In this document: positions 1-64,000 of the stretch, in pieces
How the letters are laid out: every line of letters begins with the position of its first letter
Numbering within the stretch: position 1 is the stretch's first letter
DNA from: Thermostichus lividus PCC 6715
GTDB lineage: Bacteria; Cyanobacteriota; Cyanobacteriia; Thermosynechococcales; Thermosynechococcaceae
Assembly (NCBI RefSeq): GCF_002754935.1
Contig: NZ_CP018092.1
Location: 1,674,001 to 1,738,000 of the forward strand
Length of the DNA: 64,000 nt
Direction of reading: 5' to 3'
Position numbers and translations under genes: made by a program
The notes under the pieces: model-generated
What the model saw: the letters and a program-made list of their open reading frames with translations, nothing else
The model's database searches: none
Told to the model about the DNA's origin: nothing

Positions 1-103
1 AGAGAACAACGGTTTTACCGGCAAAGTCGGCCAATGAGACCGGCTTACCCGTTGTATCTGTGGTAGTAAAGGCCGGAGCAGGGGTGCCAACCGCTAACAC
101 CAT
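1..103 (-). CDS. Peroxiredoxin (AhpC/TSA, PrxQ/Bcp-like), N-terminal fragment
   Basis: Only the first 34 codons lie inside the window; the gene runs off the left edge. The peptide starts MVLAVGTPAPAF and continues with a GKPVSLADFAGKTVVL stretch, the usual opening of thiol peroxidases of the AhpC/TSA superfamily, most like PrxQ/Bcp, which reduce hydroperoxides using thioredoxin. The catalytic cysteine would lie just beyond the edge and cannot be seen. A purine-rich GGGAGA Shine-Dalgarno stands about 8 nt before the ATG. It lies downstream of the ABC permease on the same strand. The superfamily is fairly secure; the subfamily is inferred. Confidence 0.75.
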   Translation of the reverse strand, partial: MVLAVGTPAPAFTTTDTTGKPVSLADFAGKTVVL

Positions 104-171
104 AGTGAAACATCTCCCAGTTTTAAGTTTTGTAACTATATTATCGGCAACGGCGGGGCGATGGTGCAATG

Positions 172-1196
172 CTAATAATGAATGCGCGGATCTACCCACG
201 CATTGATCATATCAATCACAATACTGGCAACAACAACAATCACCGCAAAGAAAACAATAATTCCCTGTACAGTTGGGTAGTCCCGTAGGGCAATGGCTTC
301 GTAGAGGCGATTCCCCAGTCCCGGCCAAGAAAAGGTGACTTCGGTGAGCACTGCCCCCCCAACAGGCTGGCTAGGGTCAACCCCAGAACGGTGATGACGG
401 GAATTAGGGCATTTTTTAGGGCATGGTGAACCAGAATTCGGGATTCGGGGATGCCGCGGGCGCGAGCTGCTTCAACGTAGTCAGCAAGCAGGGTTTCTTT
501 GAGGTTGACGCGGACAATGCGCTCAAAAATACCACTGAGGACAATCCCCAAGGTTAATGCCGGCAGTGTGAGGTAGTAGAGGGCAACGCCAAATTGAGGC
601 AGGTTAAGGCTGAGCAGGGCATCGAGGGTGTAGAGTCCGGTGGGGCCATTGGGGGGGGAGAGGGTAATGGGGTAGCGCGTGCCTAGGGGTAACCAGCCTA
701 GTTCTACCGCAAATAGCAGTTGCAACAGCATCCCCAGCCAAAATAGGGGTAAGGCGTAGGTAATAATGCCAAACAAACGCCCGCCTATATCCCACGCGGA
801 TCCCGCTCTAACGGCTGCGACGCTACCGATGATGACCCCCAACCCGAAGGCGATCGCCAAACTAAAGAGCGCCAGTTCTGCGGTTGCTGGAAAGTGCTTG
901 GCAATAATTGTCGTCACTGCCTCCCCTTGGCTAGTGAGGGAGGTGCCCAAATCGAAGTGGAGCAATTGGCCAAGGTAGGTCAAATACTGTTGCCACAGGG
1001 GCTGAGCTAAGCCTAACTGTTGCCGCAGCGCCTCCTTGACCGCAGCCGGTGCCCGCGGCCCCAACACCGCATCGACGGGATCCCCCGGCGTGGCTCGCAG
1101 CAATAGAAATACGATGGTCACAATCGTCCAGAGCATGAGGGGTGCAAGCAGCAGCCGCACCAGCAGGTAGCCTTGAAGAGCGCGGAGTCGAGACAT
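172..1196 (-). CDS. Dipeptide/oligopeptide ABC transporter permease (DppB/OppB family), frameshifted near the C-terminus
   Basis: Inner-membrane permease of the DppB/OppB type, which pairs with a DppC-like permease and ATPases to import peptides, nickel or glutathione. The N-terminal helix, the RATPGDPVDAVLG stretch and the EAA-loop-like VEAARARGIPESRIL are all present. The annotated frame goes out of register after ASLLGG, at a run of seven Cs (354-360, plus strand). Adding one base restores the canonical tail AVLTEVTFSWPGLGNRLYEA and so on to WVDPRIHY, with a stop at 172-174, giving about 341 aa, the normal family length. As read, the protein ends at 240 with 318 aa and a nonsense tail. Either a sequencing undercall or a recent one-base deletion explains this. 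No ABC partner genes are adjacent. Confidence 0.85.
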
Positions 1197-1250
1197 AGCA
1201 GTAAACTAGGGTTGCCCCTCACCCTACCACCCTAGGGCACACTGGCGGTG

Positions 1251-1478
1251 TTAGTCTTGAGACGTATCTGATAGCCGCAGGCGATCGCGCTCCAAGGCCG
1301 CTAAAAAGCGTTTTTCCACACTGTCGGCGGCAATTTGCAGGATTTGGTCAAGGGGGGTATCGTGCATAAACTTACTAGCAGCAGCGCTATACTCGCGGTT
1401 GGGGCAGCGATCGCCTAGGACACAGCCATTCACACAGGCTTCGGCACAATTAATGGTTTCGGGGGTTAAATCAGTCAT
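1251..1478 (-). CDS. Small conserved cysteine-containing hypothetical protein
   Basis: A 75-residue protein if it starts at the ATG at 1476-1478; an in-frame TTG at 1508 would add 10 residues but neither start has a strong ribosome-binding site. The N-terminal third holds four cysteines in the arrangement C-x3-C-x3-C-x5-C (CAEACVNGCVLGDRC), which could bind metal or form disulfides. The rest is predicted helical and charged (LDQILQIAADSVEKRFLAALERDRLRL). No known domain was recognised. It sits between the ABC permease (same strand) and a divergently transcribed TPR gene. Confidence 0.6.
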   Translation of the reverse strand: MTDLTPETINCAEACVNGCVLGDRCPNREYSAAASKFMHDTPLDQILQIAADSVEKRFLAALERDRLRLSDTSQD

Positions 1479-1620
1479 GGTGCTGTGGTGCTCAGAGGAA
1501 TCCTTCAAATTTTAACAAGGGGTGCACCGCTGCCAAAATTGGCACAGATCGGCATATAGACATGGGCTAGAATCGTACAGACAGTACCCCTCAATGGCAC
1601 ACTGCTCCTAAGGACTCCCT

Positions 1621-2466
1621 ATGCGCAAAAAATGGGTCACGCTTCTGGTTTTAATTTTGGGGATCATTCCCTTTGTGGCCATTTCCTTGGTGCCCTTGCT
1701 CACCAGTGCCTTTACTAAACCCGCAGAGACTCCCACCCCTGTCGCCAGTCCTAACACCAGTGACCAAGTGGCCGAACTGCAAGCTCAGGAAAAAGGCTAT
1801 CAATTGGTCTTAGAGCGCGAACCCAATAACCCCACCGCGCTCGAAGGCTTAGTGATGACCCGGCTCCAACTGATTCAACTGGGGAAAGGCAGCATTAAGA
1901 GCGTGATTGATCCCCTGAAAAAATTGGCGGCACAGCGCCCTGAGCAAAGTGAGTATGCCATCCTGCTAGGTCAGGCACAGCAGCAAACGGGAGATCGCGA
2001 AGGGGCAGCGCAAACCTACCAAGCAGTTTTAGCGAAAGCACCCGGCAACCTCAACGCCCTGCGTGGCCTTGTTGATCTCTATCTGCAAGAAAATCGCCCC
2101 CAAGCCGCCCTAGGTCTGATTGAAGAGACGCTCCAAGGCGCAGAGCAGGCCAACCAAGTCCAACCCGGCAGCGTGGATGTGACCTCGGTACAACTATTGC
2201 TGGGGGACATCTACATTGCTCAAAAACAATTTGGCGAGGCGCTGACCCTGTTCCAAAACCTTAGCAAGGAACATCCGGCAGATTTCCGCCCAGTGCTGGC
2301 GCAGGCGATGACCCTCACCGAGCAAGGAAAAGCCGCTGAAGCCGCGCCCTTGTATGCCAAAGCAGTAGAGCTGGCACCCGCAAAGTACAAAGACCAAATC
2401 CAGCGGGCGGCGCAGCAAGTGCAGCGCCAATCTGAATCTGCAGCCCCCACAGAATCCACAGAGTAA
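1621..2466 (+). CDS. Membrane-anchored tetratricopeptide repeat protein
   Basis: A 281-residue protein with an N-terminal hydrophobic segment (residues 5-30, after MRKK) that works as a signal anchor, a Pro/Thr-rich linker, then TPR-like helical repeats from about residue 50 to 265. Typical TPR spacing is visible in YQLVLEREPNNPTALEGL, YQAVLAKAPGNLNALRGL and YAKAVELAPAKYKDQI. TPR arrays mediate protein-protein contacts; no catalytic domain is seen. The ATG follows an AAGGA ribosome-binding site by about 7 nt. The stop codon TAA lies inside the first bases of the downstream structured repeat (2463-2674). The partner is unknown. Confidence 0.8.
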   Translation: MRKKWVTLLVLILGIIPFVAISLVPLLTSAFTKPAETPTPVASPNTSDQVAELQAQEKGYQLVLEREPNNPTALEGLVMTRLQLIQLGKGSIKSVIDPLKKLAAQRPEQSEYAILLGQAQQQTGDREGAAQTYQAVLAKAPGNLNALRGLVDLYLQENRPQAALGLIEETLQGAEQANQVQPGSVDVTSVQLLLGDIYIAQKQFGEALTLFQNLSKEHPADFRPVLAQAMTLTEQGKAAEAAPLYAKAVELAPAKYKDQIQRAAQQVQRQSESAAPTESTE

Positions 2467-2674
2467 ACTACTCCCAGCTAAAGCAGGGAGCTTTCAGTAG
2501 CCCTGCAGTTAGCAAGCCAACCGCGAGCCTCTGGGGTGGTTTACAACACCCCCAATCGACCGTTACCAGTGCCTTGAACAACCGTTTCTGGTGTCCGCAG
2601 TACAATTATAACCTAAAACAACTGAAGTTGCTAAAGGAGCTTTCCTCCCCGCACTGAAGTACGGGGCTTCCAGC
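2463..2674 (+). repeat. Solo IS605-like right-end/omegaRNA-like element, copy 1
   Basis: A 212-bp intergenic element also present at 8791-9002 (full length) and 27850-28025 (truncated). It opens with GTAAACTACTCCC and an imperfect hairpin (CTCCCAGCT-AAA-GCAGGGAG), has an internal hairpin around GGGGTGGTTTACAACACCCC, and ends in a stem CCCCGCAC-TGAA-GTACGGGG followed by CTTCCAGC. A terminal palindrome plus an upstream structured leader is what the right end and guide-RNA (omegaRNA) scaffold of IS200/IS605 TnpB elements look like. No tnpA or tnpB is next to it. It begins at the stop codon of the TPR gene. Confidence 0.7.
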
Positions 2675-2691
2675 TCTGCCCGATGTGATCC

Positions 2692-4521
2692 TTAGGGTGC
2701 AAAGGCCAACTGAGGTATGCTAGGGCGCGCGTGTTGGGTCGTGGGTAACGAGGGGGCTGGCCTAGAGGGCAATAATTCAGTGCGGAACTGGGGAGCGTCG
2801 CCATGGAGAAATTCTGCCATAAAGGCAGTGACATTATTGGTGACTACGTTGACCACAGGATGCAGCCCCAAAAACATACCGCCAAAGGTGACAGCGAGGT
2901 TAGGCAAGGTAATTAAGGCAACATTTTGGTAGGTACGCTCTAGGGCATCCCGGGCTAGGGCAATGCCACGACTAAGCGCCGCCCACTCCGGATCGAGCAA
3001 GACGACAACTTTGGCATTGGGGGTAAAGGTGGAAGGCGCCCAGCGAATTGGCAGCCACTGATCTAGGGGACAACTACAGGCTTCCCCAAAGCTGAGCCAG
3101 CCCACACGGTACTGTTTGCCCTGCAGATAGCACTGTAAATCGCTAAGGCGATCTGAGGTGAGGTCTGTGGCTCCCTCCATGGGGACGGTATGCGCCTCTG
3201 GATGCACCACGTAGGTGGCTATGCCGATACGTCGTAGGGTTTGAATCAGGCGTTGACACCCTAAGAGGTCGGGAATGCCTGAGCGACCATCGATAATTAA
3301 ACAATTCAGTTGGGCAAGATATTCGAGGGTGCCAGCGGTTGGCAGGTAAACCCCTTGCTGCACGGCAAATACTTGGGCAGACAGGAGGACGGTACGCAGT
3401 GAGAGTTGGACGCCACTGCCAAAGTCAAATTGCAGGGGGGCGATCGCCGGCCCGTAGGCTCCTGTGGAGAACCACAATGCGGCACTTAGTGCCAAGGTGG
3501 GCAAAACAGCATGACGGGCAAATTCTCCTTGCTGGTGCGCTAAGGCACTATCATAGACAGGCTCTGTGTGCAGCAAGTCAGTGATCAAGCCAAGGCGAGT
3601 TTGCCAACCCGTGCGGGTGGCTTGCACCTGTAGTTGCCCGGTAATCACTTGGCTACCGGCGTTGAGGGAGTCTCCTGGGCGGACAACCATCACTTGGCGC
3701 GAGAGGGCAAAGTGAGCAGGCTCAATTTCGGCGATGCCAACCAAAACCTTACCATCGGCAGGCACTAACTCTCCGGGTTGTAGCCAGAAAATATCCCCAG
3801 CTTGGAGTTGTTGGCTTTCAATCGTTAGGGGAACCTGCCCTCGCTCAACCGTAAGGTGCTGATAGTGCTCCATTAAGACACTGGGATAGGCGTGTAATTG
3901 CTGTCGTCGGTGGCGATCGCGCACATCTGCCCTCACCCCAACCATCGCAGTTTTTAAGGCGGGTGCTAAAAACTGACCGTTGGCAGTGTGCAGCCCAATC
4001 CACAGGCTATCGAGTAAATCGACATTGGGAGGATGCCCTTGGCTGACCTGATGCCCCACGCGCTGAAACCATGGCCATGCACTGGCAAGCACCGCTGCCC
4101 CCACGACGACAAAGGGAAGCTCGAACGGCACACTCAACAGTGATACGCCCAAGGCAACAAGGGGTAACCCTAAGCGCTCCCAATCGGTTTCAAGGCGGGC
4201 ATCGGCCTCCACTTGCGCCTCGTAATCTTCGAGGGCGATCGCATCCGCAGGTGCCGCCGTGGGCGGACATGGCTGGGGAGTGGCAACCGTTGCTTGGCTA
4301 AAGCAGCGACTAAGGGCATCGTGGATGGTGTTGGCAGCGAGTAAATGGGGCTGATACTCAACAACCACTGTGGCGGCTTGGCGGTTTAAGCGCACCCGCT
4401 CCACAATGGCCAAGGACTCTAGCAACTGCACCACTAGCTCAGCATAGTTGGCATCCCAGCGTAGTCGCGGCACTCGAAACCGTACCCGTCCTACGGTTGC
4501 ATGGACAATCTGCTGCTCCAT
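2692..4521 (-). CDS. P-type ATPase-like (P1B) membrane protein lacking catalytic motifs
   Basis: About 609 residues from the ATG at 4521; an upstream in-frame GTG at 4545 is less likely. The N-terminal ~75 residues resemble a degenerate heavy-metal-associated domain (VGRVRFRVPRLRW, VERVRLNRQAATVVVEY). Next come a pair of membrane segments (FELPFVVVGAAVLAS), an actuator-like beta domain (LQAGDIFWLQPGELVPADGKVL) and further membrane segments, matching P1B metal ATPase order. Key residues are gone: the TGE position reads FALSRQ, no CPC/CPx is visible in the membrane helix, the DKTGT phosphorylation loop reads IIDGRSG, and GDGxND is absent. It should not couple ATP hydrolysis to transport; a binding or scaffolding role is inference. 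No P1B partner is adjacent. Confidence 0.7.
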   Translation of the reverse strand: MEQQIVHATVGRVRFRVPRLRWDANYAELVVQLLESLAIVERVRLNRQAATVVVEYQPHLLAANTIHDALSRCFSQATVATPQPCPPTAAPADAIALEDYEAQVEADARLETDWERLGLPLVALGVSLLSVPFELPFVVVGAAVLASAWPWFQRVGHQVSQGHPPNVDLLDSLWIGLHTANGQFLAPALKTAMVGVRADVRDRHRRQQLHAYPSVLMEHYQHLTVERGQVPLTIESQQLQAGDIFWLQPGELVPADGKVLVGIAEIEPAHFALSRQVMVVRPGDSLNAGSQVITGQLQVQATRTGWQTRLGLITDLLHTEPVYDSALAHQQGEFARHAVLPTLALSAALWFSTGAYGPAIAPLQFDFGSGVQLSLRTVLLSAQVFAVQQGVYLPTAGTLEYLAQLNCLIIDGRSGIPDLLGCQRLIQTLRRIGIATYVVHPEAHTVPMEGATDLTSDRLSDLQCYLQGKQYRVGWLSFGEACSCPLDQWLPIRWAPSTFTPNAKVVVLLDPEWAALSRGIALARDALERTYQNVALITLPNLAVTFGGMFLGLHPVVNVVTNNVTAFMAEFLHGDAPQFRTELLPSRPAPSLPTTQHARPSIPQLAFAP

Positions 4522-4647
4522 TGCACACTGCCTTATACTGGCCACTTCTTCTCAGCTTATAACGTTTGTTTTGGGATCAAAATACAAGCCCTGTTTTACC
4601 GCCATCTGAGCGCAAGCTACAGGGTTGCATGTCTGCCTGCAACGTAC

Positions 4648-5763
4648 CTATTCAGCAAGACGCTTATGCCAGCGATCGCCTAGGCTGTCAATGACCGCAA
4701 CCATCTGCTCGTTGTGCCAATCCGCCAAAAGATGAGCCGCAATACAGCAGCCACCCGCCCCGACTCCTTCCTTGACAAACCCTGCTTCATAGGCTCGAAA
4801 GGCGGCATGACGGGAGGTCGTGAAATTCAGTTGGCTATAGAGGAGCGGACACTCAACTCGCGCAGCTAAGGTGCTGATGTGAGCCGTGGTGTCCTCTACA
4901 ATCCAGCGAGTGGTACCCACAACAATTTGATCAGGCCGCCAAGGTAACTGCTGCCACCGGGCGATCGCCTGCGCCAAGGCATACACCGCAATCATTTGCG
5001 ACCCCCCGGCCAAAAGAACCTCACAGGTTTGACTAGCGCGTAAAACCATAGCGGCGACCACCACCTGCATCGGATCGCCAATGGCTGCCACACAGGCCAA
5101 GGGGTCTGGATGGGGTGGTAACTGGCTCAGCCCCTGCTGGACAATCTGCCACTTTTGCCCATGGTTACTCTGGCGATGGCTACTGCCCACACAGTACTGT
5201 GCCGTAACTCCCAAGCTTTCGCACAGTGCCAAAGCAGTGGTTGTGCCCGCAACAACGCATTCGCCAATCACCAGCCAAGGGTGGGCTTGGCTCAACCGTT
5301 CACCCCACCGCCATCCTTGATGCCACAAATGCTCAACCGTTGCGCGATCCATGGCTTGCCCTGTACTCACACACCGCGCGGGCACTCCCCCTAGGTCAAT
5401 CATTGGCACCAACCCCGGTGCTGGCAGGCCAGCATTAAAAACGTAGAGGGGGAGATCGAGGGATTCGATGAGGGCACGGCTAATAAGGGCGGGGGAGGCT
5501 CCCTCAATCAGGGGGGGAAGGGGGTACTGGTAGCGGGGTTGAACCCCCCTGAGTAAAAATTCGCCATCGGCTAGGGCAGTATAGCGGCGATCGGTGGCGG
5601 TTTTCCCTGCTGCTGAAATTCCGGGAATTAAGGCGGTTTCCGTAAAGCCTAGGACACAAATGATCGCTGGTTGTTGACTTTGGGGGCGATCGCCCTTGTG
5701 AGTGCACCGCAGGCGATCGCACCACCGCAGAGCAATGTCTTGTCCCCACGCCACGCCAATCAT
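4648..5763 (-). CDS. CobT-like nicotinate-nucleotide phosphoribosyltransferase family protein (TIGR00303 type)
   Basis: A 371-residue protein matching the TIGR00303 / CobT-like family found in cyanobacteria and archaea, thought to activate the lower-ligand base of cobalamin by phosphoribosyl transfer from nicotinate mononucleotide. Recognisable stretches are VLGFTETALIPGISAAG, IDLGGVPARCVSTGQAM, LVIGECVVAGTTTALAL, AIGDPMQVVVAAM and the C-terminal EAGFVKEGVGAGG. It starts with ATG at 5763, two bases from the end of pgeF on the same strand, so pgeF and this gene are probably cotranscribed. Family membership is clear; the exact biochemical activity is inferred from the family. Other cobalamin genes in the window are cbiA and cobN. 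Confidence 0.85.
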   Translation of the reverse strand: MIGVAWGQDIALRWCDRLRCTHKGDRPQSQQPAIICVLGFTETALIPGISAAGKTATDRRYTALADGEFLLRGVQPRYQYPLPPLIEGASPALISRALIESLDLPLYVFNAGLPAPGLVPMIDLGGVPARCVSTGQAMDRATVEHLWHQGWRWGERLSQAHPWLVIGECVVAGTTTALALCESLGVTAQYCVGSSHRQSNHGQKWQIVQQGLSQLPPHPDPLACVAAIGDPMQVVVAAMVLRASQTCEVLLAGGSQMIAVYALAQAIARWQQLPWRPDQIVVGTTRWIVEDTTAHISTLAARVECPLLYSQLNFTTSRHAAFRAYEAGFVKEGVGAGGCCIAAHLLADWHNEQMVAVIDSLGDRWHKRLAE

Positions 5764-5765
5764 GG

Positions 5766-6539
5766 TTACTGACTAACAATTCCTGACCACTGCACCTGTT
5801 TGAGGCGTTCTCGGCGGTAGGAGAAAAAGTAGGTCGCATCTTCGTAGGTACAGTAGGGACACAGCGCTATCTGATCCTCCTGTAGCCCTAATTGCAACAG
5901 TTGCAACCGATTGACCCGCGCCACATCAATCCGCAGCCGTTGCGGGTCTGCATCCGTAAACACTACTGCCGGATCCAACCTTGCTAAGGATTGGTAAAGG
6001 TCTGTAGAGACCATCGCAGCATCGACCTGATCGGTTACGTCTGTCACGGTTGCCGCCAAAGCATAGGCCACCGGCAAACCCACTTGATATCGCTTACCCT
6101 GAATGGCAGGCCCTAGTACCACCCGTAAACTAGCCAACTCGCTACCCAACGCCTGCATTTGGGCAATTGTTTTCTTGGTGATTTCAGCAGCCGTCCCCCG
6201 CCAGCCCGCATGAATTGCCGCAACCCGTCCCGTCGTTTGATCAGCAATCAGCAGTGGCACACAATCAGCACTGCACACCCACAGAGCTTGATCCGCCGCC
6301 GTGGTAACTAGGGCATCGGCCTCTAAACGGGTTTGCGTGGCCAACACTTCTGCGGCCAAGACAACACGATTGCCATGCACCTGTTGAGTGCGCAGCGAAG
6401 GTGCAGTTGACCCCAGTGCCGCCGTGAGACATTCGAGGGGCTGACCCTGCCAAGTGCGACTAAAGAACCCATGGCGAAAGTCTGATAGCAGGTCACAGGT
6501 TAAAAATACCCCCAGTTCAGTGGTTTGCCAGTGCCACAT
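5766..6539 (-). CDS. pgeF: Peptidoglycan editing factor / YfiH-LACC1 multicopper-like family
   Basis: About 257 residues from the ATG at 6539. The YfiH/PgeF family is known both for removing misincorporated residues during cell-wall synthesis and for purine nucleoside phosphorylase/adenosine deaminase activity in homologues. The metal-site signatures are present: TQQVHGNRV (His), CSADCVPLLI (Cys) and AAIHAGWRGTA (His). The C-terminus CPYCTYEDATYFFSYRRE is also typical. Its ATG overlaps the stop of the upstream DUF1345 gene (TGATG), which implies translational coupling; in-frame GTGs just upstream are therefore less likely starts. The cobT-like gene follows after 2 nt. Confidence 0.85.
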   Translation of the reverse strand: MWHWQTTELGVFLTCDLLSDFRHGFFSRTWQGQPLECLTAALGSTAPSLRTQQVHGNRVVLAAEVLATQTRLEADALVTTAADQALWVCSADCVPLLIADQTTGRVAAIHAGWRGTAAEITKKTIAQMQALGSELASLRVVLGPAIQGKRYQVGLPVAYALAATVTDVTDQVDAAMVSTDLYQSLARLDPAVVFTDADPQRLRIDVARVNRLQLLQLGLQEDQIALCPYCTYEDATYFFSYRRERLKQVQWSGIVSQ

Positions 6540-7234
6540 CACCACAAGTCCGCAATGACATTGATCACCAACCCGACAATAACACTGTAGAAAAAGAAGG
6601 AGACAATTTGGTGAAACAGCACAAGACGACGAATGCGTTGCCCCTCGATAGAGACATCAGAGGTCTGGGATGTCAGGCTAATCGTAAAGGAGAAATACAT
6701 AAAATCGAGGTAATCGGGTTCGCCGTCTCCCGGAAAATCCAGACCCCCTGCATAACCAAACTCATTAACGGTATGGTAGTTGTCATCGTAGTAGTAGCGG
6801 GCGTACTGCAGTGCAAAGCAGGTGTGAGTTAAAAACCATGCGGCAATGACCGCCCATGTCGCCAAGCTCACCTGCAAGGCCAACAGGGGATTATTAGGAA
6901 TTTTGGTATCTGCTAAGAGTAAACCCGTTGCCACAATACTGGCAATGGCCGTAAACACCACCAGCACAAGGATCATGAGCGTGCTAGGTTCCCCCACCTG
7001 CGATCGCCGCTGGGTTTGTAAGCTATTGACACTGACGATCATCTTCAGGAGCAACAGCAGGTAGGTAGTGATGCCTACATCCCAAGCAAATAGAAGTCGC
7101 TGTCCTAACTCTAGCCAAGTACCCGTAAGGGCAAGGGCAATAACAGCCACCAACAGAGCAAGGATCAGGCGCATTCCCACCTGAAGTTGATCAATCCATC
7201 GGCCAATTCGACTGAAGCTCATACAACTCAGCAT
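6539..7234 (-). CDS. DUF1345 integral membrane protein
   Basis: A 231-residue membrane protein with about five hydrophobic segments (residues ~22-40, 48-66, 85-107, 120-143, 208-231). The signature DYLDFMYFSFTISLTSQTSDV identifies DUF1345, a family of unknown function with a pore-loop-like motif reminiscent of small ion channels; that comparison is inference. Two in-frame ATGs exist (7234 and 7222); neither has a strong ribosome-binding site. It overlaps pgeF by 3 nt and heads a probable three-gene operon (DUF1345-pgeF-cobT-like). Confidence 0.8.
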   Translation of the reverse strand: MLSCMSFSRIGRWIDQLQVGMRLILALLVAVIALALTGTWLELGQRLLFAWDVGITTYLLLLLKMIVSVNSLQTQRRSQVGEPSTLMILVLVVFTAIASIVATGLLLADTKIPNNPLLALQVSLATWAVIAAWFLTHTCFALQYARYYYDDNYHTVNEFGYAGGLDFPGDGEPDYLDFMYFSFTISLTSQTSDVSIEGQRIRRLVLFHQIVSFFFYSVIVGLVINVIADLW

Positions 7235-7536
7235 ACCTTGCTATCCGCTGTCTTGAGGATTGGGGAGAGAATTCAGCGTGAACTTAAAGAACTGAGCCAA
7301 CCAGCACAACGAAAGGTTGGAGATAGCTGCTGCAAGGAAAGAACTTGGCTTCCATAAAACTTGCGAAGTACCTGTCACTATTGTGGAGTGCAGCATTGGG
7401 TAGCCCCATACTAGCTTAATAAGATGCAACTAATCTTCAACACTTTTGGGCATCTCTGTGACCTGTGTAATGTGGAATACTAAGCCTATCAAGACACTTC
7501 GATAGAATAGAGTGTAACGGCTAAATTGCTTGCTTT
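7235..7536. other. Intergenic region without a recognised gene
   Basis: About 300 bp between two divergently transcribed membrane-protein genes, so it should hold both promoters. A short minus-strand frame (7241-7429) has no recognisable similarity or ribosome-binding site and is not called. No repeat of the window's families is present. Confidence 0.5.
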
Positions 7537-8775
7537 ATGTTACGAATTCATCGTTTTGCAAGTGGTAACCAATATACCCTAGTGGGAACTGAGGGCTTTG
7601 ATCTAGTTGGCCGTCTTATTGCAGGAATTTTTACACTTATTTTTGGCTGGGGGCTATTGATCTCCTTTAACCCAGCCTATATTCAGAATAACCACGCTGC
7701 TCTGATTTATAGCGAAAATCTTGCCAGTGACCTCACTAGAAACCTAACCATTGGACTCATTGTATTGATAATTTTGATAGGTTTACTGACATGGCTGCTA
7801 TATCTAATGGTGGCTAATTTTATTACGGCGCTGCTTGACTTAAGGGGAGTAGCACGGGTGGCAATGGAGGTATTTTTACTCCGGTTTGTACCAGGAATGG
7901 GTACCGTTGTGCTACTGATTGCAGCGTGGCCTGTTAGCCAGTTTGTCCTAACACCAGCAATCATTACCCTGTTAAAGTCACCATCGGGTTTGTGGGTGTA
8001 TGGGGTTGGCAATCAACTATTGGTATTTTTGCTTTTCTATATGTTCTTTAGTCTGCTGGCCTGCGAATATTGGGATAAATTGGAGTTCAAGTTTGATGAG
8101 AATACCAAGATTCTTACTGTTAGCTCTTGGCTTGGACTGCCTCTATTTGTTGGCTTAAGCAAGCAGCCTCACAACAATAATTGGCTTTTTACCCCCTTCT
8201 TCCATCTACCGAAGTGGGATACTGAGTATTATCAGTTTTCTTTGAGGGCGATCCGTTCGGTTCAGAATTACCAACAGTCCCCTACCTTAGCCATGGATGT
8301 CATGGGTACCGTCATTTATCTACCAACGGTTAAGCATTCAACTCAAGCATCCTGTGATCAAACGTTGGCAGCGTTGGCAAACTTCTTAGGGGTACCCCAA
8401 GAAGACGAATTGGCAGCTCCGGTTGCTCAGGCAACGATCCGCGTGCCTCAAGATGTCCTCAAGGCCATCACTAAACGAGTTTTACCTCTGAAAGGCGAGG
8501 AGGCTTCGCTAGTACTGTTGGTTGCAAGTGCGCTGACTCAGGCATCTCGTGATCAATATGAACTGCGACGCCATCGTGCTGATGATCCAGATTTACTCCT
8601 GAGGGCTGGCATTGCTACTTTAGGTGCAGGAGATATCCGCACAGGCCTACAGTATTTAACTGAGGCGGAGCGGCTTTGCCGCTTGAAATTTAAGTATTTC
8701 AAACAGATAACTATTGAAAAATACCTGAAGAAAGCCCAAGCATCAGTTCACCAGTCTAGCCCTCCTCGGCATTGA
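7537..8775 (+). CDS. Unrecognised membrane protein with soluble C-terminal domain
   Basis: A 412-residue protein that was not recognised. The N-terminal half has four or five hydrophobic segments (about residues 26-45, 70-95, 108-135, 140-178). Residues ~185-285 look like a beta-rich domain (KLEFKFDENTKILTVSSW, LAMDVMGTVIYLPTV). The C-terminal part is helical and ends with a TPR-like pair (LLRAGIATLGAGDIRTGLQ). Its sequence is less GC-rich than its neighbours and lacks HIP1 sites, a mild hint of transfer. It starts at ATG 7537. A structured IS605-like repeat begins 16 bp after its stop codon. Confidence 0.6.
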   Translation: MLRIHRFASGNQYTLVGTEGFDLVGRLIAGIFTLIFGWGLLISFNPAYIQNNHAALIYSENLASDLTRNLTIGLIVLIILIGLLTWLLYLMVANFITALLDLRGVARVAMEVFLLRFVPGMGTVVLLIAAWPVSQFVLTPAIITLLKSPSGLWVYGVGNQLLVFLLFYMFFSLLACEYWDKLEFKFDENTKILTVSSWLGLPLFVGLSKQPHNNNWLFTPFFHLPKWDTEYYQFSLRAIRSVQNYQQSPTLAMDVMGTVIYLPTVKHSTQASCDQTLAALANFLGVPQEDELAAPVAQATIRVPQDVLKAITKRVLPLKGEEASLVLLVASALTQASRDQYELRRHRADDPDLLLRAGIATLGAGDIRTGLQYLTEAERLCRLKFKYFKQITIEKYLKKAQASVHQSSPPRH

Positions 8776-8790
8776 GTATGCCCCTGAAGC

Positions 8791-9002
8791 GTAAACTACT
8801 CCCAGCTAAAGCAGGGAGCTTTTAGTAGCCCTGCAGTTAGCAAGCCAACCACGAGCCTCTGGGGTGGTTTACAACACCCCCAATCGACCGTTAACAGTGC
8901 CTTAAATAGCCGTTTCTGTTGTCCGCAGTATTATTATAACCTAAAACAACTAAAGTTGCTAAAGGAGCTTTCCTCCCCGTACTGAAGTACGGGGCTTCCA
9001 GC
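8791..9002 (+). repeat. Solo IS605-like right-end/omegaRNA-like element, copy 2
   Basis: Full-length 212-bp copy, identical in length to the one at 2463-2674 with about a dozen substitutions, several of them in unpaired stretches. Its terminal stem is perfect: CCCCGTAC-TGAA-GTACGGGG. The bases after the conserved CTTCCAGC end (CATACCCGAGGTG) differ from those after copy 1 (TCTGCCCGATGTG) but keep some resemblance. There is no transposase gene nearby. Confidence 0.7.
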
Positions 9003-9100
9003 CATACCCGAGGTGTCCCCTTTAGCTTGGCTTCTCTAACTAGCATGAGTCTATTGGGGCAGATAAAATAGCTTGCGTCCTATATCCCCATACCTGTTAG

Positions 9101-9226
9101 CTTGCTTCCGCGTAGCGGTAGGCAAGGGCTTTACGGCGCTTTTTTGGGTAAACCAGCCTAGAGGTTCCTAGTTGTCTTGCGAGATAACTGGAGGGCTACA
9201 GAAAGCCCGCGTTCTATGCGTAGCAT
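9101..9226. repeat. Two small GTA-loop palindromes in the cbiA downstream region
   Basis: The stretch between the repeat and the end of cbiA (9003-9249) has no gene. It contains CCGC-GTA-GCGG (9108-9118), nested in a longer CTTGC/GCAAG stem, and ATGC-GTA-GCAT (9216-9226). Short palindromes with a GTA loop recur in cyanobacterial intergenic DNA; here the first could also act as a terminator-like hairpin for cbiA. Function is unknown. Confidence 0.4.
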
Positions 9227-9249
9227 CAGCGTTGGGTAGTTTGCGCAGG

Positions 9250-10647
9250 CTAACACAGATGTGTTGACCTAGAAAAATGCGCTGCCCGTTGCAAAAATTT
9301 CATGGCAAATTCTGGGTGGCCTCCCCAGTGCAGATGCAGATAACTGGCATGGACATCATCGCTTCCCCATCCTTCTGGCAAGCTGTTGAGGTGCCACAGG
9401 GGAGAGAGGGGGGATGGTGTCACCCTAGAGTAGTGAAACTCATGCCCCCACACCTGCTGCCCTTGGTCAACACACGGGGTAGCGTGCAGTGCAGTTGCAG
9501 TGCGATAGCCTAGGGTGAGGCGATCGCCCATGTGTGCAACTGTCGGCAGATGCCCCACTAGGGGGTAAACCTGACCCTCTAGGGTGTGAATCCCCTGCGC
9601 TAAGTACATTAACCCCCCACACTCGGCATAGACGGGTAACCCACGCTGGAGGCTGTGGCGCAGAGCACTTAAAAAAGACTCATTGGCGCTTAGCTCGGCA
9701 GCAAACACCTCAGGAAAGCCACCCCCTAGAATCAGGCCGCTCAGATTGGGGGGGAGGCAAGGATCTCGCAGCGGTGATACCGGAATAAGGGTTGCTCCTA
9801 GGGTGCGTAACACATCTAAGGCATCGGTGTAATAGAAGTGAAACGCAGCATCTTGGGCAATACCAATGTTGAGGGGAGAGGGAAGAGGGGGGAGAGAGGA
9901 GAGGGGAGGGGAGAGAGAGGAGAGGGGAGAGGGAAGAGGGGGGAGAGAGGAGAGGGGAGGGGAGAGAGAGGAGAGGGGAGCGCAAAGGGGTTCGAGGTGT
10001 AACCAATCAAAGCAGGTGCAACCAAGAACAGCTAGGCGATCGCCCACGGCTTGAAACGCTGCTGACTCGTGGGGTGGAACTAACCCAAGGTGGCGGCTGG
10101 GTAGGGCAAGCTGCTGATCGCGGTAGAGGACACCAAGGACGGGGATACCAAGGGGCGCAAGGGCATCTTCTAAAATTTGGCGGTGGCGATCGCTGCCGAC
10201 GCGATTGAGAACGACTCCGGCAATTCTCAGGGCTGGATGGTAGTGACAAAAGCCATAAACCAAGGCTGCGACCGATGCTGCCTGTTTTTGCACATCCAAG
10301 ACCAAGAGGATCGGGGCATTCAGCAATTGGGCAATGGCCGCCGTACTGCCTTCACTGGTGCCACTACGGCCATCAAACAGCCCCATCACCCCTTCAATTA
10401 GAACATCATCCGCATCTTGGCTATAGTACTTCGCACAGGTTTGCACATAATCAGCACTGGTGAGGATGGGATCAAGGTTGTAACAGGGACGGCCACTGAT
10501 GGCGCTATGAAACAGCGGATCAATGTAATCAGGGCCAACTTTGAAGGTTTGTACCCGCCGCCCTCGCGCTGTTAGAGCCGCATTGAGGGCAAGAGCCACC
10601 GTGGTTTTGCCCACACCGCTGCGATCGCCGGCAATCACTAAGGCCAT
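9250..10647 (-). CDS. cbiA: Cobyrinate a,c-diamide synthase
   Basis: A 465-residue ATP-dependent amidotransferase that amidates the a and c side chains of cobyrinic acid with glutamine in cobalamin synthesis. The N-terminal P-loop domain begins VIAGDRSGVGKTTVALAL, followed by FKVGPDYIDPLFH and GVMGLFDGRSG. The C-terminal class-I glutaminase-like domain has the nucleophile region YAECGGLMYLA and the late histidine motif GHEFHYSR. Between the domains lies a Ser/Pro/Leu linker (about residues 225-260) encoded by a 51-bp tandem repeat, absent from typical family members. The ATG at 10647 leads directly into the P-loop strand. It is a single gene, divergent from the transketolase-like gene. Confidence 0.92.
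   Translation of the reverse strand: MALVIAGDRSGVGKTTVALALNAALTARGRRVQTFKVGPDYIDPLFHSAISGRPCYNLDPILTSADYVQTCAKYYSQDADDVLIEGVMGLFDGRSGTSEGSTAAIAQLLNAPILLVLDVQKQAASVAALVYGFCHYHPALRIAGVVLNRVGSDRHRQILEDALAPLGIPVLGVLYRDQQLALPSRHLGLVPPHESAAFQAVGDRLAVLGCTCFDWLHLEPLCAPLSSLSPPLSSLPPLPSPLSSLSPPLSSLPPLPSPLNIGIAQDAAFHFYYTDALDVLRTLGATLIPVSPLRDPCLPPNLSGLILGGGFPEVFAAELSANESFLSALRHSLQRGLPVYAECGGLMYLAQGIHTLEGQVYPLVGHLPTVAHMGDRLTLGYRTATALHATPCVDQGQQVWGHEFHYSRVTPSPLSPLWHLNSLPEGWGSDDVHASYLHLHWGGHPEFAMKFLQRAAHFSRSTHLC
9871..9981. repeat. In-frame 51-bp purine-strand tandem repeat inside cbiA
   Basis: Two copies of a 51-bp G/A-only unit (plus strand), with the diagnostic GGAAG at 9881 and again at 9932. The period of 51 nt equals 17 codons, so expansion or contraction keeps the cbiA frame. 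It encodes the 17-residue unit PLSSLSPPLSSLPPLPS twice, joining the two enzyme domains. The strand asymmetry (purines on one strand only) could favour triplex DNA and polymerase slippage. Confidence 0.85.
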
Positions 10648-10813
10648 TCCTAATTACATCCCCCTACAAAAATCAATTGATCTGGCCAAGCTACCGCAAC
10701 CATTGATGAGCAGCCCTATTTACTTTGTTGGGCATACTTTAATTATTGCCGGAGACCGCCGCCACCCCCTTGTAAGATGGAAGATTAAGTGTGCAAGTTA
10801 AGGATTGGGTCGT

Positions 10814-13015
10814 ATGACAGCGGTAACTTCGGTGCCCAGCTTCTGTGAAGGAATTCAGTATTTTGGCGACGATTGGCCAGACTGGGAGCACTATGGGCAA
10901 ACACCGCTGCTGAACCCCCAGCAAACCACGCTCCCAGACCCAGAGTCCCCTGCGGCGGCTTACCAAACCCTCCTCTACGCCGATGCGCTCCGCTACTTAA
11001 TTTTGCAAATGACCGCCAGTAAAGCCTCGGGGCATCCGGGGGGCTTTGCGAGCCAAGCGGAAGCCTATGCAGCGTTAGTACTGCTGGGGTACAAAAATAT
11101 CATTACCGAAGTGGGGCACCATGCGCCCGGCTTTTATGCCGCCATGTTCTTGGATCGCTCCCTAGAGCAGATGGGGATTTACACGGTTCAAGACCTGCGC
11201 GATCGCTTTCGGGAAAAACACGGGTTATTGGGGCACCTTTCCGGTTATATTCCCGGTATTTTGGCTCCCGCCGGCCCGTTGGGGCAGGGGCAGCACTTCG
11301 CAATGGCGGCAGCTTGGCTGCACCGTCACACCCTCTTTCCCTTTACATTGGGCGATGGTGGCCTCGGAGAACCCTACGTGATGAGTGGGATGGCGCATTT
11401 CCATACCGCCTTTCCTGAGGTGACCAATTTCTTGCCGGTGCTGGTGTGGAACGGCTTTAGCCAAGAGCACCACAGCATGGTATCCCTGAAAAGTAATCGC
11501 GAAATGATGGCCTACTGGCACGGCAATGGCTTTGAGGAAGTGGTGCTGGTGGATGCCAAGGACTTTGATGATGCCAACCAACCGGGAGCCTATGTGGACA
11601 GCACCCTCTTTTCCTTTGGGCAACGGCTGGCCTTTACAAAAGCCGTCCTCCTAGGGGTACAGGAGGCGGCGCAATCAGCGCTCTCTGGTAAGCTCACGGT
11701 CTTGATTCTCAAGCAGCTTAAAGGGGCAGGGGTGCATGCCAAGGGAGCCAAATCCCACAATCTCTATGCCCAGCACACCCTTGAGAATCCCGACATTGTT
11801 AGTGCCCTGAAAGCCCGCGCCCTCTCGCCCTCAGCCTGGGCACTGGTGCGCCACAACTGCGAAGTCGCTGCAGGGGGTTCGGCAGCACGTGTTGCCGTCA
11901 CAGAACAGGTGCTTGAGCTTCCGCCGTTGGGGGATATTCCCCTCGAAGCCTACGATCTTGGGGAGGCCAAAGTAGCCACTACCGCCATGGGTCGGATGGT
12001 GGCAGAGGTGGGAGCGCGCGATCGCCGCTACTTGATCACCAATGCCGATGGTAACGAAGCCTCTGGAATTGGCAACATCAACCAAGCCTTGAAAATCATT
12101 CACCCCACAGAGGACCCCCTCTACAACCAAGTTCCCCACGGCCAAGTCTATGAACCCCTCAGCGAAGATGCCTGTGCAGGCTTAGCAGCAGGGTTGTGTT
12201 TGATGGGCAGTCGCAGCCTGTGGTGCTCCTACGAGTCCTTTGCCATTAATGGTCTGCCGATTTGGCAAACCGTGACCCAAGCGATGGCCGAACTGCGCCG
12301 CCCCACCCCCGCCACTGTAGCCCTCTATACGGCGGGTGCCCTTGAGCAGGGGCGCAATGGCTGGACGCACCAGCGCCCAGAAATTGAAGCCTACTACGCG
12401 GCGCTGCTGCGCAATGGCAATGTCTTTGCCCTGTTTCCACCGGATGCGAACAGTATTCAAGTGTGCTATCGCTGGGCACTAACGGCGCAGAATAAGGGGA
12501 TTGCCATCTTTGCTAGCAAGAGCCCGCTGCCGGTGCGGACGACCTTTGCCCAAACAGAGCAAGGACTGGCGGAGGGCGCGGTGACGCTCTATGAATCCGC
12601 CAGTGGGCGCGCTACCTTAGTGCTGGCGGTGCTTGGGGATATGATTTTGAATCCTGTGTATGCGGCTGTGCCCACCTTAGAAGCTGCAGGCTATCGGGTG
12701 CGCATTGTCTCGGTCATTAATCCCCGCCGTTTATACCGCCCTAGCGATGTAGCATGGCAAACCTGTGCGGAACCAGACGATGGCTTTGCCGATGAGGCCA
12801 CCTTTGCCCGTCTCTTTGGGGGTGATGCGCTGTTAGCTATCACTGGTGGTGCTGCTGCTCTTCTGGAGCCGGTGCTGCTGCGAGCCACGGCGCCACGAGA
12901 TGTACTGGCATGGCAGCGGGGTGAAACCACCGCCAGTGCCTCTGAACTGATGGCCTACAATGGCTTGACCCCAGCGGCCATTTGCGATCGCGCCCATACT
13001 CTCCTGAAGCTCTAG
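10814..13015 (+). CDS. Transketolase/phosphoketolase-like thiamine-diphosphate enzyme
   Basis: A 733-residue protein from the ATG at 10814, about 9 nt after AAGGA; a TTG at 10805 is less likely. It has the transketolase-superfamily order: a TPP-binding N-terminal domain (QMTASKASGHPGGFAS, LGDGGLGEPYVMSGM, WNGFSQEHHSM), a central pyrimidine-binding domain (GNEASGIGNINQALK, YEPLSEDACAGLAAGLCLMG, CSYESFAINGLP) and a C-terminal domain. Parts resemble phosphoketolase more than classical transketolase. It looks like the second, poorly characterised phosphoketolase/transketolase-like paralogue of cyanobacteria (Synechocystis sll0529 type). Substrate is unproven. bciB starts within 16 nt of its stop. 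Confidence 0.75.
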   Translation: MTAVTSVPSFCEGIQYFGDDWPDWEHYGQTPLLNPQQTTLPDPESPAAAYQTLLYADALRYLILQMTASKASGHPGGFASQAEAYAALVLLGYKNIITEVGHHAPGFYAAMFLDRSLEQMGIYTVQDLRDRFREKHGLLGHLSGYIPGILAPAGPLGQGQHFAMAAAWLHRHTLFPFTLGDGGLGEPYVMSGMAHFHTAFPEVTNFLPVLVWNGFSQEHHSMVSLKSNREMMAYWHGNGFEEVVLVDAKDFDDANQPGAYVDSTLFSFGQRLAFTKAVLLGVQEAAQSALSGKLTVLILKQLKGAGVHAKGAKSHNLYAQHTLENPDIVSALKARALSPSAWALVRHNCEVAAGGSAARVAVTEQVLELPPLGDIPLEAYDLGEAKVATTAMGRMVAEVGARDRRYLITNADGNEASGIGNINQALKIIHPTEDPLYNQVPHGQVYEPLSEDACAGLAAGLCLMGSRSLWCSYESFAINGLPIWQTVTQAMAELRRPTPATVALYTAGALEQGRNGWTHQRPEIEAYYAALLRNGNVFALFPPDANSIQVCYRWALTAQNKGIAIFASKSPLPVRTTFAQTEQGLAEGAVTLYESASGRATLVLAVLGDMILNPVYAAVPTLEAAGYRVRIVSVINPRRLYRPSDVAWQTCAEPDDGFADEATFARLFGGDALLAITGGAAALLEPVLLRATAPRDVLAWQRGETTASASELMAYNGLTPAAICDRAHTLLKL

Positions 13016-13030
13016 ATGCAGGACGTTCTG

Positions 13031-14227
13031 ATGACCCTCGCTCGTAACCATAAAAAAGCCCGTGCCCTCAAAGCCGGTAGCCCCCGCCCCGCCAAAGCCC
13101 TCTGTAGTGAATGCGGCCTGTGTGACACCTACTATATCCACTACGTGAAGGAGGCCTGTGCCTTTCTAAACCAACAGTTTGAGACCCTTGAGACCCAAAC
13201 CCACGGGCGATCGCGCCAGCTTGAGAATTGGGATGAATGCTACTTTGGGGTTCACCACCAAATGCTGGCTGCCCGCAAAACAGAGCCGATTGCAGGGGCA
13301 CAGTGGACCGGCATCGTCAGCAGTATTGCCATTGCCATGCTGGAGTCCGGACGGGTGGAAGGGGTGGTCTGTGTTCACGCTAGCGAGGGCGATCGCTTTA
13401 CCCCCAAGCCCGTCATTGCCCGCAACCGTGACGAGATTCTCGCCGCCCGGGTCAATAAACCCACCCTGTCCCCCAACCTATCCGTGCTGGAGGAGGTGGA
13501 GCGCTCAGGGTTAAAGCGCCTGCTTGTCATTGGTGTGGGCTGCCAAATCCAAGCCCTGCGAGCCGTGCAGGATAAATTAGGCCTAGAGAAGCTCTACGTG
13601 TTGGGCACCCCCTGTGTGGATAACGTCACCCGCGCGGGTCTGCAAAAGTTCTTAGAAACCACGAGCCGCTCCCCAGATACCGTGGTTTATTACGAGTTTA
13701 TGCAGGACTTCCGGGTGCACTTTAAGCACAGTGATGGTTCGACGGAAACGGTTCCCTTTTTTGGCCTTAAAACCAATCAACTCAAGGATGTGTTTGCCCC
13801 CTCCTGCATGAGTTGCTTTGATTATGTGAATGGCCTTGCGGATTTAGTTGTCGGCTATATGGGGGCACCCTTTGGTTGGCAGTGGCTGGTGGTGCGCAAT
13901 CCCCTAGGCCAAGAAATGCTGGACTTAGTGCGGGCACAGCTAGAGACCCAACCGGTAATGAGCAAAGGCGATCGCCATGCCGCCGTGCAGCAAAGCATTC
14001 CAGCCTACGATAAGGGAGTGACCTTGCCAATGTGGGCAGCGCAGTTGATGGGTTTAGTCATTGAGCGGATTGGCCCCAAAGGGTTGGAATATGCTCGATT
14101 TTCCATTGACTCGCACTTTACTCGCAACTATCTGTTTGTGCGACGCAATTACCCAGCTAAGCTAGCGACTCATGTCCCTAGGTTTGCCCAAAAAATTGTT
14201 GATCAGTACCACTTACCAGAGTCTTAG
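13031..14227 (+). CDS. bciB: Ferredoxin-dependent divinyl (proto)chlorophyllide 8-vinyl reductase, BciB type
   Basis: About 398 residues of the F420 hydrogenase/dehydrogenase beta-subunit family, closely matching Synechocystis Slr1923, which reduces the 8-vinyl group of divinyl chlorophyllide using ferredoxin. The cysteine cluster LCSECGLCDTYYIHYVKEAC, SFKG-type core LLVIGVGCQIQALR, the second cluster FAPSCMSCFDYVN and the C-terminal IDSHFTRNYLFVRR are typical. The ATG at 13031 follows AGGA by 7 nt and gives an N-terminus (MTLARNHKKARALK) like the homologue; an ATG at 13016 immediately after the upstream stop would add five residues. It is probably cotranscribed with the transketolase-like gene. 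Confidence 0.88.
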   Translation: MTLARNHKKARALKAGSPRPAKALCSECGLCDTYYIHYVKEACAFLNQQFETLETQTHGRSRQLENWDECYFGVHHQMLAARKTEPIAGAQWTGIVSSIAIAMLESGRVEGVVCVHASEGDRFTPKPVIARNRDEILAARVNKPTLSPNLSVLEEVERSGLKRLLVIGVGCQIQALRAVQDKLGLEKLYVLGTPCVDNVTRAGLQKFLETTSRSPDTVVYYEFMQDFRVHFKHSDGSTETVPFFGLKTNQLKDVFAPSCMSCFDYVNGLADLVVGYMGAPFGWQWLVVRNPLGQEMLDLVRAQLETQPVMSKGDRHAAVQQSIPAYDKGVTLPMWAAQLMGLVIERIGPKGLEYARFSIDSHFTRNYLFVRRNYPAKLATHVPRFAQKIVDQYHLPES

Positions 14228-14238
14228 ACCCTAAGGTG

Positions 14239-14637
14239 TTACGGCCCTCTGCGAGTTGTTGCGGCTTGCATCAATAGATCTACCGGAACCATGTTGCATT
14301 CCAACATTTTGCTAATGAGGGGAGGGCCAACCCGCGTGGCGATCGTGGACTGCAAATTAGGGCTGTTTTTAACCGTCAGCATCACTGACCCAATGATGGA
14401 GTTGGGATCCAGTGCCGGGTTGCTGCCATCGGTGGGAATCATTTTGACAATGCTGGCTAATTGGCTGCAACTAGAACCTGCAATATAGGTCGCCAACGAG
14501 TCACTCATCTGTTGAACCGTGCTGGTCATCATCTCTTCGGGAAAGGGACTAGCAGACTGGGCACGCATTGGTTGACTCAACGAGACTCCCACACCAGCAG
14601 CCAGAGCCGCAATAAGACAGGAGAGGGGGCGCAGCAT
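14239..14637 (-). CDS. Small secreted hypothetical protein
   Basis: A 132-residue protein with a clear signal peptide (hydrophobic residues ~5-20, cleavage likely after SQPMRAQS). The mature part is helical, with two cysteines (SSCSQLA, LECNMV) that could form a disulfide. No family was recognised. The gene is convergent with bciB (11 nt apart) and upstream of clpP on the opposite strand order, with clpP stop-to-gap spacing of about 45 nt. Confidence 0.65.
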   Translation of the reverse strand: MLRPLSCLIAALAAGVGVSLSQPMRAQSASPFPEEMMTSTVQQMSDSLATYIAGSSCSQLASIVKMIPTDGSNPALDPNSIIGSVMLTVKNSPNLQSTIATRVGPPLISKMLECNMVPVDLLMQAATTRRGP

Positions 14638-14683
14638 GATGGATACAACCTCGATAAAACGGCAATGCAGTTAATTTGGGTCT

Positions 14684-15280
14684 TTAATGGGCACGTTCTT
14701 CAATGACCTGATCGATGAGGCCATAGGCCTTCGCATCTTCGGCAGACATAAAGTAGTCGCGATCCATATCCCGCTCAATTTTTTCGACGGGTTGGCCGGT
14801 GTGGTGGGCGTAGAGTTCATTGAGTTGCCGCCGTACCCGTAAAATCTCGCGCGCTTCAATTTCAATATCCGTGGCTTGACCGCGGGTGCCCCCCGAAGGC
14901 TGGTGAATCATAATACGTGAGTGGGGCAATGCCAAACGCTTGCCTTTCGTCCCGGCGGCCAGAAGAAATGACCCCATGGAAGCGGCTAAACCAACGCAGA
15001 TGGTCACCACATCCGACTTAATGTGCTGCATCGTGTCATAAATGGCCATGCCTGCGGTGACCGAGCCACCAGGAGAGTTGATGTACAGCATAATATCCTT
15101 GCCCGGGTCTTCCGAGTCAAGGTAGAGCATGACTGCCACGATTTGGTTGGCAATCTCGTCATCAACCTCTTTGCCGAGGAAGATAATTCGCTCACGGTAC
15201 AGGCGGTTATAAATGTCAATCCACTGGGTGTAGGGTTCCCCGGGCATCCGGTAGGGGACTTTAGGCACTCCGATGGGCAT
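14684..15280 (-). CDS. clpP: ATP-dependent Clp protease proteolytic subunit
   Basis: A 198-residue serine peptidase subunit that assembles into the ClpP barrel with ClpC/ClpX unfoldases. The catalytic triad is complete: Ser in [14 protein letters not shown], His in [10 protein letters not shown] and Asp in [18 protein letters not shown]. It is therefore an active ClpP and not a ClpR. The length is typical. The ATG follows GGAAGAG by about 6 nt. Cyanobacteria carry several ClpP paralogues, so the paralogue number is not assigned. Confidence 0.93.
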
Positions 15281-15388
15281 AAAACTCTTCCATGCTGACG
15301 CTCATGCTCCTACAGTAACAAAATTTAGCCCCCCTGCGGCGCAACAGGATCAAGCATAGTTAGGTCAAGCTACAAGCCATAACCACGC

Positions 15389-15919
15389 CTAGGGCAGAGA
15401 TTGTGACATTGCTGCACTAGAAAAGGATCTCAATGCTGGCTCGTCAGCATTGAGGGTGTCTCCTAGGTTGTGTAGGGGGTCATAGATTGGTTCTAAAGCG
15501 GCTTGGGTGTGGGCGATCGCCTGTAGCAACTCTGCGGCCAAATATTCAAGGGGATGGAGGGAAGATGGCTGTCGCTGACCCCGTTTGGGTGTGGTGACAA
15601 ACTCGCTAGCCACCGCTTGGAGTTGGTAGGCTACGGCTTTGACTTTGGCCAAATAGGTCAGCGTTTCTTCAAGCTGCCGAGCAATGATTTGTTGCTGCGC
15701 CTGCATTTGCCGCCACTGGGCGTCAGAGATAGGGGGGGGTGCGGTCTGAAGCCGGAGGGGTTCTAGGTTCACAAACAGTTGATCGAGATCTGGTAACTCA
15801 CTAGAGACTAGCGCATCTAGGAGTGCAGCATCAAACAACTCGCGGATAAGTTCTGGTGGCATAACCACCGCACTATCTGTCGTAGGTTCAGGGAAGAAGG
15901 CCGGATCAGGAATGGTCAT
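15389..15919 (-). CDS. Hypothetical soluble protein, helical
   Basis: A 176-residue protein without a recognised domain. It has a Pro/acidic N-terminal part, then a helical segment with coiled-coil character (QWRQMQAQQQIIARQLEETL, residues ~70-90) and another helix near LEYLAAELLQAIAHTQAAL. No signal peptide or membrane segment is seen. It is expressed on the same strand as clpP, about 110 nt upstream. Confidence 0.55.
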   Translation of the reverse strand: MTIPDPAFFPEPTTDSAVVMPPELIRELFDAALLDALVSSELPDLDQLFVNLEPLRLQTAPPPISDAQWRQMQAQQQIIARQLEETLTYLAKVKAVAYQLQAVASEFVTTPKRGQRQPSSLHPLEYLAAELLQAIAHTQAALEPIYDPLHNLGDTLNADEPALRSFSSAAMSQSLP

Positions 15920-16310
15920 GTTGCAGCTACTTAAGAGAGTGTACCAGTCGGCAATTTAGCAAAACCCGCAAGACTCCTCCACTTCAAATCGTTGATGGAA
16001 GCGTGAGATAATTGCGGCAGCAGCTTGTAGTACAATCCAAACAGCCTTGCGTGGAAGGCAACTGAGCGAAAACCAAGCCAGATACGTACAAGCATTCTCC
16101 TGTTCTCCATGCTGTTTGACCTGCGGGACGCGGGGCAATGCCTATCGCCAGAAGGTAAGACTCATCACTCTCGGAGTGGCAAGTGCTTCTGTGGGTAGGA
16201 AGCCGCTATTGTAATCGTTGATTCAATAGCGGTAGTTCACAATGGAACCGTTGCAAAAACCTAAGGGTTTGCCGAGGGTGATGACTGTTTCGTTTAGTAT
16301 GGCTTAAATT
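15920..16310. other. Intergenic region without a recognised gene
   Basis: About 390 bp between the divergent hypothetical gene and ubiX. A 60-codon minus-strand frame (15956-16138) has no recognisable family, no good start context and is not called. No copy of the window's repeat families is present. It should contain two divergent promoters; none could be fixed with confidence. Confidence 0.5.
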
Positions 16311-16931
16311 GTGACTTCCTCTCCTCCACCGATTGTTTTGGGTGTTACGGGCGCGTCTGGTCTTTTGTACGCAGTCCGTGCCATTAAATTTCTATTACAA
16401 GCAGGGTATCCTATTCAATTAGTGGCATCTAAGGCTGTTCATCAGGTGTGGCAAGCGGAATGCGGCCTAGCCATGCCAGTGCTGCCGGATAAGCAGGCGC
16501 TCTTTTGGCGAGAGCAAGCGCAGGTCTGGGACGGGTCGTTGACGTGCCATCGCCCAACCGATGTGGCCGCAGCGATCGCCAGTGGTTCCTTTCGCACCCT
16601 TGGGATGGTCATTATTCCCTGTAGTATGAGCACGGTGGCCAAGCTAGCGGCAGGCTTAAGTTCTGATTTACTGGAGCGGGTGGCGGATGTGCACCTTAAA
16701 GAGAACCGCCCCTTGGTAGTGGTGCCGCGGGAAACCCCCTTTAGCCTAATTCATTTGCAGAATCTCACTCAGTTGGCTATGGCCGGGGCACGGATCGTCC
16801 CAGCGATTCCAGCGTGGTATCACCGCCCCACAACGATTGAGGACTTGGTGGATTTTGTCGTGGCTCGTGCTCTCGATCAGCTAGGGTTGGATTGTGTGCC
16901 CTTAAAGCGTTGGCAAGGACCGGTTAACTAA
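16311..16931 (+). CDS. ubiX: Flavin prenyltransferase UbiX
   Basis: A 206-residue flavoprotein that makes prenylated FMN, the cofactor of UbiD-type decarboxylases used in quinone synthesis. The FMN-binding motif GVTGASGLLYAVRAIKFL, the region GMVIIPCSMSTVAKLAAGL and the tail REPRPLV-like segment ENRPLVVVPRETPFSLIHL, NLTQLAMAGA are family hallmarks. It starts with GTG at 16311; no in-frame ATG upstream gives a better start. Its TAA overlaps the ATG of the next gene (TAATG), implying cotranslation. Confidence 0.92.
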   Translation: MTSSPPPIVLGVTGASGLLYAVRAIKFLLQAGYPIQLVASKAVHQVWQAECGLAMPVLPDKQALFWREQAQVWDGSLTCHRPTDVAAAIASGSFRTLGMVIIPCSMSTVAKLAAGLSSDLLERVADVHLKENRPLVVVPRETPFSLIHLQNLTQLAMAGARIVPAIPAWYHRPTTIEDLVDFVVARALDQLGLDCVPLKRWQGPVN

Positions 16932-17473
16932 TGTCGCACGTCTGGGTATATGTGGCGGCGATCGCCCTGATCACCACATTAGTTGTCCAAAATTGGCAGC
17001 CTGTGCTGCCATTGCGTTTTTTAGGGCAGCAAACACCACCGTTGCCCCTTGCTTTCTGGATTGCTGCTGCTGCTATGGTTGGTCTTCTGTGGGGGCAGGG
17101 GCTGCTGGTGCTGAGTTCAAGCACTCTACCAGAAAAGCGCAGACCCCAGCGGCAATCGCCAGAACCAATCCCAGTAGAGGATGCATCCATGCGTGCCCCC
17201 GCAGAGGATAGCGAGGTCGCGGATGCCGAGGATTGGTTTGAGGAGATTGACTCGACTACCCCGCGCGAACCCACCCTCAACGATTCGCCGCCGCGTCGCA
17301 GTGCCCCCTATTCCCACCGCTACCGCCCCTCCCGCAAAAGCCAGCCAGCACCGCCGCCACCACAGTCGGTTGTGGATGCCGAGTACCGCATTCTCACGCC
17401 CCCTCCCCCCGCAGTGATGATAACGAGGATTGGGATATTGATTTATGACGGATATGCTGGTCAAACTCTATGA
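16931..17473 (+). CDS. Small membrane protein (LapA/DUF1049-like), C-terminus frameshifted
   Basis: As read it encodes 180 residues: two hydrophobic helices (about 6-22 and 40-64) with LVVQNWQPVLPLRFLG between them, as in LapA/DUF1049-like cyanobacterial proteins, followed by an acidic, proline-rich cytoplasmic tail. The last ~20 residues (VMITRIGILIYDGYAGQTL) look unnatural. Adding one C in the tract at 17399-17410 gives the tail RSDDNEDWDIDL and a TGA at 17446-17448, which overlaps the ATG of the GNAT gene (ATGA). That arrangement suits this compact gene string, so the true product is probably 172-173 residues. Confidence 0.65.
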   Translation: MSHVWVYVAAIALITTLVVQNWQPVLPLRFLGQQTPPLPLAFWIAAAAMVGLLWGQGLLVLSSSTLPEKRRPQRQSPEPIPVEDASMRAPAEDSEVADAEDWFEEIDSTTPREPTLNDSPPRRSAPYSHRYRPSRKSQPAPPPPQSVVDAEYRILTPPPPAVMITRIGILIYDGYAGQTL

Positions 17474-17921
17474 GCTTGAGGTGGACTGGCCAGCTGTCAC
17501 CGCCCACCAGCAGCAGGGGATTCACTATCGCCACCCCCTTGGCTCAGAAACGGATCTCATTTTGCAGTGGGTGCAGGATCGCTTTAGTGCCGGGTGGCAC
17601 AGCGAGGTGGCGATCGCCCTCAGTCAACGCCCACCCCGCATTCTGATTGCGGTTCAGGACGGGCACCTCCTTGGCATGGCCTGCTATGATACCGCCGCGT
17701 TGGGGATGTTTGGCCCGATGGCTGTGGCGGAGTCGCACCGTGGCCAAGGCATTGGTCGCCTCCTGTTGCAGTTAACCCTCTGGCACATGGGGGCAATGGG
17801 CTATGCCTATGCTGTCATTGGCTGGGTGTCCTCAGAAGAGTTTTATGCTAAGGCCGTAGGGGCGATCGCCATTCCTGAGTCGCGGCCCGGGCTTTGGCAA
17901 ACGGCACTGAAGCGCTCCTAG
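17445..17921 (+). CDS. GNAT family N-acetyltransferase
   Basis: A 158-residue acetyltransferase of the GNAT fold. The acetyl-CoA-binding motif A is seen in MAVAESHRGQGIGRLLLQ (R/Q-x-x-G-x-G/A), preceded by the beta-4 region LLGMACYDTAALGMFGPM. Substrate is unknown. It is the last gene of the ubiX - membrane protein - GNAT string; its ATG would overlap the frame-corrected stop of the upstream gene. It ends tail-to-tail with the coiled-coil gene, the two stop codons overlapping by 3-4 nt. Confidence 0.8.
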   Translation: MTDMLVKLYELEVDWPAVTAHQQQGIHYRHPLGSETDLILQWVQDRFSAGWHSEVAIALSQRPPRILIAVQDGHLLGMACYDTAALGMFGPMAVAESHRGQGIGRLLLQLTLWHMGAMGYAYAVIGWVSSEEFYAKAVGAIAIPESRPGLWQTALKRS

Positions 17922-18244
17922 CCTGTCAGTGCCTTGACAAGAATCCCTAGCGCAAACCCCAAGCCAAAAAAGCGCACAAAGTTCCAGAACCGCTCTTGGC
18001 GGAGAATCTCTTGCCAGCACTCGCGGGCAGCATCCCCCAAATTAAACAGTAAGGTCAAGCCAAACTCCACTTCCAGCTGGCGTAGTTCTTCCTGTAGGCG
18101 ATCGCCTTCGGCTTGGAGGGCGTTTGCGTTCGCCTGCTTCAGCCGTGCTTGGGTGGCCTGAATGCGTTCATAGTCCGCATAGAGCTGGTCAAGGCGATCG
18201 CGGGTTTCGCGATAGAGTTGCCGCACCTCGTCTTCGGAGTCCAC
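17918..18244 (-). CDS. Short coiled-coil protein with C-terminal hydrophobic segment
   Basis: About 108 residues from the GTG at 18244. That start is preferred because GGAGG lies 8 nt upstream (18253-18257) and the gene then begins just after the txlA stop; longer in-frame versions would need to overlap txlA. The protein is a heptad-like helix (RQLYRETRDRLDQLYADYER, then LKQANANALQAEGDRLQEEL), ending in FWNFVRFFGLGFALGILVKAL, a possible tail anchor. No family was recognised. Coupling to txlA suggests a related role in the thylakoid or inner membrane, which is inference. Confidence 0.6.
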   Translation of the reverse strand: MDSEDEVRQLYRETRDRLDQLYADYERIQATQARLKQANANALQAEGDRLQEELRQLEVEFGLTLLFNLGDAARECWQEILRQERFWNFVRFFGLGFALGILVKALTG

Positions 18245-18248
18245 CCCC

Positions 18249-18797
18249 TTAGCCTCCGTGACTGCGCGGATCGTCACTGCGCTGAGTTGCGCGGGGGTTG
18301 GGCAACTGAGATACGTTGCCGCTGCTGCCACCGTGGGGCAGAGGGAGGCCAAGACTCAGGGCTTCGAGGTTTTGTGCCATAATGCCCTTCGGTTGCAGGC
18401 CAATGGCCGTCCCTTGGGGTTCTTGCTGGGCATTCAAAAAAACAAAGTGGGGAATCCCATCTACGCCAAACTGTTCGATTTCCGGCAGCCACTGAAGATT
18501 ATCCACGTTCAGCATCACAAAATTGACGCGATCGCGGTAGGCCGCCTTTAACTCTCCTAAGTCTTTCGCCATAGCGCGACAACTGCTACACCAGTTGGCG
18601 TAAAACTCTAAGAGCGTTGGCTTCCCGTTGGTTTGTGCCTCTGCCCATGGGGTAGCCTGACTCGCCTGCTCCGCTAAGGTGAGCGGCTGGTTGTTGCCCC
18701 GCACCGCCACCAACAACGCCAAACTCAGGACAATGGCCACCATGACAATTAGGAAATTGCGTAGGCGCTGGCCATCTGCTGCTGTGGATGCCCCCAT
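18249..18797 (-). CDS. txlA: Membrane-anchored thioredoxin-like protein TxlA/HCF164
   Basis: A 182-residue thioredoxin-fold protein with an N-terminal membrane anchor (residues ~13-30, LIVMVAIVLSLALLVAV). The active site is ANWCSSCRAMAKDL (CxxC), with the cis-proline in DGIPHFVFL. It matches cyanobacterial TxlA and plant HCF164, which pass reducing power across the thylakoid membrane for cytochrome b6f and photosynthetic complex maturation. The start is ATG at 18797, 31 nt downstream of cobN on the same strand. The C-terminal ~25 residues are low in structure. Confidence 0.9.
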   Translation of the reverse strand: MGASTAADGQRLRNFLIVMVAIVLSLALLVAVRGNNQPLTLAEQASQATPWAEAQTNGKPTLLEFYANWCSSCRAMAKDLGELKAAYRDRVNFVMLNVDNLQWLPEIEQFGVDGIPHFVFLNAQQEPQGTAIGLQPKGIMAQNLEALSLGLPLPHGGSSGNVSQLPNPRATQRSDDPRSHGG

Positions 18798-18828
18798 GAC
18801 TCTTATCCAAACGATGCACTGCTATCCC

Positions 18829-21800
18829 CTAGGGTAGTCCAGATGCGCCTTCAATTAAACCTTCGGCGTACAGAACCAGCGATCGCAACCGCTCTAGTAC
18901 GTCCGGATCAGGCGCTTGCCACAGGTGCCGCTGTGCCGCTTCTAGGAGCCGCTCTGCCATATCCCGCAGTGCCCAAGGATTATGCTGCGCAACAAAGGCC
19001 TGTGCTGTCTCTGCCAGCAGGTAGGTGTTGGCCACCCCTGCAAACACATAATCCGGTACACAGCGAGTTGTGGCGCTGTAGCCAAAGAGGTAGTCCACCG
19101 TTGCCGCCATTTCAAAGGCGCCCTTATAGCCGTGCCGCATCACGCCGGTGAGCCACTTTGGGTTAACCACCCGCGAGCGATAGACCCGCAGCAGTTCTTC
19201 TTGGAGGGTGCGAATTTTCGGCTGCTCCGGTCGGGAGTGATCGCCAAAATAGACCGTTGGTTGCTCGCCCCGCTGCGATCGCACCGCCACAGTCATCCCC
19301 CCCTGAAACTGATAATAATCATCGGAATCTAGCAGATCGTGCTCGCGATTGTCTTGGTTTTGCACCACCACCTGCAACTGGCGTAAGCGATGTTTCAAGG
19401 CGTCGGCAGCACTGTGGCTTTGCGCCTCGCCAGTGTACGCATAGCTACTCCAGTGAATGTACGCCTCTGCCAAGTCGGCATCCTCCACCCAGTTTTGCGC
19501 CTCAATCAGCCCCTGTAAGCCTGCACCGTACGCGCCGGGCTTGGAGCCAAAGATGCGATAGCGGGCGCGGGTGCGAGCTTGCTCAGCAGTTAGCCCCTGC
19601 GTCTGCCAGTAGTGGGTTTCTGTGGCCACCTGTGCCGCTAAGGGGTTTTGCTCCGGGGGTTCAGATAATTCACTAACCCGCTGCACCGCTGCATCAAACA
19701 GGGCAATGAGGTTTGGAAAGGCATCGCGGAAGAACCCGGAAATCCGCAGCAGCACATCGACCCGTGGCCGCCCCAACAGGGACAACGGGATGACCTCCAG
19801 ACCCACCACCCGCCGCGATGGGCCATCCCAAATTGGGCGCACCCCCAGTAGCGCCAGCGCTTGGGCAATGTCATCTCCGCCGGTGCGCATGGTAGAGGTG
19901 CCCCACACCGACAGTCCGAGGGTGCGCGGATACTCGCCGTGCTCTTGGCAGTAGCGTTCAATCAGCGCCGCCGCCGATCGCTGTGCCAACCCCCAAGCGG
20001 CCTCCGTGGGTACAGCCCGCAGATCCACTGCATAGAAATTGCGGCCGGTGGGCAAGACATCAGGCCGTCCGCGGCTAGGGGCACCGGCAGCCCCACTGGG
20101 AACATACCCCCCATTGAGACCGTGGAGCAGGTGGGTGAGTTCGTGTGACGTGTGTTGTAGCGCTGGCCACAGAACGCTGTGAATCCATTGCAAACACTGC
20201 TGGGTTGCCGCACCACAGGGGATCTCCCTCACTGGCGTCCCGGCTAAGAGCCGCTCTACCAACGAGGCCGCCGTGGTTTCTAGCGCCTCTTGCCATGCGC
20301 CCACCGAGCGATACCCCGCCACAGGACTCGCATCCGTTGGATCAGCCGTGAGGGGATCCACTGTTACCCCCTGATCCTGAGCGAGGGCACGGGTAATACC
20401 TTGGGGAGGGGCACTGCGGGCGATCGCCACGATTAAATCCCGCAGTTGCTGGCCTGTGGGACACTGCCCCAGTACATGCAGGCCGTCACGGATTTGGGCA
20501 TCACGCAAGTCGCACAGATAGCCATCGGTACGCGCTAGCCAAGCGGTCCACGATTCCTCCTCCTGTGGGGCACGAATCTCTTGGGTGAGGTCTAACTCCT
20601 GCACCAGTGCCTCAATGCGTTGGCGGAGGATACCCAAGCGGGGGCGATCGAACTGCTCAGCAGCATAGTACTCCTCAATCCAGTGGCTGAGGGTATCCAA
20701 GCCGCCATAGAGTTCCGCACGGGTTAAGGGCGGGGTCAAATGATCCACAATTACGGCTTGGGCACGGCGCTTGGCTTGGGCCCCTTCGCCGGGGTCATTG
20801 ACAATAAACGGGTAGAAGTGCGGCAGAGAACCTAGGGCAATTTCGGGATAGCAGGACGCACTGAGGGCAACCCCTTTGCCAGGGAGCCATTCTAGGTTGC
20901 CGTGCTTGCCCACGTGGATGATGGCATCAGCTTGGAACTGGTGCCGCACCCACCAATAAAACCCCAGATACTCAGGGGTGGGTTCTAAATCCGGTGCATG
21001 GTAGTTCAGGCTGGGGTCGCGATCGTAGCCACGGCTGGGTTGGATTCCCACAAAAATATTGCCCCACTGGCAGCCTGAAATGGGAATGTCTGCTGTTGGT
21101 GATAGCCAGCGCTGCCGCAGGGCTGTTTGCACAGTCTCAGGCAATTCCGCAAAATAGCGATTGTACGCTTCAAGGGGGAGAGACTGGCTGGTGGCTCGCC
21201 ACTGATTCCCTTCGGCGTCATTGGTGCGGTGGCGCGTCAGGTGGTGAATCAGCGCGTCGCCGTCGGTTGGGAATGGGGTTGTCCCTAAGTCGTATCCAGC
21301 GCCCGCCAGTGCTTTGAGGATCTCCGCCGTGCTGTTGGGGGTGTCTAGGCCGACACCATTGGCCAGCCGCCCATCGCGACAGGGGTAATTTGCCAGAATG
21401 AGAGCCACTCGCCGCTGCTGGGGAGGGCGATGCCGTAGCTTAAGCCAATTTTGAGCGAGATCCGCCACCCATGCAATGCGATCGCTCTCGGGGACATAGG
21501 TGGTCACCGTTGCTTCCACCGCAGGCTGAATTTGCTCTACCGCCTTAAAGGACACCGCCCGGGTGAGCACACGGCCATCCACCTCCGGCAGGACAACGTG
21601 CATTGCCAGATCTCGGGGCACCAGCCCTTGGGGATGCTGCTGCCATGCCTCTTGAGTGCTGCTACTGAGCACCACTTGGAGAACGGGCACGTCTAGCTGC
21701 TGCCAAAAATGGCAGGGGGTGGCCTCGCTCTTGGCGATCGCAAACCCCGTTGTATTCAGCACCAGTTCCACCCTGCCTTGCCACATGGCGAATAGCTCAG

Positions 21801-22521
21801 CTTGAATCTCAGGCTCCTGCAACGAAGAGACGACTACCGGCAAGGGGGCAATCTGACGCTGCCGTAGGGCTTGGCAGAGGGCATCGATCACGGCAGTATT
21901 CCCCGCTAAATAATGGGCGCGGTAAAAGATCAGCCCCACCGTTGGCCACTCTGGCGGTGCCGCTGTAGGCTGGGGGTAGGTGCCGCAGCGGGGAATGATC
22001 TGGGGAGCCGGTGGTTCAGCGCCAATCCCAAACCCGTGGTGGGCTACAAACTGCAAGGCCGAGCGGATATTGGGCAGCCCCCCTTCACGGAAGTATTGCC
22101 ACAGGCGGTTCACCCGCGCCAGCGGCCAGGTGGACACACTCATTAGTTCGAGGTCGGGGCGATCGTCCCCAGGCAGAACAACCAACTGCGCACCGCGATC
22201 GCTGACCAGTTGCTGCGCTACCTCTAGGCCATAGCTCCAGTAGCCCCGCCCCCCCAACAGACGCAGCACCACCACGTCTGCATGAGCCAAGACGCGATCG
22301 CCGTAGTCATCAATAACCGCCGCTGCTTGCAACTGCAACAGGTGCGCCAAGCGCAGGGGTGGAAGTTCTGCGGCAAGCTCGGTATAGGCCTGCGCCAACA
22401 GCGTAATATCGCTATCGGCTGCCGTTAAAATAACAACAGGTGCAACGGTTTGTTGCACAAAGGCAACATCGCTGCCCGCCGACTCTAACGAAATATCACC
22501 AAGTGTAAGGATTCGATGCAT
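18829..22521 (-). CDS. cobN: Cobaltochelatase subunit CobN / magnesium chelatase H-like
   Basis: A 1230-residue large subunit from the ATG at 22521 (MHRILTLGDISLES); a TTG at 22545 would add 8 residues. CobN inserts cobalt into the corrin ring in the aerobic cobalamin route, and the family includes the chlorophyll chelatase subunit ChlH. Characteristic stretches are VGLIFYRAHYLAGNTAVIDAL, VALILANYPCRDGRLANGVG, DAIIHVGKHGNLEWLPGKG, LPTGRNFYAVDLRAVPT and KWLTGVMRHGYKGAFEMA. These favour CobN over ChlH. It lies immediately upstream of txlA. Confidence 0.92.
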   Translation of the reverse strand: MHRILTLGDISLESAGSDVAFVQQTVAPVVILTAADSDITLLAQAYTELAAELPPLRLAHLLQLQAAAVIDDYGDRVLAHADVVVLRLLGGRGYWSYGLEVAQQLVSDRGAQLVVLPGDDRPDLELMSVSTWPLARVNRLWQYFREGGLPNIRSALQFVAHHGFGIGAEPPAPQIIPRCGTYPQPTAAPPEWPTVGLIFYRAHYLAGNTAVIDALCQALRQRQIAPLPVVVSSLQEPEIQAELFAMWQGRVELVLNTTGFAIAKSEATPCHFWQQLDVPVLQVVLSSSTQEAWQQHPQGLVPRDLAMHVVLPEVDGRVLTRAVSFKAVEQIQPAVEATVTTYVPESDRIAWVADLAQNWLKLRHRPPQQRRVALILANYPCRDGRLANGVGLDTPNSTAEILKALAGAGYDLGTTPFPTDGDALIHHLTRHRTNDAEGNQWRATSQSLPLEAYNRYFAELPETVQTALRQRWLSPTADIPISGCQWGNIFVGIQPSRGYDRDPSLNYHAPDLEPTPEYLGFYWWVRHQFQADAIIHVGKHGNLEWLPGKGVALSASCYPEIALGSLPHFYPFIVNDPGEGAQAKRRAQAVIVDHLTPPLTRAELYGGLDTLSHWIEEYYAAEQFDRPRLGILRQRIEALVQELDLTQEIRAPQEEESWTAWLARTDGYLCDLRDAQIRDGLHVLGQCPTGQQLRDLIVAIARSAPPQGITRALAQDQGVTVDPLTADPTDASPVAGYRSVGAWQEALETTAASLVERLLAGTPVREIPCGAATQQCLQWIHSVLWPALQHTSHELTHLLHGLNGGYVPSGAAGAPSRGRPDVLPTGRNFYAVDLRAVPTEAAWGLAQRSAAALIERYCQEHGEYPRTLGLSVWGTSTMRTGGDDIAQALALLGVRPIWDGPSRRVVGLEVIPLSLLGRPRVDVLLRISGFFRDAFPNLIALFDAAVQRVSELSEPPEQNPLAAQVATETHYWQTQGLTAEQARTRARYRIFGSKPGAYGAGLQGLIEAQNWVEDADLAEAYIHWSSYAYTGEAQSHSAADALKHRLRQLQVVVQNQDNREHDLLDSDDYYQFQGGMTVAVRSQRGEQPTVYFGDHSRPEQPKIRTLQEELLRVYRSRVVNPKWLTGVMRHGYKGAFEMAATVDYLFGYSATTRCVPDYVFAGVANTYLLAETAQAFVAQHNPWALRDMAERLLEAAQRHLWQAPDPDVLERLRSLVLYAEGLIEGASGLP

Positions 22522-22738
22522 CAGCCCGTTCCAATTATTAAACAAACTAGTGCAGTTAACTCAACGACCCATGCTCTCCGATACAACTAGACTCTGAGAG
22601 CAATCATTGCAGCCACAGGGGTGAGTTCTGCTGTATGTTTGCTCAGTGACGTGAGGGATGCTTTTGCCCATTCATCTGCCCATGTTCATAGTGATGTGAA
22701 ACGCTTGTGAAACGCTGTCTCTGCCGATTTAGTTGTGG

Positions 22739-24934
22739 ATGATGTCCCATTCGGAACCTATATTTGATCGGATTTTACCGTCTCTGTTTTACGAACGCAT
22801 GGCAACGGCTCTGCTGGCGGAAGCGACTGCCCTAGGTGCCACTGTTCTCACCAGTGAAGATGTAGGCAAACCTGCGGCAGTGGAACCCTTTACCCTTGTT
22901 GTTGGGGACTCCCTGACCGTCCTGTTGCGAGCCATCACGACCGCGCACCTGAATCACTATCGCACTCAGTTAGTGACCTCCCCCGCCGCGATCGCCCGCT
23001 TTTTACGGCAGGTACGTTCCCAAACGGCACCTGCTTACTGCCCCGTCCTCAAACCCTTTTTACATCGCTTGGCTCAGCGTGGCAACGAGAGCAGCAGCAC
23101 CCTACCCACTGGGGTGGCGATCGCCCTGATGAATCTCTTTAGTGACGCAACTATGGAGCAGTGCCAGAGTTGCCAGCCCTTAGTTACGGCGGCGCTGAAG
23201 GAACGCCAAGCCCAGGAACGACTGCTGCATCAGGTAACCACCCAAATTCGCCAGAGTTTGGAACTGCCAGCACTCTTAAAAACGGCGGTGGATCGGATTC
23301 GCGAGTTCTTGGCGGTGGATCGTCTCTTGGTGGCGCAGTTTAGGGGCACCACCGCCGTGCTGAGCGGTGAAATTACCTATGAATCCTGTCGGGATAGCAC
23401 TATTGTGTCGGTGCTGGGGCTGTGGGATGAATGCTGGGAATGGGCCCGTACCCCTGCGCCGACCTACGAGCGATTACATCGGGGTGAGCTGATTGCCGTC
23501 GATGATATTGACCGCCACTATGCCAGTGTTCCCTGCTTGCAGGAGTTTGCCGCCCGCTGGCAGATTAAGGCATGGCTCATTGTTCCTGTGATTGTGCAAG
23601 ATAGTTTGTGGGGGGTACTCATTGCGCACCAGTGCGATCGCCCCCGCCAGTGGCAGCCCCAAGAAATTGAGTTCTTGGGTCACCTCAGCCAGCACCTCAG
23701 CATTGCCATTTACCAAGCAGAACTCTATAGCGAGCTACAACACCAAAAGGATACCCTTGAGCAGCGGGTGAATGAGCGTACCCAAGCCCTCCGCGAAGCC
23801 CTCAGCGCCATGGAAGCGGCTCATCGCATTAAAAATGACTTCTTGGCAACGATGAGCCACGAGTTGCGCACCCCCCTGACCTGTGTGATTGGGGTGTCGG
23901 CCACTCTATTGCGTTGGCCCCTTGGCCCACTCACTGAAAAGCAGCGGGAGTACCTTGAGATTATTCACGAGAGCGGTAGCCACCTCCTAGAGCTGATTAA
24001 TAGCATTTTGGATCTCTCTCAGGCAGAGCTGGGGCGATCGCATCTGCGCCGCAGTAGCTTTTCTATCCGGCAATTGTGTGCCGAGTGCCTCGAACTCGTC
24101 CGGCCTCAAGCCCAGCGCCATCACGTCAACCTCAGGCATCAACTGGTGATTTCCCCCGGTCGCGATCGCTTTTGGGGTGACTATCGCCGTCTGCAACAGG
24201 CGCTCATTAACCTACTCAGTAATGCCATTAAGTTTACTCCTGCGATGGGCGAGGTGATTTTGCGGGCATGGTGGACTGAGGATGAACTTCTGTTCCAAGT
24301 TGAAGATAACGGCATTGGCATTCCTGCCCATTTGCAACCCCTCCTATTTCAAAAGTTTCAGCAACTGGACAGCTCCTTTGGGCGTGCCTATACCGGGGCT
24401 GGCTTGGGTTTAGCCTTAACCAAGCAGTGGGTAGAGCTGCACAATGGGTGGATTGAGGTGGACTCCACCGAAGGGAAGGGCAGTATCTTTACCGTCGGCT
24501 TACCCAAACCAATGGCCGAGCCACCCGCCGCCGTCACAAACACACTGCCACCCCTTGCCGCCACGGATCTCCTGACATATCCCGAAGGGCGCATTGTGCT
24601 CGTTAGTGATGATGAAGCCACTGCCACCCTCATCTGCTCAATTTTGACAACCGCAGGCTATCAGGTCGTCTGGCTGGTGGATGGGGAAGTGGAGCGCCTC
24701 TTGGCCTTGGCTCCCTTGGCGGTGATTTTGACGGAACCCTTTAACTACGGAGATGTGCAAGAACTTGTGGATCACCTCCGCTGCCGCTGCACCACGGCTC
24801 AGATCAAAATATTTATCCTAGGGGCACAGGGGAACTATCGGGGGGTGGATCGCTATATTCCGATGCCCATTAACCCGGAAGGGTTTTTACAGCAGATCAC
24901 GATTGGCTTAACCGCCGTAGCGGTGCCCATCTAG
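22739..24934 (+). CDS. GAF-domain sensor histidine kinase with degenerate C-terminal receiver
   Basis: About 731 residues. The N-terminal ~140 residues form a DICT-like sensory region; residues ~165-330 are a GAF domain of the phytochrome-like type (DRLLVAQFRG to RPRQWQPQEIEFLGHLSQHL) without an obvious bilin-binding cysteine; a coiled linker leads into the HisKA motif LATMSHELRTPLT with His at about residue 374. The ATPase domain has NLLSNAIKFTP, VEDNGIGIP and GAGLGLALTKQWVELH. The C-terminal ~110 residues resemble a receiver (IVLVSDDEATATLICSIL) but the phospho-acceptor position reads VILTEPF, so it is a pseudo-receiver. Start ATG 22739 or 22742. The signal is unknown. Confidence 0.85.
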   Translation: MMSHSEPIFDRILPSLFYERMATALLAEATALGATVLTSEDVGKPAAVEPFTLVVGDSLTVLLRAITTAHLNHYRTQLVTSPAAIARFLRQVRSQTAPAYCPVLKPFLHRLAQRGNESSSTLPTGVAIALMNLFSDATMEQCQSCQPLVTAALKERQAQERLLHQVTTQIRQSLELPALLKTAVDRIREFLAVDRLLVAQFRGTTAVLSGEITYESCRDSTIVSVLGLWDECWEWARTPAPTYERLHRGELIAVDDIDRHYASVPCLQEFAARWQIKAWLIVPVIVQDSLWGVLIAHQCDRPRQWQPQEIEFLGHLSQHLSIAIYQAELYSELQHQKDTLEQRVNERTQALREALSAMEAAHRIKNDFLATMSHELRTPLTCVIGVSATLLRWPLGPLTEKQREYLEIIHESGSHLLELINSILDLSQAELGRSHLRRSSFSIRQLCAECLELVRPQAQRHHVNLRHQLVISPGRDRFWGDYRRLQQALINLLSNAIKFTPAMGEVILRAWWTEDELLFQVEDNGIGIPAHLQPLLFQKFQQLDSSFGRAYTGAGLGLALTKQWVELHNGWIEVDSTEGKGSIFTVGLPKPMAEPPAAVTNTLPPLAATDLLTYPEGRIVLVSDDEATATLICSILTTAGYQVVWLVDGEVERLLALAPLAVILTEPFNYGDVQELVDHLRCRCTTAQIKIFILGAQGNYRGVDRYIPMPINPEGFLQQITIGLTAVAVPI

Positions 24935-25015
24935 GGTTGCTGGATCCGGTGGTACCGTAAGAAGCGCTAAGCCTTTCCCCTACAATAGATAAGCCGAACT
25001 GTTGGGAAAACTCCT

Positions 25016-27583
25016 GTGGACGATCGCTACGACCCCCACGCTATTGAGGCCAAGTGGCAACAGGAATGGGCAGCACAACACTTGGATCGCACGGATACCG
25101 ATCCTCGTAAGCCGAAGTTCTATGCCCTCTCGATGTTTCCGTATCCTTCGGGCAATTTACATATGGGGCATGTTCGCAACTATACCATCACTGATGTGAT
25201 TGCCCGATCGCGCCGTATGCAGGGCTATCGAGTGCTGCACCCCATGGGCTGGGATGCCTTTGGCCTACCCGCGGAAAATGCAGCCATTGAGCGAGGGATT
25301 CATCCCCACGTTTGGACGCAGCAAAATATCCAGCAAATGCGCCAAGAGTTGCAGCGGTTGGGGCTGTCTTACGACTGGGAGCGGGAGGTAACGACCTGTC
25401 ATCCCGATTACTATCGCTGGACGCAATGGCTGTTTTTGGAGTTCTTTGATGCCGGTTTGGCCTATCAAAAGGAAGCAGCAGTCAACTGGGATCCGGTGGA
25501 TCAGACGGTTTTAGCCAATGAACAGGTAGATAGTGAAGGGCGATCGTGGCGATCGGGTGCCTTAGTGGAGCGCAAGCTGCTCAAGCAGTGGTTCCTCAAA
25601 ATTACCGCCTACGCTGAGCAACTCCTCAACGACCTTGACCAACTTGAGGGGTGGCCAGAGCGGGTGAAGTTGATGCAGGCCAATTGGATTGGGAAGTCGG
25701 TGGGGGCATACCTTGAGTTTCCCATTGTGGGTAGCGACGAGACGATTGCGGTATTCACAACCCGCCCAGATACGGTCTATGGGGTGACCTACGTTGTCTT
25801 AGCACCGGAGCATCCCTTAACGCCCAAGGTGACGAGTGCTCGGCGACGTAAAACCGTTGAAGCGTTCATTGCCAGTGTGCAACAGGAAAGTGAGCTAGAG
25901 CGCACTGCGGGCGATCGCCCCAAGCGGGGAGTAGCGACGGGCGGCAAAGCCATTAACCCCTTCACAGGACAAGAAATCCCGATCTGGATTGCCGATTACG
26001 TGCTGTACGAGTACGGAACAGGGGCGGTGATGGGAGTGCCCGCTCACGACGAGCGTGATTTTGAGTTTGCCACAGCGAATAAACTCCCCATCAAGCAAGT
26101 GATTGCTCCCCCCAGTGGCCGAACCAAGCAACGTCTCAAGGCTGCTTATACTGAGCCAGGGGTGCTCATCGAGAGCGATCGCTTTACGGGCATGGACTCG
26201 ATCGCCGCTAAAACAGCCATTACCGAGTATGCTGCTGCCCAAGGTTGGGGACGCGAACAGGTACAGTATCGCCTCCGGGATTGGTTAATCTCCCGTCAAC
26301 GCTATTGGGGTGTACCGATTCCCATCATTCACTGTCCCCAGTGCGGTGCCGTACCAGTTCCCCGCGAAGAGTTACCCGTCTTGCTCCCTGAGGATGTGGA
26401 ATTTAGTGGCCGCGGCCCATCCCCCTTAGCTAAACTCACTGCCTGGCGCGAGGTACCCTGTCCTCGCTGTGGCAGCCCCGCCCAACGGGAAACCGATACC
26501 ATGGATACCTTTATTGACTCCTCATGGTATTACTTCCGCTACGCCGATGCTCGCAACGCAGCAGCCCCCTTTGATCCCGCTGCCATTCAGGAGTGGTTGC
26601 CGGTGGATCAGTACGTCGGCGGCATTGAGCACGCCATTTTACACTTGCTCTACTCGCGCTTTTTTACTAAATTTTTGCGCGATCGCCAGCTTGTCTCGGT
26701 CTCGGAACCGTTCCAACGCCTGCTCACCCAAGGCATGGTGCAAGGCCGTACCTACAAAAACCCGCAAACCGGCAAATACGTCATGCCCAATCAGATTGCG
26801 GATCTCAGCGCCCCCACCGATCCAGAAACCGGAGACCCCCTAGACATCGTCTATGAAAAAATGTCCAAATCCAAGTACAACGGTGTTGCCCCCAGCGATG
26901 TGATTGAGCAGTACGGCGCGGATACGGCTCGCATGTTTATTCTCTTCAAAGCCCCTCCCGAAAAAGACCTTGAGTGGGATGATGCCGATGTTGAAGGCCA
27001 GTTCCGCTTTCTCAATCGCGTTTGGCGGCTGGTACACACCTTCAAAACCCAAGGCGGCCAGCTTGGACAACCGTTGCCGTCGACCCTGAGTAAAACTGAA
27101 AAAGAACTGCGACGCGCCACTCACACCGCAATCAAAGAGGTAACTGACGATCTTACAGGGGACTACCAACTCAATACCGCCGTTGCCGAACTCATGAAAC
27201 TTAGCAATGCCCTGAGTAATGCTGACTGCTACACTTCTGGGGTGTACAGCGAAGGCGTTCGCACCCTGCTCACCCTCCTTGCTCCCTTTGCGCCCCACAT
27301 CAGCGAAGACCTCTGGCAGCAGCTTGGGGGCAACAGTTCCATCCATCGTCAACCATGGCCAACGCTCGATGAAACAGCTCTTGTTGCCGATGAACTCACG
27401 ATTGTCATTCAAATTATGGGTAAAACCCGTGGCACCATCCAGGTTCCCGCTGGTGCCAGCCAAGCAGAGCTAGAAGCGGCAGCAAAACACTCCGACATTG
27501 GCCAACGCTATCTCAGTGGCCAGGTGATTAAGAAAGTGATTGTTGTCCCTGGCAAATTGGTCAACTTTGTGTTGGATGCCTAG
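25016..27583 (+). CDS. leuS: Leucyl-tRNA synthetase
   Basis: An 855-residue class I aminoacyl-tRNA synthetase that charges tRNA-Leu. The HIGH motif is [12 protein letters not shown], the KMSKS motif is [11 protein letters not shown], and the editing domain holds [20 protein letters not shown] and [17 protein letters not shown] zinc-ribbon-like pair of cysteine motifs ([10 protein letters not shown] and CPRCGSPAQ) is present. The length is normal. It starts with GTG at 25016, and a TACAAT hexamer about 33 nt upstream could be the -10 element. It is followed by a long repeat-rich spacer. Confidence 0.97.
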
Positions 27584-27616
27584 AAGAAAAGCGCGGCTAT
27601 CCCCACCTTCCTTCGC

Positions 27617-27733
27617 TTGCCGCCCTCACCCTAGCCCTCTCCTTTGGGAGAGGGAACGAGACTCTTAGCTCCCTTCTCCCTAGGGAGAAGGGTTGGGGAT
27701 GAGGGCAATTCATAGCCACACTCAGCAACACCC
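27617..27733 (-). repeat. MITE with GTTGCTGAAT ends, copy A (one end missing)
   Basis: This sequence shares the core CCGCCCTCACCCTAGCCCTC, the GGGAGAGGGAAC hairpin, GACTCTTAGCTCCCTTCTCC and the right end ATTCATAGCCAC...CAGCAACACC with copies at 44230-44373 and 54456-54612. The end carrying GACGTATGACTTTCGGG is missing here. No transposase gene is linked. The element lies in the spacer after leuS. Confidence 0.7.
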
Positions 27734-27849
27734 TTGAAATACGGTCTAAGCTCAGACTCAAACTCTTTTCTTGGGATTCGGCTAGTTGCTGATTTTGTAG
27801 CACCTAGCAAGGCCAGAAGATTGTTATCGGGGTGCAGGTCTATCAGCAA

Positions 27850-28025
27850 GTAAACTACTCCCAGCTAAAGCAGGGAGCTTTTAGTAGCCCTGCAGTTAGC
27901 AAGCCAACCGCGAGCCTCTGGGGTGGTTTACAACACCCCCAATCGACCGTTACCAGTGCCTTGAACAACCGTTTCTGGTGTCCGCAGTACAATTATAACC
28001 TAAAACAACTGAAGTTGCTAAAGGA
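27850..28025 (+). repeat. Solo IS605-like element, copy 3 (3' truncated)
   Basis: This copy is almost identical to the one at 2463-2674 for about 176 bp, then diverges exactly after TTGCTAAAGGA, so it lacks the terminal palindrome that a right end needs. It is therefore probably dead as a transposition substrate and as an RNA scaffold. It sits upstream of the taxis operon. Confidence 0.7.
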
Positions 28026-28146
28026 TGAATATCCATGGATGCCATCCCTGATTAAAAGTATCTCATTAAAATTTTCACCACCGTTCCGGAAGAACCGTAT
28101 CTTATAGCAATTTAAGATATTTCCACGGATTTTATAGACAAATTTT

Positions 28147-28181
28147 AGTGTCTTTACTTAATAATCAGTGTCTTTATTTAA
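28147..28181 (+). promoter_or_regulatory. Tandem direct repeat, candidate operator upstream of the taxis operon
   Basis: AGTGTCTTTACTTAA occurs at 28147 and again, with one change (AGTGTCTTTATTTAA), at 28167. The 20-bp period is two helical turns, which would place two protein monomers on the same DNA face. It is in an AT-rich leader 110-145 bp before the PATAN-receiver gene. Assigning it as a binding site is inference. Confidence 0.4.
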
Positions 28182-28290
28182 GAGTTTTTAATGATTCGAT
28201 GTAGTTGTGGATACATAGTGAGTTTGTTCTAGTGGTGTAGCTTTAGTAAAAGGAATAAATGTTGTGTTTGGCACTCATCGGGGGGATGTT

Positions 28291-29424
28291 ATGCAGGCGT
28301 TTGGCGATGCCAATTACTTGCCCAGAGATACATTGGAGGCAGTAATGCCCCTGCCACAAATGCTGGAAATGCTTGAAGTACAGCAATTTACAGGTGTTTT
28401 ACGGATTGCGGCTAAAATTCCTGCCCCTCAGCGTCACCTAGCTTACGATGTCAGCTTTTATCGGGGTCACTTGACGATTGCAGCTCGGCAAATGCCCACC
28501 CCTATCGGTCTCTTGCAGCTCATCGGTCAACTACTCAAGATTGGGTTTATAGATACCCTAATGCAGTACGCCAATCACCATAGTGCTGATGCGTCTTACC
28601 GCTCTGTTCTTGAGGCTGTTGTCAATACCCGTGCTCTCAATTGGGACGATATAGAAAATGCGGTGACAGAGCGGTTAACGATAATTTTAGAACGCTTGGT
28701 GCCTTACACCTGTACCTTTGAGCCCCAGCCTAACCTAGTTTGCGATCTCTGTTATGGGGAGGACGGCCACGGCATTGCTGCCGCCCTCCTCATGCGGCGC
28801 ATCGAAAGCCGTAAACCACTTTGGCAAAAACTTTATCCAGCAATTCCCTCCGTTGAGGCAGTGCCACGATTACATGAGGGTGCCCTTGCTGGAATTCACC
28901 ACCAACCCACAGTTCAGCATTTGCGACAATGGGTCAATGGTGAAAATAGCATTGGCGATATTGCCGAGAGCCTTTGCAAAGACTCATTAGCTCTCGGGTC
29001 GCTGTACCTAAAGTGGGTGAATGATGGCTTGCTTCACTTTGTAGGTGGGGATAACAGTTCCGTAGCGTTACCGGTGGTCTTAACTGTGGACGATAGTCCT
29101 ATTGTCCAAGCGATGATTCGTCGTGCCTTGGGCGATCGCTACGAAGTGATTAGCGCCACCAGTGCCATTGATGCTCTGTCGCTGTTAAATAACCGGAACG
29201 TCTCTTTAATTCTTTTAGATGTAACAATGCCGGAAATTGATGGCTTTGAGTTTTGCCGCACCATCCGCAAAATTGAAAAATTTAAGGAGATTCCAGTGAT
29301 CATGCTGACGGCCAAGGATGGCTTAATTGATCGTGCCAAAGGACATATGGCAGGCACAAATTACTACCTTACCAAACCCGTGGATCGCGACGTCCTGTTA
29401 AGTACGATTGAGAAATTTATCTAG
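28291..29424 (+). CDS. PATAN-domain response regulator (PatA/PixG-like), copy 1
   Basis: A 377-residue protein if started at ATG 28291, which follows GGGGGATG; the GTG at 28264 is less likely because the second copy supports the same N-terminus MQAF. The N-terminal ~260 residues are a PATAN-type domain (VMPLPQMLEMLEVQQFTGVL, YRSVLEAVVNTRALNWDDIE) and the C-terminal ~120 residues a receiver with VDDSPIVQAM, phospho-acceptor Asp in LILLDVTMPEIDG and Lys in YLTKPVD. In cyanobacterial phototaxis operons such regulators act with CheA-type kinases on type IV pili. It is the first gene of a duplicated unit; its receiver DNA is almost identical to copy 2. Confidence 0.85.
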   Translation: MQAFGDANYLPRDTLEAVMPLPQMLEMLEVQQFTGVLRIAAKIPAPQRHLAYDVSFYRGHLTIAARQMPTPIGLLQLIGQLLKIGFIDTLMQYANHHSADASYRSVLEAVVNTRALNWDDIENAVTERLTIILERLVPYTCTFEPQPNLVCDLCYGEDGHGIAAALLMRRIESRKPLWQKLYPAIPSVEAVPRLHEGALAGIHHQPTVQHLRQWVNGENSIGDIAESLCKDSLALGSLYLKWVNDGLLHFVGGDNSSVALPVVLTVDDSPIVQAMIRRALGDRYEVISATSAIDALSLLNNRNVSLILLDVTMPEIDGFEFCRTIRKIEKFKEIPVIMLTAKDGLIDRAKGHMAGTNYYLTKPVDRDVLLSTIEKFI

Positions 29425-29435
29425 TACTGGCTGCT

Positions 29436-29655
29436 ATGGACTACCTAAAGTTGCGATCGCAGGGGCTGAGCTGTGTCCTACCTTTACCAGTGGTGGAAGA
29501 ACTGATCAATTTGCCGGAATTGGCGACGATACCGGAAGCGCCTGTTGACATTATTGATCCACGTTGGCTCAATTATTCAAGGAAGTCATGTAATTAAATT
29601 ATTAAACCTGAATCAGGTACTCAGTAAAATGATGCCATCCTTAGCAGCCGCTTAG
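29436..29655 (+). pseudogene. cheW relic with large internal deletion
   Basis: It starts exactly like the intact CheW gene at 32757 (MDYLKLRSQGLSCVLPLPVV...) for about 40 codons. It then jumps, after GACATTATTG, to the last ~85 bp of that gene (CCACGTTGGCTCAATTATTC onward to CCTTAGCAGCCGCTTAG). About 800 bp are missing and the join is out of frame, so only a 53-residue peptide (29436-29597) could be made. The first 40 codons and the terminal segment are nearly identical to the second copy, showing that the deletion postdates duplication or was followed by conversion. Confidence 0.85.
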
Positions 29656-29713
29656 GCAACATTAATTTATCATTTGTCAGAGTTCCATACCATCATAATT
29701 GCGAGGAAGATTC

Positions 29714-31072
29714 ATGCGTATTCGCTATCAACTTTACGCCCTGATTGGTTTCATTGCCTCTACAGCGTTGATTGGTTTAGGTTTAGAGTTCTACATTTCG
29801 CAGCAAAGCCGTCAAGCTTACCTGATTTCCAATGAAACCCATAGAGTACGAGAGTCAGGTCAGCGCGTTCTCAACCTACGCCTTACCGCAAGCAATATTG
29901 ACATGATTAACAAGGAAGCCAGTACCAATGATGAGCGGATCAATGCCCTAATCAATGGCGACCCTAGAATGGGTATTCCAGCAGCACGAGATCCTAAGTT
30001 ACGTGCCCTGATGCTAAAGGTACAGTCTGCATGGCCAGAGCTTAAAGAGCAAATACAGGGACCGTTTATTGATGTGACACAGCTTGCTGAAAACAGTGAA
30101 GGATTTTTTAAGCTGGTCGATGAGGCAGTTAAGGAAGCAGAAGCATCTGTCGCAGCAGTTGAGCGCAATGGTCGAATTATTCAAGCCATCATTTTTTGCC
30201 TAGAAATGATATTGATAATTTCTGTTGCTATAGTCATTCAGCGTGTTATTAAATCGCTGTTGCAGATTTCCACTCAAGTGGTCACCTCCTCCAATGAAAC
30301 GGCTGCTGCCCTTGCAGAGCAAGAAAAAGTGATTGCCCAACAAGCGGCTTCCGTGAACCAAACAACCACCACCATCGAAGAATTAGGCGCCTCCTCCCGT
30401 CAGTCCGCAGAGCAGGCCGAAGCTTCCGCCGCTGGTGCTAAGCAAGCCATGGAGCTAGCCACCTACGGTAAAGATACGGTGCACCACACCGTTGAAGGCA
30501 TTGACACCCTCAAAGGCAATGTCATGGCGATCGCCGAAAAAATTATGCAATTAAGTGAGCAAACCACTCAGGTGACTGCCATTTCCGAACTTGTTGCGGA
30601 TATTGCCAATCAAACCAATATCCTTGCCCTCAATGCTGCCGTGGAGGCAGCCCGGGCGGGGGAGCATGGCAAAGGGTTTTCCGTGGTGGCACAGGAAGTA
30701 CGTAAACTGGCTGACCAAAGCAAGAAATCGGCAGAGAAAATTACTACCCTCATTCGCGAAGTGCAAGCAGCGATGAATGGTACCGTGATGGTGACCGATG
30801 AAGGGATGAAAGCCACCAACGAGTGTGCCAAGCTAGCCCATAGCACGTCCGAGACCTTTGCCACGATCGCCAACGCCATTGATGCTGTCCACCTCAACAG
30901 CCAGCAGATTGCCCTCAGTTCCAAGCAGCAGGCAGTGGGGGTACAGCAGGCCATTTCTGCCATGAATGCCATTAATTTAGGCGCTCAGGAAACTTCGACC
31001 AGCCTCTCCCAAATTAAGACTGCTACCCAGCAGTTAGTCGAAGCCGCTGAGACATTACAAAACTCGCTATAA
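29714..31072 (+). CDS. Methyl-accepting chemotaxis protein, copy 1
   Basis: About 452 residues from ATG 29714, preceded by GAGGAAGATTC. Transmembrane helix 1 spans ~8-26 and helix 2 ~160-182; between them is a short helical periplasmic region with [14 protein letters not shown] that faintly resembles PilJ/NarX-type sensors. No HAMP is obvious. The signalling domain carries the conserved hairpin tip [29 protein letters not shown]-type sequence ([18 protein letters not shown], then [15 protein letters not shown]). No C-terminal NWETF-like CheR-docking pentapeptide is present. The cytoplasmic half is ~97% identical by eye to the MCP at 33833-35179 while the sensor half differs. Confidence 0.88.
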
Positions 31073-31611
31073 ACCTATTTCTTTCTATTGACAATTCTTC
31101 TGAAAGTAGGGACTGGCATAAAGCACCTGCGACAGCAACTTGACTTCCTCAGGCGACCTCCTCTTGCAAATTCAGCCACAAGGAGCTTTACTTGATCGCC
31201 GTCCCTAACAACCGCTCAAATCCTCTTGCAGAACTGCCCGCCAGATGAAAAAATTTCTTCTGATCAAGGTATTACTGTGGCCATGCTCCAACAGTACCTT
31301 AAACAAATTACGACTACATTCCTTGCATGACTTGCAGAATAGTAAATGCGTGGTAGAATAGCACCGCTGTGCATTTTAATTTATGTCTTTCATAATTGCT
31401 TAATTATTGTTTAGTGATTACACCCCATTGATTGTATTTATTAATACATTGCATTGAATGGCACTGCTATAGGATAAGCGTAAGCAATGGAGCAGCGTTA
31501 AGCGCAAGCTAGAACTATAACACTTAAGGTGCGTAGTCAACAAGCTTAATTCCAACACCAAGGTGACTGTTTAGTCCTTTGATTGCTCAGACCTTAGAAG
31601 GGGGAATGATC
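31073..31611. other. Non-coding spacer between the duplicated taxis units
   Basis: About 540 bp with no supported gene. The right half is AT-rich and probably holds the promoter of the second unit; TAGAAT near 31353 is a possible -10. On the minus strand, around 31190-31250, a frame reads GSSARGFERLLGTAIK then stops, which may be the decayed tail of an old gene. A good ribosome-binding site (AAGGGGGAATG) precedes the next ATG. Confidence 0.45.
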
Positions 31612-32745
31612 ATGCAGGCCTTTGAGAATACTCGCTATCCATCAGCCTCTACCCTCGAGGCAGTTATGCCGCTCCCACAGATGCTACAGATGCTGAGGAC
31701 TCAACAGTTCACGGGTATTGTGCGGGTGGCTGCTCATATCCCAGACACTGGGCGACACTTAGCCTATGACCTTAGCGTTTACCACGGCAACCTAACCATG
31801 GCCGCCAAAAATTTGCCAACACCAGAAGAGTTATTGTGGCTGCTCGGCAGGATGCTTAAGGTGGGGTTTATGGATACCCTGATGCAGTATGCCCAAAGTC
31901 GTACTGCTAATTACTCCTATCGCGCCATCCTTGAAGCCGTTGTCAACACGCGAGCCTTGAGTTGGGAGGATATTGAAAAAGCGATGACGGAGCGATTAGT
32001 TACTATCTTGGAGCGCCTTGCTCCCCATACCTGTACGATTGAATCTCAGCCTAACCCTGAGTGGGATCTCAGCTACGGCGACCTTCCCCATGGCATTGAC
32101 CCCAGTACTCTGTTGGAGCGCATTGACAGTCGTAAAAGCCTATGGCAGCAGTTGTATCCAGCAATTCCTTCTTTTGAAGCCATTCCGCGTCTCCATGAGG
32201 GGGCATTGGCAACTATTCACCATGAGGCAACGGCTCAACACTTACAAACATGGGTGAATGGTGAAAACACCATTGCCGATATTGCCGAGGCGCTGTATAA
32301 AGATTCCCTTGCCTTGGCCTCCCTTTATCTGCGTTGGGTCAATGATGGCTTGATTGGTTTTGTGGCCAATGATGATAGTCCCGTGGGCTTGCCCATTGTT
32401 TTAAGCGTGGACGATAGTCCTATTGTCCAAGCCATGATTCGTCGTGCCTTGGGCGATCGCTACGAAGTGATTAGCGCCACCAGTGCCATTGATGCTCTGT
32501 CGCTGTTAAATAACCGGAACGTCTCTTTAATTCTTTTAGATGTAACAATGCCGGAAATTGATGGCTTTGAGTTTTGCCGCACCATCCGCAAAATTGAAAA
32601 ATTTAAGGAGATTCCAGTGATCATGCTGACGGCCAAGGATGGCTTAATTGATCGTGCCAAAGGACATATGGCAGGCACAAATTACTACCTCACCAAACCC
32701 GTGGATCGCGACGTCCTGTTAAGTACGATTGAGAAATTTATCTAG
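31612..32745 (+). CDS. PATAN-domain response regulator (PatA/PixG-like), copy 2
   Basis: A 377-residue protein, the same length as copy 1 when both begin at the MQAF methionine; GGGGGA precedes this ATG while the upstream in-frame TTG at 31579 has none. The PATAN part (VMPLPQMLQMLRTQQFTGIV, YRAILEAVVNTRALSWEDIE) is about 70% identical to copy 1. The receiver part, from VDDSPIVQAM to the C-terminus, is identical in protein and nearly identical in DNA. All receiver residues (DD, D, K) are kept. It heads the intact RR-CheW-MCP-CheA-REC-CheB operon. Confidence 0.87.
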   Translation: MQAFENTRYPSASTLEAVMPLPQMLQMLRTQQFTGIVRVAAHIPDTGRHLAYDLSVYHGNLTMAAKNLPTPEELLWLLGRMLKVGFMDTLMQYAQSRTANYSYRAILEAVVNTRALSWEDIEKAMTERLVTILERLAPHTCTIESQPNPEWDLSYGDLPHGIDPSTLLERIDSRKSLWQQLYPAIPSFEAIPRLHEGALATIHHEATAQHLQTWVNGENTIADIAEALYKDSLALASLYLRWVNDGLIGFVANDDSPVGLPIVLSVDDSPIVQAMIRRALGDRYEVISATSAIDALSLLNNRNVSLILLDVTMPEIDGFEFCRTIRKIEKFKEIPVIMLTAKDGLIDRAKGHMAGTNYYLTKPVDRDVLLSTIEKFI

Positions 32746-32756
32746 TACTGGCTGCT

Positions 32757-33782
32757 ATGGACTACCTAAAGTTGCGATCGCAGGGGCTGAGCTGTGTCCT
32801 GCCTTTACCAGTGGTGGAAGAACTGATCAATTTGCCGGAATTGGCGACGATACCGGAAGCGCCTGTTGACATTATTGGTGTTATGAATGTGCGGGGCGAG
32901 TTGGTGCCGGTGATGCATCTTGGCTGCCGTTTGGGAATGACTCATCCCCGATGCCAAGAAACCGATGTTGTCATTTTAATGGCTGCCTGCGGGCTACGGT
33001 TTGGTGTGCTGGTTAACCATGTAGAAGATGTGGTAGCGATCGCCCCTGAGGATCTATTGCCGGAACCAGATTACGGTCATCTGAGTGCCGTGAATACTGC
33101 CTTTGTGGCGGGGGTGGCACGGGTGCACGACGAGTTAGCCATTGTCATCAACGTGGAGAGGCTGATTCGCGAACCCGCCGCCGTGGCAAACTTCGCCTCA
33201 TCTGTTAGTGAACCAGACCTTGAATCTTCTGCCTACCATGATTTCTATGCCCGCTATTGGCCAACGGCAACACCTGCCCAGCAAGCCCTCTTAAAAGAGC
33301 GGCAACAGCATCTCAGCCGGAGCCATGAGCAAACAAACGAAGCGGATGAGAGGCTGAGCGTGGGGGTATTTGAACTGGCAGGAGAGCTATTTGCGGTTCC
33401 GGTTACGGAAATTCAGCAGTTTATTGATCTTGACCGTGTTGCGCCCATTCCGGGGGCACCGCCGTTTATCGTGGGTCATCTACATTTGCAGGGGAATGTC
33501 ATCCCGCTTCTTGATATTCGCGAACCACTGCGCCTTACGCGATCGCCCCTGCCCTTAAAAAAAGCAATGGTTGTCTCTGTCAACGCAATGATGACTGCTA
33601 TTTTAATTCAGGACATACAAACGATTATGACCTACGACTATCAGCAAGTCCAACTGAGTTCATTTCTATCCGCACATGACAATGGCCACGTTGGCTCAAT
33701 TATTCAAGGAAGTCATGTGATTAAATTATTAAACCTCAAGCAGTTACTGAGTAAGATGATGCCATCCTTAGCAGCCGCTTAG
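32757..33782 (+). CDS. CheW-like adaptor with two CheW domains
   Basis: A 341-residue protein containing two CheW-type beta domains: residues ~10-150 (VVEELINLPELATIPEAPVD, IIGVMNVRGELVPVMHLGC) and ~200-335 (LSVGVFELAGELFAVPVTEI, PFIVGHLHLQGNVIPLLDIR). CheW links receptors to the CheA kinase; double-CheW proteins are less common and could bridge two partners. It starts 11 nt after the PATAN-receiver gene and is followed by the MCP after about 50 nt. A deleted relic of the same gene lies at 29436-29655. Confidence 0.85.
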   Translation: MDYLKLRSQGLSCVLPLPVVEELINLPELATIPEAPVDIIGVMNVRGELVPVMHLGCRLGMTHPRCQETDVVILMAACGLRFGVLVNHVEDVVAIAPEDLLPEPDYGHLSAVNTAFVAGVARVHDELAIVINVERLIREPAAVANFASSVSEPDLESSAYHDFYARYWPTATPAQQALLKERQQHLSRSHEQTNEADERLSVGVFELAGELFAVPVTEIQQFIDLDRVAPIPGAPPFIVGHLHLQGNVIPLLDIREPLRLTRSPLPLKKAMVVSVNAMMTAILIQDIQTIMTYDYQQVQLSSFLSAHDNGHVGSIIQGSHVIKLLNLKQLLSKMMPSLAAA

Positions 33783-33832
33783 GCAACATTGATTTATAGT
33801 TTGTTAGAGTTCCATAGTTGTAGGAAGTGTTC

Positions 33833-35179
33833 ATGCGTATTCGCTATCAACTGTATTCCTTAGTTGGTGCTATTTCCTTTATGGCTTTGACCGGTTTAGG
33901 GGTGATTTTATTATTGAACCGTGCTGGTGAAGAAGCTCTTGTGGTCAATGAAGCCGGTCTGGTGCGAGGAGGAACCCAACGCATTGTCAAGCTACGCCTT
34001 GCTGGAAATCCGATTGATGAGTTAGTCGCTCGCAACGATCGCCGGATCAATGCCCTGATCAATGGCGATGCCGAAATGGAGATTCCAGCGGCAAAGGATC
34101 CCCAGTTCCGCAACATAATGTTACGGCTACAATCGGACTGGCAGCAGCTTAAACAGGAATTACAACAACCCCAGATCAATGTTGCCCAACTCACCCAAGA
34201 CAGTGAAGATTTTTTTAAGCTCACGGATGAAGCAGTCAAAGCAGCCGAATTAGCCGCTAAAGCTAGTAGTCAAGGGGTTAAAGTCGCTGAAACTGTGATT
34301 ATTCTCCTAGAAATTGCTTTACTTGTAGTTGTTATCTTAATCATTAATCGAATTATTACCTTATTGTCACGGCTGTCGAGTCAAATTGCCACCTCTTCCA
34401 ATGAAACGGCTGCTGCCCTTGCAGAGCAAGAAAAAGTGATTGCCCAACAAGCGGCTTCCGTGAACCAAACAACCACCACCATGGAAGAATTAGGCGCCTC
34501 CTCCCGTCAGTCCGCAGAGCAAGCCGAAGCTTCCGCCGCTGGTGCTAAGCAAGCCATGGAGCTAGCCACCTACGGTAAAGATACGGTGCACCACACCGTT
34601 GAAGGCATTGACACCCTCAAAGGCAATGTCATGGCGATCGCCGAAAAAATTATGCAATTAAGTGAGCAAACCACTCAGGTGACTGCCATTTCCGAACTTG
34701 TTGCCGATATTGCCAACCAAACCAATATCCTTGCCCTGAATGCCGCCGTGGAGGCAGCCCGGGCGGGGGAGCATGGCAAAGGCTTTTCCGTGGTGGCACA
34801 GGAAGTGCGTAAACTGGCTGATCAAAGCAAGAAATCGGCAGAGAAAATTACCACCCTCATTCGCGAAGTGCAAGCAGCGATGAATGGTACCGTGATGGTG
34901 ACCGATGAAGGGATGAAAGCCACCAACGAGTGTGCCAAGCTAGCCCATAGCACGTCCGAGACCTTTGCCACGATCGCCAACGCTATTGATGCTGTCCACC
35001 TCAACAGCCAGCAGATTGCCCTCAGTTCCAAGCAGCAGGCAGTGGGGGTACAGCAGGCCATTTCTGCCATGAATGCCATTAATTTAGGTGCCCAGGAAAC
35101 CTCCACGAGTGTATCGCAAATTAAGACTGCTACCCAGCAGTTAGTCGAAGCCGCTGAGACATTGCAAAACTTGCTATAA
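33833..35179 (+). CDS. Methyl-accepting chemotaxis protein, copy 2
   Basis: About 448 residues from ATG 33833, with TAGGAAG before it. It has TM1 ~8-27, a ~130-residue periplasmic helical region ([42 protein letters not shown]) similar in pattern to PilJ-type N-terminal domains, TM2 ~155-178, then a cytoplasmic signalling hairpin with [18 protein letters not shown]. The sensor half is only ~50% identical to copy 1, whereas the signalling half is nearly identical. That suggests different inputs feeding one kinase. CheA follows after 14 nt. Confidence 0.88.
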
Positions 35180-35193
35180 GCCTATATAAGCCT

Positions 35194-37470
35194 ATGTATA
35201 TTGAAGATGATGAATTGCGCTCCCTGTATCAGGTTGCCAGCTCAGAGCACCTGCACGCGCTTGAGGCGGGGCTGTTGGCTCTGGAAACCAACCCCCAAGA
35301 CCGCTCGCCCCTAGACCAACTTCTGCGGGAAGCCCACTCCCTCAAGGGAGACTCACGGATGCTCGGGGTGACGGAGGCCGAAGCCATCATTCACCATATT
35401 GAAGAGATTCTCAGTCACTGGCGGCAGAATCGCCTTGTTCCGTCGCCACACCTGTTTGAGGGGCTATACCGTGCCCTAGATGCCGTCAAGAAAATTGCCC
35501 ATGAAGCCGTGACCGGTGAGCCAGCCAATGTCAGTTCCTTTCATGTGGCTGCCGAGCTGTTGCAATTTCTAGAGGGCGCATCCCCGGCTCCTGACCCCCC
35601 AAGGCCTGCCGAAGCGGAAGTCGATGACTTAGATGCGTTGATGAGTGCCCCCTCCTCAAGCCCCTTCCTTGAGGACTCCTCTGAAATATCGTCCCAAGAA
35701 GAGGGAACCACAGCACCGACAGCCACGGTGACTGGGCAGGATCACTATCGCATTGAGAGTGTACGGGTGGCCAGCAGCACGTTGGATAGCCTCATGACCG
35801 CCATCGGTGATTTAACAGTGACCCAACAGCGCATTGCTCGGCAGCAGGAACTCATTGTCGAGGGACTGGCGTACTGGGAGCAGGCGCAGGTTCACCTTCT
35901 TGCTAGCCAGCGCTTACTTCAGCCCCATCCAGAATTGTTGACCCTGCGGCAGCACTACGATCACCTACGGCAGCAACTCGACTCCCTTGGGCGATCGCTA
36001 CAGCAATTACAGGCACGCGCAGGTGTTGATGATGCCCACCTTACAGCGGTGGTCAATGGCCTTGAGAATGAGATTCAAAATTTGCAATTTTTGCCCTTAG
36101 GTACCATCTTTAACTTGCTGCCGCGGGCGGTGCGAGATATTGCCAAGGAGCAAAAGAAAGAAGTACAACTGGTGATTGAAGGCGCGGAGGTCATGGTTGA
36201 TCGCCGCATTCTCGAAGGCATGAAAGACCCCTTGACCCACTTGGTGCGCAATGCCTTAGACCATGGGATTGAACTGCCCCAAGAGCGACAGCAACAGGGT
36301 AAGCCTCCCCAAGGCACTCTCACGGTGCGGGGACGAACTAACGGGAATGAAGTGGTGATTGAGGTGATGGATGATGGTCGTGGCTTAGATCATGACGCAA
36401 TTAAACAAACGGCACTCCAGCGGGGGTTGTATAGTGCCGACGCCTTGGCAGCAATGAGTCGGTCTCAGGTCGAAGCCCTGATTTTTGCCCCCGGATTTTC
36501 AACCCGTGCCCAGGTCAGTAGCCTCTCAGGGCGAGGGGTGGGGTTAGATGTGGTGCGGGCTAACGTCGAGGAGCTCAATGGCACGATTAATGTGATCTCG
36601 ACCGCGGGGAAGGGGTGCTGTTTTCAAATTACACTGCGTGCCAATCGAGCCACTGTCTCGATCCTTACAGTGCGCCTGCACGATTACGTCTATGGTTTGC
36701 CGGTTGAGGCGATCGCCACCACGCTGCTGTTGCGCCACGAGGAATTAATCTTAGGGGGAGCAGAGCCAACCCTACTGTGGGAGCAGCAGCCGGTCAGCAT
36801 CAGTTGGTTAGCAGATATTCTCAATCAAGAGGGGGGGATCCGTCACCAACCGCGGTATCCCTGTATAATTCTGCGCCATGGCGATCGCTATCGCGGGCTG
36901 ATTGTGGATGAGATTGTGAACTTCCAAAAAGTACAGTTAAAACCCCATCATCCCTTCCTCAGCGGCATTCCCCATCTGTTAGGGGTCACTGTTCTGGAAA
37001 CGGGAGACATTTGCCATCTGCTGAAACCTAGTGCACTAGTGACCGCAACCGGGGGCGATCGCCCCCAACCTAGCACTGTCTTGAAGCCGCCCACAAAGCC
37101 ACGGATCTTACTGGTGGAAGATTCCCTCCCCATCCGCACCCAACTGCGGCGAATTTTAGAGCGCTCAGGGTACGAGGTCACCACCGCCGTGGACGGAGCC
37201 GATGGATTTCAGCAGTTGCGCACTGGCACCTTCGATGCCATTGTGTCTGACGTTGAAATGCCTCAGCAAAGCGGCATTGAAATGACCCAACGCATTCGGC
37301 AACTACCGGAATACCAACGGTTACCCATTGTGCTGGTGACCACCTTAGCCGCTGCCAGCGATCGCCAACGTGCCCTTGCTGCTGGTGCCAACGCTTACCT
37401 CACCAAAGGAAATTTTGACCAAACCCTGCTACTCGATACCCTAAGGGAGCTAATTCATGAGCAAAATTAA
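35194..37470 (+). CDS. cheA: CheA-type hybrid histidine kinase with C-terminal receiver
   Basis: A 758-residue taxis kinase. The order is: Hpt/P1 domain with phosphorylatable His48 in LLREAHSLKGDSRMLG; an acidic linker; P3 dimerisation helices; P4 ATPase with LVRNALDHGIELP, VMDDGRGLD and LSGRGVGLDVVRANVEEL; a P5 CheW-like domain; and a C-terminal receiver (ILLVEDSLPIRTQLRRIL, Asp in DAIVSDVEMPQQSG, Lys in AYLTKGNFD). Built-in receivers are usual for cyanobacterial PixL/Tax kinases and may act as phosphate sinks. The 3' end overlaps the following receiver gene by 14 nt. Confidence 0.92.
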   Translation: MYIEDDELRSLYQVASSEHLHALEAGLLALETNPQDRSPLDQLLREAHSLKGDSRMLGVTEAEAIIHHIEEILSHWRQNRLVPSPHLFEGLYRALDAVKKIAHEAVTGEPANVSSFHVAAELLQFLEGASPAPDPPRPAEAEVDDLDALMSAPSSSPFLEDSSEISSQEEGTTAPTATVTGQDHYRIESVRVASSTLDSLMTAIGDLTVTQQRIARQQELIVEGLAYWEQAQVHLLASQRLLQPHPELLTLRQHYDHLRQQLDSLGRSLQQLQARAGVDDAHLTAVVNGLENEIQNLQFLPLGTIFNLLPRAVRDIAKEQKKEVQLVIEGAEVMVDRRILEGMKDPLTHLVRNALDHGIELPQERQQQGKPPQGTLTVRGRTNGNEVVIEVMDDGRGLDHDAIKQTALQRGLYSADALAAMSRSQVEALIFAPGFSTRAQVSSLSGRGVGLDVVRANVEELNGTINVISTAGKGCCFQITLRANRATVSILTVRLHDYVYGLPVEAIATTLLLRHEELILGGAEPTLLWEQQPVSISWLADILNQEGGIRHQPRYPCIILRHGDRYRGLIVDEIVNFQKVQLKPHHPFLSGIPHLLGVTVLETGDICHLLKPSALVTATGGDRPQPSTVLKPPTKPRILLVEDSLPIRTQLRRILERSGYEVTTAVDGADGFQQLRTGTFDAIVSDVEMPQQSGIEMTQRIRQLPEYQRLPIVLVTTLAAASDRQRALAAGANAYLTKGNFDQTLLLDTLRELIHEQN

Positions 37471-37870
37471 AGTGGTTTTAATTGAAGACTCAGTCGTTGC
37501 CCTTGAGATTCTACAGCGATTGATTAACTCCTCCGAGGAAGTGGAGGTGGTCGGAACAGCCTTAGATGGAGCCTCTGGCCTAGAAATTATTGAGCGCACC
37601 CAGCCGGATGTCATCTGTACCGATTTACAAATGCCCGGCATGGACGGGCTGGAGTTTACCAAAGAAGTGATGAAACGCTTTCCCCGGCCAGTGCTAGTGA
37701 TTAGTAATGCCGTACAGCCGACGGATGTGGACAATATCTATAACCTGATGCAAGCGGGCGCCCTAGACTTCTTCCCGAAGCCCACGACAGGCTCTGCGAC
37801 AGATTACGAGCGCTTGAAACATACCCTAGTCACCAAAATTCGTGTTCTGGCCAGCAAAAAGACTCCCTAG
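37457..37870 (+). CDS. Stand-alone receiver protein of CheB type (no methylesterase domain)
   Basis: A 137-residue single receiver domain. It has the acidic pair (VVLIEDSVVALEIL), phospho-acceptor Asp in VICTDLQMPGMDGLEF and Lys in FFPKPTTG. It is closely similar along its whole length to the receiver of the CheB encoded just downstream (for example RPVLVIS, AGA-DFFPKP and KIRVLA), but stops where CheB continues into its linker. It most likely arose by duplication of cheB followed by loss of the enzyme domain. It overlaps cheA by 14 nt and lies 47 nt before cheB. Confidence 0.85.
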   Translation: MSKIKVVLIEDSVVALEILQRLINSSEEVEVVGTALDGASGLEIIERTQPDVICTDLQMPGMDGLEFTKEVMKRFPRPVLVISNAVQPTDVDNIYNLMQAGALDFFPKPTTGSATDYERLKHTLVTKIRVLASKKTP

Positions 37871-37917
37871 GCAAGAGTTCGCGCTATCCTATCAGCAAGG
37901 TTTCTGGATAGCCTTGA

Positions 37918-38964
37918 ATGCCCATCCGTGTTTTTTTGGTGGAAGATTCCCCCATTGCCCTGAGTATTCTCAAGCAACTCTTGCAGACTGCCCCAGATAT
38001 CGTTGTGGTGGGAACTGCGGTCACCGGCAGAGAGGCACTGCTGCAAATTCCGGAGTGCCAACCTGATGTTGTCTGCACCGATCTCTATATGAAAGAGATG
38101 GATGGGCGAGAGTTTACCCGCCAACTGATGGCTCGTGCGCCTCGTCCTGTTTTGGTTATTAGTGTTGCCGTGCGTGAGGCGCAAACGGCGTTTGAACTGC
38201 TGCAAGCGGGAGCCACAGATGTCTTCCCAAAACCAAGTAGTGGCTTAATGGCAGACTACGACCGCAATGAACTGATCAATAAAATCCGTGTCCTAGCAGG
38301 GGTCAAGGTGTTTACCCGCCCCTTACAGCCGCGCCCTACCGCGAGTGCAAGGGCACCTGCCTACCTTCAGGCCACCGTTACCGCCAAGCAAGCGGCCATT
38401 GTTGGAATTGGCGCCTCAACAGGGGGGCCCCAAGCCATTGCTAAAATCTTGCAAGATCTTCCCGCCAGTTTTCCCGTGCCCATTGTATGTACTCAGCACA
38501 TTAGTGTTGGGTTTTTGAGTGGCTTGGTGGCCTGGTTGGCACGAGAAACGAGGCTGCGGGTCACCATTGCCAATGCTGGCGATACGCCCCAGCCGGGGGT
38601 TGTCTATTTTGCTCCCGATAGCTGGAACTTAGAAGTGGATCGCCGCGGTAAGTTGAGCCTCAGTCCCCCTGTCGAGGGTGAACGCCATTGCCCATCCGTC
38701 AATGTGATGCTCCGCTCTCTCGCAGCGTTTTATGGTGAAGCAGCGATTGGGGTGCTGTTAACGGGGATGGGGGATGATGGCGCAGCAGGAATGCAGGCCA
38801 TCTCTAGAGTGGGGGGTATCACAATTGCCCAAGACGAAGCCACGAGCATCATTTTTGGGATGCCAAAAGAGGCGATCGCCCTTGGCGCTGTCAGATATAT
38901 ACTACCCATTGAACGGATAGGGACAGTTTTGGCGGAATTGGTAGCGGTTACCCAAGATCAATGA
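37918..38964 (+). CDS. cheB: Chemotaxis protein-glutamate methylesterase/glutaminase CheB
   Basis: A 348-residue CheB with an N-terminal receiver (VFLVEDSPIALSIL, Asp in VVCTDLYMKEMDG) and a C-terminal methylesterase domain. The catalytic triad is present: Ser in GIGASTGGPQAI, His in CTQHISVGF and Asp in LLTGMGDDGAAGM. CheB removes methyl groups from MCP glutamates for adaptation. The start ATG follows the end of the receiver gene by 47 nt. No cheR methyltransferase gene is present in the window, so the writer enzyme must be encoded elsewhere if adaptation is methylation-based. Confidence 0.93.
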   Translation: MPIRVFLVEDSPIALSILKQLLQTAPDIVVVGTAVTGREALLQIPECQPDVVCTDLYMKEMDGREFTRQLMARAPRPVLVISVAVREAQTAFELLQAGATDVFPKPSSGLMADYDRNELINKIRVLAGVKVFTRPLQPRPTASARAPAYLQATVTAKQAAIVGIGASTGGPQAIAKILQDLPASFPVPIVCTQHISVGFLSGLVAWLARETRLRVTIANAGDTPQPGVVYFAPDSWNLEVDRRGKLSLSPPVEGERHCPSVNVMLRSLAAFYGEAAIGVLLTGMGDDGAAGMQAISRVGGITIAQDEATSIIFGMPKEAIALGAVRYILPIERIGTVLAELVAVTQDQ

Positions 38965-38988
38965 GTGGGTAGCTATTACACCATATCC

Positions 38989-39045
38989 GGCGTTGCTGAA
39001 TAGACGTATGACTTTCGGGTTTGAGTCTTTTACCGGCCTCACCCA
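38989..39045 (+). repeat. MITE fragment, copy D (one end only)
   Basis: GGCGTTGCTGAATAGACGTA followed by TGACTTTCGGGTTTGAGTCTTTT matches one end of the MITE copies at 44230-44373 (inverted) and 54456-54612. Similarity stops after CCGGCCTCACCC. The rest of the cheB-tolC spacer has no recognised feature. Confidence 0.65.
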
Positions 39046-39218
39046 CCATCGCTTAAAGCAGGTCAAGAGACGGAATTCGCAGGATCATGTTAGAGTTTTG
39101 CAGAATAGCTGTGTGATGTGGGAGTGAATCAATGGGTGTCTGCTGGCAACCTCTTCCTGTCCTTAGACTACACCGCGGTTTAACCCCAATGAACTGGCTG
39201 TGCGTCTAAGTGCAGATC

Positions 39219-41093
39219 ATGAACTATTTTGCGTTTGCCCTGAAACGACGATTGGCAGCTCGGGTGGTGGCGATCGCCCCAATCGCCTTTGGGAGGATGC
39301 TTATTAGCTTAACCCCAGCGCACGCTGAGGTAATGAGTGCTGATCAGGTGGCTGCGATGTCTGTAGCGGCTGAGGTGGCAGTTACCCCAGCAAGCATCGC
39401 TGACCCCGCACCTGAGCCAAGCGTTGCCCAAGCACCGGCAGCGGCGGTGAGTCAACCAGCATTAATGCCGCTGAACCCCACTCCAGATGCGCTGGCCTTA
39501 CCTACCGATGTGACCATTGATCTGACACAACCCCTGACCCTTGATCAAGCTCTTGAGGTGGCTATTCGCAATAACTTGGGGCTGCAAATTAGTGAGCTGC
39601 AACTCCAACGGGCGCGGGCACAACTCAATCAAGCCCTTGGCCAGCTTTATCCCACCTTTTCTTTCCAAGCGAGCGTGGGGCAAGCCACTCGCCCTAGCGG
39701 CCAGCCCGCCTACTTACCTCTCAATGTTCAGCAGCAGCTATCCCTGCAACAGCAGCAGCAACAACAAGGACTGCAACAGCTTACGGGTCAGCAACTAGAG
39801 GCCAGCCGTATCTTAGCCAACCAAGTGCAGCGCCTACAGCAACGCTTTCAAGGTTCGCAACTCACTACTTTTGCCGATCAACAAAACCTTGAGTTGCAGC
39901 AACAACTGCAACAACTGCAGAACAGTGCCACTCAAGCGGTGACTCCCTCTTCCTTTACGCCGGTTACGCTTGCCCCCGTTAACCAACTCAACTCCACCAA
40001 CTTTTTTACCAATTTATTTGGCGCGACCGCAGGTGCAACCTCCAACGCTGCCTTAGTCATGAACTATACACTCTTTACCTCTGGCGGCCGGGCAGCATCG
40101 ATTCAAGCTGCTCGGGATCAAGTCCGCTTTAGTGAGTTAGAAGTGCAGCGACAACTGGATCAACTGCTCTTGGACGTGAGCACGGACTACTATTTGGCAC
40201 AGCAAGCGAAGGTACAGGTGCAAATTGCCGAAGCAGCAGTGGCCAACGCCCAAGTGACCCTACGGGATGCGGTTGCCTTTGAGCGAGCAGGTATTGGTAC
40301 CTTGTTGGATGTGTTAACGGCAGAGGTCAGCCTTGCCAATGCCCAGCAAAACCTCAGCCAAGCCCGTAATTTAGAAGTGACGACCCGGCGACAGTTGGCA
40401 CAACGGTTGAATGTGAACCAAAGCGTCGATGTGGCGATCGCCGACAGGGTGGAACCCGAAGGCCAGTGGCCTTTGTCTGTTGAGGACAGCATTCTCCTTG
40501 CGTTTGCCAATCGCGTTGAACTCGAGCAGCGGCTGCTCCAGCGCCAGATTGCCCTAAAAAATCGCCAAGTTGCCCTTGCGGCCATTCGCCCACAGGTCAG
40601 TCTGTTTGCCAGTGGCAATATGTTGGATCATCTCACCGATAGCCTAGATCCGCGCTTTGGCTATGGGGTGGGCATTCAAATGCAACTGGCCTTATTTGAT
40701 GGCGGTAACGCCCGTGCCAGTGCCGCCCGGCAAGAAGCCCTTGCCGCCACTGCTGAAGCGCAGTACGCCAATCAAAAGGATATTATCCGCCTTGAGGTGG
40801 AAACAGCCTACATTAACCTGAAGGCTAACGAAACCAACATCACCACCGCTCGCACAGCCGTTACCCAAGCCACAGAAGGACTGCGGCTAGCGCGGTTGCG
40901 TTTTCAGGCGGGAGTGGGCACTCAGCAGGAAGTCACCAGTGCCGAAACAAACTTGACCCAAGCCCAAGGCAACCTATTGGCGGCCATTTTGAACTACAAT
41001 CGCTCCCTAGCGGTTCTAAAGCGTGCCGTCGGCTATCCAGCGCAAACGCGGCTGAGCAGCGCCACTGTGGCACCCGCCGCCCAAGGGCAATGA
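39219..41093 (+). CDS. TolC-family outer membrane efflux protein
   Basis: A 624-residue protein from the ATG at 39219 (a GTG at 39210 is an alternative). A positively charged N-terminus and hydrophobic stretch act as a signal peptide. After an Ala/Pro-rich linker, the first TolC repeat opens with PLTLDQALEVAIRNNLGLQI and the second with SVEDSILLAFANRVELEQRL; coiled-coil helices include LDVLTAEVSLANAQQNLSQA and TSAETNLTQAQGNLLAAI. Such proteins form trimeric outer-membrane exit ducts for RND/ABC exporters or type I secretion. Residues ~180-250 are a glutamine-rich insertion. The gene precedes gmd/fcl but is not obviously cotranscribed. Confidence 0.87.
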   Translation: MNYFAFALKRRLAARVVAIAPIAFGRMLISLTPAHAEVMSADQVAAMSVAAEVAVTPASIADPAPEPSVAQAPAAAVSQPALMPLNPTPDALALPTDVTIDLTQPLTLDQALEVAIRNNLGLQISELQLQRARAQLNQALGQLYPTFSFQASVGQATRPSGQPAYLPLNVQQQLSLQQQQQQQGLQQLTGQQLEASRILANQVQRLQQRFQGSQLTTFADQQNLELQQQLQQLQNSATQAVTPSSFTPVTLAPVNQLNSTNFFTNLFGATAGATSNAALVMNYTLFTSGGRAASIQAARDQVRFSELEVQRQLDQLLLDVSTDYYLAQQAKVQVQIAEAAVANAQVTLRDAVAFERAGIGTLLDVLTAEVSLANAQQNLSQARNLEVTTRRQLAQRLNVNQSVDVAIADRVEPEGQWPLSVEDSILLAFANRVELEQRLLQRQIALKNRQVALAAIRPQVSLFASGNMLDHLTDSLDPRFGYGVGIQMQLALFDGGNARASAARQEALAATAEAQYANQKDIIRLEVETAYINLKANETNITTARTAVTQATEGLRLARLRFQAGVGTQQEVTSAETNLTQAQGNLLAAILNYNRSLAVLKRAVGYPAQTRLSSATVAPAAQGQ

Positions 41094-41134
41094 TAGGGTA
41101 AAGATACACGCAGTATTAGGTATTAGAAGGTAGC

Positions 41135-43240
41135 ATGGGCGATCGCAAACGGGCATTAATTACAGGCATTACCGGCCAAGACGGGTCTTACCTGAGTGAA
41201 CTGTTATTAGAAAAAGGCTACGAAGTCCATGGGGTTATCCGCCGCACCTCCACCTTTAATACCGACCGCATTGATCACATTTACGTTGACCCCCACCAAG
41301 AAACAGCCCGGTTGCGACTGCACTACGGTGATCTCACCGATGGCGGCACCCTACGGCGCATTATTGAACTGAGTCAACCCGATGAAATCTATAACCTCGG
41401 TGCCCAGTCCCACGTGCGCGTCAGCTTTGATGCACCACAATATACAGTGGAAACCGTGGCGATGGGGACGCTACGGCTTCTGGAGGCGATTCGCGAGTAC
41501 CAAGACCGCACCGGCAACGCAGTGCGCTTCTACCAAGCCGGTTCCTCGGAAATGTTTGGGTTGGTACAGGAAGTTCCCCAACGGGAAACAACCCCCTTTT
41601 ATCCCCGCAGTCCCTACGCCTGTGCTAAAGTGTATGCCCACTGGCAAACCGTGAACTACCGCGAAGCCTATAACCTGTTTGCCTGTAACGGTATCTTGTT
41701 CAACCATGAATGCATTCCCCTCAACACCCCCCTGATTGTTAGGATAAATGGCACCCTCAATGTAGTCACACCGCGAGAATTAATTCCCTTGCGCCGCAAA
41801 GGACCAAACGTTCAGCACTTTGACCTTGTGGGGGTTGAGGTCTGGGATGGCAGGGATTGGACAGCGGTGGTTGCTATCACAGCAACGAAACGACGGCAGG
41901 ATGATCCTGACCATGAACTGTTAGCGATCCACGGGCGGGGTGGTGTTGTTACCTGTACAGCTCACCACACCCTGATTCGGTCTGATGAAACCGAATGCCG
42001 CGCAGACAGTTTGCAGATCGGCGATACCCTCCTGCTAGCGGAGTCAATGCCGCCAACGCCAGCGTGGACTGCGGTTACACCGGAAATGGGCGAGTTTTTA
42101 GGGCTGATGGCGGCTGATGGCTACATTCCGAGTGGCGATCGCACAGTTATTCAGTTCACGAATAATGACCCAAAGCTGCAACAGCGCATTGCCGAACTGT
42201 GGTCGCGGCTCTTTCTGGGCAATGCCCGGTTTTCAACTGGCACTTCAGAGTTTGACTGCCATCCCGTCGGTCAGACCTATCTCAGCGGCTCAGGGCAAGC
42301 AACAGTGAAGTGGCTGCGCAGTCAGTTATATTCGGATGACGGTTTGAAACGCGTCCCCCCCATCATCTTAAATGCCAACCCAGAGATCCAAGCAGCTTTC
42401 TTGGGTGGCTACTATGCTGGTGATGGCCTGAAGGCAGGAAATGGCGAAAGTATCCGAACAAATAGCCCCCTGCTGGCGCAAGGCTTATATTGGTTGTACG
42501 CGCACCAAGGCAGAACGGCATCGGTTTACCTAGAGCAGCGGCACGGCAGGAGCTACTATCAGCTCAACCTATCAACGGCTCAGCCGTTAGGGGAGAAGGG
42601 GCAGCACTTGCGGCAGCCCGCTGCCGAGATTCGTAAGATCGACGCGGCTGCCATCGAAGATGATGAATGGGTGGTGGATCTGGCGACGCAATCCGGACGC
42701 TTTGTGGCTGGTGTCGGTTGTGTCGTTGTCCATAACAGCCCCCGTCGTGGTGAAACCTTTGTGACCCGCAAGATTACCCGGGCAGTGGCGCGGATTGTGG
42801 CGGGTTTGCAGGACAAACTCTACCTTGGCAACCTCGATGCCCAGCGAGACTGGGGTTACGCCAAGGACTATGTGCGTGCCATGTGGTTAATGCTGCAACA
42901 TCCCCAACCCGATGATTACGTTGTAGCCACTGGCGAAACCCACTCCGTCCGTGAATTCTTAGAGTTAGCCTTTGGCCATGTGGGGCTAAACTGGCAAGAC
43001 TACGTCGAGTTTGACCCGCGCTATCTGCGGCCCACCGAAGTTGATTTGCTGCTAGGTGACCCCACAAAAGCAAAGACCCTGCTGGGGTGGCAGCCATCGG
43101 TGACCTTTCCAGAACTGGTGGCCTTGATGGTGCAGGCGGATCTCCACGCCGTTGGCCTCAGTTCCGATGCGCCCCAATCCACCTCGGAAACCGTGTTGGA
43201 TGTGGTGGCTAACCGCCAAGCAATCAGCAAAGCAGATTAA
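41135..43240 (+). CDS. gmd: GDP-mannose 4,6-dehydratase containing an in-frame intein
   Basis: A 701-residue precursor. Without residues 193-534 the extein is 359 residues, the normal length for Gmd, which converts GDP-mannose to GDP-4-keto-6-deoxymannose. The extein has the Rossmann motif ITGITGQDGSYLSELLL, RRTSTFNTDRIDH, the catalytic region YPRSPYACAKVYAHW (Tyr161, Lys165) and RPTEVDLLLGD. The intein splits the conserved motif NHE/SPRRGETFVTRKI, next to the substrate-binding loop, so the enzyme should be inactive until splicing. fcl follows 9 nt downstream, giving GDP-L-fucose. Start ATG 41135 with AGAAGGTAGC before it. Confidence 0.95.
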   Translation: MGDRKRALITGITGQDGSYLSELLLEKGYEVHGVIRRTSTFNTDRIDHIYVDPHQETARLRLHYGDLTDGGTLRRIIELSQPDEIYNLGAQSHVRVSFDAPQYTVETVAMGTLRLLEAIREYQDRTGNAVRFYQAGSSEMFGLVQEVPQRETTPFYPRSPYACAKVYAHWQTVNYREAYNLFACNGILFNHECIPLNTPLIVRINGTLNVVTPRELIPLRRKGPNVQHFDLVGVEVWDGRDWTAVVAITATKRRQDDPDHELLAIHGRGGVVTCTAHHTLIRSDETECRADSLQIGDTLLLAESMPPTPAWTAVTPEMGEFLGLMAADGYIPSGDRTVIQFTNNDPKLQQRIAELWSRLFLGNARFSTGTSEFDCHPVGQTYLSGSGQATVKWLRSQLYSDDGLKRVPPIILNANPEIQAAFLGGYYAGDGLKAGNGESIRTNSPLLAQGLYWLYAHQGRTASVYLEQRHGRSYYQLNLSTAQPLGEKGQHLRQPAAEIRKIDAAAIEDDEWVVDLATQSGRFVAGVGCVVVHNSPRRGETFVTRKITRAVARIVAGLQDKLYLGNLDAQRDWGYAKDYVRAMWLMLQHPQPDDYVVATGETHSVREFLELAFGHVGLNWQDYVEFDPRYLRPTEVDLLLGDPTKAKTLLGWQPSVTFPELVALMVQADLHAVGLSSDAPQSTSETVLDVVANRQAISKAD
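41711..42736 (+). mobile_element. Gmd intein with LAGLIDADG homing endonuclease
   Basis: This 342-residue intervening protein starts with Cys1 (CIPLNTPLIV) and ends VVVHN, followed by Ser as the first C-extein residue. Splicing block B is TCTAHHTLI, with the TxxH pattern; the C-terminal blocks are WVVDLATQSGRFVAG and CVVVHN, with penultimate His and terminal Asn. Two LAGLIDADG-like motifs lie at intein residues ~129-137 (FLGLMAADG) and ~230-239 (FLGGYYAGDG), with an acidic residue in each. It therefore looks like a full-size class 1 intein able both to splice and, possibly, to home. Expected splice junctions are E-192/C-193 and N-534/S-535. Confidence 0.95.
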
Positions 43241-43249
43241 CGGTCAATC

Positions 43250-44194
43250 ATGATGAGCCTAGCAGAAAAATATATTTTAGTAACGGGTGGCACTGGTTTT
43301 TTAGGCCGTCAAGTTACTGCCGAACTCATCCGCGCGGGTGCCGACTGCGATAAGATTACCTGCGTCGGTCGGCAGAAGTACGATCTGCGCCGCCTTGATG
43401 ATTGTAAAGAGGCAGTGGACGGCAAACAAATTGTGATTCACCTTGCGGCCCATGTGGGCGGGATTGGCCTGAATCAAGCCAAGCCGGCAGAACTCTTTTA
43501 CGACAACCTCATGATGGGGGCGCAACTCATTGATTGTGCCTATCGTGCTGGCGTGGAAAAGTTTGTTTGTATCGGCACCATCTGCGCCTACCCTAAATAC
43601 ACGCCGGTGCCCTTCAAAGAAAGCGATCTGTGGAATGGCTACCCTGAAGAAACCAACGCCCCCTACGGCATTGCTAAGAAAGCTCTGTTGGTGCAATTAC
43701 AAGCCTATCGGCAACAATATGGCTTTAATGGTATTTATCTGCTTCCGGTTAATCTGTATGGCCCACGGGATAACTTTGACCCTGCCAGTTCCCACGTCAT
43801 TCCCGCATTGATTCACAAGATTCATTCTGCCCAGCAGCGGGGGGAGACCGCAATAGAGGTGTGGGGAGACGGCAGCCCCAGTCGTGAATTTCTCTACGTG
43901 GAAGATGCTGCCCGGGGCATTGTCATGGCCACTCAAGCCTATAACGAGCCTGATCCAATTAACCTCGGCACCGGTGAAGAGATTACGATTAAAGACCTAG
44001 TAATGATGATTGCCCACCTGATGGATTTCAACGGCGAGATTCACTGGCAAACCGATAAACCCAATGGCCAACCCCGCCGTTGTTTAGATACATCTCAAGC
44101 AGCGCAGGCGTTTGGCTTTCGTGCTCAGGTTTCTTTGGCAGAGGGCTTGCGGCAAACCATTGCTTGGTACCGTGCGTTACATCATCAAGGATAG
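43250..44194 (+). CDS. fcl: GDP-L-fucose synthase
   Basis: A 314-residue short-chain dehydrogenase-like epimerase/reductase that makes GDP-L-fucose from the Gmd product. Visible are the cofactor motif [30 protein letters not shown], the catalytic [11 protein letters not shown] (Tyr-x3-Lys), [20 protein letters not shown] and [17 protein letters not shown]. The arrangement gmd-fcl, 9 nt apart, is the standard fucose operon for surface polysaccharides. Two ATGs in tandem (43250, 43253) are both possible starts. Confidence 0.95.
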
Positions 44195-44229
44195 GCGATA
44201 GGCTAGCGCAGCAGTACCTGCTTTAGCTA

Positions 44230-44373
44230 GGTGTTGCTGAATGTGGCTATGAATTCCCTCATCCCCAACCCTTCTCCCCAAGGAGACGGGAGCTAAGAGT
44301 CTTGTTCCCTCTCCTCTGGGAGAGGGCGGCAAAAGACTCAAACCCGAAAGTCATACGTCTATTCAGCAACGCC
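44230..44373 (-). repeat. MITE with GTTGCTGAAT ends, copy C
   Basis: A complete 144-bp copy, inverted relative to the one at 54456. Its ends are inverted repeats: GGTGTTGCTGAAT on the left and, read from the right, GGCGTTGCTGAAT. Internal sequence contains the imperfect inverted G/C-rich arms CCCTTCTCCCC...GGAGACGGG and CCCTCTCC...GGGAGAGGG. No open reading frame. It lies in the spacer after fcl. Confidence 0.72.
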
Positions 44374-44394
44374 CTCAATTACTCATTGTTTAGT

Positions 44395-44822
44395 TGACTT
44401 CTCCCCTCCTTGAAAGAGAGGGGATTCCCAACGGATGCTGCGCAACGGGCTGAAGCCGCGTTGCTTCGCTTTTCCCTTGAGCTGTCACCCACAACTTAAT
44501 GCGGGTGGGGGCAGTCAAAGACCCCCTACTCACCTCAAGCATTTCTGCTATTGGGACTACGTTTATGTTTTGGTTCGTGGTTTCGCGCTTTTCAACACTA
44601 GCCAATTCGATACGCTCAACATCCTGCCATTGCTTGCAGTGGTTTAGGCTTGCCGCCAAAGCGGTAGTGACTTACTTGCCGGGATTTCTCCGTACTAGGA
44701 TGTTTCTTCGCGTAGTTGATACGCCTACTTTCCACGTCTCTAGTTTAACACATAGAGAGGGCTAAAGCCCCCTGAGTTGGCTGTATCCCCTCGCTAAAGC
44801 GGAGGGGTTTTAGCCCGCCCAC
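44395..44822 (-). mobile_element. IS200/IS605-family remnant with both hairpin ends, no transposase
   Basis: Read on the minus strand, the region begins near 44822 with a left-end-like hairpin (ACCCCTCCGCTTTAGCGAGGGG) and ends near 44395 with a right-end-like hairpin (AATCCCCTCTCTTTCAAGGAG then GGGAGAAGTCAAC). Between them is ~330 bp whose longest frame (44390-44659) contains QDVERIELASV, reminiscent of the C-terminal tail of TnpB proteins. No tnpA and no TnpB catalytic motif remain. It appears to have inserted into the 3' end of the small gene after valS. Confidence 0.6.
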
Positions 44823-44990
44823 ATCACTACTATAAGCCTCAACCGCTTGCTGGGCTGTTTTGAGATCAACCCCTAGCTGCTCTCGGGTAAGTTTGATGGC
44901 ATCGATGAGCCGTCCCTCTTCCGCTGCCTGCATCGCCGCGACTGGAATGGTAATTGTGGGGTCTTGGTTCGGTGAGTTAGATTTTTTCAT
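44745..44990 (-). CDS. L7/L12 C-terminal-domain-like small protein, 3' end replaced by IS605 sequence
   Basis: The first ~53 residues ([20 protein letters not shown] then [20 protein letters not shown]) have the helix-turn-helix spacing of the ribosomal L7/L12 C-terminal domain, which occurs in short cyanobacterial proteins of unknown role. The remaining ~28 residues ([20 protein letters not shown]...) are translation of the IS605-like left end, so the native C-terminus has been lost. The start ATG at 44990 overlaps the valS stop by 14 nt, so the gene belongs to the valS transcript. It may still be functional, but that is uncertain. Confidence 0.55.
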
Positions 44991-47712
44991 GGTTGGCTAA
45001 GGCGTGCAGACGATGCTCAAGGATAGCTGATTGTTGCTGGGCAGCGGCGAGCTGCTGTTGGGCGGCAGTCACCACCTCGGGTTGCGCTTTATTCAGAAAT
45101 TTAGGATTGTTAAGCCGAGCACTGAGGGATTCGATCTCTCGCTGGAGGCGATCGCGATCCTTGGTGAGTTTTGTAACGAGTGCCTCCAGATCGACCACGC
45201 CAGCTAGGGGAATCAGAATTTCACTGCTGCCCACCACGCCGCTAAAAACTTGAGCCGGGGCTTGGACGCCTGGGGCAATGGTGAGGGTCTCGAGGCGTGC
45301 TAGATGGCAAATATCTGCTGCGCTCGTCGTCAGTATGGCAGCATCATCGGCACTGGCATCAATAAGCGCCGTAATCATTAATCCGGGCTTAATCCCCGCT
45401 TCAGCCCGCAGATTACGAATGGTACGGATTGTCTCCAGCACCAGCGCAAATTGAGTTTCCAGGTCTCCATTGATGTGGGCGGGGTCGGCAAGGGGATAGG
45501 TTTGCTGCGCTAACAACTGAGAGTCATCAACTTGGTGGAGGGTATGCCAAATCTCTTCGGTAATGTGGGGCATAAAGGGGTGCAACAAGCGCAGGATACC
45601 ATCGAGCACCGTGGCTAAGACCTGCTGAGCAGTGCGCTTGGCCTGGGGATCAGTTCCCTGCAAGCGAGGCTTGACCAGTTCAATATACCAGTCGCAGAAA
45701 TCCCCCCAAATGAACTCGTAGAGTCCTTTAGCGGCTTCCCCTAGGCCGTAGGTGTCAATTCGGTGCGTGGTCGCCTGAATACAGGTGTGATAACGGCTTA
45801 AGATCCAGCGATCGCCTTGGGTTAGGGCAGCAGGTGTTGGGGTTCCTAACTGGGCGGGGGACTGCCCCTCCAAGTTCATCAAGACAAAGCGGGACGCATT
45901 CCACAGCTTGTTGGCAAAGTTACGCGCGGCTTCGACGGTGGCCGACTCATCGGTTTTGCGGTTGTACTCTAGGCGAATATCTTGACCTGCTCCCACCACT
46001 TCCTTGACAAGGCTATAGCGCAGGGCATCGGTGCCGTACTTCTCAATCAGGATAAGGGGATTAATGCCATTGTTGGCAGATTTAGACATTTTTTTGTTGT
46101 TTTCATCCCGCACCAAGCCGTGAATATACACGTCTCTGAAGGGAATGGCACCTGTAAAGTACTGCCCCATCATTGTCATGCGGGCAACCCAGAAGAAGAT
46201 GATGTCAAACCCTGTCACTAAGGTGGCATTGGGGTAGTAGCAGCGATAGTCAGGCGTATCCTCGGGCCAACCTAGGGTGGAAAATGGCCATAGCCCCGAC
46301 GAGAACCACGTATCCAAGACATCCTCATCCTGTTGCAGTTGGATAGCCTCACCAAACTGCGCCACTGCTTTTGAGCGCGCCTCAGCCTCGTCCATAGCTA
46401 CCACAAAGGGGGTGTCGTCGCGCACCTCGCCGTTGGTTTCACTAATGACATACCACGCAGGAATCTGATGCCCCCACCAGAGTTGCCGTGAAATACACCA
46501 GTCCCGTAGGTTCACAAGCCAGTCCCGATAGACTTTGGCCCATCGCTCCGGAATAAACCGTGGTGAATTGTCCTGATCGAGGGCGTGGAGGGTTGCGTCG
46601 GCTAGGGGACGGATTTTTACAAACCACTGGGTGGAGAGGAGGGGTTCAATGGGCACTTTGCCGCGATCGCTGTAGGGAACAGTATGCTTATAATCCTCAA
46701 CCTTCACTAAATAGCCCTCAGCTTTCAGTCGCTCGACGACTGTCTTGCGAGCCACAAAGCGATCTAACCCTGCAAACTCACCAGCATTCTCATTGAGGGT
46801 GCCATCCTTGTGCATGAGGTTAATCATTGGCAACTGATGGCGTTGTCCCATGATAAAATCGTTGGGGTCATGGGCAGGGGTCACCTTGACGCACCCCGTG
46901 CCAAAGGCAGGATCAACCAGCGAATCCGCAATAATTGGAATGTCGCGGTTCATGAGCGGCAGGCGCAGGGTTTTGCCGATTAAATGGCGATAGCGATCGT
47001 CGTCCGGATGGACGGCTACGGCGGTATCCCCCAGCATGGTTTCTGGGCGGGTTGTGGCCACTTCTAAATAGCCTGACTCATCAGAGAGGGGGTAGCGTAA
47101 ATGCCATAGGTGCCCCTGCACCTCGCGGTTTTCCACTTCCAGATCCGAGACAGCGGATTGACTGGCGGGGCACCAGTTCACTAGGTATTTGCCACGGTAG
47201 ATAAGCCCCGCCTCGTAAAGCCGGTTAAAGGCCGTTAAAACCGCACGGGATAAGCCCTCGTCCATCGTAAACCGTTCCCGCGACCAGTCCACCGACAGCC
47301 CTAGGCGCCGTAGTTGAGAAACAATTGTATTGCCGGAGGTGGTCTTCCACTCCCATGCTTTCTTTAGGTATGCATCCCGACCAATGGCAAAGCGGGTTGT
47401 TCCCTCTGCCTGTAGCTGCTGATCTAAAATCGCACTGACGGCAATGCTGGCGTGATCGGTACCCGGCAGCCACAGGACATTGTCGCCACGCATCCGGTGG
47501 TAGCGAACCAGAACGTCGATGAGCGCGTGTTCAAAGGCGTGCCCCATGTGCAGGCTGCCCGTAACGTTCGGGGGCGGAATTACAATACAGTAGGGGGTAC
47601 CGCTGTGCTGTGGATCAGCATGGAAAGCGCCGCTGCTTTCCCATTGTTGCTGCCACTTGGCTTCAGTCTGACGTGGATCGTACTGACTCGGGAGCGTAAT
47701 CGCGTTTGTCAT
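44977..47712 (-). CDS. valS: Valyl-tRNA synthetase
   Basis: A 911-residue class I synthetase that charges tRNA-Val. The HIGH motif is [19 protein letters not shown] is [14 protein letters not shown], and the tRNA-editing domain contains [16 protein letters not shown]. The C-terminus has the coiled-coil arm typical of ValRS ([20 protein letters not shown] and following). The length is normal. It starts with ATG at 47712; fabG lies about 30 nt upstream on the same strand. Confidence 0.97.
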
Positions 47713-47742
47713 GGCTTAGGGTACAACTCAACGGGCAATGGC

Positions 47743-48492
<750 letters not shown>

Positions 48493-48572
48493 CTAATGAC
48501 CAGATGAGACATCACTCATCATTCGTTCGCTATTAGTTCGCTTCACCGCTCATCATACCATCATGATATGCC

Positions 48573-49649
48573 CTACACCTTAGGGGCATCGCGGTAGTAC
48601 ACATCCTTTAGCCAGCGTTCGACCACATCCCCATAGGCCTTAAGGCTATACTCTTGCTCCGCTTGTTGGCGGCACGCTGAGCGACGAATCTGCTCAATTT
48701 GACCAAGGGCACTAATAAGGTCGGGCACTGAATCGGGGGTCACTAAAAAGCCCGTTTGCCCATGGCGGACAATTTCACTGGGCCCCCCGCGATCGTAGGC
48801 AATGACGGGCACGCCGCAGGCTAAACTTTCAATGACCACATTGCCAAAGGCTTCGACCCAGCGGGAGGTGAGCAGCAAGGCTTTACACCGCCGTAGGTGT
48901 GCCTGCATCTGTTGGGTGGGCAAAAACCCAAGGTATTCAATGGGGGCATCGGGATATTGAGCCTGAATTCGCTGCCAATAGTCAACATCCTGCATCTGTC
49001 CCATAATTTTTAGGGGAGTGCGGGTCACATTTGCCGCTGCCACGGCATCTTCTAACCCCTTTTCGGGGGCAATGCGCCCCAGCCAGCACAGGACATCGTC
49101 GGGGTCGGCGCAAAATTCGTAGAGGCTTAAGTCTAGGCCACTGCCTAAGCATACACAGCGATCGCCAAAGGGAAAGGTCGCTGCTTGGGTGCGCGTATAG
49201 ACCCCAATACTGCCGGGATACTGGTCAATCACAGTGGCGATCGCCTGATCCATCACCTCAGAAATCGAAGCCATACTCACCAAGTGTGCCACCGGTCGAG
49301 ATAACCATGGAGTCAGATAAAAGGGTAGCCAATCGTAGGCAAAATTAACGATGAGATCGTACCCCTGCTGTAGCTGCCGCACCCGTGCCCACAGATTAGC
49401 TAGGACACTATTGCTGGGCATGACAATCGGCTGGTCTCGGCGTTGATGCTGGGCAGGCACCTGTAGGGCACCGGGAATCTCCTCAATGGCAGCGGGTACT
49501 GGCAGGCGCGATCCACAGGGAGCAAGAATCTGAATCTCGTAGCCGCGGGGTTGCAAAGCCAAGACCATATTGAGGAGGGTGAGTTCAACCCCACCCCCTT
49601 GACCGGTACCCAACGGCCCGACAGAGGTCGATGCAAACAGGAGCTTCAG
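48573..49649 (-). CDS. Glycosyltransferase family 4 (GT-B fold), probable CTG start
   Basis: A retaining GT-B glycosyltransferase of the GT4 type. The donor-binding domain shows WLGRIAPEKGLEDAVAAA, LKIMGQMQDVDYW, ALLLTSRWVEAFGNVVIESL and GVPVIAYDRGGPSEIV. The only conventional start, TTG at 49613, would cut off the first beta strand. Extending 12 codons upstream gives KLLFASTSVGPLGTGQGGG, typical of GT4 N-termini, beginning with CTG at 49649, which has GAGGGGGA directly upstream. No in-frame ATG/GTG/TTG exists before the preceding stop. The product is ~358 residues. The sugar and acceptor are unknown. It starts 14 nt after atpG. Confidence 0.82.
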   Translation of the reverse strand: MKLLFASTSVGPLGTGQGGGVELTLLNMVLALQPRGYEIQILAPCGSRLPVPAAIEEIPGALQVPAQHQRRDQPIVMPSNSVLANLWARVRQLQQGYDLIVNFAYDWLPFYLTPWLSRPVAHLVSMASISEVMDQAIATVIDQYPGSIGVYTRTQAATFPFGDRCVCLGSGLDLSLYEFCADPDDVLCWLGRIAPEKGLEDAVAAANVTRTPLKIMGQMQDVDYWQRIQAQYPDAPIEYLGFLPTQQMQAHLRRCKALLLTSRWVEAFGNVVIESLACGVPVIAYDRGGPSEIVRHGQTGFLVTPDSVPDLISALGQIEQIRRSACRQQAEQEYSLKAYGDVVERWLKDVYYRDAPKV

Positions 49650-49663
49650 AAATCCCCCTCGCC

Positions 49664-50611
49664 TTAACGCAGTGCCTCAGCACCGGCGACCACTTCGAGA
49701 ATCTCTTGGGTAATGGCCGCTTGGCGAGCTTTGTTGTAGGACAGGGTCAGTGTACCAATGAGGGTTTGGGCGTTGTCGCTGGCGTTATTCATGGCCGTCA
49801 TCCGCGCGGCTAGCTCTGAGGCAGCGGCTTCTTGCAGTGCCCGCAGCAATTGGTTGCTCAGGTAGAGGGGCAAGAGCGCATCTAGGATCTGTACGGGATC
49901 CTGCTCAAAAATCATGTCTGGGGGCAGTGCTGGCAGGTTTGAAGTGACCTTCTCGCGGTTCACCTCCAGATGGGAGGCCCGGGTGGTCAGACGGAAAATT
50001 TCATCATCGGCTGCCTCTAGTCCTTGCGGATCAAGGGGGAGCAGCGTTTGCACCACCGGCTTCGAGCTAATCAATGAGACAAACTTGGTGTAGATCAGCT
50101 CCACCCGATCCACGGTTTCTGACAAAAAGAGGGAGAGCAACTCATTGGCAATTTGGCCTGCTTCGCTGGCAGAGGGGATTTGCTCGAGGCCAGAATAAAC
50201 CGCATCGATGGGATAGTCACGGCGCTGGAAGTACTGAGCCGCCTTGCGACCCACGATCACTAGGGTATATTTAATTCCCTCTGCCTCTAGTTCTTCGGTG
50301 CGCTCCTTGGCGCGACGAATCACGTTGGTGTTGTAACCGCCACAGAGGCCGCGATCGCCGGTAACAACTAACAAGGCCACAGTCTTTACAGGACGTTTTG
50401 CCAGTAGGGGTAAGTTGGCATCTTCAAAGCGTAGCCGCGTTTGTAGCCCGTAGAGCACTTGAGCTAGGCGATCGGCAAAGGGACGACTCGCCATCACCTG
50501 CTCTTGGGCACGGCGCACTTTTGCTGCCGCCACGAGGCGCATGGCTTCGGTAATTTTGCGGGTATCTTTGATGGTTTTGATGCGATCGCGAATAGCTTTG
50601 AGATTGGGCAC
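49664..50611 (-). CDS. atpG: ATP synthase F1 gamma subunit
   Basis: A 315-residue gamma subunit (called atpC in many cyanobacterial annotations), the rotating central stalk of F1. Conserved ends are seen: N-terminal [20 protein letters not shown] and C-terminal [20 protein letters not shown]. The ~30-residue insertion typical of photosynthetic gamma subunits falls in the middle ([17 protein letters not shown] region). It starts with GTG at 50611. It stands apart from other atp genes, with the glycosyltransferase 14 nt downstream. Confidence 0.95.
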
Positions 50612-50682
50612 GGTAATCTATACTCCTAAGCAAAGCGTCCCTGCCCTAAGATTTTAGCCTAGAGGGGGATCGCCGCGATCGC

Positions 50683-51726
50683 CTAGGTGGGGGTTTCCGT
50701 CGGGGCTATCTCAGGTGAGCGTCCCCGCGCTAACACTGTGAGAATCGGGACAGCCAAGGCAGCTAAGGGAGGAACAACCCGCCCCACCGGCTGCGGTAAG
50801 GTTAAGCTCACACTCAGGGCGGAAATAACTGTTGCTGCAATCCCCGTTAGCCAAAGTGCATACCCCTGTCGGCGCAACTGCCGTTTTAGATGGCGGTTTT
50901 CCTGAGCGGCAAGGGTTAATTCTGTGGGTACAACTGTTGAGACTTGAGCGCGCAAGGCCTCATTGTCGTGGCGCAGTGCATCGGCCTCTAGCTTTATCTG
51001 CTCTAGTTCTGCGTTGAGGGTATTGCGCTCTGTTTCCACTTGGGTCAGTTGCCGCGTCAACTGTGCTAATTGCTGCGCCAGACCAATATCGTGGGGTTCG
51101 TTGAGGAGCGCCGTTTCTTCTAGGGAGTCTGGGGGGGCGGCGGCTAAGGCGTCCTGTAGTTGCTGCTCTAGTGCAGCCTTTTCGGTTTGCAGTGAGGTGA
51201 GTTGGGCGTTGAGTTCTGCTAGAGTCGTCGCTTGGTCTTGCAGCGTTAGCAGTTGCTGCTGTAGCTCTTCTTGCTGCGTGATGGCTTGGGCAAGCTCCTG
51301 TTCCAAGTTTTGGCGCATTCCCTCAAGAGCAGTTTTTTCAGCCGTTAACCGCGCAACTTGTTCTTTTAATAGATCGCTTGCGTGTGTAGCTTGCTGACTG
51401 GCCAATTGCTCTTGCAGGCGCTGAACCTCTGCGGTAGCCCTTTGATAATTCGCTCGTAGGTCACTGAGTTCGCGGTTGAGGTGATCTCGCTCGGTTTGGA
51501 GAGTCGTTAGTTCAGTGGTCAGTTGGCTAATTTGCTCTTGCAGGTCAGCATTTTGGGCGATCGCCCGCTGCTCTGCTGAACTGGTCAGCGATTCTAATTC
51601 GGCAGCGAGGGAGCTTAAATCAACCTCCTCAGGTTGACTCGCAGTGCGTGCCAGTTCCCCCAAATCCGTAATAATGGTTTCTAACAAATCATCGGGTGGG
51701 TTGCTAGGATTTTCGGGACTTGGCAT
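50683..51726 (-). CDS. Long coiled-coil protein with C-terminal membrane segments
   Basis: A 347-residue protein. Residues ~35-285 are an almost unbroken coiled coil rich in Gln, Glu and Leu (LQEQISQLTTELTTLQTERD and similar). The C-terminal ~60 residues hold two hydrophobic helices (WLTGIAATVISALSVSLTL and VVPPLAALAVPILTVLA). It is likely a tail-anchored structural protein; no named family was recognised. It lies about 70 nt upstream of atpG on the same strand. The start is ATG at 51726. Confidence 0.7.
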   Translation of the reverse strand: MPSPENPSNPPDDLLETIITDLGELARTASQPEEVDLSSLAAELESLTSSAEQRAIAQNADLQEQISQLTTELTTLQTERDHLNRELSDLRANYQRATAEVQRLQEQLASQQATHASDLLKEQVARLTAEKTALEGMRQNLEQELAQAITQQEELQQQLLTLQDQATTLAELNAQLTSLQTEKAALEQQLQDALAAAPPDSLEETALLNEPHDIGLAQQLAQLTRQLTQVETERNTLNAELEQIKLEADALRHDNEALRAQVSTVVPTELTLAAQENRHLKRQLRRQGYALWLTGIAATVISALSVSLTLPQPVGRVVPPLAALAVPILTVLARGRSPEIAPTETPT

Positions 51727-51879
51727 AGTCTGTCACCTCAGTTGATAAGGCGCTAAGAATTCTTCCAATTATAGCTATAGCGATCGCCGATACTATTCTC
51801 TAGGCTAGAAGCAGCAAACTGTCTGAAAAGAAATTTTTTGGCTCGGGATCCTCACCATTCTTGGAGTTACTTAAATTGT

Positions 51880-52671
51880 ATGAGTCAATCAGCATACCTG
51901 ATTCAATTATCAGACTTGCACTTATTTTCAAACAGCAGTGGCACACTGCTAGGGTTACGCACCGCGGATTCCTTGGCCGCTATTTTAGACACGCTCCAAC
52001 ACCAGTTCCCCCCACCGGATGCATTGTTATTAACCGGCGACTTGGCGCAAGAGCCGTGCACCCAAACCTACACAAACCTTGCCAACGCCTTGAAGACCTT
52101 CCCCTGCCCGGTCTATTGGCTTCCCGGGAACCATGATGATCCCGCCGCCATGATCCCTGCCCTTGCGCAACCGCCCCTCAGGGGCGATCGCCTCATGTCC
52201 CTTGGGGCGTGGCAAGGCATTCTGCTGAATTCTCAAGTTGAGGGTCAGGTTCACGGTGCCTTAAGTGAGACGACGCTACACTGGCTGGACGACCAGTTAA
52301 GCAACTGCAGCGATCGCCCCACCTTCATTGCCCTGCACCACCCTCCCTTTCGCACGGGTGCACCATGGCTAGACAGTAGCCGCCTGCAAAACCCAGAGGC
52401 ACTCTTTGGCATCCTAGACCGTCATCCTCAGGTCAAGCTAGTGCTGTTTGGTCATATTCACCAGTCCTTTATGGCCGAGCGCCAAGGAGTGACCTACCTC
52501 GGGTGCCCCTCCACCTGTATTCAGTTTTTACCCCGTGCGGCTAAATTTACTCTTGAACCCATCGGGCCTGGGTTTCGTCAACTTTGGCTAGAGGCCGATG
52601 GCACCGTTAGAACCCAAATCCAGCGCGTGACCATTCCACTCACCTTGGATTTTACTTCTGAGGGCTACTAA
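51880..52671 (+). CDS. Calcineurin-like phosphodiesterase (CpdA/3',5'-cAMP phosphodiesterase type)
   Basis: About 263 residues from ATG 51880 (MSQSAYLIQLSDLHLF); a TTG at 51838 would add 14 atypical residues. The binuclear metal site of class III cyclic-nucleotide phosphodiesterases is complete: DLH, LLTGDLAQE, WLPGNHDDP, FIALHHPPF and LFGHIHQSF. The family hydrolyses cAMP or other phosphodiesters; the substrate here is inferred. Cyanobacteria use cAMP in motility control, and a taxis locus is in this window, but no direct link is shown. Confidence 0.85.
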   Translation: MSQSAYLIQLSDLHLFSNSSGTLLGLRTADSLAAILDTLQHQFPPPDALLLTGDLAQEPCTQTYTNLANALKTFPCPVYWLPGNHDDPAAMIPALAQPPLRGDRLMSLGAWQGILLNSQVEGQVHGALSETTLHWLDDQLSNCSDRPTFIALHHPPFRTGAPWLDSSRLQNPEALFGILDRHPQVKLVLFGHIHQSFMAERQGVTYLGCPSTCIQFLPRAAKFTLEPIGPGFRQLWLEADGTVRTQIQRVTIPLTLDFTSEGY

Positions 52672-52735
52672 AAACTAGGCGACAATCGCCTTTGTAGGCT
52701 ATACCTAATTACAAGCAGGTTAGGAGTGTTGGGTC

Positions 52736-54418
52736 ATGAACCTAAGTCGGAGCACCGATGAGATCAAATTGGTACCGGAGATGACCACTGGTCGCATCCC
52801 CTATACTCCTCGCAACCATCGCCGTATTCTCTGTGTATTCCCTCGCTACAGCCGTTCCTTTGGCACCTTTCACCACGCCTACCCGCTCATGGGCACCGTC
52901 CGTGCCTTTATGCCGCCCCAAGGGATTCTGCTGGTGGCTGCCTACTTGCCAGAGTCGTGGGAAGTGCGCCTCATTGATGAGAATGTGGCTCCGGCCAAAG
53001 AGGCTGATTACGCTTGGGCAGACGTTGTCATCACTAGCGGGATGCACATTCAACGCGCCCAAATTAACGAAATTAATGAAATTGCCCACCGCCACGGTAA
53101 ACTCACGGCACTCGGAGGACCATCGGTGTCTAGCTGTCCTGAGTACTACCCCGATGTTGATATTTTGCATTTGGGGGAGTTAGGCGATGCCACCGACAAA
53201 ATGATTGCCTACTTTGACGAGTATGGCTCTCAGCGACCACCGCAGCAACTGATCTTTGAAACCACTGCTCGCCTCCCCCTCAGTGAGTTTCCCATACCTG
53301 CTTATCAGCATGTGCGGATGGCAAACTATTTTCTTGGCAGTGTGCAGTTTTCCAGTGGCTGCCCCTTTCGTTGTGAGTTCTGCGACATTCCCGAACTCTA
53401 TGGCCGTAATCCGCGCCTCAAAACGCCCCAGCAAATTCTCAAAGAATTGGATACCATGCTGGCGTCGGGGAATCCGGGAGCCGTTTATTTCGTAGATGAT
53501 AACTTCATTGGCAATCGCCGCGCGGTAACTGAGTTATTACCCCACCTCATTGACTGGCAAAAAGCCAATGGCTATCCGTTGCAATTTGCCTGTGAAGCCA
53601 CCCTCAATATTGCCCAAAGTCCCAAACTACTGGAGATGATGCGGGAGGCGTACTTCTGCACAGTGTTCTGTGGCATTGAAACGCCGGAGCCAGAGGCGCT
53701 GCACGCCATCCACAAAGACCAAAACCTGAGTATGCCGATTTTACAGGCGGTGCAAACCCTGAATAGCTATGGCATGGAAGTCGTCTCAGGGATCATTATT
53801 GGGTTTGATACCGATACCCCTGAAACGGGCGATCGCATCCTTGACTTCATTCGTGCCTCCCACATTCCCACCCTCACCATTAACCTGCTCCACGCCCTAC
53901 CGCGAACCCCCCTGTGGCGCCGACTGGAAGCTGAAGGCCGCCTCAACCATGACGAAAATCGCGAATCTAATGTCGAATTCCTGATGCCCTACGAAGAAGT
54001 AGTAGAGATGTGGCGGCGCACCATTACCACCGCCTACGAACCAAAATTTCTCTACGAACGGTTTGCCTATCAGATGGAGCACACCTATCCCAACCGCATT
54101 GCCGTCCCCAATAGCCGAGCACGGCTAAGTCGCGAAAATATTCTCCGGGGTCTGCGGATTATGAAAAATATCCTCTGGCAGGTGGGTCTTCGCAGTAGTT
54201 ATCGAGACACCTTTTGGCAACTGGCTTGGCCTGCCCTGAAGAAGGCGCAAATTGAACAACTCATCCACGTTGGTGTGGTAGGACATCACTTGATTAATTT
54301 CGCCCAAGAATGCGCCCGAGGTGATGAGGCAGCGTCGTTCTATTCCCAGCGGCTACGCAAAACAGCAACAGCAGCCGCCCCCCTACAAACGGCTGGACTA
54401 TCGGTAAAACTCCGCTAA
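52736..54418 (+). CDS. B12-binding radical SAM protein (DUF4070, HpnP-like group)
   Basis: A 560-residue enzyme. Residues ~30-175 are a cobalamin-binding-type Rossmann domain (QGILLVAAYLPESWEVRLID, ITSGMHIQRAQINEINEI). The radical SAM core follows, with the iron-sulfur motif SSGCPFRCEFCDIPEL (C-x3-C-x2-C), VYFVDDNFIGNRRAVTELL and CTVFCGIETPEPEAL. The C-terminal part is of the DUF4070 type. This architecture is shared by hopanoid methylases (HpnP group) and related B12-dependent methyltransferases; the exact substrate is not determined. It starts at ATG 52736, is transcribed alone, and a MITE lies ~40 bp after its stop. Confidence 0.8.
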   Translation: MNLSRSTDEIKLVPEMTTGRIPYTPRNHRRILCVFPRYSRSFGTFHHAYPLMGTVRAFMPPQGILLVAAYLPESWEVRLIDENVAPAKEADYAWADVVITSGMHIQRAQINEINEIAHRHGKLTALGGPSVSSCPEYYPDVDILHLGELGDATDKMIAYFDEYGSQRPPQQLIFETTARLPLSEFPIPAYQHVRMANYFLGSVQFSSGCPFRCEFCDIPELYGRNPRLKTPQQILKELDTMLASGNPGAVYFVDDNFIGNRRAVTELLPHLIDWQKANGYPLQFACEATLNIAQSPKLLEMMREAYFCTVFCGIETPEPEALHAIHKDQNLSMPILQAVQTLNSYGMEVVSGIIIGFDTDTPETGDRILDFIRASHIPTLTINLLHALPRTPLWRRLEAEGRLNHDENRESNVEFLMPYEEVVEMWRRTITTAYEPKFLYERFAYQMEHTYPNRIAVPNSRARLSRENILRGLRIMKNILWQVGLRSSYRDTFWQLAWPALKKAQIEQLIHVGVVGHHLINFAQECARGDEAASFYSQRLRKTATAAAPLQTAGLSVKLR

Positions 54419-54455
54419 TTACTGCTTAGTTATATAATGAACTATATGGGTTTAC

Positions 54456-54612
54456 GGCATTGCTGAATAGACGTATGACTTTCGGGTTTGAGTCTTTTGC
54501 CGCCCTCACCCTAGCCCTCTCCCAACGGAGAGGGAACAAGACTCTTAGCTCCCTTCTCCTTGGGGAGACGGGTTGGGGATGAGGGAATTCATAGCCACAT
54601 TCAGCAACACCG
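54456..54612 (+). repeat. MITE with GTTGCTGAAT ends, copy B
   Basis: A complete ~157-bp copy in the orientation opposite to 44230-44373. It begins GGCATTGCTGAATAGACGTA and ends ATTCATAGCCACATTCAGCA followed by ACACC. It contains no frame of its own and ends about 28 bp before the ArsR gene start, so it forms most of that gene's upstream region. Confidence 0.72.
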
Positions 54613-54640
54613 ATTTAGCAATAGTGCTGCACGACATGAA

Positions 54641-54985
54641 ATGATTGAATCTCCCTCTTCTGAGTTATTGATGCACGTGGCAGACTACTTCAAGGTGCTG
54701 GCGGAGCCAAGTCGCCTGCAAGTGTTGTGCGCCCTAAAACAGGGACGACGCAATGTCTCAGAAATTATTCAGCATACTGGCTTAGGCCAAGCCAATGTGT
54801 CTAAGCATTTGAAAACCTTGGCTCAAGCAGGCTTGGTGCGTCGCCACCCCCAAGGGGTTACTGTCTATTACGAAATTGCAGATCCAACTATTTTTCCCTT
54901 GTGTGATCTGGTCTGCCAACGCTTAAGGCAGCGACTTGAGGAGCAATCCCAAGCCGTCAGCCAGTGGGCGAATAACTTTTCCTAA
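54641..54985 (+). CDS. ArsR-family winged-helix transcriptional regulator
   Basis: About 114 residues from ATG 54641. A longer frame back to 54560 is read through the MITE and is not native. The winged-helix core is clear: DYFKVLAEPSRLQVLCALKQ, the recognition helix TGLGQANVSKHLKTLAQAGL and the wing VRRHPQGVTVYYEI. There is no ELCVCDL-type metal site; the only cysteines are VLCAL and PLCDLVCQRL, so metal sensing is uncertain. The MITE abuts its 5' side and ISL3 begins 7 bp after its stop. Confidence 0.85.
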   Translation: MIESPSSELLMHVADYFKVLAEPSRLQVLCALKQGRRNVSEIIQHTGLGQANVSKHLKTLAQAGLVRRHPQGVTVYYEIADPTIFPLCDLVCQRLRQRLEEQSQAVSQWANNFS

Positions 54986-55044
54986 AAAAATCGGGTCTAT
55001 CGGACTTGGTATGCTAATGTAACATGCTATACGAAATCTGAGAT

Positions 55045-56255
55045 ATGCAGCTACTTCTAACTGATCTAGTCAACCTACCTGGAATTGAGGTTGAAGATTA
55101 TACCGATGTTGCGGGAGAATTGATTCTTATAGTGGAAGCAAAGACAACCGAGGCGATTTGCCCACGTTGCAAACAAAAAAGTTGTCATTTACACCAGAAT
55201 CATTGGTATCTAGTGCGAGATTTAAGCATCAGTGGACGAACCGTATTTCTTAAGATCAATCGTCGCCAGTTTAAGTGTCGAACTTGTGGTAAGCCATTCA
55301 GTGAAACGCTCGATTTCATCGGCAATCGTCGCAAGCAAACGGATCGATTTGCTCAGTCAATCGTGCAACAGGTTTTGCACAGCGACATTCATAATGTTGC
55401 AATTTCAAATGGTCTCACTGATGAAGAAGTATGGTCAATGGTACAGTATGTCAGTAAAAAAAACTCCACGTCGATGTGAATTCAGTAAAACGATTAGGTA
55501 TAGATGAGATTTCCTTAGGTAAAGGACAAGGAGATTACATAGTTGTTTTGGTCGATTTAGAGCGGCGAATTCCCCTTGCCTTTGCCCCTTCTCGCAAGCA
55601 GGAAGATGTGAGGCAAGTGCTTGAGGCATGGGGAGCAGCAGTACTCAATCAAATTATTGAGGCGAGCATTGACCTGTCTGGAAACTATAAAAGTTTGGTT
55701 CATAAACTCCTACCGAATGCTACAGTGGTTGCCGACCGATTTCATGTTATGAAGATTGTGAATCAGGAATTGGATAAGGCTCGACAAAGTATTTGTAAAG
55801 CGAATGAGCAGACGGTAAATGAAGTCCAGAAAGCCCAGATTGCAGCCGCGCTCAAACAAAGTAAATATGCGTTACTCAAGCCGGAGGAAAATCTAACTCA
55901 GAAGCAAAAAGCAAAACTGGAAGAAATTCGAGAAGTAGTGCCAAGTCTGGCTCGAATGCATCAGGAGAAGGAATCGTTTAGAGCCATCTTTGAGCAAGCA
56001 AAAGATTGGAAAGATGGAACCTTTCAATTGCTCGATTGGTTAGCTCAAGCTCAGGATTCTTTTCAAGAGAGCGTAAGAACAATTTGTCGGTGGTTTGGTG
56101 AAGTCACCGCCTATTTTGATAATCACACAAATAGTGGTGTTGTTGAAGGTATTAACAATAAATTGAAGCTGATCAAGCGGTCAGGTTATGGGTTCAGGAA
56201 CTTTGACAATTTTCAGTTACGTTGCTTAATTTGCTGGCATTTAGCTATTGATTAA
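55045..56255 (+). CDS. ISL3 transposase (two frames joined at an A8 run)
   Basis: The first frame (55045-55479) encodes the N-terminal zinc-binding part CPRCKQKSCHLHQN and CRTCGKPFSETLDF. The second frame (55476-56255) encodes the DDE catalytic core (RLGIDEISLGKGQGDYIVVL, VVADRFHVMKIVNQELDKAR, NSGVVEGINNKLKLIKRSGY). A joined product would be about 403 residues, the usual ISL3 size. The frames meet at eight As (55456-55463); one additional A, or a -1 ribosomal slip, joins them as VSKKKLHVDVNSVKR. It may thus be active by programmed frameshifting or simply damaged. Confidence 0.85.
55456..55463 (+). other. A8 slippery run between the two transposase frames
   Basis: Frame 0 reads AGT AAA AAA AAC; a -1 slip or an added A in the transcript leads into the downstream frame. 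The heptamer A-AAA-AAC is contained in frame. Poly-A slippage is known to control several transposases, but a sequence undercall is equally possible here. Confidence 0.5.
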
Positions 56256-56283
56256 GCATAACTCGGACGATAGAGCCGAGAAA

Positions 56284-56424
56284 GGTAAGCACAAAGCTCA
56301 ATATCGATTTGAGTGGAGTGTGTAGAGGGGCTGTGGCAGCCCCTTCTAAGGTCAAGTTAGAGCAGATTGGCTTTGCTCTAGCCTAACTCAGAGAAGCCTC
56401 GCCGTTCCACGGCGGGGAGTGTCA
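56284..56424 (+). mobile_element. IS200/IS605-type right end / TnpB RNA-scaffold remnant
   Basis: Three stacked hairpins are visible: GGGGCTGTGGCAGCCCC (56327-56343), AGTTAG...GCTCTAGCCTAACT (about 56355-56388) and CCTCGCCGTTCCACGGCGGGG (56397-56417), ending in AGTGTCAC. The final hairpin followed by GTGTCA is typical of IS605-family right ends. No tnpB is left; the ISL3 element ends a few bases upstream and may have inserted into or deleted the transposon body. Confidence 0.6.
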
Positions 56425-56464
56425 CGACTGCCAGTCGCAGACTGGCGCCGGGGGCTGTATCCCG

Positions 56465-57259
56465 TCACTGACCACCTCTCGACGGTACAGTGCGGGGCTG
56501 ATCTACCCCCCTCTCAGCTAAACGGATCTGCTCTTGATAATGGGCGATCGCCTCCTGATGCGCCTGATCTCCCGCACTCCCTGCTTTTCGAGAATCTAAC
56601 TCACTGAAGGCATCTAGGCGACCATACAAAATCACCACATCTCCAGGATGAATCACCGTCGAACCCTGAGGTGCCCCAATATATGTTCCATCAGACCGTT
56701 GGATTCCTAGCACCAGCATCCCCTCCTGATACAGATCCGTTTCCTGCAACGGCTTGTCTGCCAGCCAATCGTCGGGGTCAATTTGTAGTTCGATCACCCC
56801 ATAATCTTCCGCAAGGCGCAGCAGGCTGGCATAATCTCGCACGTCTAAATGGGTCCAACGCCGGAGCGCCCACTCCACCCAATGCGAGAGCAAACGACTG
56901 ACCCAGCGATTCGTTGACAGCACCCACAGTACCGCAATTCCCAACAAAAGCAACCCCAGCCGAGGCAGCCACTCTTGCGGCCCTGCCACATTAATAAACG
57001 TCAACACCAGTGAAGAAATCACCGTAATCAGCCCAGCATTACCCAGCAACATCAGCCACATCAAAATACGGCGGCGTACAGGGTGAGCAACCACCAGCTC
57101 AGATTCACTTGTCGTGAAACCCGAACCTGTGATGGCAGAATGGGCTTGAAATTTAGCCGCCTCACGAGATAGCCCAGTCAAGGTCAATGCTTCAGCGGCA
57201 ATCCGAGTGATCAATAGCGACAGAGTAATGGTCAGTAAAACAGAGATTAGCGCTGCCAA
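56465..57259 (-). CDS. Membrane protein with C-terminal TrkA-C (RCK_C) domain
   Basis: About 264 residues from the TTG at 57259, chosen because AGGAGG lies 8 nt upstream; a GTG three codons earlier touches the ribosome-binding site. Hydrophobic helices occur at ~1-22, 63-85 and 95-112, with the conserved stretch FQAHSAITGSGFTTSESELV between them. The soluble C-terminal part contains a TrkA-C ligand-binding domain (LQETDLYQEGMLVLGIQRSD, THIGAPQGSTVIHPGDVVILYG-like). TrkA-C domains sense nucleotides in potassium transporters and related proteins; the transported ion is unknown. Confidence 0.75.
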   Translation of the reverse strand: MAALISVLLTITLSLLITRIAAEALTLTGLSREAAKFQAHSAITGSGFTTSESELVVAHPVRRRILMWLMLLGNAGLITVISSLVLTFINVAGPQEWLPRLGLLLLGIAVLWVLSTNRWVSRLLSHWVEWALRRWTHLDVRDYASLLRLAEDYGVIELQIDPDDWLADKPLQETDLYQEGMLVLGIQRSDGTYIGAPQGSTVIHPGDVVILYGRLDAFSELDSRKAGSAGDQAHQEAIAHYQEQIRLAERGVDQPRTVPSRGGQ

Positions 57260-57307
57260 GCAAAGCACCTCCTAACTGACTAGAGGACTCCATAACCTGA
57301 AATTTCA

Positions 57308-57356
57308 CCACAGAGATACAGCGCCACTTCTCCATGCCCTCAGTGTCTCTGTGGTT
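57308..57356. repeat. Inverted repeat ACCACAGAGA / TCTCTGTGGT
   Basis: Perfect 10-bp arms (57308-57317 and 57347-57356) separated by 29 bp, in the spacer between the divergent TrkA-C and DUF4079 genes. The motif is a common interspersed intergenic palindrome in bacterial genomes. The rest of this ~250-bp spacer shows no gene. Confidence 0.55.
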
Positions 57357-57506
57357 CTAAGCCACAATCCTTAGCATACGCTGAGATAGCTCGTAATCAG
57401 CCCTGCAGTGCTAGAGGTAAGGCAGCCTGCGTGTCCACTGCGTGCTGATTCACCAAGGCACGTATAATAAGTTTTGTAACACCCTGCCGAATTCTGCGTA
57501 CCAAGA

Positions 57507-57974
57507 ATGATTGAAATTCCTGCCCCGCTTCAGCCTATTGTGACCTTTGCCCACCCAGTTTTAATGTGGGTGTTGTTTGCATTAACTCTCTACGCGATGT
57601 ATTTAGGGATTCAAACGCGTCGCTTGCGCTCCCTTAGTGGGGAGGAGAAGAAGGCACTGATTCAAGCCAAGGTGAATATTAAGCATCACCAAGTCGGTGC
57701 ATTTTTACTGGCGTTTATGGTGTTGGGAGCGATTGGAGGCATGGCGGCTACCTACATCAATAACGGTAAGCTCTTTGTGGGGCCTCACTTACTTGTTGGC
57801 TTGGCAATGACAGGGTTGGTGGCCATTTCTGCTAGCTTGACTCCCTTCATGCAAAAAGGCAGTGAAGTGGCGCGGGTGCTGCACATGACCCTCAATATGT
57901 TGCTAGTGGGGTTCTTTGGTTGGCAGGCTGTGACTGGGCTACAAATTGTCCAGCGAATTCTGAACGCCAATTAG
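57507..57974 (+). CDS. DUF4079 integral membrane protein
   Basis: A 155-residue membrane protein with four hydrophobic helices (about residues 12-34, 61-85, 93-110, 125-148). The pattern AHPVLMWVLFALTLYAMYLG, KHHQVGAFLLAFMVLGAIGG and GPHLLVGLAMTGL, with histidines in the helices, matches DUF4079, a cytochrome b561-like family conserved in cyanobacteria and plastids. Haem binding by the helix histidines is a possibility only. The start is ATG at 57507. Confidence 0.85.
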   Translation: MIEIPAPLQPIVTFAHPVLMWVLFALTLYAMYLGIQTRRLRSLSGEEKKALIQAKVNIKHHQVGAFLLAFMVLGAIGGMAATYINNGKLFVGPHLLVGLAMTGLVAISASLTPFMQKGSEVARVLHMTLNMLLVGFFGWQAVTGLQIVQRILNAN

Positions 57975-58141
57975 GACAACCAGTCCTCCGCGTTTTGTCA
58001 ACCATTGGCTAACCAGTTGCAAGAAGTCTGCAGTAAGCAGAGTCTTTTATGCCAGAATAGAACTGTTTGCATTACTGCAAATAATTCTTAAAGGCGATCG
58101 CCACGCTTTTGGTTTTGCAGACGGTTTACTTCTTGGCAGCT

Positions 58142-59218
58142 ATGACAACCCTTTCCCTGACAACTCCGACCGCTACAGCTGTACAGCTGACAAATTTGCG
58201 TAAACTCTTTGGCCATTTTCCAGCCATTGAAGAGGTTAGCCTGAGGGTGCACGATGGTGAAATTCTGGGGTTATTGGGGCCGTCTGGCTGTGGTAAAACC
58301 ACGCTGCTGCGACTCATTGCTGGCCTAGATACGCCCGATCAGGGCACAATTACGATTGGCGATCGCTGTGTTACGGCCCCAGGCCTATTTGTGCCACCGG
58401 AGCAGCGCTCCTTGGGGATGGTTTTTCAGGACTTTGCTCTGTTTCCCCACCTTACGGTTGCTGAAAATATTGCCTTTGGTTTGCAACAACATCGTTTTAG
58501 TAAAAAGCAAATTCAAGAACGGGTGATGGCAATTCTGTCCTTAGTTCATTTGCAGGGGATGGAAAAGCGATACCCTCACGAACTGTCGGGGGGACAGCAA
58601 CAGCGGGTCGCATTAGCACGGGCGATCGCTCCCCAGCCTGCGGTGATTTTATTGGATGAACCCCTGAGTAACTTAGATGCTCAAGTTCGGCTACAGCTAC
58701 GGGAGGAATTGCGTACGATTCTCAAGGCCTCCGGTACCACAGCCATTTTTGTTACCCATGATCAAGAGGAAGCCCTGAGCCTCTCGGATCGATTAGCTGT
58801 TATGCGCCAAGGTCGCCTAGAACAGGTGGGTACCCCTGAAGAGATTTATTGTCAGCCCGCTTCACGGTTTGTAGCAGGGTTTATTAGCCAAGCCAACTTT
58901 CTATCCGCCTGTGCCCAAGGTAGCCATGTCCTCACTGATATTGGCACATTCCCCCTCCTAGAGGCTGCTCCAGCCGTACAGGGTGAACTCATGATTCGCG
59001 AAGAAGATGTCATGCTCCAGCCACACCCCCCCTCAGAAACCACCTTAATTGTTCGCGATCGCCAGTTCCTAGGGCGCGAATACCGCTACTGTGTGCAGGC
59101 ACCGTCGGGCAAAGAACTCCATGCCCGCCTACCCGTGAATGTAGTGATTCCTGTTGGTGCCACGGTGGCCTTAACCGCTCCTGCAGAGGCTGTGCGCTTT
59201 TTTCCCAAAGAGACCTGA
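58142..59218 (+). CDS. ABC transporter ATP-binding protein, iron(III)/FbpC-FutC type
   Basis: About 358 residues from ATG 58142 (MTTLSL); the TTG at 58109 is less likely. It has Walker A GPSGCGKTTLLRLIAG, Q-loop MVFQDFALFPHLTV, signature LSGGQQQRVALARAI, Walker B VILLDEPLSNLD and H-loop VTHDQ. The C-terminal ~120 residues are an OB-fold TOBE-type regulatory domain. CLUSTER features and length fit the FbpC/FutC ATPases that drive ferric-iron import; thiamine or molybdate-type relatives cannot be excluded. The permease and binding protein are not adjacent. Confidence 0.85.
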   Translation: MTTLSLTTPTATAVQLTNLRKLFGHFPAIEEVSLRVHDGEILGLLGPSGCGKTTLLRLIAGLDTPDQGTITIGDRCVTAPGLFVPPEQRSLGMVFQDFALFPHLTVAENIAFGLQQHRFSKKQIQERVMAILSLVHLQGMEKRYPHELSGGQQQRVALARAIAPQPAVILLDEPLSNLDAQVRLQLREELRTILKASGTTAIFVTHDQEEALSLSDRLAVMRQGRLEQVGTPEEIYCQPASRFVAGFISQANFLSACAQGSHVLTDIGTFPLLEAAPAVQGELMIREEDVMLQPHPPSETTLIVRDRQFLGREYRYCVQAPSGKELHARLPVNVVIPVGATVALTAPAEAVRFFPKET

Positions 59219-59280
59219 TGTGACCTAGAGTTGCCAGCCCAAGAAGGTTAAAATAGGGGGCAATTCGACAGGAGTGTGCT

Positions 59281-59493
59281 ATGGCCATCAAAAAAGGAGA
59301 TTTTGTTAAGGTTATTGCTGAAAAACTGACCAACAGTTTGGAGGCGCTTGCTAGCGATCGCCGCTATCCGCCATACCTGTTTGAAGGGCGTGGCGAAGTG
59401 GTGGATATTCGCGGTGAGTATGCCCAAATTAAGTTTCCCGTGCCTACCCCGACCGTTTGGCTAAAGCTTGAGCAACTCGAAGTGAGCCAGTAA
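59281..59493 (+). CDS. ndhO: NAD(P)H-quinone oxidoreductase subunit O
   Basis: A 70-residue protein matching NdhO, the small oxygenic-photosynthesis-specific subunit of the NDH-1 complex that takes part in cyclic electron flow and respiration in thylakoids. Signatures are [29 protein letters not shown] and [21 protein letters not shown] precedes the ATG by 8 nt. The stop codon directly abuts the mdh ATG, so both genes are probably cotranscribed. Confidence 0.95.
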
Positions 59494-60429
59494 ATGTCTA
59501 GCCGCGTGGCCGTCCTCGGTGCCGGAAATGTCGGCAGTGCCCTTGCCCAACGACTTGCAGAGGGAAATATTGCTGATGTTGTCCTGCTAGATGTGATTGC
59601 TGGGCGCCCCCAAGGGCTTGCCCTTGATCTCACCCAATCGCGGCTTATTCAAGGACACGATCGCCAGATTCTAGGCACAACAGACTATAACGACATTCAT
59701 CATGTTGATGTTGTAGTCATTACCGCTGGGTTCCCCCGCAAACAGGGGATGAGCCGCGACGACTTGCTAAAGCTCAACGGCAATCTGATCCAAGACATTA
59801 CTCGCCAAGCTGTTGCCGTTGCCCCAGATGCAGTCTATGTCGTGGTTACCAATCCCCTTGATGTCATGACCCATGTGGCATGGCAGGTGAGTGGGCTACC
59901 CCCTCAGAAAGTCATGGGAATGGCAGGGGTATTAGATGCCGCCCGCTTTGCCGCGTTTATCGCCCTTGAGCTAAACATTTCTGTTAAAGATATTCGCGCC
60001 ATGGTATTGGGGGGGCATGGCGACTTGATGGTACCCTTGCCGCGCTATTCCAGTGTTAGCGGCATTCCCATTACTGAACTGCTCCCTGCCGCCACCATCG
60101 ATAGACTCATTCAACGCACGCGTCATGGTGGCGCCGAAATTGTCAACTTGCTGCAAACTGGCAGTGCCTTTTATACCCCCGCCGCTGCCGCTGCCCTAAT
60201 GGTAGAAGCAATTCTCTCGAACCAAGCGCGATTATTGCCCGTGTGTGCCTACGTTGAACAGGCCTACAATCTCAGGGGGATGTATGTTGGGGTGCCAGCG
60301 CGCATTGACCGCCAAGGGGTCGCGCAAATTGTTGAATTGTCTTTGACAGAGAGTGAATTACAGGCATTACACGCCTCAGCCTATGCCGTCCAAGGCGTCA
60401 TTGCCGCTACCCAAAGCCTGCTGAATTGA
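59494..60429 (+). CDS. mdh: Malate dehydrogenase (LDH-like type)
   Basis: A 311-residue NAD-dependent dehydrogenase. It has the dinucleotide motif VLGAGNVGSALAQRL and NAD-selecting Asp in VVLLDVIAGRP. The specificity loop AGFPRKQGMSRDDLLKLN, with Arg in place of the lactate-type Gln, indicates malate/oxaloacetate. The catalytic histidine is in VLGGHGDLMVPLPRYSSV. It belongs to the LDH-like MDH group. It abuts ndhO with zero spacing, linking a TCA-type enzyme to a photosynthetic NDH subunit, as seen in some related genomes. Confidence 0.93.
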   Translation: MSSRVAVLGAGNVGSALAQRLAEGNIADVVLLDVIAGRPQGLALDLTQSRLIQGHDRQILGTTDYNDIHHVDVVVITAGFPRKQGMSRDDLLKLNGNLIQDITRQAVAVAPDAVYVVVTNPLDVMTHVAWQVSGLPPQKVMGMAGVLDAARFAAFIALELNISVKDIRAMVLGGHGDLMVPLPRYSSVSGIPITELLPAATIDRLIQRTRHGGAEIVNLLQTGSAFYTPAAAAALMVEAILSNQARLLPVCAYVEQAYNLRGMYVGVPARIDRQGVAQIVELSLTESELQALHASAYAVQGVIAATQSLLN

Positions 60430-60493
60430 TGCTCATTTCCCAACCCTGTCGGGTATGGTCGGAGATTGCTGTTTAGAAGGTGTTTAGAGAATC

Positions 60494-61570
60494 TTACTCT
60501 TCGAGCAGCCATAGTTCGCGGTTCACCGTGTTATCTAGGATTTGCGCTGGCCGTAACACTAGGAGAAGTTGGCCAAGAATGGGAGCGCTAGGAGCCTGAG
60601 GATACCAGGCTAGGCGCAGTGGCTCTGCGGTAGTCTCTTCGATGAGGAGGTAGCGATCGCCCTGCCACTCCTGTCGTCCCCGATCCACAATCAGTAAAAC
60701 TTGGGTGATGGGGATCAGATTGTCGCTACTGGGTAGTTCTGCGGGCAACTCCGCCACCGGCCACAGTAGGGCAACCGGATCAACGGCATTTAAGAGCACT
60801 TGCCACCCAGGTAAGGCAACCACGGTGAGAGGGCGCTCAACATCGACCAGTGAAAATGCCCCTGTGGGCTTGAGGGCTGGAACCGCGGTCAGGGCTGCCG
60901 CGGTCAGAGGGGCACAACCAGCCACAGGAATCAGGTAAGGTAACTCTTCGGCAGTCTCTAGGCGATAGAGCGGCAAGCGGGGCTGGGGGGTGGCAGACAC
61001 CACTGTCAAGTCGGTGAGGAGGGTTTCAAGGGCGCGGCGACCTTTCTCTGAGTCCACAAACCGGAAGCCTTGGGCAATGAGGCGCGATCGCTGGGCTAAA
61101 TCTCGCTGTTGCCGTGCCAACTGCCAATAATAGTGACCAATGCGATCGCCTAGGGTATCTGTAAAGTCTTCGCTCTCACCCTTTTGGTAGCTCATGGTTT
61201 TGAGGGCGCGGCACACCTCATGGACAGTGGCTCCATCAAGTTGCTTTTCAACAATCAGGGTTGCTGCCGCAACGCGATCGCGTTGGGACAGTACCCGTAA
61301 CTCGTAAAGCAGATCACTACCGCGCTCTTGGAAGTAGGCCAGCACTGAAGGGGAGGCATTGCCAGCACGTAGGCTTTGCGCCACTTGGACGGCAATGATG
61401 AGCTGGTTTTGGTGAATTGGCTCAATACCGGTCGCTTCAAAAATAGCCTGTGGCGAATGGCCAGCTTTCTGGAGGTGTTGGCACCCTTGCCCCCAATCTT
61501 GCCACGTTCCTTCTTTGCGGCGCAGCCGTTGCAGCAATTGTGCGGTCTGGGAATCAAGATCGTGACTCAT
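60494..61570 (-). CDS. raf1: Rubisco accumulation factor 1
   Basis: A 358-residue chaperone that dimerises and helps assemble RbcL into the Rubisco octamer core. The N-terminal helical domain contains [36 protein letters not shown] and [20 protein letters not shown]; the C-terminal beta-domain holds [14 protein letters not shown] and [20 protein letters not shown]. The length is normal. The ATG at 61570 overlaps the gyrA stop (ATGA), so it is translationally coupled to gyrA on the same strand. Confidence 0.95.
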
Positions 61571-64000
61571 GGGGTATCAACCTCCGCTGCCTCCATGCTC
61601 CCTGGGGGTAACACCGCCGCCGTAACGATACTGTCGTCTTCATCGAGCCGTTGTAGCCGCACTCCAGTTGCCGAGCGCGATTGCGACGAAATATCGATCA
61701 CTTTTTGGCGAATGATAATACCGCGACTGGTCACAATCATTAACTCGTCGTCAGCATTGACAATCCGTAACGCTGCGAGGTGATCTTCATTGCTCTTGGC
61801 TTTGAATTTAGTGGCGGTAATCCCCATTCCAGCCCGATTTTGCAACCGAAATTGCTGGACGGGCACCCGCTTACCATAACCGTTGGTGGTAATGACCAAC
61901 ACCCACGGCCCTGCACTTTGGGCAGCCACCTCGTCGCTGTCGTCAGTGTCATCGCCATCATCGCCAGTGGCGCTCAAGCTCTTGGCGATCGCCCCAGGCA
62001 GAATATCCATCCCCACTAACTCATCCCCCGGACGCAGGTTCATCGACTTCACCCCACGGGTAGCCCGCCCCAACGGCCGTAGCTGATCGTGACTGGCACG
62101 AAAATGAATTGCCATGCCCTGCCGTGAGCCAATGATAATGGTGTCCTCTTCGCGGGTTCGCCGCACCCAGCGCAGTTGGTCTCCCTCCTCAAGGGAAATT
62201 GCAATGAGGCCATTAGTACGAATATGACTAAAGGCGGCAAGCGCCGTTTTTTTAATAAAGCCCTTGCTTGTGAGCATCACTAAGTACTCGTCGGCACTAA
62301 AATCGTGCACCGCAATGACGGAGGTGATCTTCTCTTCGCGGGGAATGGGCAGGAGTTGAACAATGGGAGTGCCGCGAGCTTGACGCGAGCCAGTGGGAAT
62401 CTGATAGGCGGGCAGGGCATAGACGATGCCGCGATCGCTAAAGAAGAGGATGCGATCGTGATCGTTGCAGCCAAAGAAGTGCTCAACCGCATCATCCTCT
62501 TTAATTTCCGCCCCTTTGCGACCCCGGCCATCCCGACTTTGGGCTTCAAAGGTATCGACGGGCATCCGCTTAATGTAGCCCTGCTGGGTAACGAGAATCA
62601 CTGATTTATCGTTAGCAATGAGGTCGGTATCGCTAATGTCAGCGTCGGCTTGGACAATCTGCGATCGCCGCGGTGTGGCAAACTTCGCTTTAATTTGCAA
62701 CACCTCAGCTTCAATAATATCGAGTACCCGTTGTCGGTTGGCAAGGATATTGTGGAAGTCAGCAATTTGCCGCTGGAGCTCTTCGTGTTCGCGCTGAATC
62801 TTTTCTGCTTCTAGAGCCGTGAGCCGCCGCAGTTGCATCTGTAAAATGGCATCCGCTTGAGCCTCGCTGAGGGCATAGGTCTGCATGAGGTCTTGGCGTG
62901 CTAAGGCGGTATCGCTGGCAGCACGGATGCGTTGAATCACCTCATCAAGGTTGGCTAGGGCAATCAGCAGTCCCTGCAAGAGGTGATCTCGCTCTTCAGC
63001 TTTACGCAGAGCATAGCGGGTACGGCGGGCGATCGCCTCTTCCCGGAAGCTCAGGAATACTTCGAGGCTGCGCTTGAGGGTCAGCAGTTGCGGTTCGTTG
63101 TTGACGATCGCCAGCATATTGGCGCCAAAATTTACCTGTAGGGGGGTTTGCTTGTACAGATTATTCAGCACCACCCGGGGATAGGCATCCCGCTTGAGTT
63201 CGATGACCACGCGAATGCCCTCGCGATCGCTTTCGTCGCGCAGATCCGCAATGCCATCGATTTTTTTGTCGTTCACCAACTCAGCAATTTTTTCCATCAG
63301 AGCAGCTTTGTTGGTTTGGTAGGGCAGCTCCGTGACAATAATGGCCTCGCGGGGCTGACGACCGGGCACCTCTAGGGTTTCAATGGTGGCAACGGCTCTC
63401 AGGGTAATGGAGCCGCGCCCTGTGGTATAGGCATCTTGAATACCAGCTTGGCCAAGAATATGTCCGCCAGTGGGGAAATCAGGCCCCGGAATATAGCGCA
63501 TTAACTCGCGATCGCTGATGTCAGGCCTGTGGATCAGTGCCACCAGTCCATCCACCAACTCACCGAGGTTATGGGGGGGAATGTTCGTGGCCATCCCCAC
63601 CGCAATCCCAGAGGTGCCGTTTAGCAGGAGCTGGGGCACCCGTGCGGGCAAAACAAGGGGTTCCTGTTGTGAGCCATCAAAATTATCAACAAAGTCAACG
63701 GTTTCCTGCTCAATGTCTTGGAGCAGCGCTTCCGATGCCAGCGCTTGCAGCCGACATTCGGTATAACGCATCGCAGCCGGCGGATCGTTGTCAATGGAGC
63801 CAAAGTTGCCATGCCCATCAATGAGGGGATGGCGCATGGAAAAATCCTGAGCCATGCGCACGAGGGCATCATAGACCGCCGAGTCACCATGGGGGTGGTA
63901 TTTCCCCAGCACTTCACCGACCACACGGGCACATTTGCGAAAGGGACGGTCTGCGGTTAAACCTAACTCGTGCATCGCGTAGAGAATACGACGGTGCACG
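61567..64000 (-). CDS. gyrA: DNA gyrase/topoisomerase IV subunit A, N-terminus beyond window
   Basis: At least 810 codons; the frame is open to the right edge, so about 40 N-terminal residues are missing. The breakage-reunion domain shows [35 protein letters not shown] and the active-site Tyr in [13 protein letters not shown]. The C-terminal beta-propeller repeats follow ([51 protein letters not shown]). The GyrA box is non-canonical, reading [10 protein letters not shown] rather than QRRGGKG, so the gyrase/topo IV assignment is likely but not certain. raf1 overlaps its stop. Confidence 0.93.

Follow-up and report, generated by a model that had tools for sequence, protein, structure and literature searches.

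The window, by which we mean the whole stretch of 64,000 nucleotides analyzed here, contains a gene for a P1B-type ATPase homologue of the HMA_2 (CoBaHMA-like) branch, which was inactivated in ancient times and has been retained by selection. According to its co-occurrence and gene order in other genomes, the gene would belong to the intracellular CaCO3 gene set marked by calcyanin (ccyA), and this assignment is well supported. We consider its product to be, with a probability of about one half, a non-pumping membrane partner in intracellular calcium and carbonate handling.

The open frame runs uninterrupted on the minus strand from a GTG codon at position 4545 to position 2692 (617 aa). Met9 (ATG 4521) is kept in at least 90% of 14 aligned copies and is probably the likelier start, which gives 609 aa and matches the 609-codon gene of the original prediction. 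The parts of the gene are as follows.

2692..4545, minus strand: catalytically dead HMA_2 (CoBaHMA-like) P1B-type ATPase homologue, 617 aa from the GTG at 4545
4306..4512, minus strand: HMA_2 domain, residues 12-80 (Pfam and alignment)
4036..4188, minus strand: MA-MB, first membrane helix pair, residues 120-170 (AlphaFold2 model and alignments; boundaries inferred)
3898..4035, minus strand: M1-M2, residues 171-216, holding K198 and R205 (alignment)
3556..3864, minus strand: actuator (A) domain, residues 228-330, fold retained (Pfam E1-E2_ATPase and structural match to 2hc8)
3697..3708, minus strand: TGES site, which reads ALSR (alignment)
3313..3555, minus strand: M3-M4, residues 331-411, strongest constraint (median dN/dS 0.040)
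3412..3429, minus strand: M4 motif FDFGSG at the CPx position of other P1B pumps (alignment)
2998..3312, minus strand: shrunken P-domain, residues 412-516, without an N-domain, relaxed (median dN/dS 0.279)
3277..3291, minus strand: DKTGT site, which reads DGRSG (alignment)
3070..3093, minus strand: GDGxND site, which reads SFGEACSC (alignment)
2800..2997, minus strand: M5-M6, residues 517-582 (alignment and AlphaFold2 model)

The Pfam search places the protein in HMA_2 (PF19991) by a match at residues 12-77 that is only just over the cut-off (30.4 bits vs 30), and E1-E2_ATPase covers residues 230-366. No hydrolase domain was listed in that search, and the NCBIfam P1B models gave at most 66 bits, far under their cut-offs. 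The HMA_2 domain, which probably corresponds to the CoBaHMA domain, carries three basic residues, R20, R22 and R52, that are invariant in 14/14 aligned copies, and CxxC is absent from it.

The best of five AlphaFold2 models has a pLDDT of 74.6 (the five span 58.8 to 74.6) and consists of an N-terminal alpha-beta domain, paired helices, an A-domain, a shortened Rossmann-like domain and two final helices, with approximately eight membrane helices in the protein. Solved P1B ATPases are its best structural matches, over residues 110-594: the Cd2+ pump structure 7qbz (Z 23.9, rmsd 12.1, 432 aligned), CopA 7r0g_B (Z 22.7, rmsd 5.7, 475 aligned) and the ZntA-type 4umv (Z 21.5, rmsd 10.4, 416 aligned). 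The A-domain matches that of A. fulgidus CopA (2hc8) with Z 13.1 and rmsd 2.1 over 113 aligned residues. The membrane core, A-domain and Rossmann-like P-domain of the P1B fold are therefore all present in the model and its matches, and the heavy-metal P-type ATPase domain order that the original prediction had read from the sequence holds in this comparison with CopA- and ZntA-type pumps. Unlike the pumps of known structure, the window protein lacks the catalytic motifs, CPx and the N-domain, and its N-terminal domain is basic and without CxxC.

The window's own genome encodes two intact HMA_2 ATPases (L103:6823-9129 and L104:6466-8742; 768 and 758 aa), one of which falls under the HMA_2 cut-off (20.7 bits). 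These active relatives share with the window protein the domain order to M4, the kind of M4 motif and 31-33% identity over residues 9-432. Both keep TGES, DKTGT, and GDGIND or GEGFND, together with the N-domain, whereas the window protein keeps none of the catalytic motifs whole: in the alignment TGES has become ALSR, DKTGT has become DGRSG, in which the Asp is retained and KTGT is lost, and GDGIND has become SFG-EA. From the DKTGT site to the GDG site, the window protein has 66 residues and its two intact paralogues have 201-202 (61 vs 196-197 for the interval alone), and the approximately 135 missing residues are chiefly those of the N-domain. The losses are shared by all 17 aligned copies of the window type, in none of which KTGT is kept; the Asp persists in 11/17, the interval is 45-78 residues vs 196-197 in the intact proteins, and the scraps of motif that survive are TG in four copies, IGET in two and GDG in L088. 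TGES, DKTGT and GDGxND were found nowhere else along the chain of the window protein, which has none of the features of a catalytic P-type ATPase (DKTGT, TGE in the A-domain, and the GDGxND hinge with the N-domain). Because of the motif losses and the shortened interval, ATP binding and phosphorylation do not appear credible, and the claim that the protein is catalytically dead, and would thus be unable to pump, is confirmed at the level of sequence. The original prediction counted four replaced motifs, and it was right for TGE, DKTGT and GDGxND. The fourth, the CPx in M4 of the classical P1B heavy-metal pump, reads FDFGSG here, but the intact HMA_2 ATPases aligned with it also have LDFGTG, LDFATG, LDFSHG and similar motifs at M4; since active relatives do without CPx too, its absence is not part of the decay.

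The 17 copies of the window type and L070, a shorter form without the A-domain, form one clade (bootstrap 100, SH-aLRT 100) that is nested within the intact HMA_2 ATPases in a tree of 439 columns from which the P and N domains were excluded. This topology points to one loss of catalysis in the window type. The copies come from records named Thermosynechococcus, Calothrix, Dulcicalothrix, Anabaena, Nostoc, Fischerella, Westiellopsis, Chlorogloeopsis and others; the nearest named relatives are in the Thermosynechococcus records, which suggests that this is the window's genus. Two further shapes of dead copy exist. Type B keeps HMA_2 and the membrane segments and lacks the A and N domains (its fold model, at pLDDT 52.7, was too poor for use), and type C has a degenerate N-domain and a length of 696-724 aa. 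The HMA_2 matches of both are below the Pfam cut-off (20.5 bits for type B L071 and 15.9 for type C L175), and the LDFGSG motif is missing in two of three type B forms and in all five type C rows. When types B and C were added, the dead copies fell on one side of a branch with SH-aLRT 88, where these two types are long branches that meet, and a single origin of all three dead types is therefore possible. Rows were hand-picked in both trees (55 for all dead types and 47 for the window type).

Several observations were made on related proteins. A contig titled Candidatus Gracilibacteria (L092) carries this cyanobacterial cluster and is probably mis-binned. In L075 (G050, where no ccyA was found), a related ATPase keeps DKTGT yet is split over frames. 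A segment of approximately 45 residues (LAKRLGV..LT..R.KP.F..W....DP...AW.Y) is shared: it stands at the end of certain ATPases, both dead and intact, and inside HMA_2-glycine-zipper proteins (loci L061:10101-12158, L062:3015-5735, L064:856-2034 and L088:8001-9977).

A protein that had lost its catalytic motifs could simply be a pseudogene in decay. Among ten congeneric genomes one has no such gene and one has a copy in two frames, but the frame is open in the other 8/10 and in several other families, some residues are fixed in dead copies only, and the median dN/dS of the whole gene is 0.124 (pairwise NG86 on nine copies of the window's genus, using the 33/36 pairs whose dS lies between 0.05 and 2). 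A value of 0.12 rules out decay, to which we give next to no credence, and the proposal that the intact frame of approximately 609 codons reflects a maintained protein is borne out by the purifying selection. The ccyA-like genes of the same genus have nearly the same median, 0.123 (28/28 pairs from eight rows; L111, whose frame enters the next gene, and broken copies were omitted). By region (20 to 36 of the 36 pairs, with dS 0.1-2), the median is 0.040 for M3-M4, 0.077 for M5-M6, 0.096 for M1-M2, 0.099 for HMA_2, 0.106 for the linker, 0.112 for MA-MB, 0.137 for the A-domain, 0.279 for the P remnant and 0.347 for the C-terminus. In a rough comparison of two sets that differ in diversity, the 17 window-type copies are more alike mutually than 24 intact ATPases in HMA_2 and the membrane parts, only slightly so in M3-M4, and the reverse holds for the A- and P-domains. 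Residues that the dead copies all share, and that most intact ATPases have replaced by others, include E142, K198, R205, Q339 and Q372; K198 and R205 are each found in 17/17 window-type copies, and the intact proteins have M in 18/24 and Gly in 24/24 at these positions and Ala in 23/24 at that of Q339. Thus, judging from the regional values and the fixed residues, the membrane core and the N-terminal domain are under stronger selection than the catalytic shell.

This pattern of constraint would suit a pump turned channel, in which the membrane core with its DFGSG site passes Ca2+ or another cation down its gradient. M3-M4 is the most constrained part (0.040), the fixed residues named above lie in or near the helices, and D374 to G378 (DFGSG) are invariant in 17/17 window-type copies. 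However, the motif is missing in the type C rows and in two of three type B forms, and conduction through DFGSG would therefore not be a role common to all dead copies; we regard a passive ion path as unlikely on the present evidence.

A new result is the distribution of the dead copies. Among 386 cyanobacterial genomes, 19 have dead copies of the three shapes, with no overlap among the shapes: the window type in six, type B in six (E <= 1.2e-138, the matches of the next genomes starting at 3.3e-46) and type C in seven (E <= 1.7e-90, the next at 1.6e-28). Motif loss was verified in every type B and type C genome, and the motif check covered the copies of G331, G395 and G278, the last of which is split over two contigs; the second copy of G369 was judged dead by score only. 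The ccyA profile A3 matched 16/386 genomes at E <= 1.4e-11, and all 16 carry a dead copy. A ccyA-like gene is therefore present in 16/19 dead-copy genomes vs 0/367 others (Fisher p=1.1e-25, a figure that ignores kinship, which inflates all of these associations). Two of the 16 matches are partial, in G278 at a contig end and in G420, where the match spans 18-150 of 231 in an HMA_2 protein with two repeats. A strict count, which demands a near-complete match of three repeats, gives 14/19 genomes (p=7.9e-22). Nine partial matches to the ccyA profile (E 3.1e-8 to 9.0e-7) were not counted as ccyA, and counting all nine still leaves p=2.2e-19. By genus, scored as positive if any member is positive, ccyA occurs in 8/9 dead-copy genera vs 0/133 others (p=2.7e-12), that is, eight genera have both, one has the dead copy only, none has ccyA only and 133 have neither. 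The three remaining dead-copy genomes all belong to one genus (g85), and no credible ccyA was found in them even at E <= 1. Within g58, four of the seven genomes listed have both genes and three have neither (p=0.029). Per genome, the best candidates scored were at most three for the window type, seven for ccyA, four for type B and two for type C, and dead copies of another shape in ccyA-free genomes were possibly missed in this way; type C came to light in stretches that carry ccyA, and only afterwards was its profile run on all 386 genomes.

The same association is seen at closer and wider range. Among 58 nearer relatives of the window's genome, 16 were found to have a dead copy (type A in 14 and type B in two), and each of these has a glycine-zipper match, which is partial in G016 and broken in G009. 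G009 and G006 both belong to the window's genus. In G009 the dead gene and ccyA are both in pieces, and sequencing error is possible, as coverage is low if this genome is, as it seems, the record of L077. In G006, a draft that is 90% complete, the dead gene is absent, a ccyA remnant of approximately 70 codons is present, and only weak A-domain matches (best E 3.7e-11) occur where congeners have HMA_2 ATPases. The named genomes with a dead copy number 18, from 20 loci of which L081 (the G016 record) and L094 (an intact ATPase) were left out; in 12 of them ccyA is matched at E <= 1e-6, although some of these matches are broken or partial. The other six (three Calothrix-type, one Nostoc, Scytonematopsis and one Synechococcales MAG) gave none at that threshold and short weak matches at a relaxed one.

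The neighbors of the dead copies point in the same direction. In 20 stretches that surround window-type copies of other genera, we found a small DUF5132-like protein in 15 (its DUF5132 match is under the cut-off), a Ca2+/H+ exchanger (CAX) in 13, a ParB-like protein in 12, a Get3/ArsA-type NosAFP in 11, DUF1345 in 10, beta-carbonic anhydrase in seven, an intact HMA_2 ATPase in five, a ccyA-like gene by the glycine-zipper profile in five (L082, L085, L086, L087 and L088) and a P-type Ca2+ ATPase in three (the PMR1 model was best, below its cut-off). These names rest on one or two members per cluster, and the stretches are not independent because related Nostoc-like genomes share much gene order. 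In the family f2, which is remote from the window, a type C dead copy adjoins an intact HMA_2 ATPase and DUF1345 in G369, G410, G416, G363 and G299; four of these five pairs, the exception being G416, have the DUF5132-like protein, and most have weak NosAFP-like matches. The stretches of G369 and G380 also contain carbonic anhydrase and ccyA, and the dead copy of G380 is on a different contig. A second, different dead ATPase (708 aa; L188:1348-3474 and L189:1042-3168) lies a few kb from the dead-intact pair of G410 and G416. In L250 and L251 (G363 and G299), the dead-intact pair is accompanied by the DUF5132-like protein and DUF1345, without a credible ccyA. DUF1345, a family that neighbors dead copies in other genomes, also occurs in the window.

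6539..7234, minus strand: DUF1345 membrane protein, the only match found in the own genome, approximately 2 kb from the dead gene

We rejected this gene as a local link, as the adjacency is absent in 5/5 congeners opened, and its position in the window is possibly a coincidence.

The original prediction had suggested that a dead but intact ATPase has a non-transport role, which stands insofar as such a protein would not be a pump, and had offered metal chaperoning or sensing as examples. The P1B ancestry, the C-S-C or C-T-C at 490-492 in 10/10 rows of the window's genus and the Cys at 81 in 16/17 window-type copies would be compatible with a protein that carries or senses metal. The C-x-C pair is missing, however, in the five window-type rows of other genera in the same alignment, the HMA_2 domain has no CxxC, the annotated genes next to dead copies in other genomes are concerned with Ca2+ and carbonate, and the family tracks calcyanin-like genes; a heavy-metal role of this kind is accordingly quite improbable. 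A heavy-metal operon was also sought and rejected, with no metal regulator or metal chaperone among the 18 neighbors given to Pfam (six around the window gene and 12 around dead copies elsewhere). One window neighbor matches Cu-oxidase_4 (laccase-named), and one neighbor in L073 is a zinc ribbon below the cut-off.

In the own genome, HMA_2 is best matched by L096:1480-2448, a protein of 322 aa in which three glycine-zipper repeats are visible; eight aligned rows share these repeats. Calcyanin, according to the work of Benzerara and colleagues in 2022, reportedly has a C-terminal domain of three glycine-zipper repeats, and by this definition we take the architecture of L096:1480-2448 to be that of calcyanin. 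The calcyanin-like protein and the window protein each have a domain of the HMA_2 family, but the latter differs in lacking glycine-zipper repeats and in its P-type membrane core. In the own genome the window gene is distant from ccyA, from both CAX genes and from both intact ATPases. A shared domain family might indicate a membrane scaffold, in which HMA_2 and the membrane anchor would serve solely to hold calcyanin or the granule machinery in place at a membrane, with no handling of ions. The constraint on HMA_2 (dN/dS 0.099), its retention in type B with the membrane segments and without the A and N domains, and the lipid binding that Gaschignard is said to have described for CoBaHMA domains in 2024 agree with such a scaffold. 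However, the constraint on M3-M4 exceeds that on HMA_2, which a mere anchor does not explain, and the granules have no surrounding lipid bilayer in the portions available of PMC6087745; a pure scaffold thus seems improbable to about the same degree as a passive ion path.

Three papers, in the portions available, link ccyA to calcification inside cyanobacterial cells (PMC11773610, PMC12836880, PMC12746419). The clade of T. elongatus BP-1 forms intracellular CaCO3 granules (PMC6087745, PMC12836880), which the T. elongatus clade nucleates at the septum (PMC6087745), again according to the sections available. Because the granules are without a bilayer, a protein of approximately eight helices would be expected in the cytoplasmic or thylakoid membrane and not on the granule. 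Metal-permease copy numbers show no significant difference between calcifying and other cyanobacteria in the accessible part of PMC12710302.

We favor the non-pumping membrane partner in calcium and carbonate handling. Such a protein would work without ATP, by means of the parts kept by selection. The basic N-terminal domain may dock on anionic lipid or on a partner, and the membrane core of the P-type fold, including the DFGSG site of M4, would act in a cell membrane. There the protein, itself unable to pump, could partner an active HMA_2 ATPase or calcyanin, and the partnership would determine how much Ca2+ or other alkaline-earth ion reaches the granules. A stronger version, which we hold to be doubtful, is that catalysis was lost once early in cyanobacteria and that the clade is now a required non-pumping part of intracellular CaCO3 formation, as an ion conduit or assembly partner, kept with calcyanin and tending to be lost with it.

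The P1B fold, the HMA_2 domain and calcyanin are known. In the literature covered, which does not include the founding calcyanin and CoBaHMA papers, we found no conserved dead P1B clade linked to ccyA, and to that extent such a clade is new; part of the ccyA association may already be in print. Among the titles listed on pseudo or inactive P-type ATPases, HMA_2, calcyanin and ccyA, at most 20 for each, none named the dead family, and a literature search for CoBaHMA returned no paper. The available sections of the P-type ATPase review PMC10654040 do not mention pseudo-ATPases. A possible analogy, as far as the sources excerpted go, is the P4-ATPase-like domain fused to guanylate cyclase in apicomplexans, a P-type membrane unit with another role, but that protein is fused, eukaryotic and of the P4 class. 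Calcyanin is the only marker gene named, in the portions of the literature covered, for the meeting of calcium and carbonate inside cyanobacterial cells. A membrane-embedded second component that tracks calcyanin across families is a concrete gene for deletion, and it would offer a clear example, from bacteria, of a P-type ATPase that has been retained for a purpose other than pumping.

Two other frames of the window deserve mention. The DppB-like ABC permease ORF at 240-1196 (minus strand) has its C-terminus out of frame, with the continuation in another frame, and it is therefore a frameshifted gene or contains a wrong base call. The ORF at 9250-10647 (minus strand), which was taken for a CobB-like enzyme, has a repeated insert of the Leu-Ser-Ser-Leu-Pro-Pro type.
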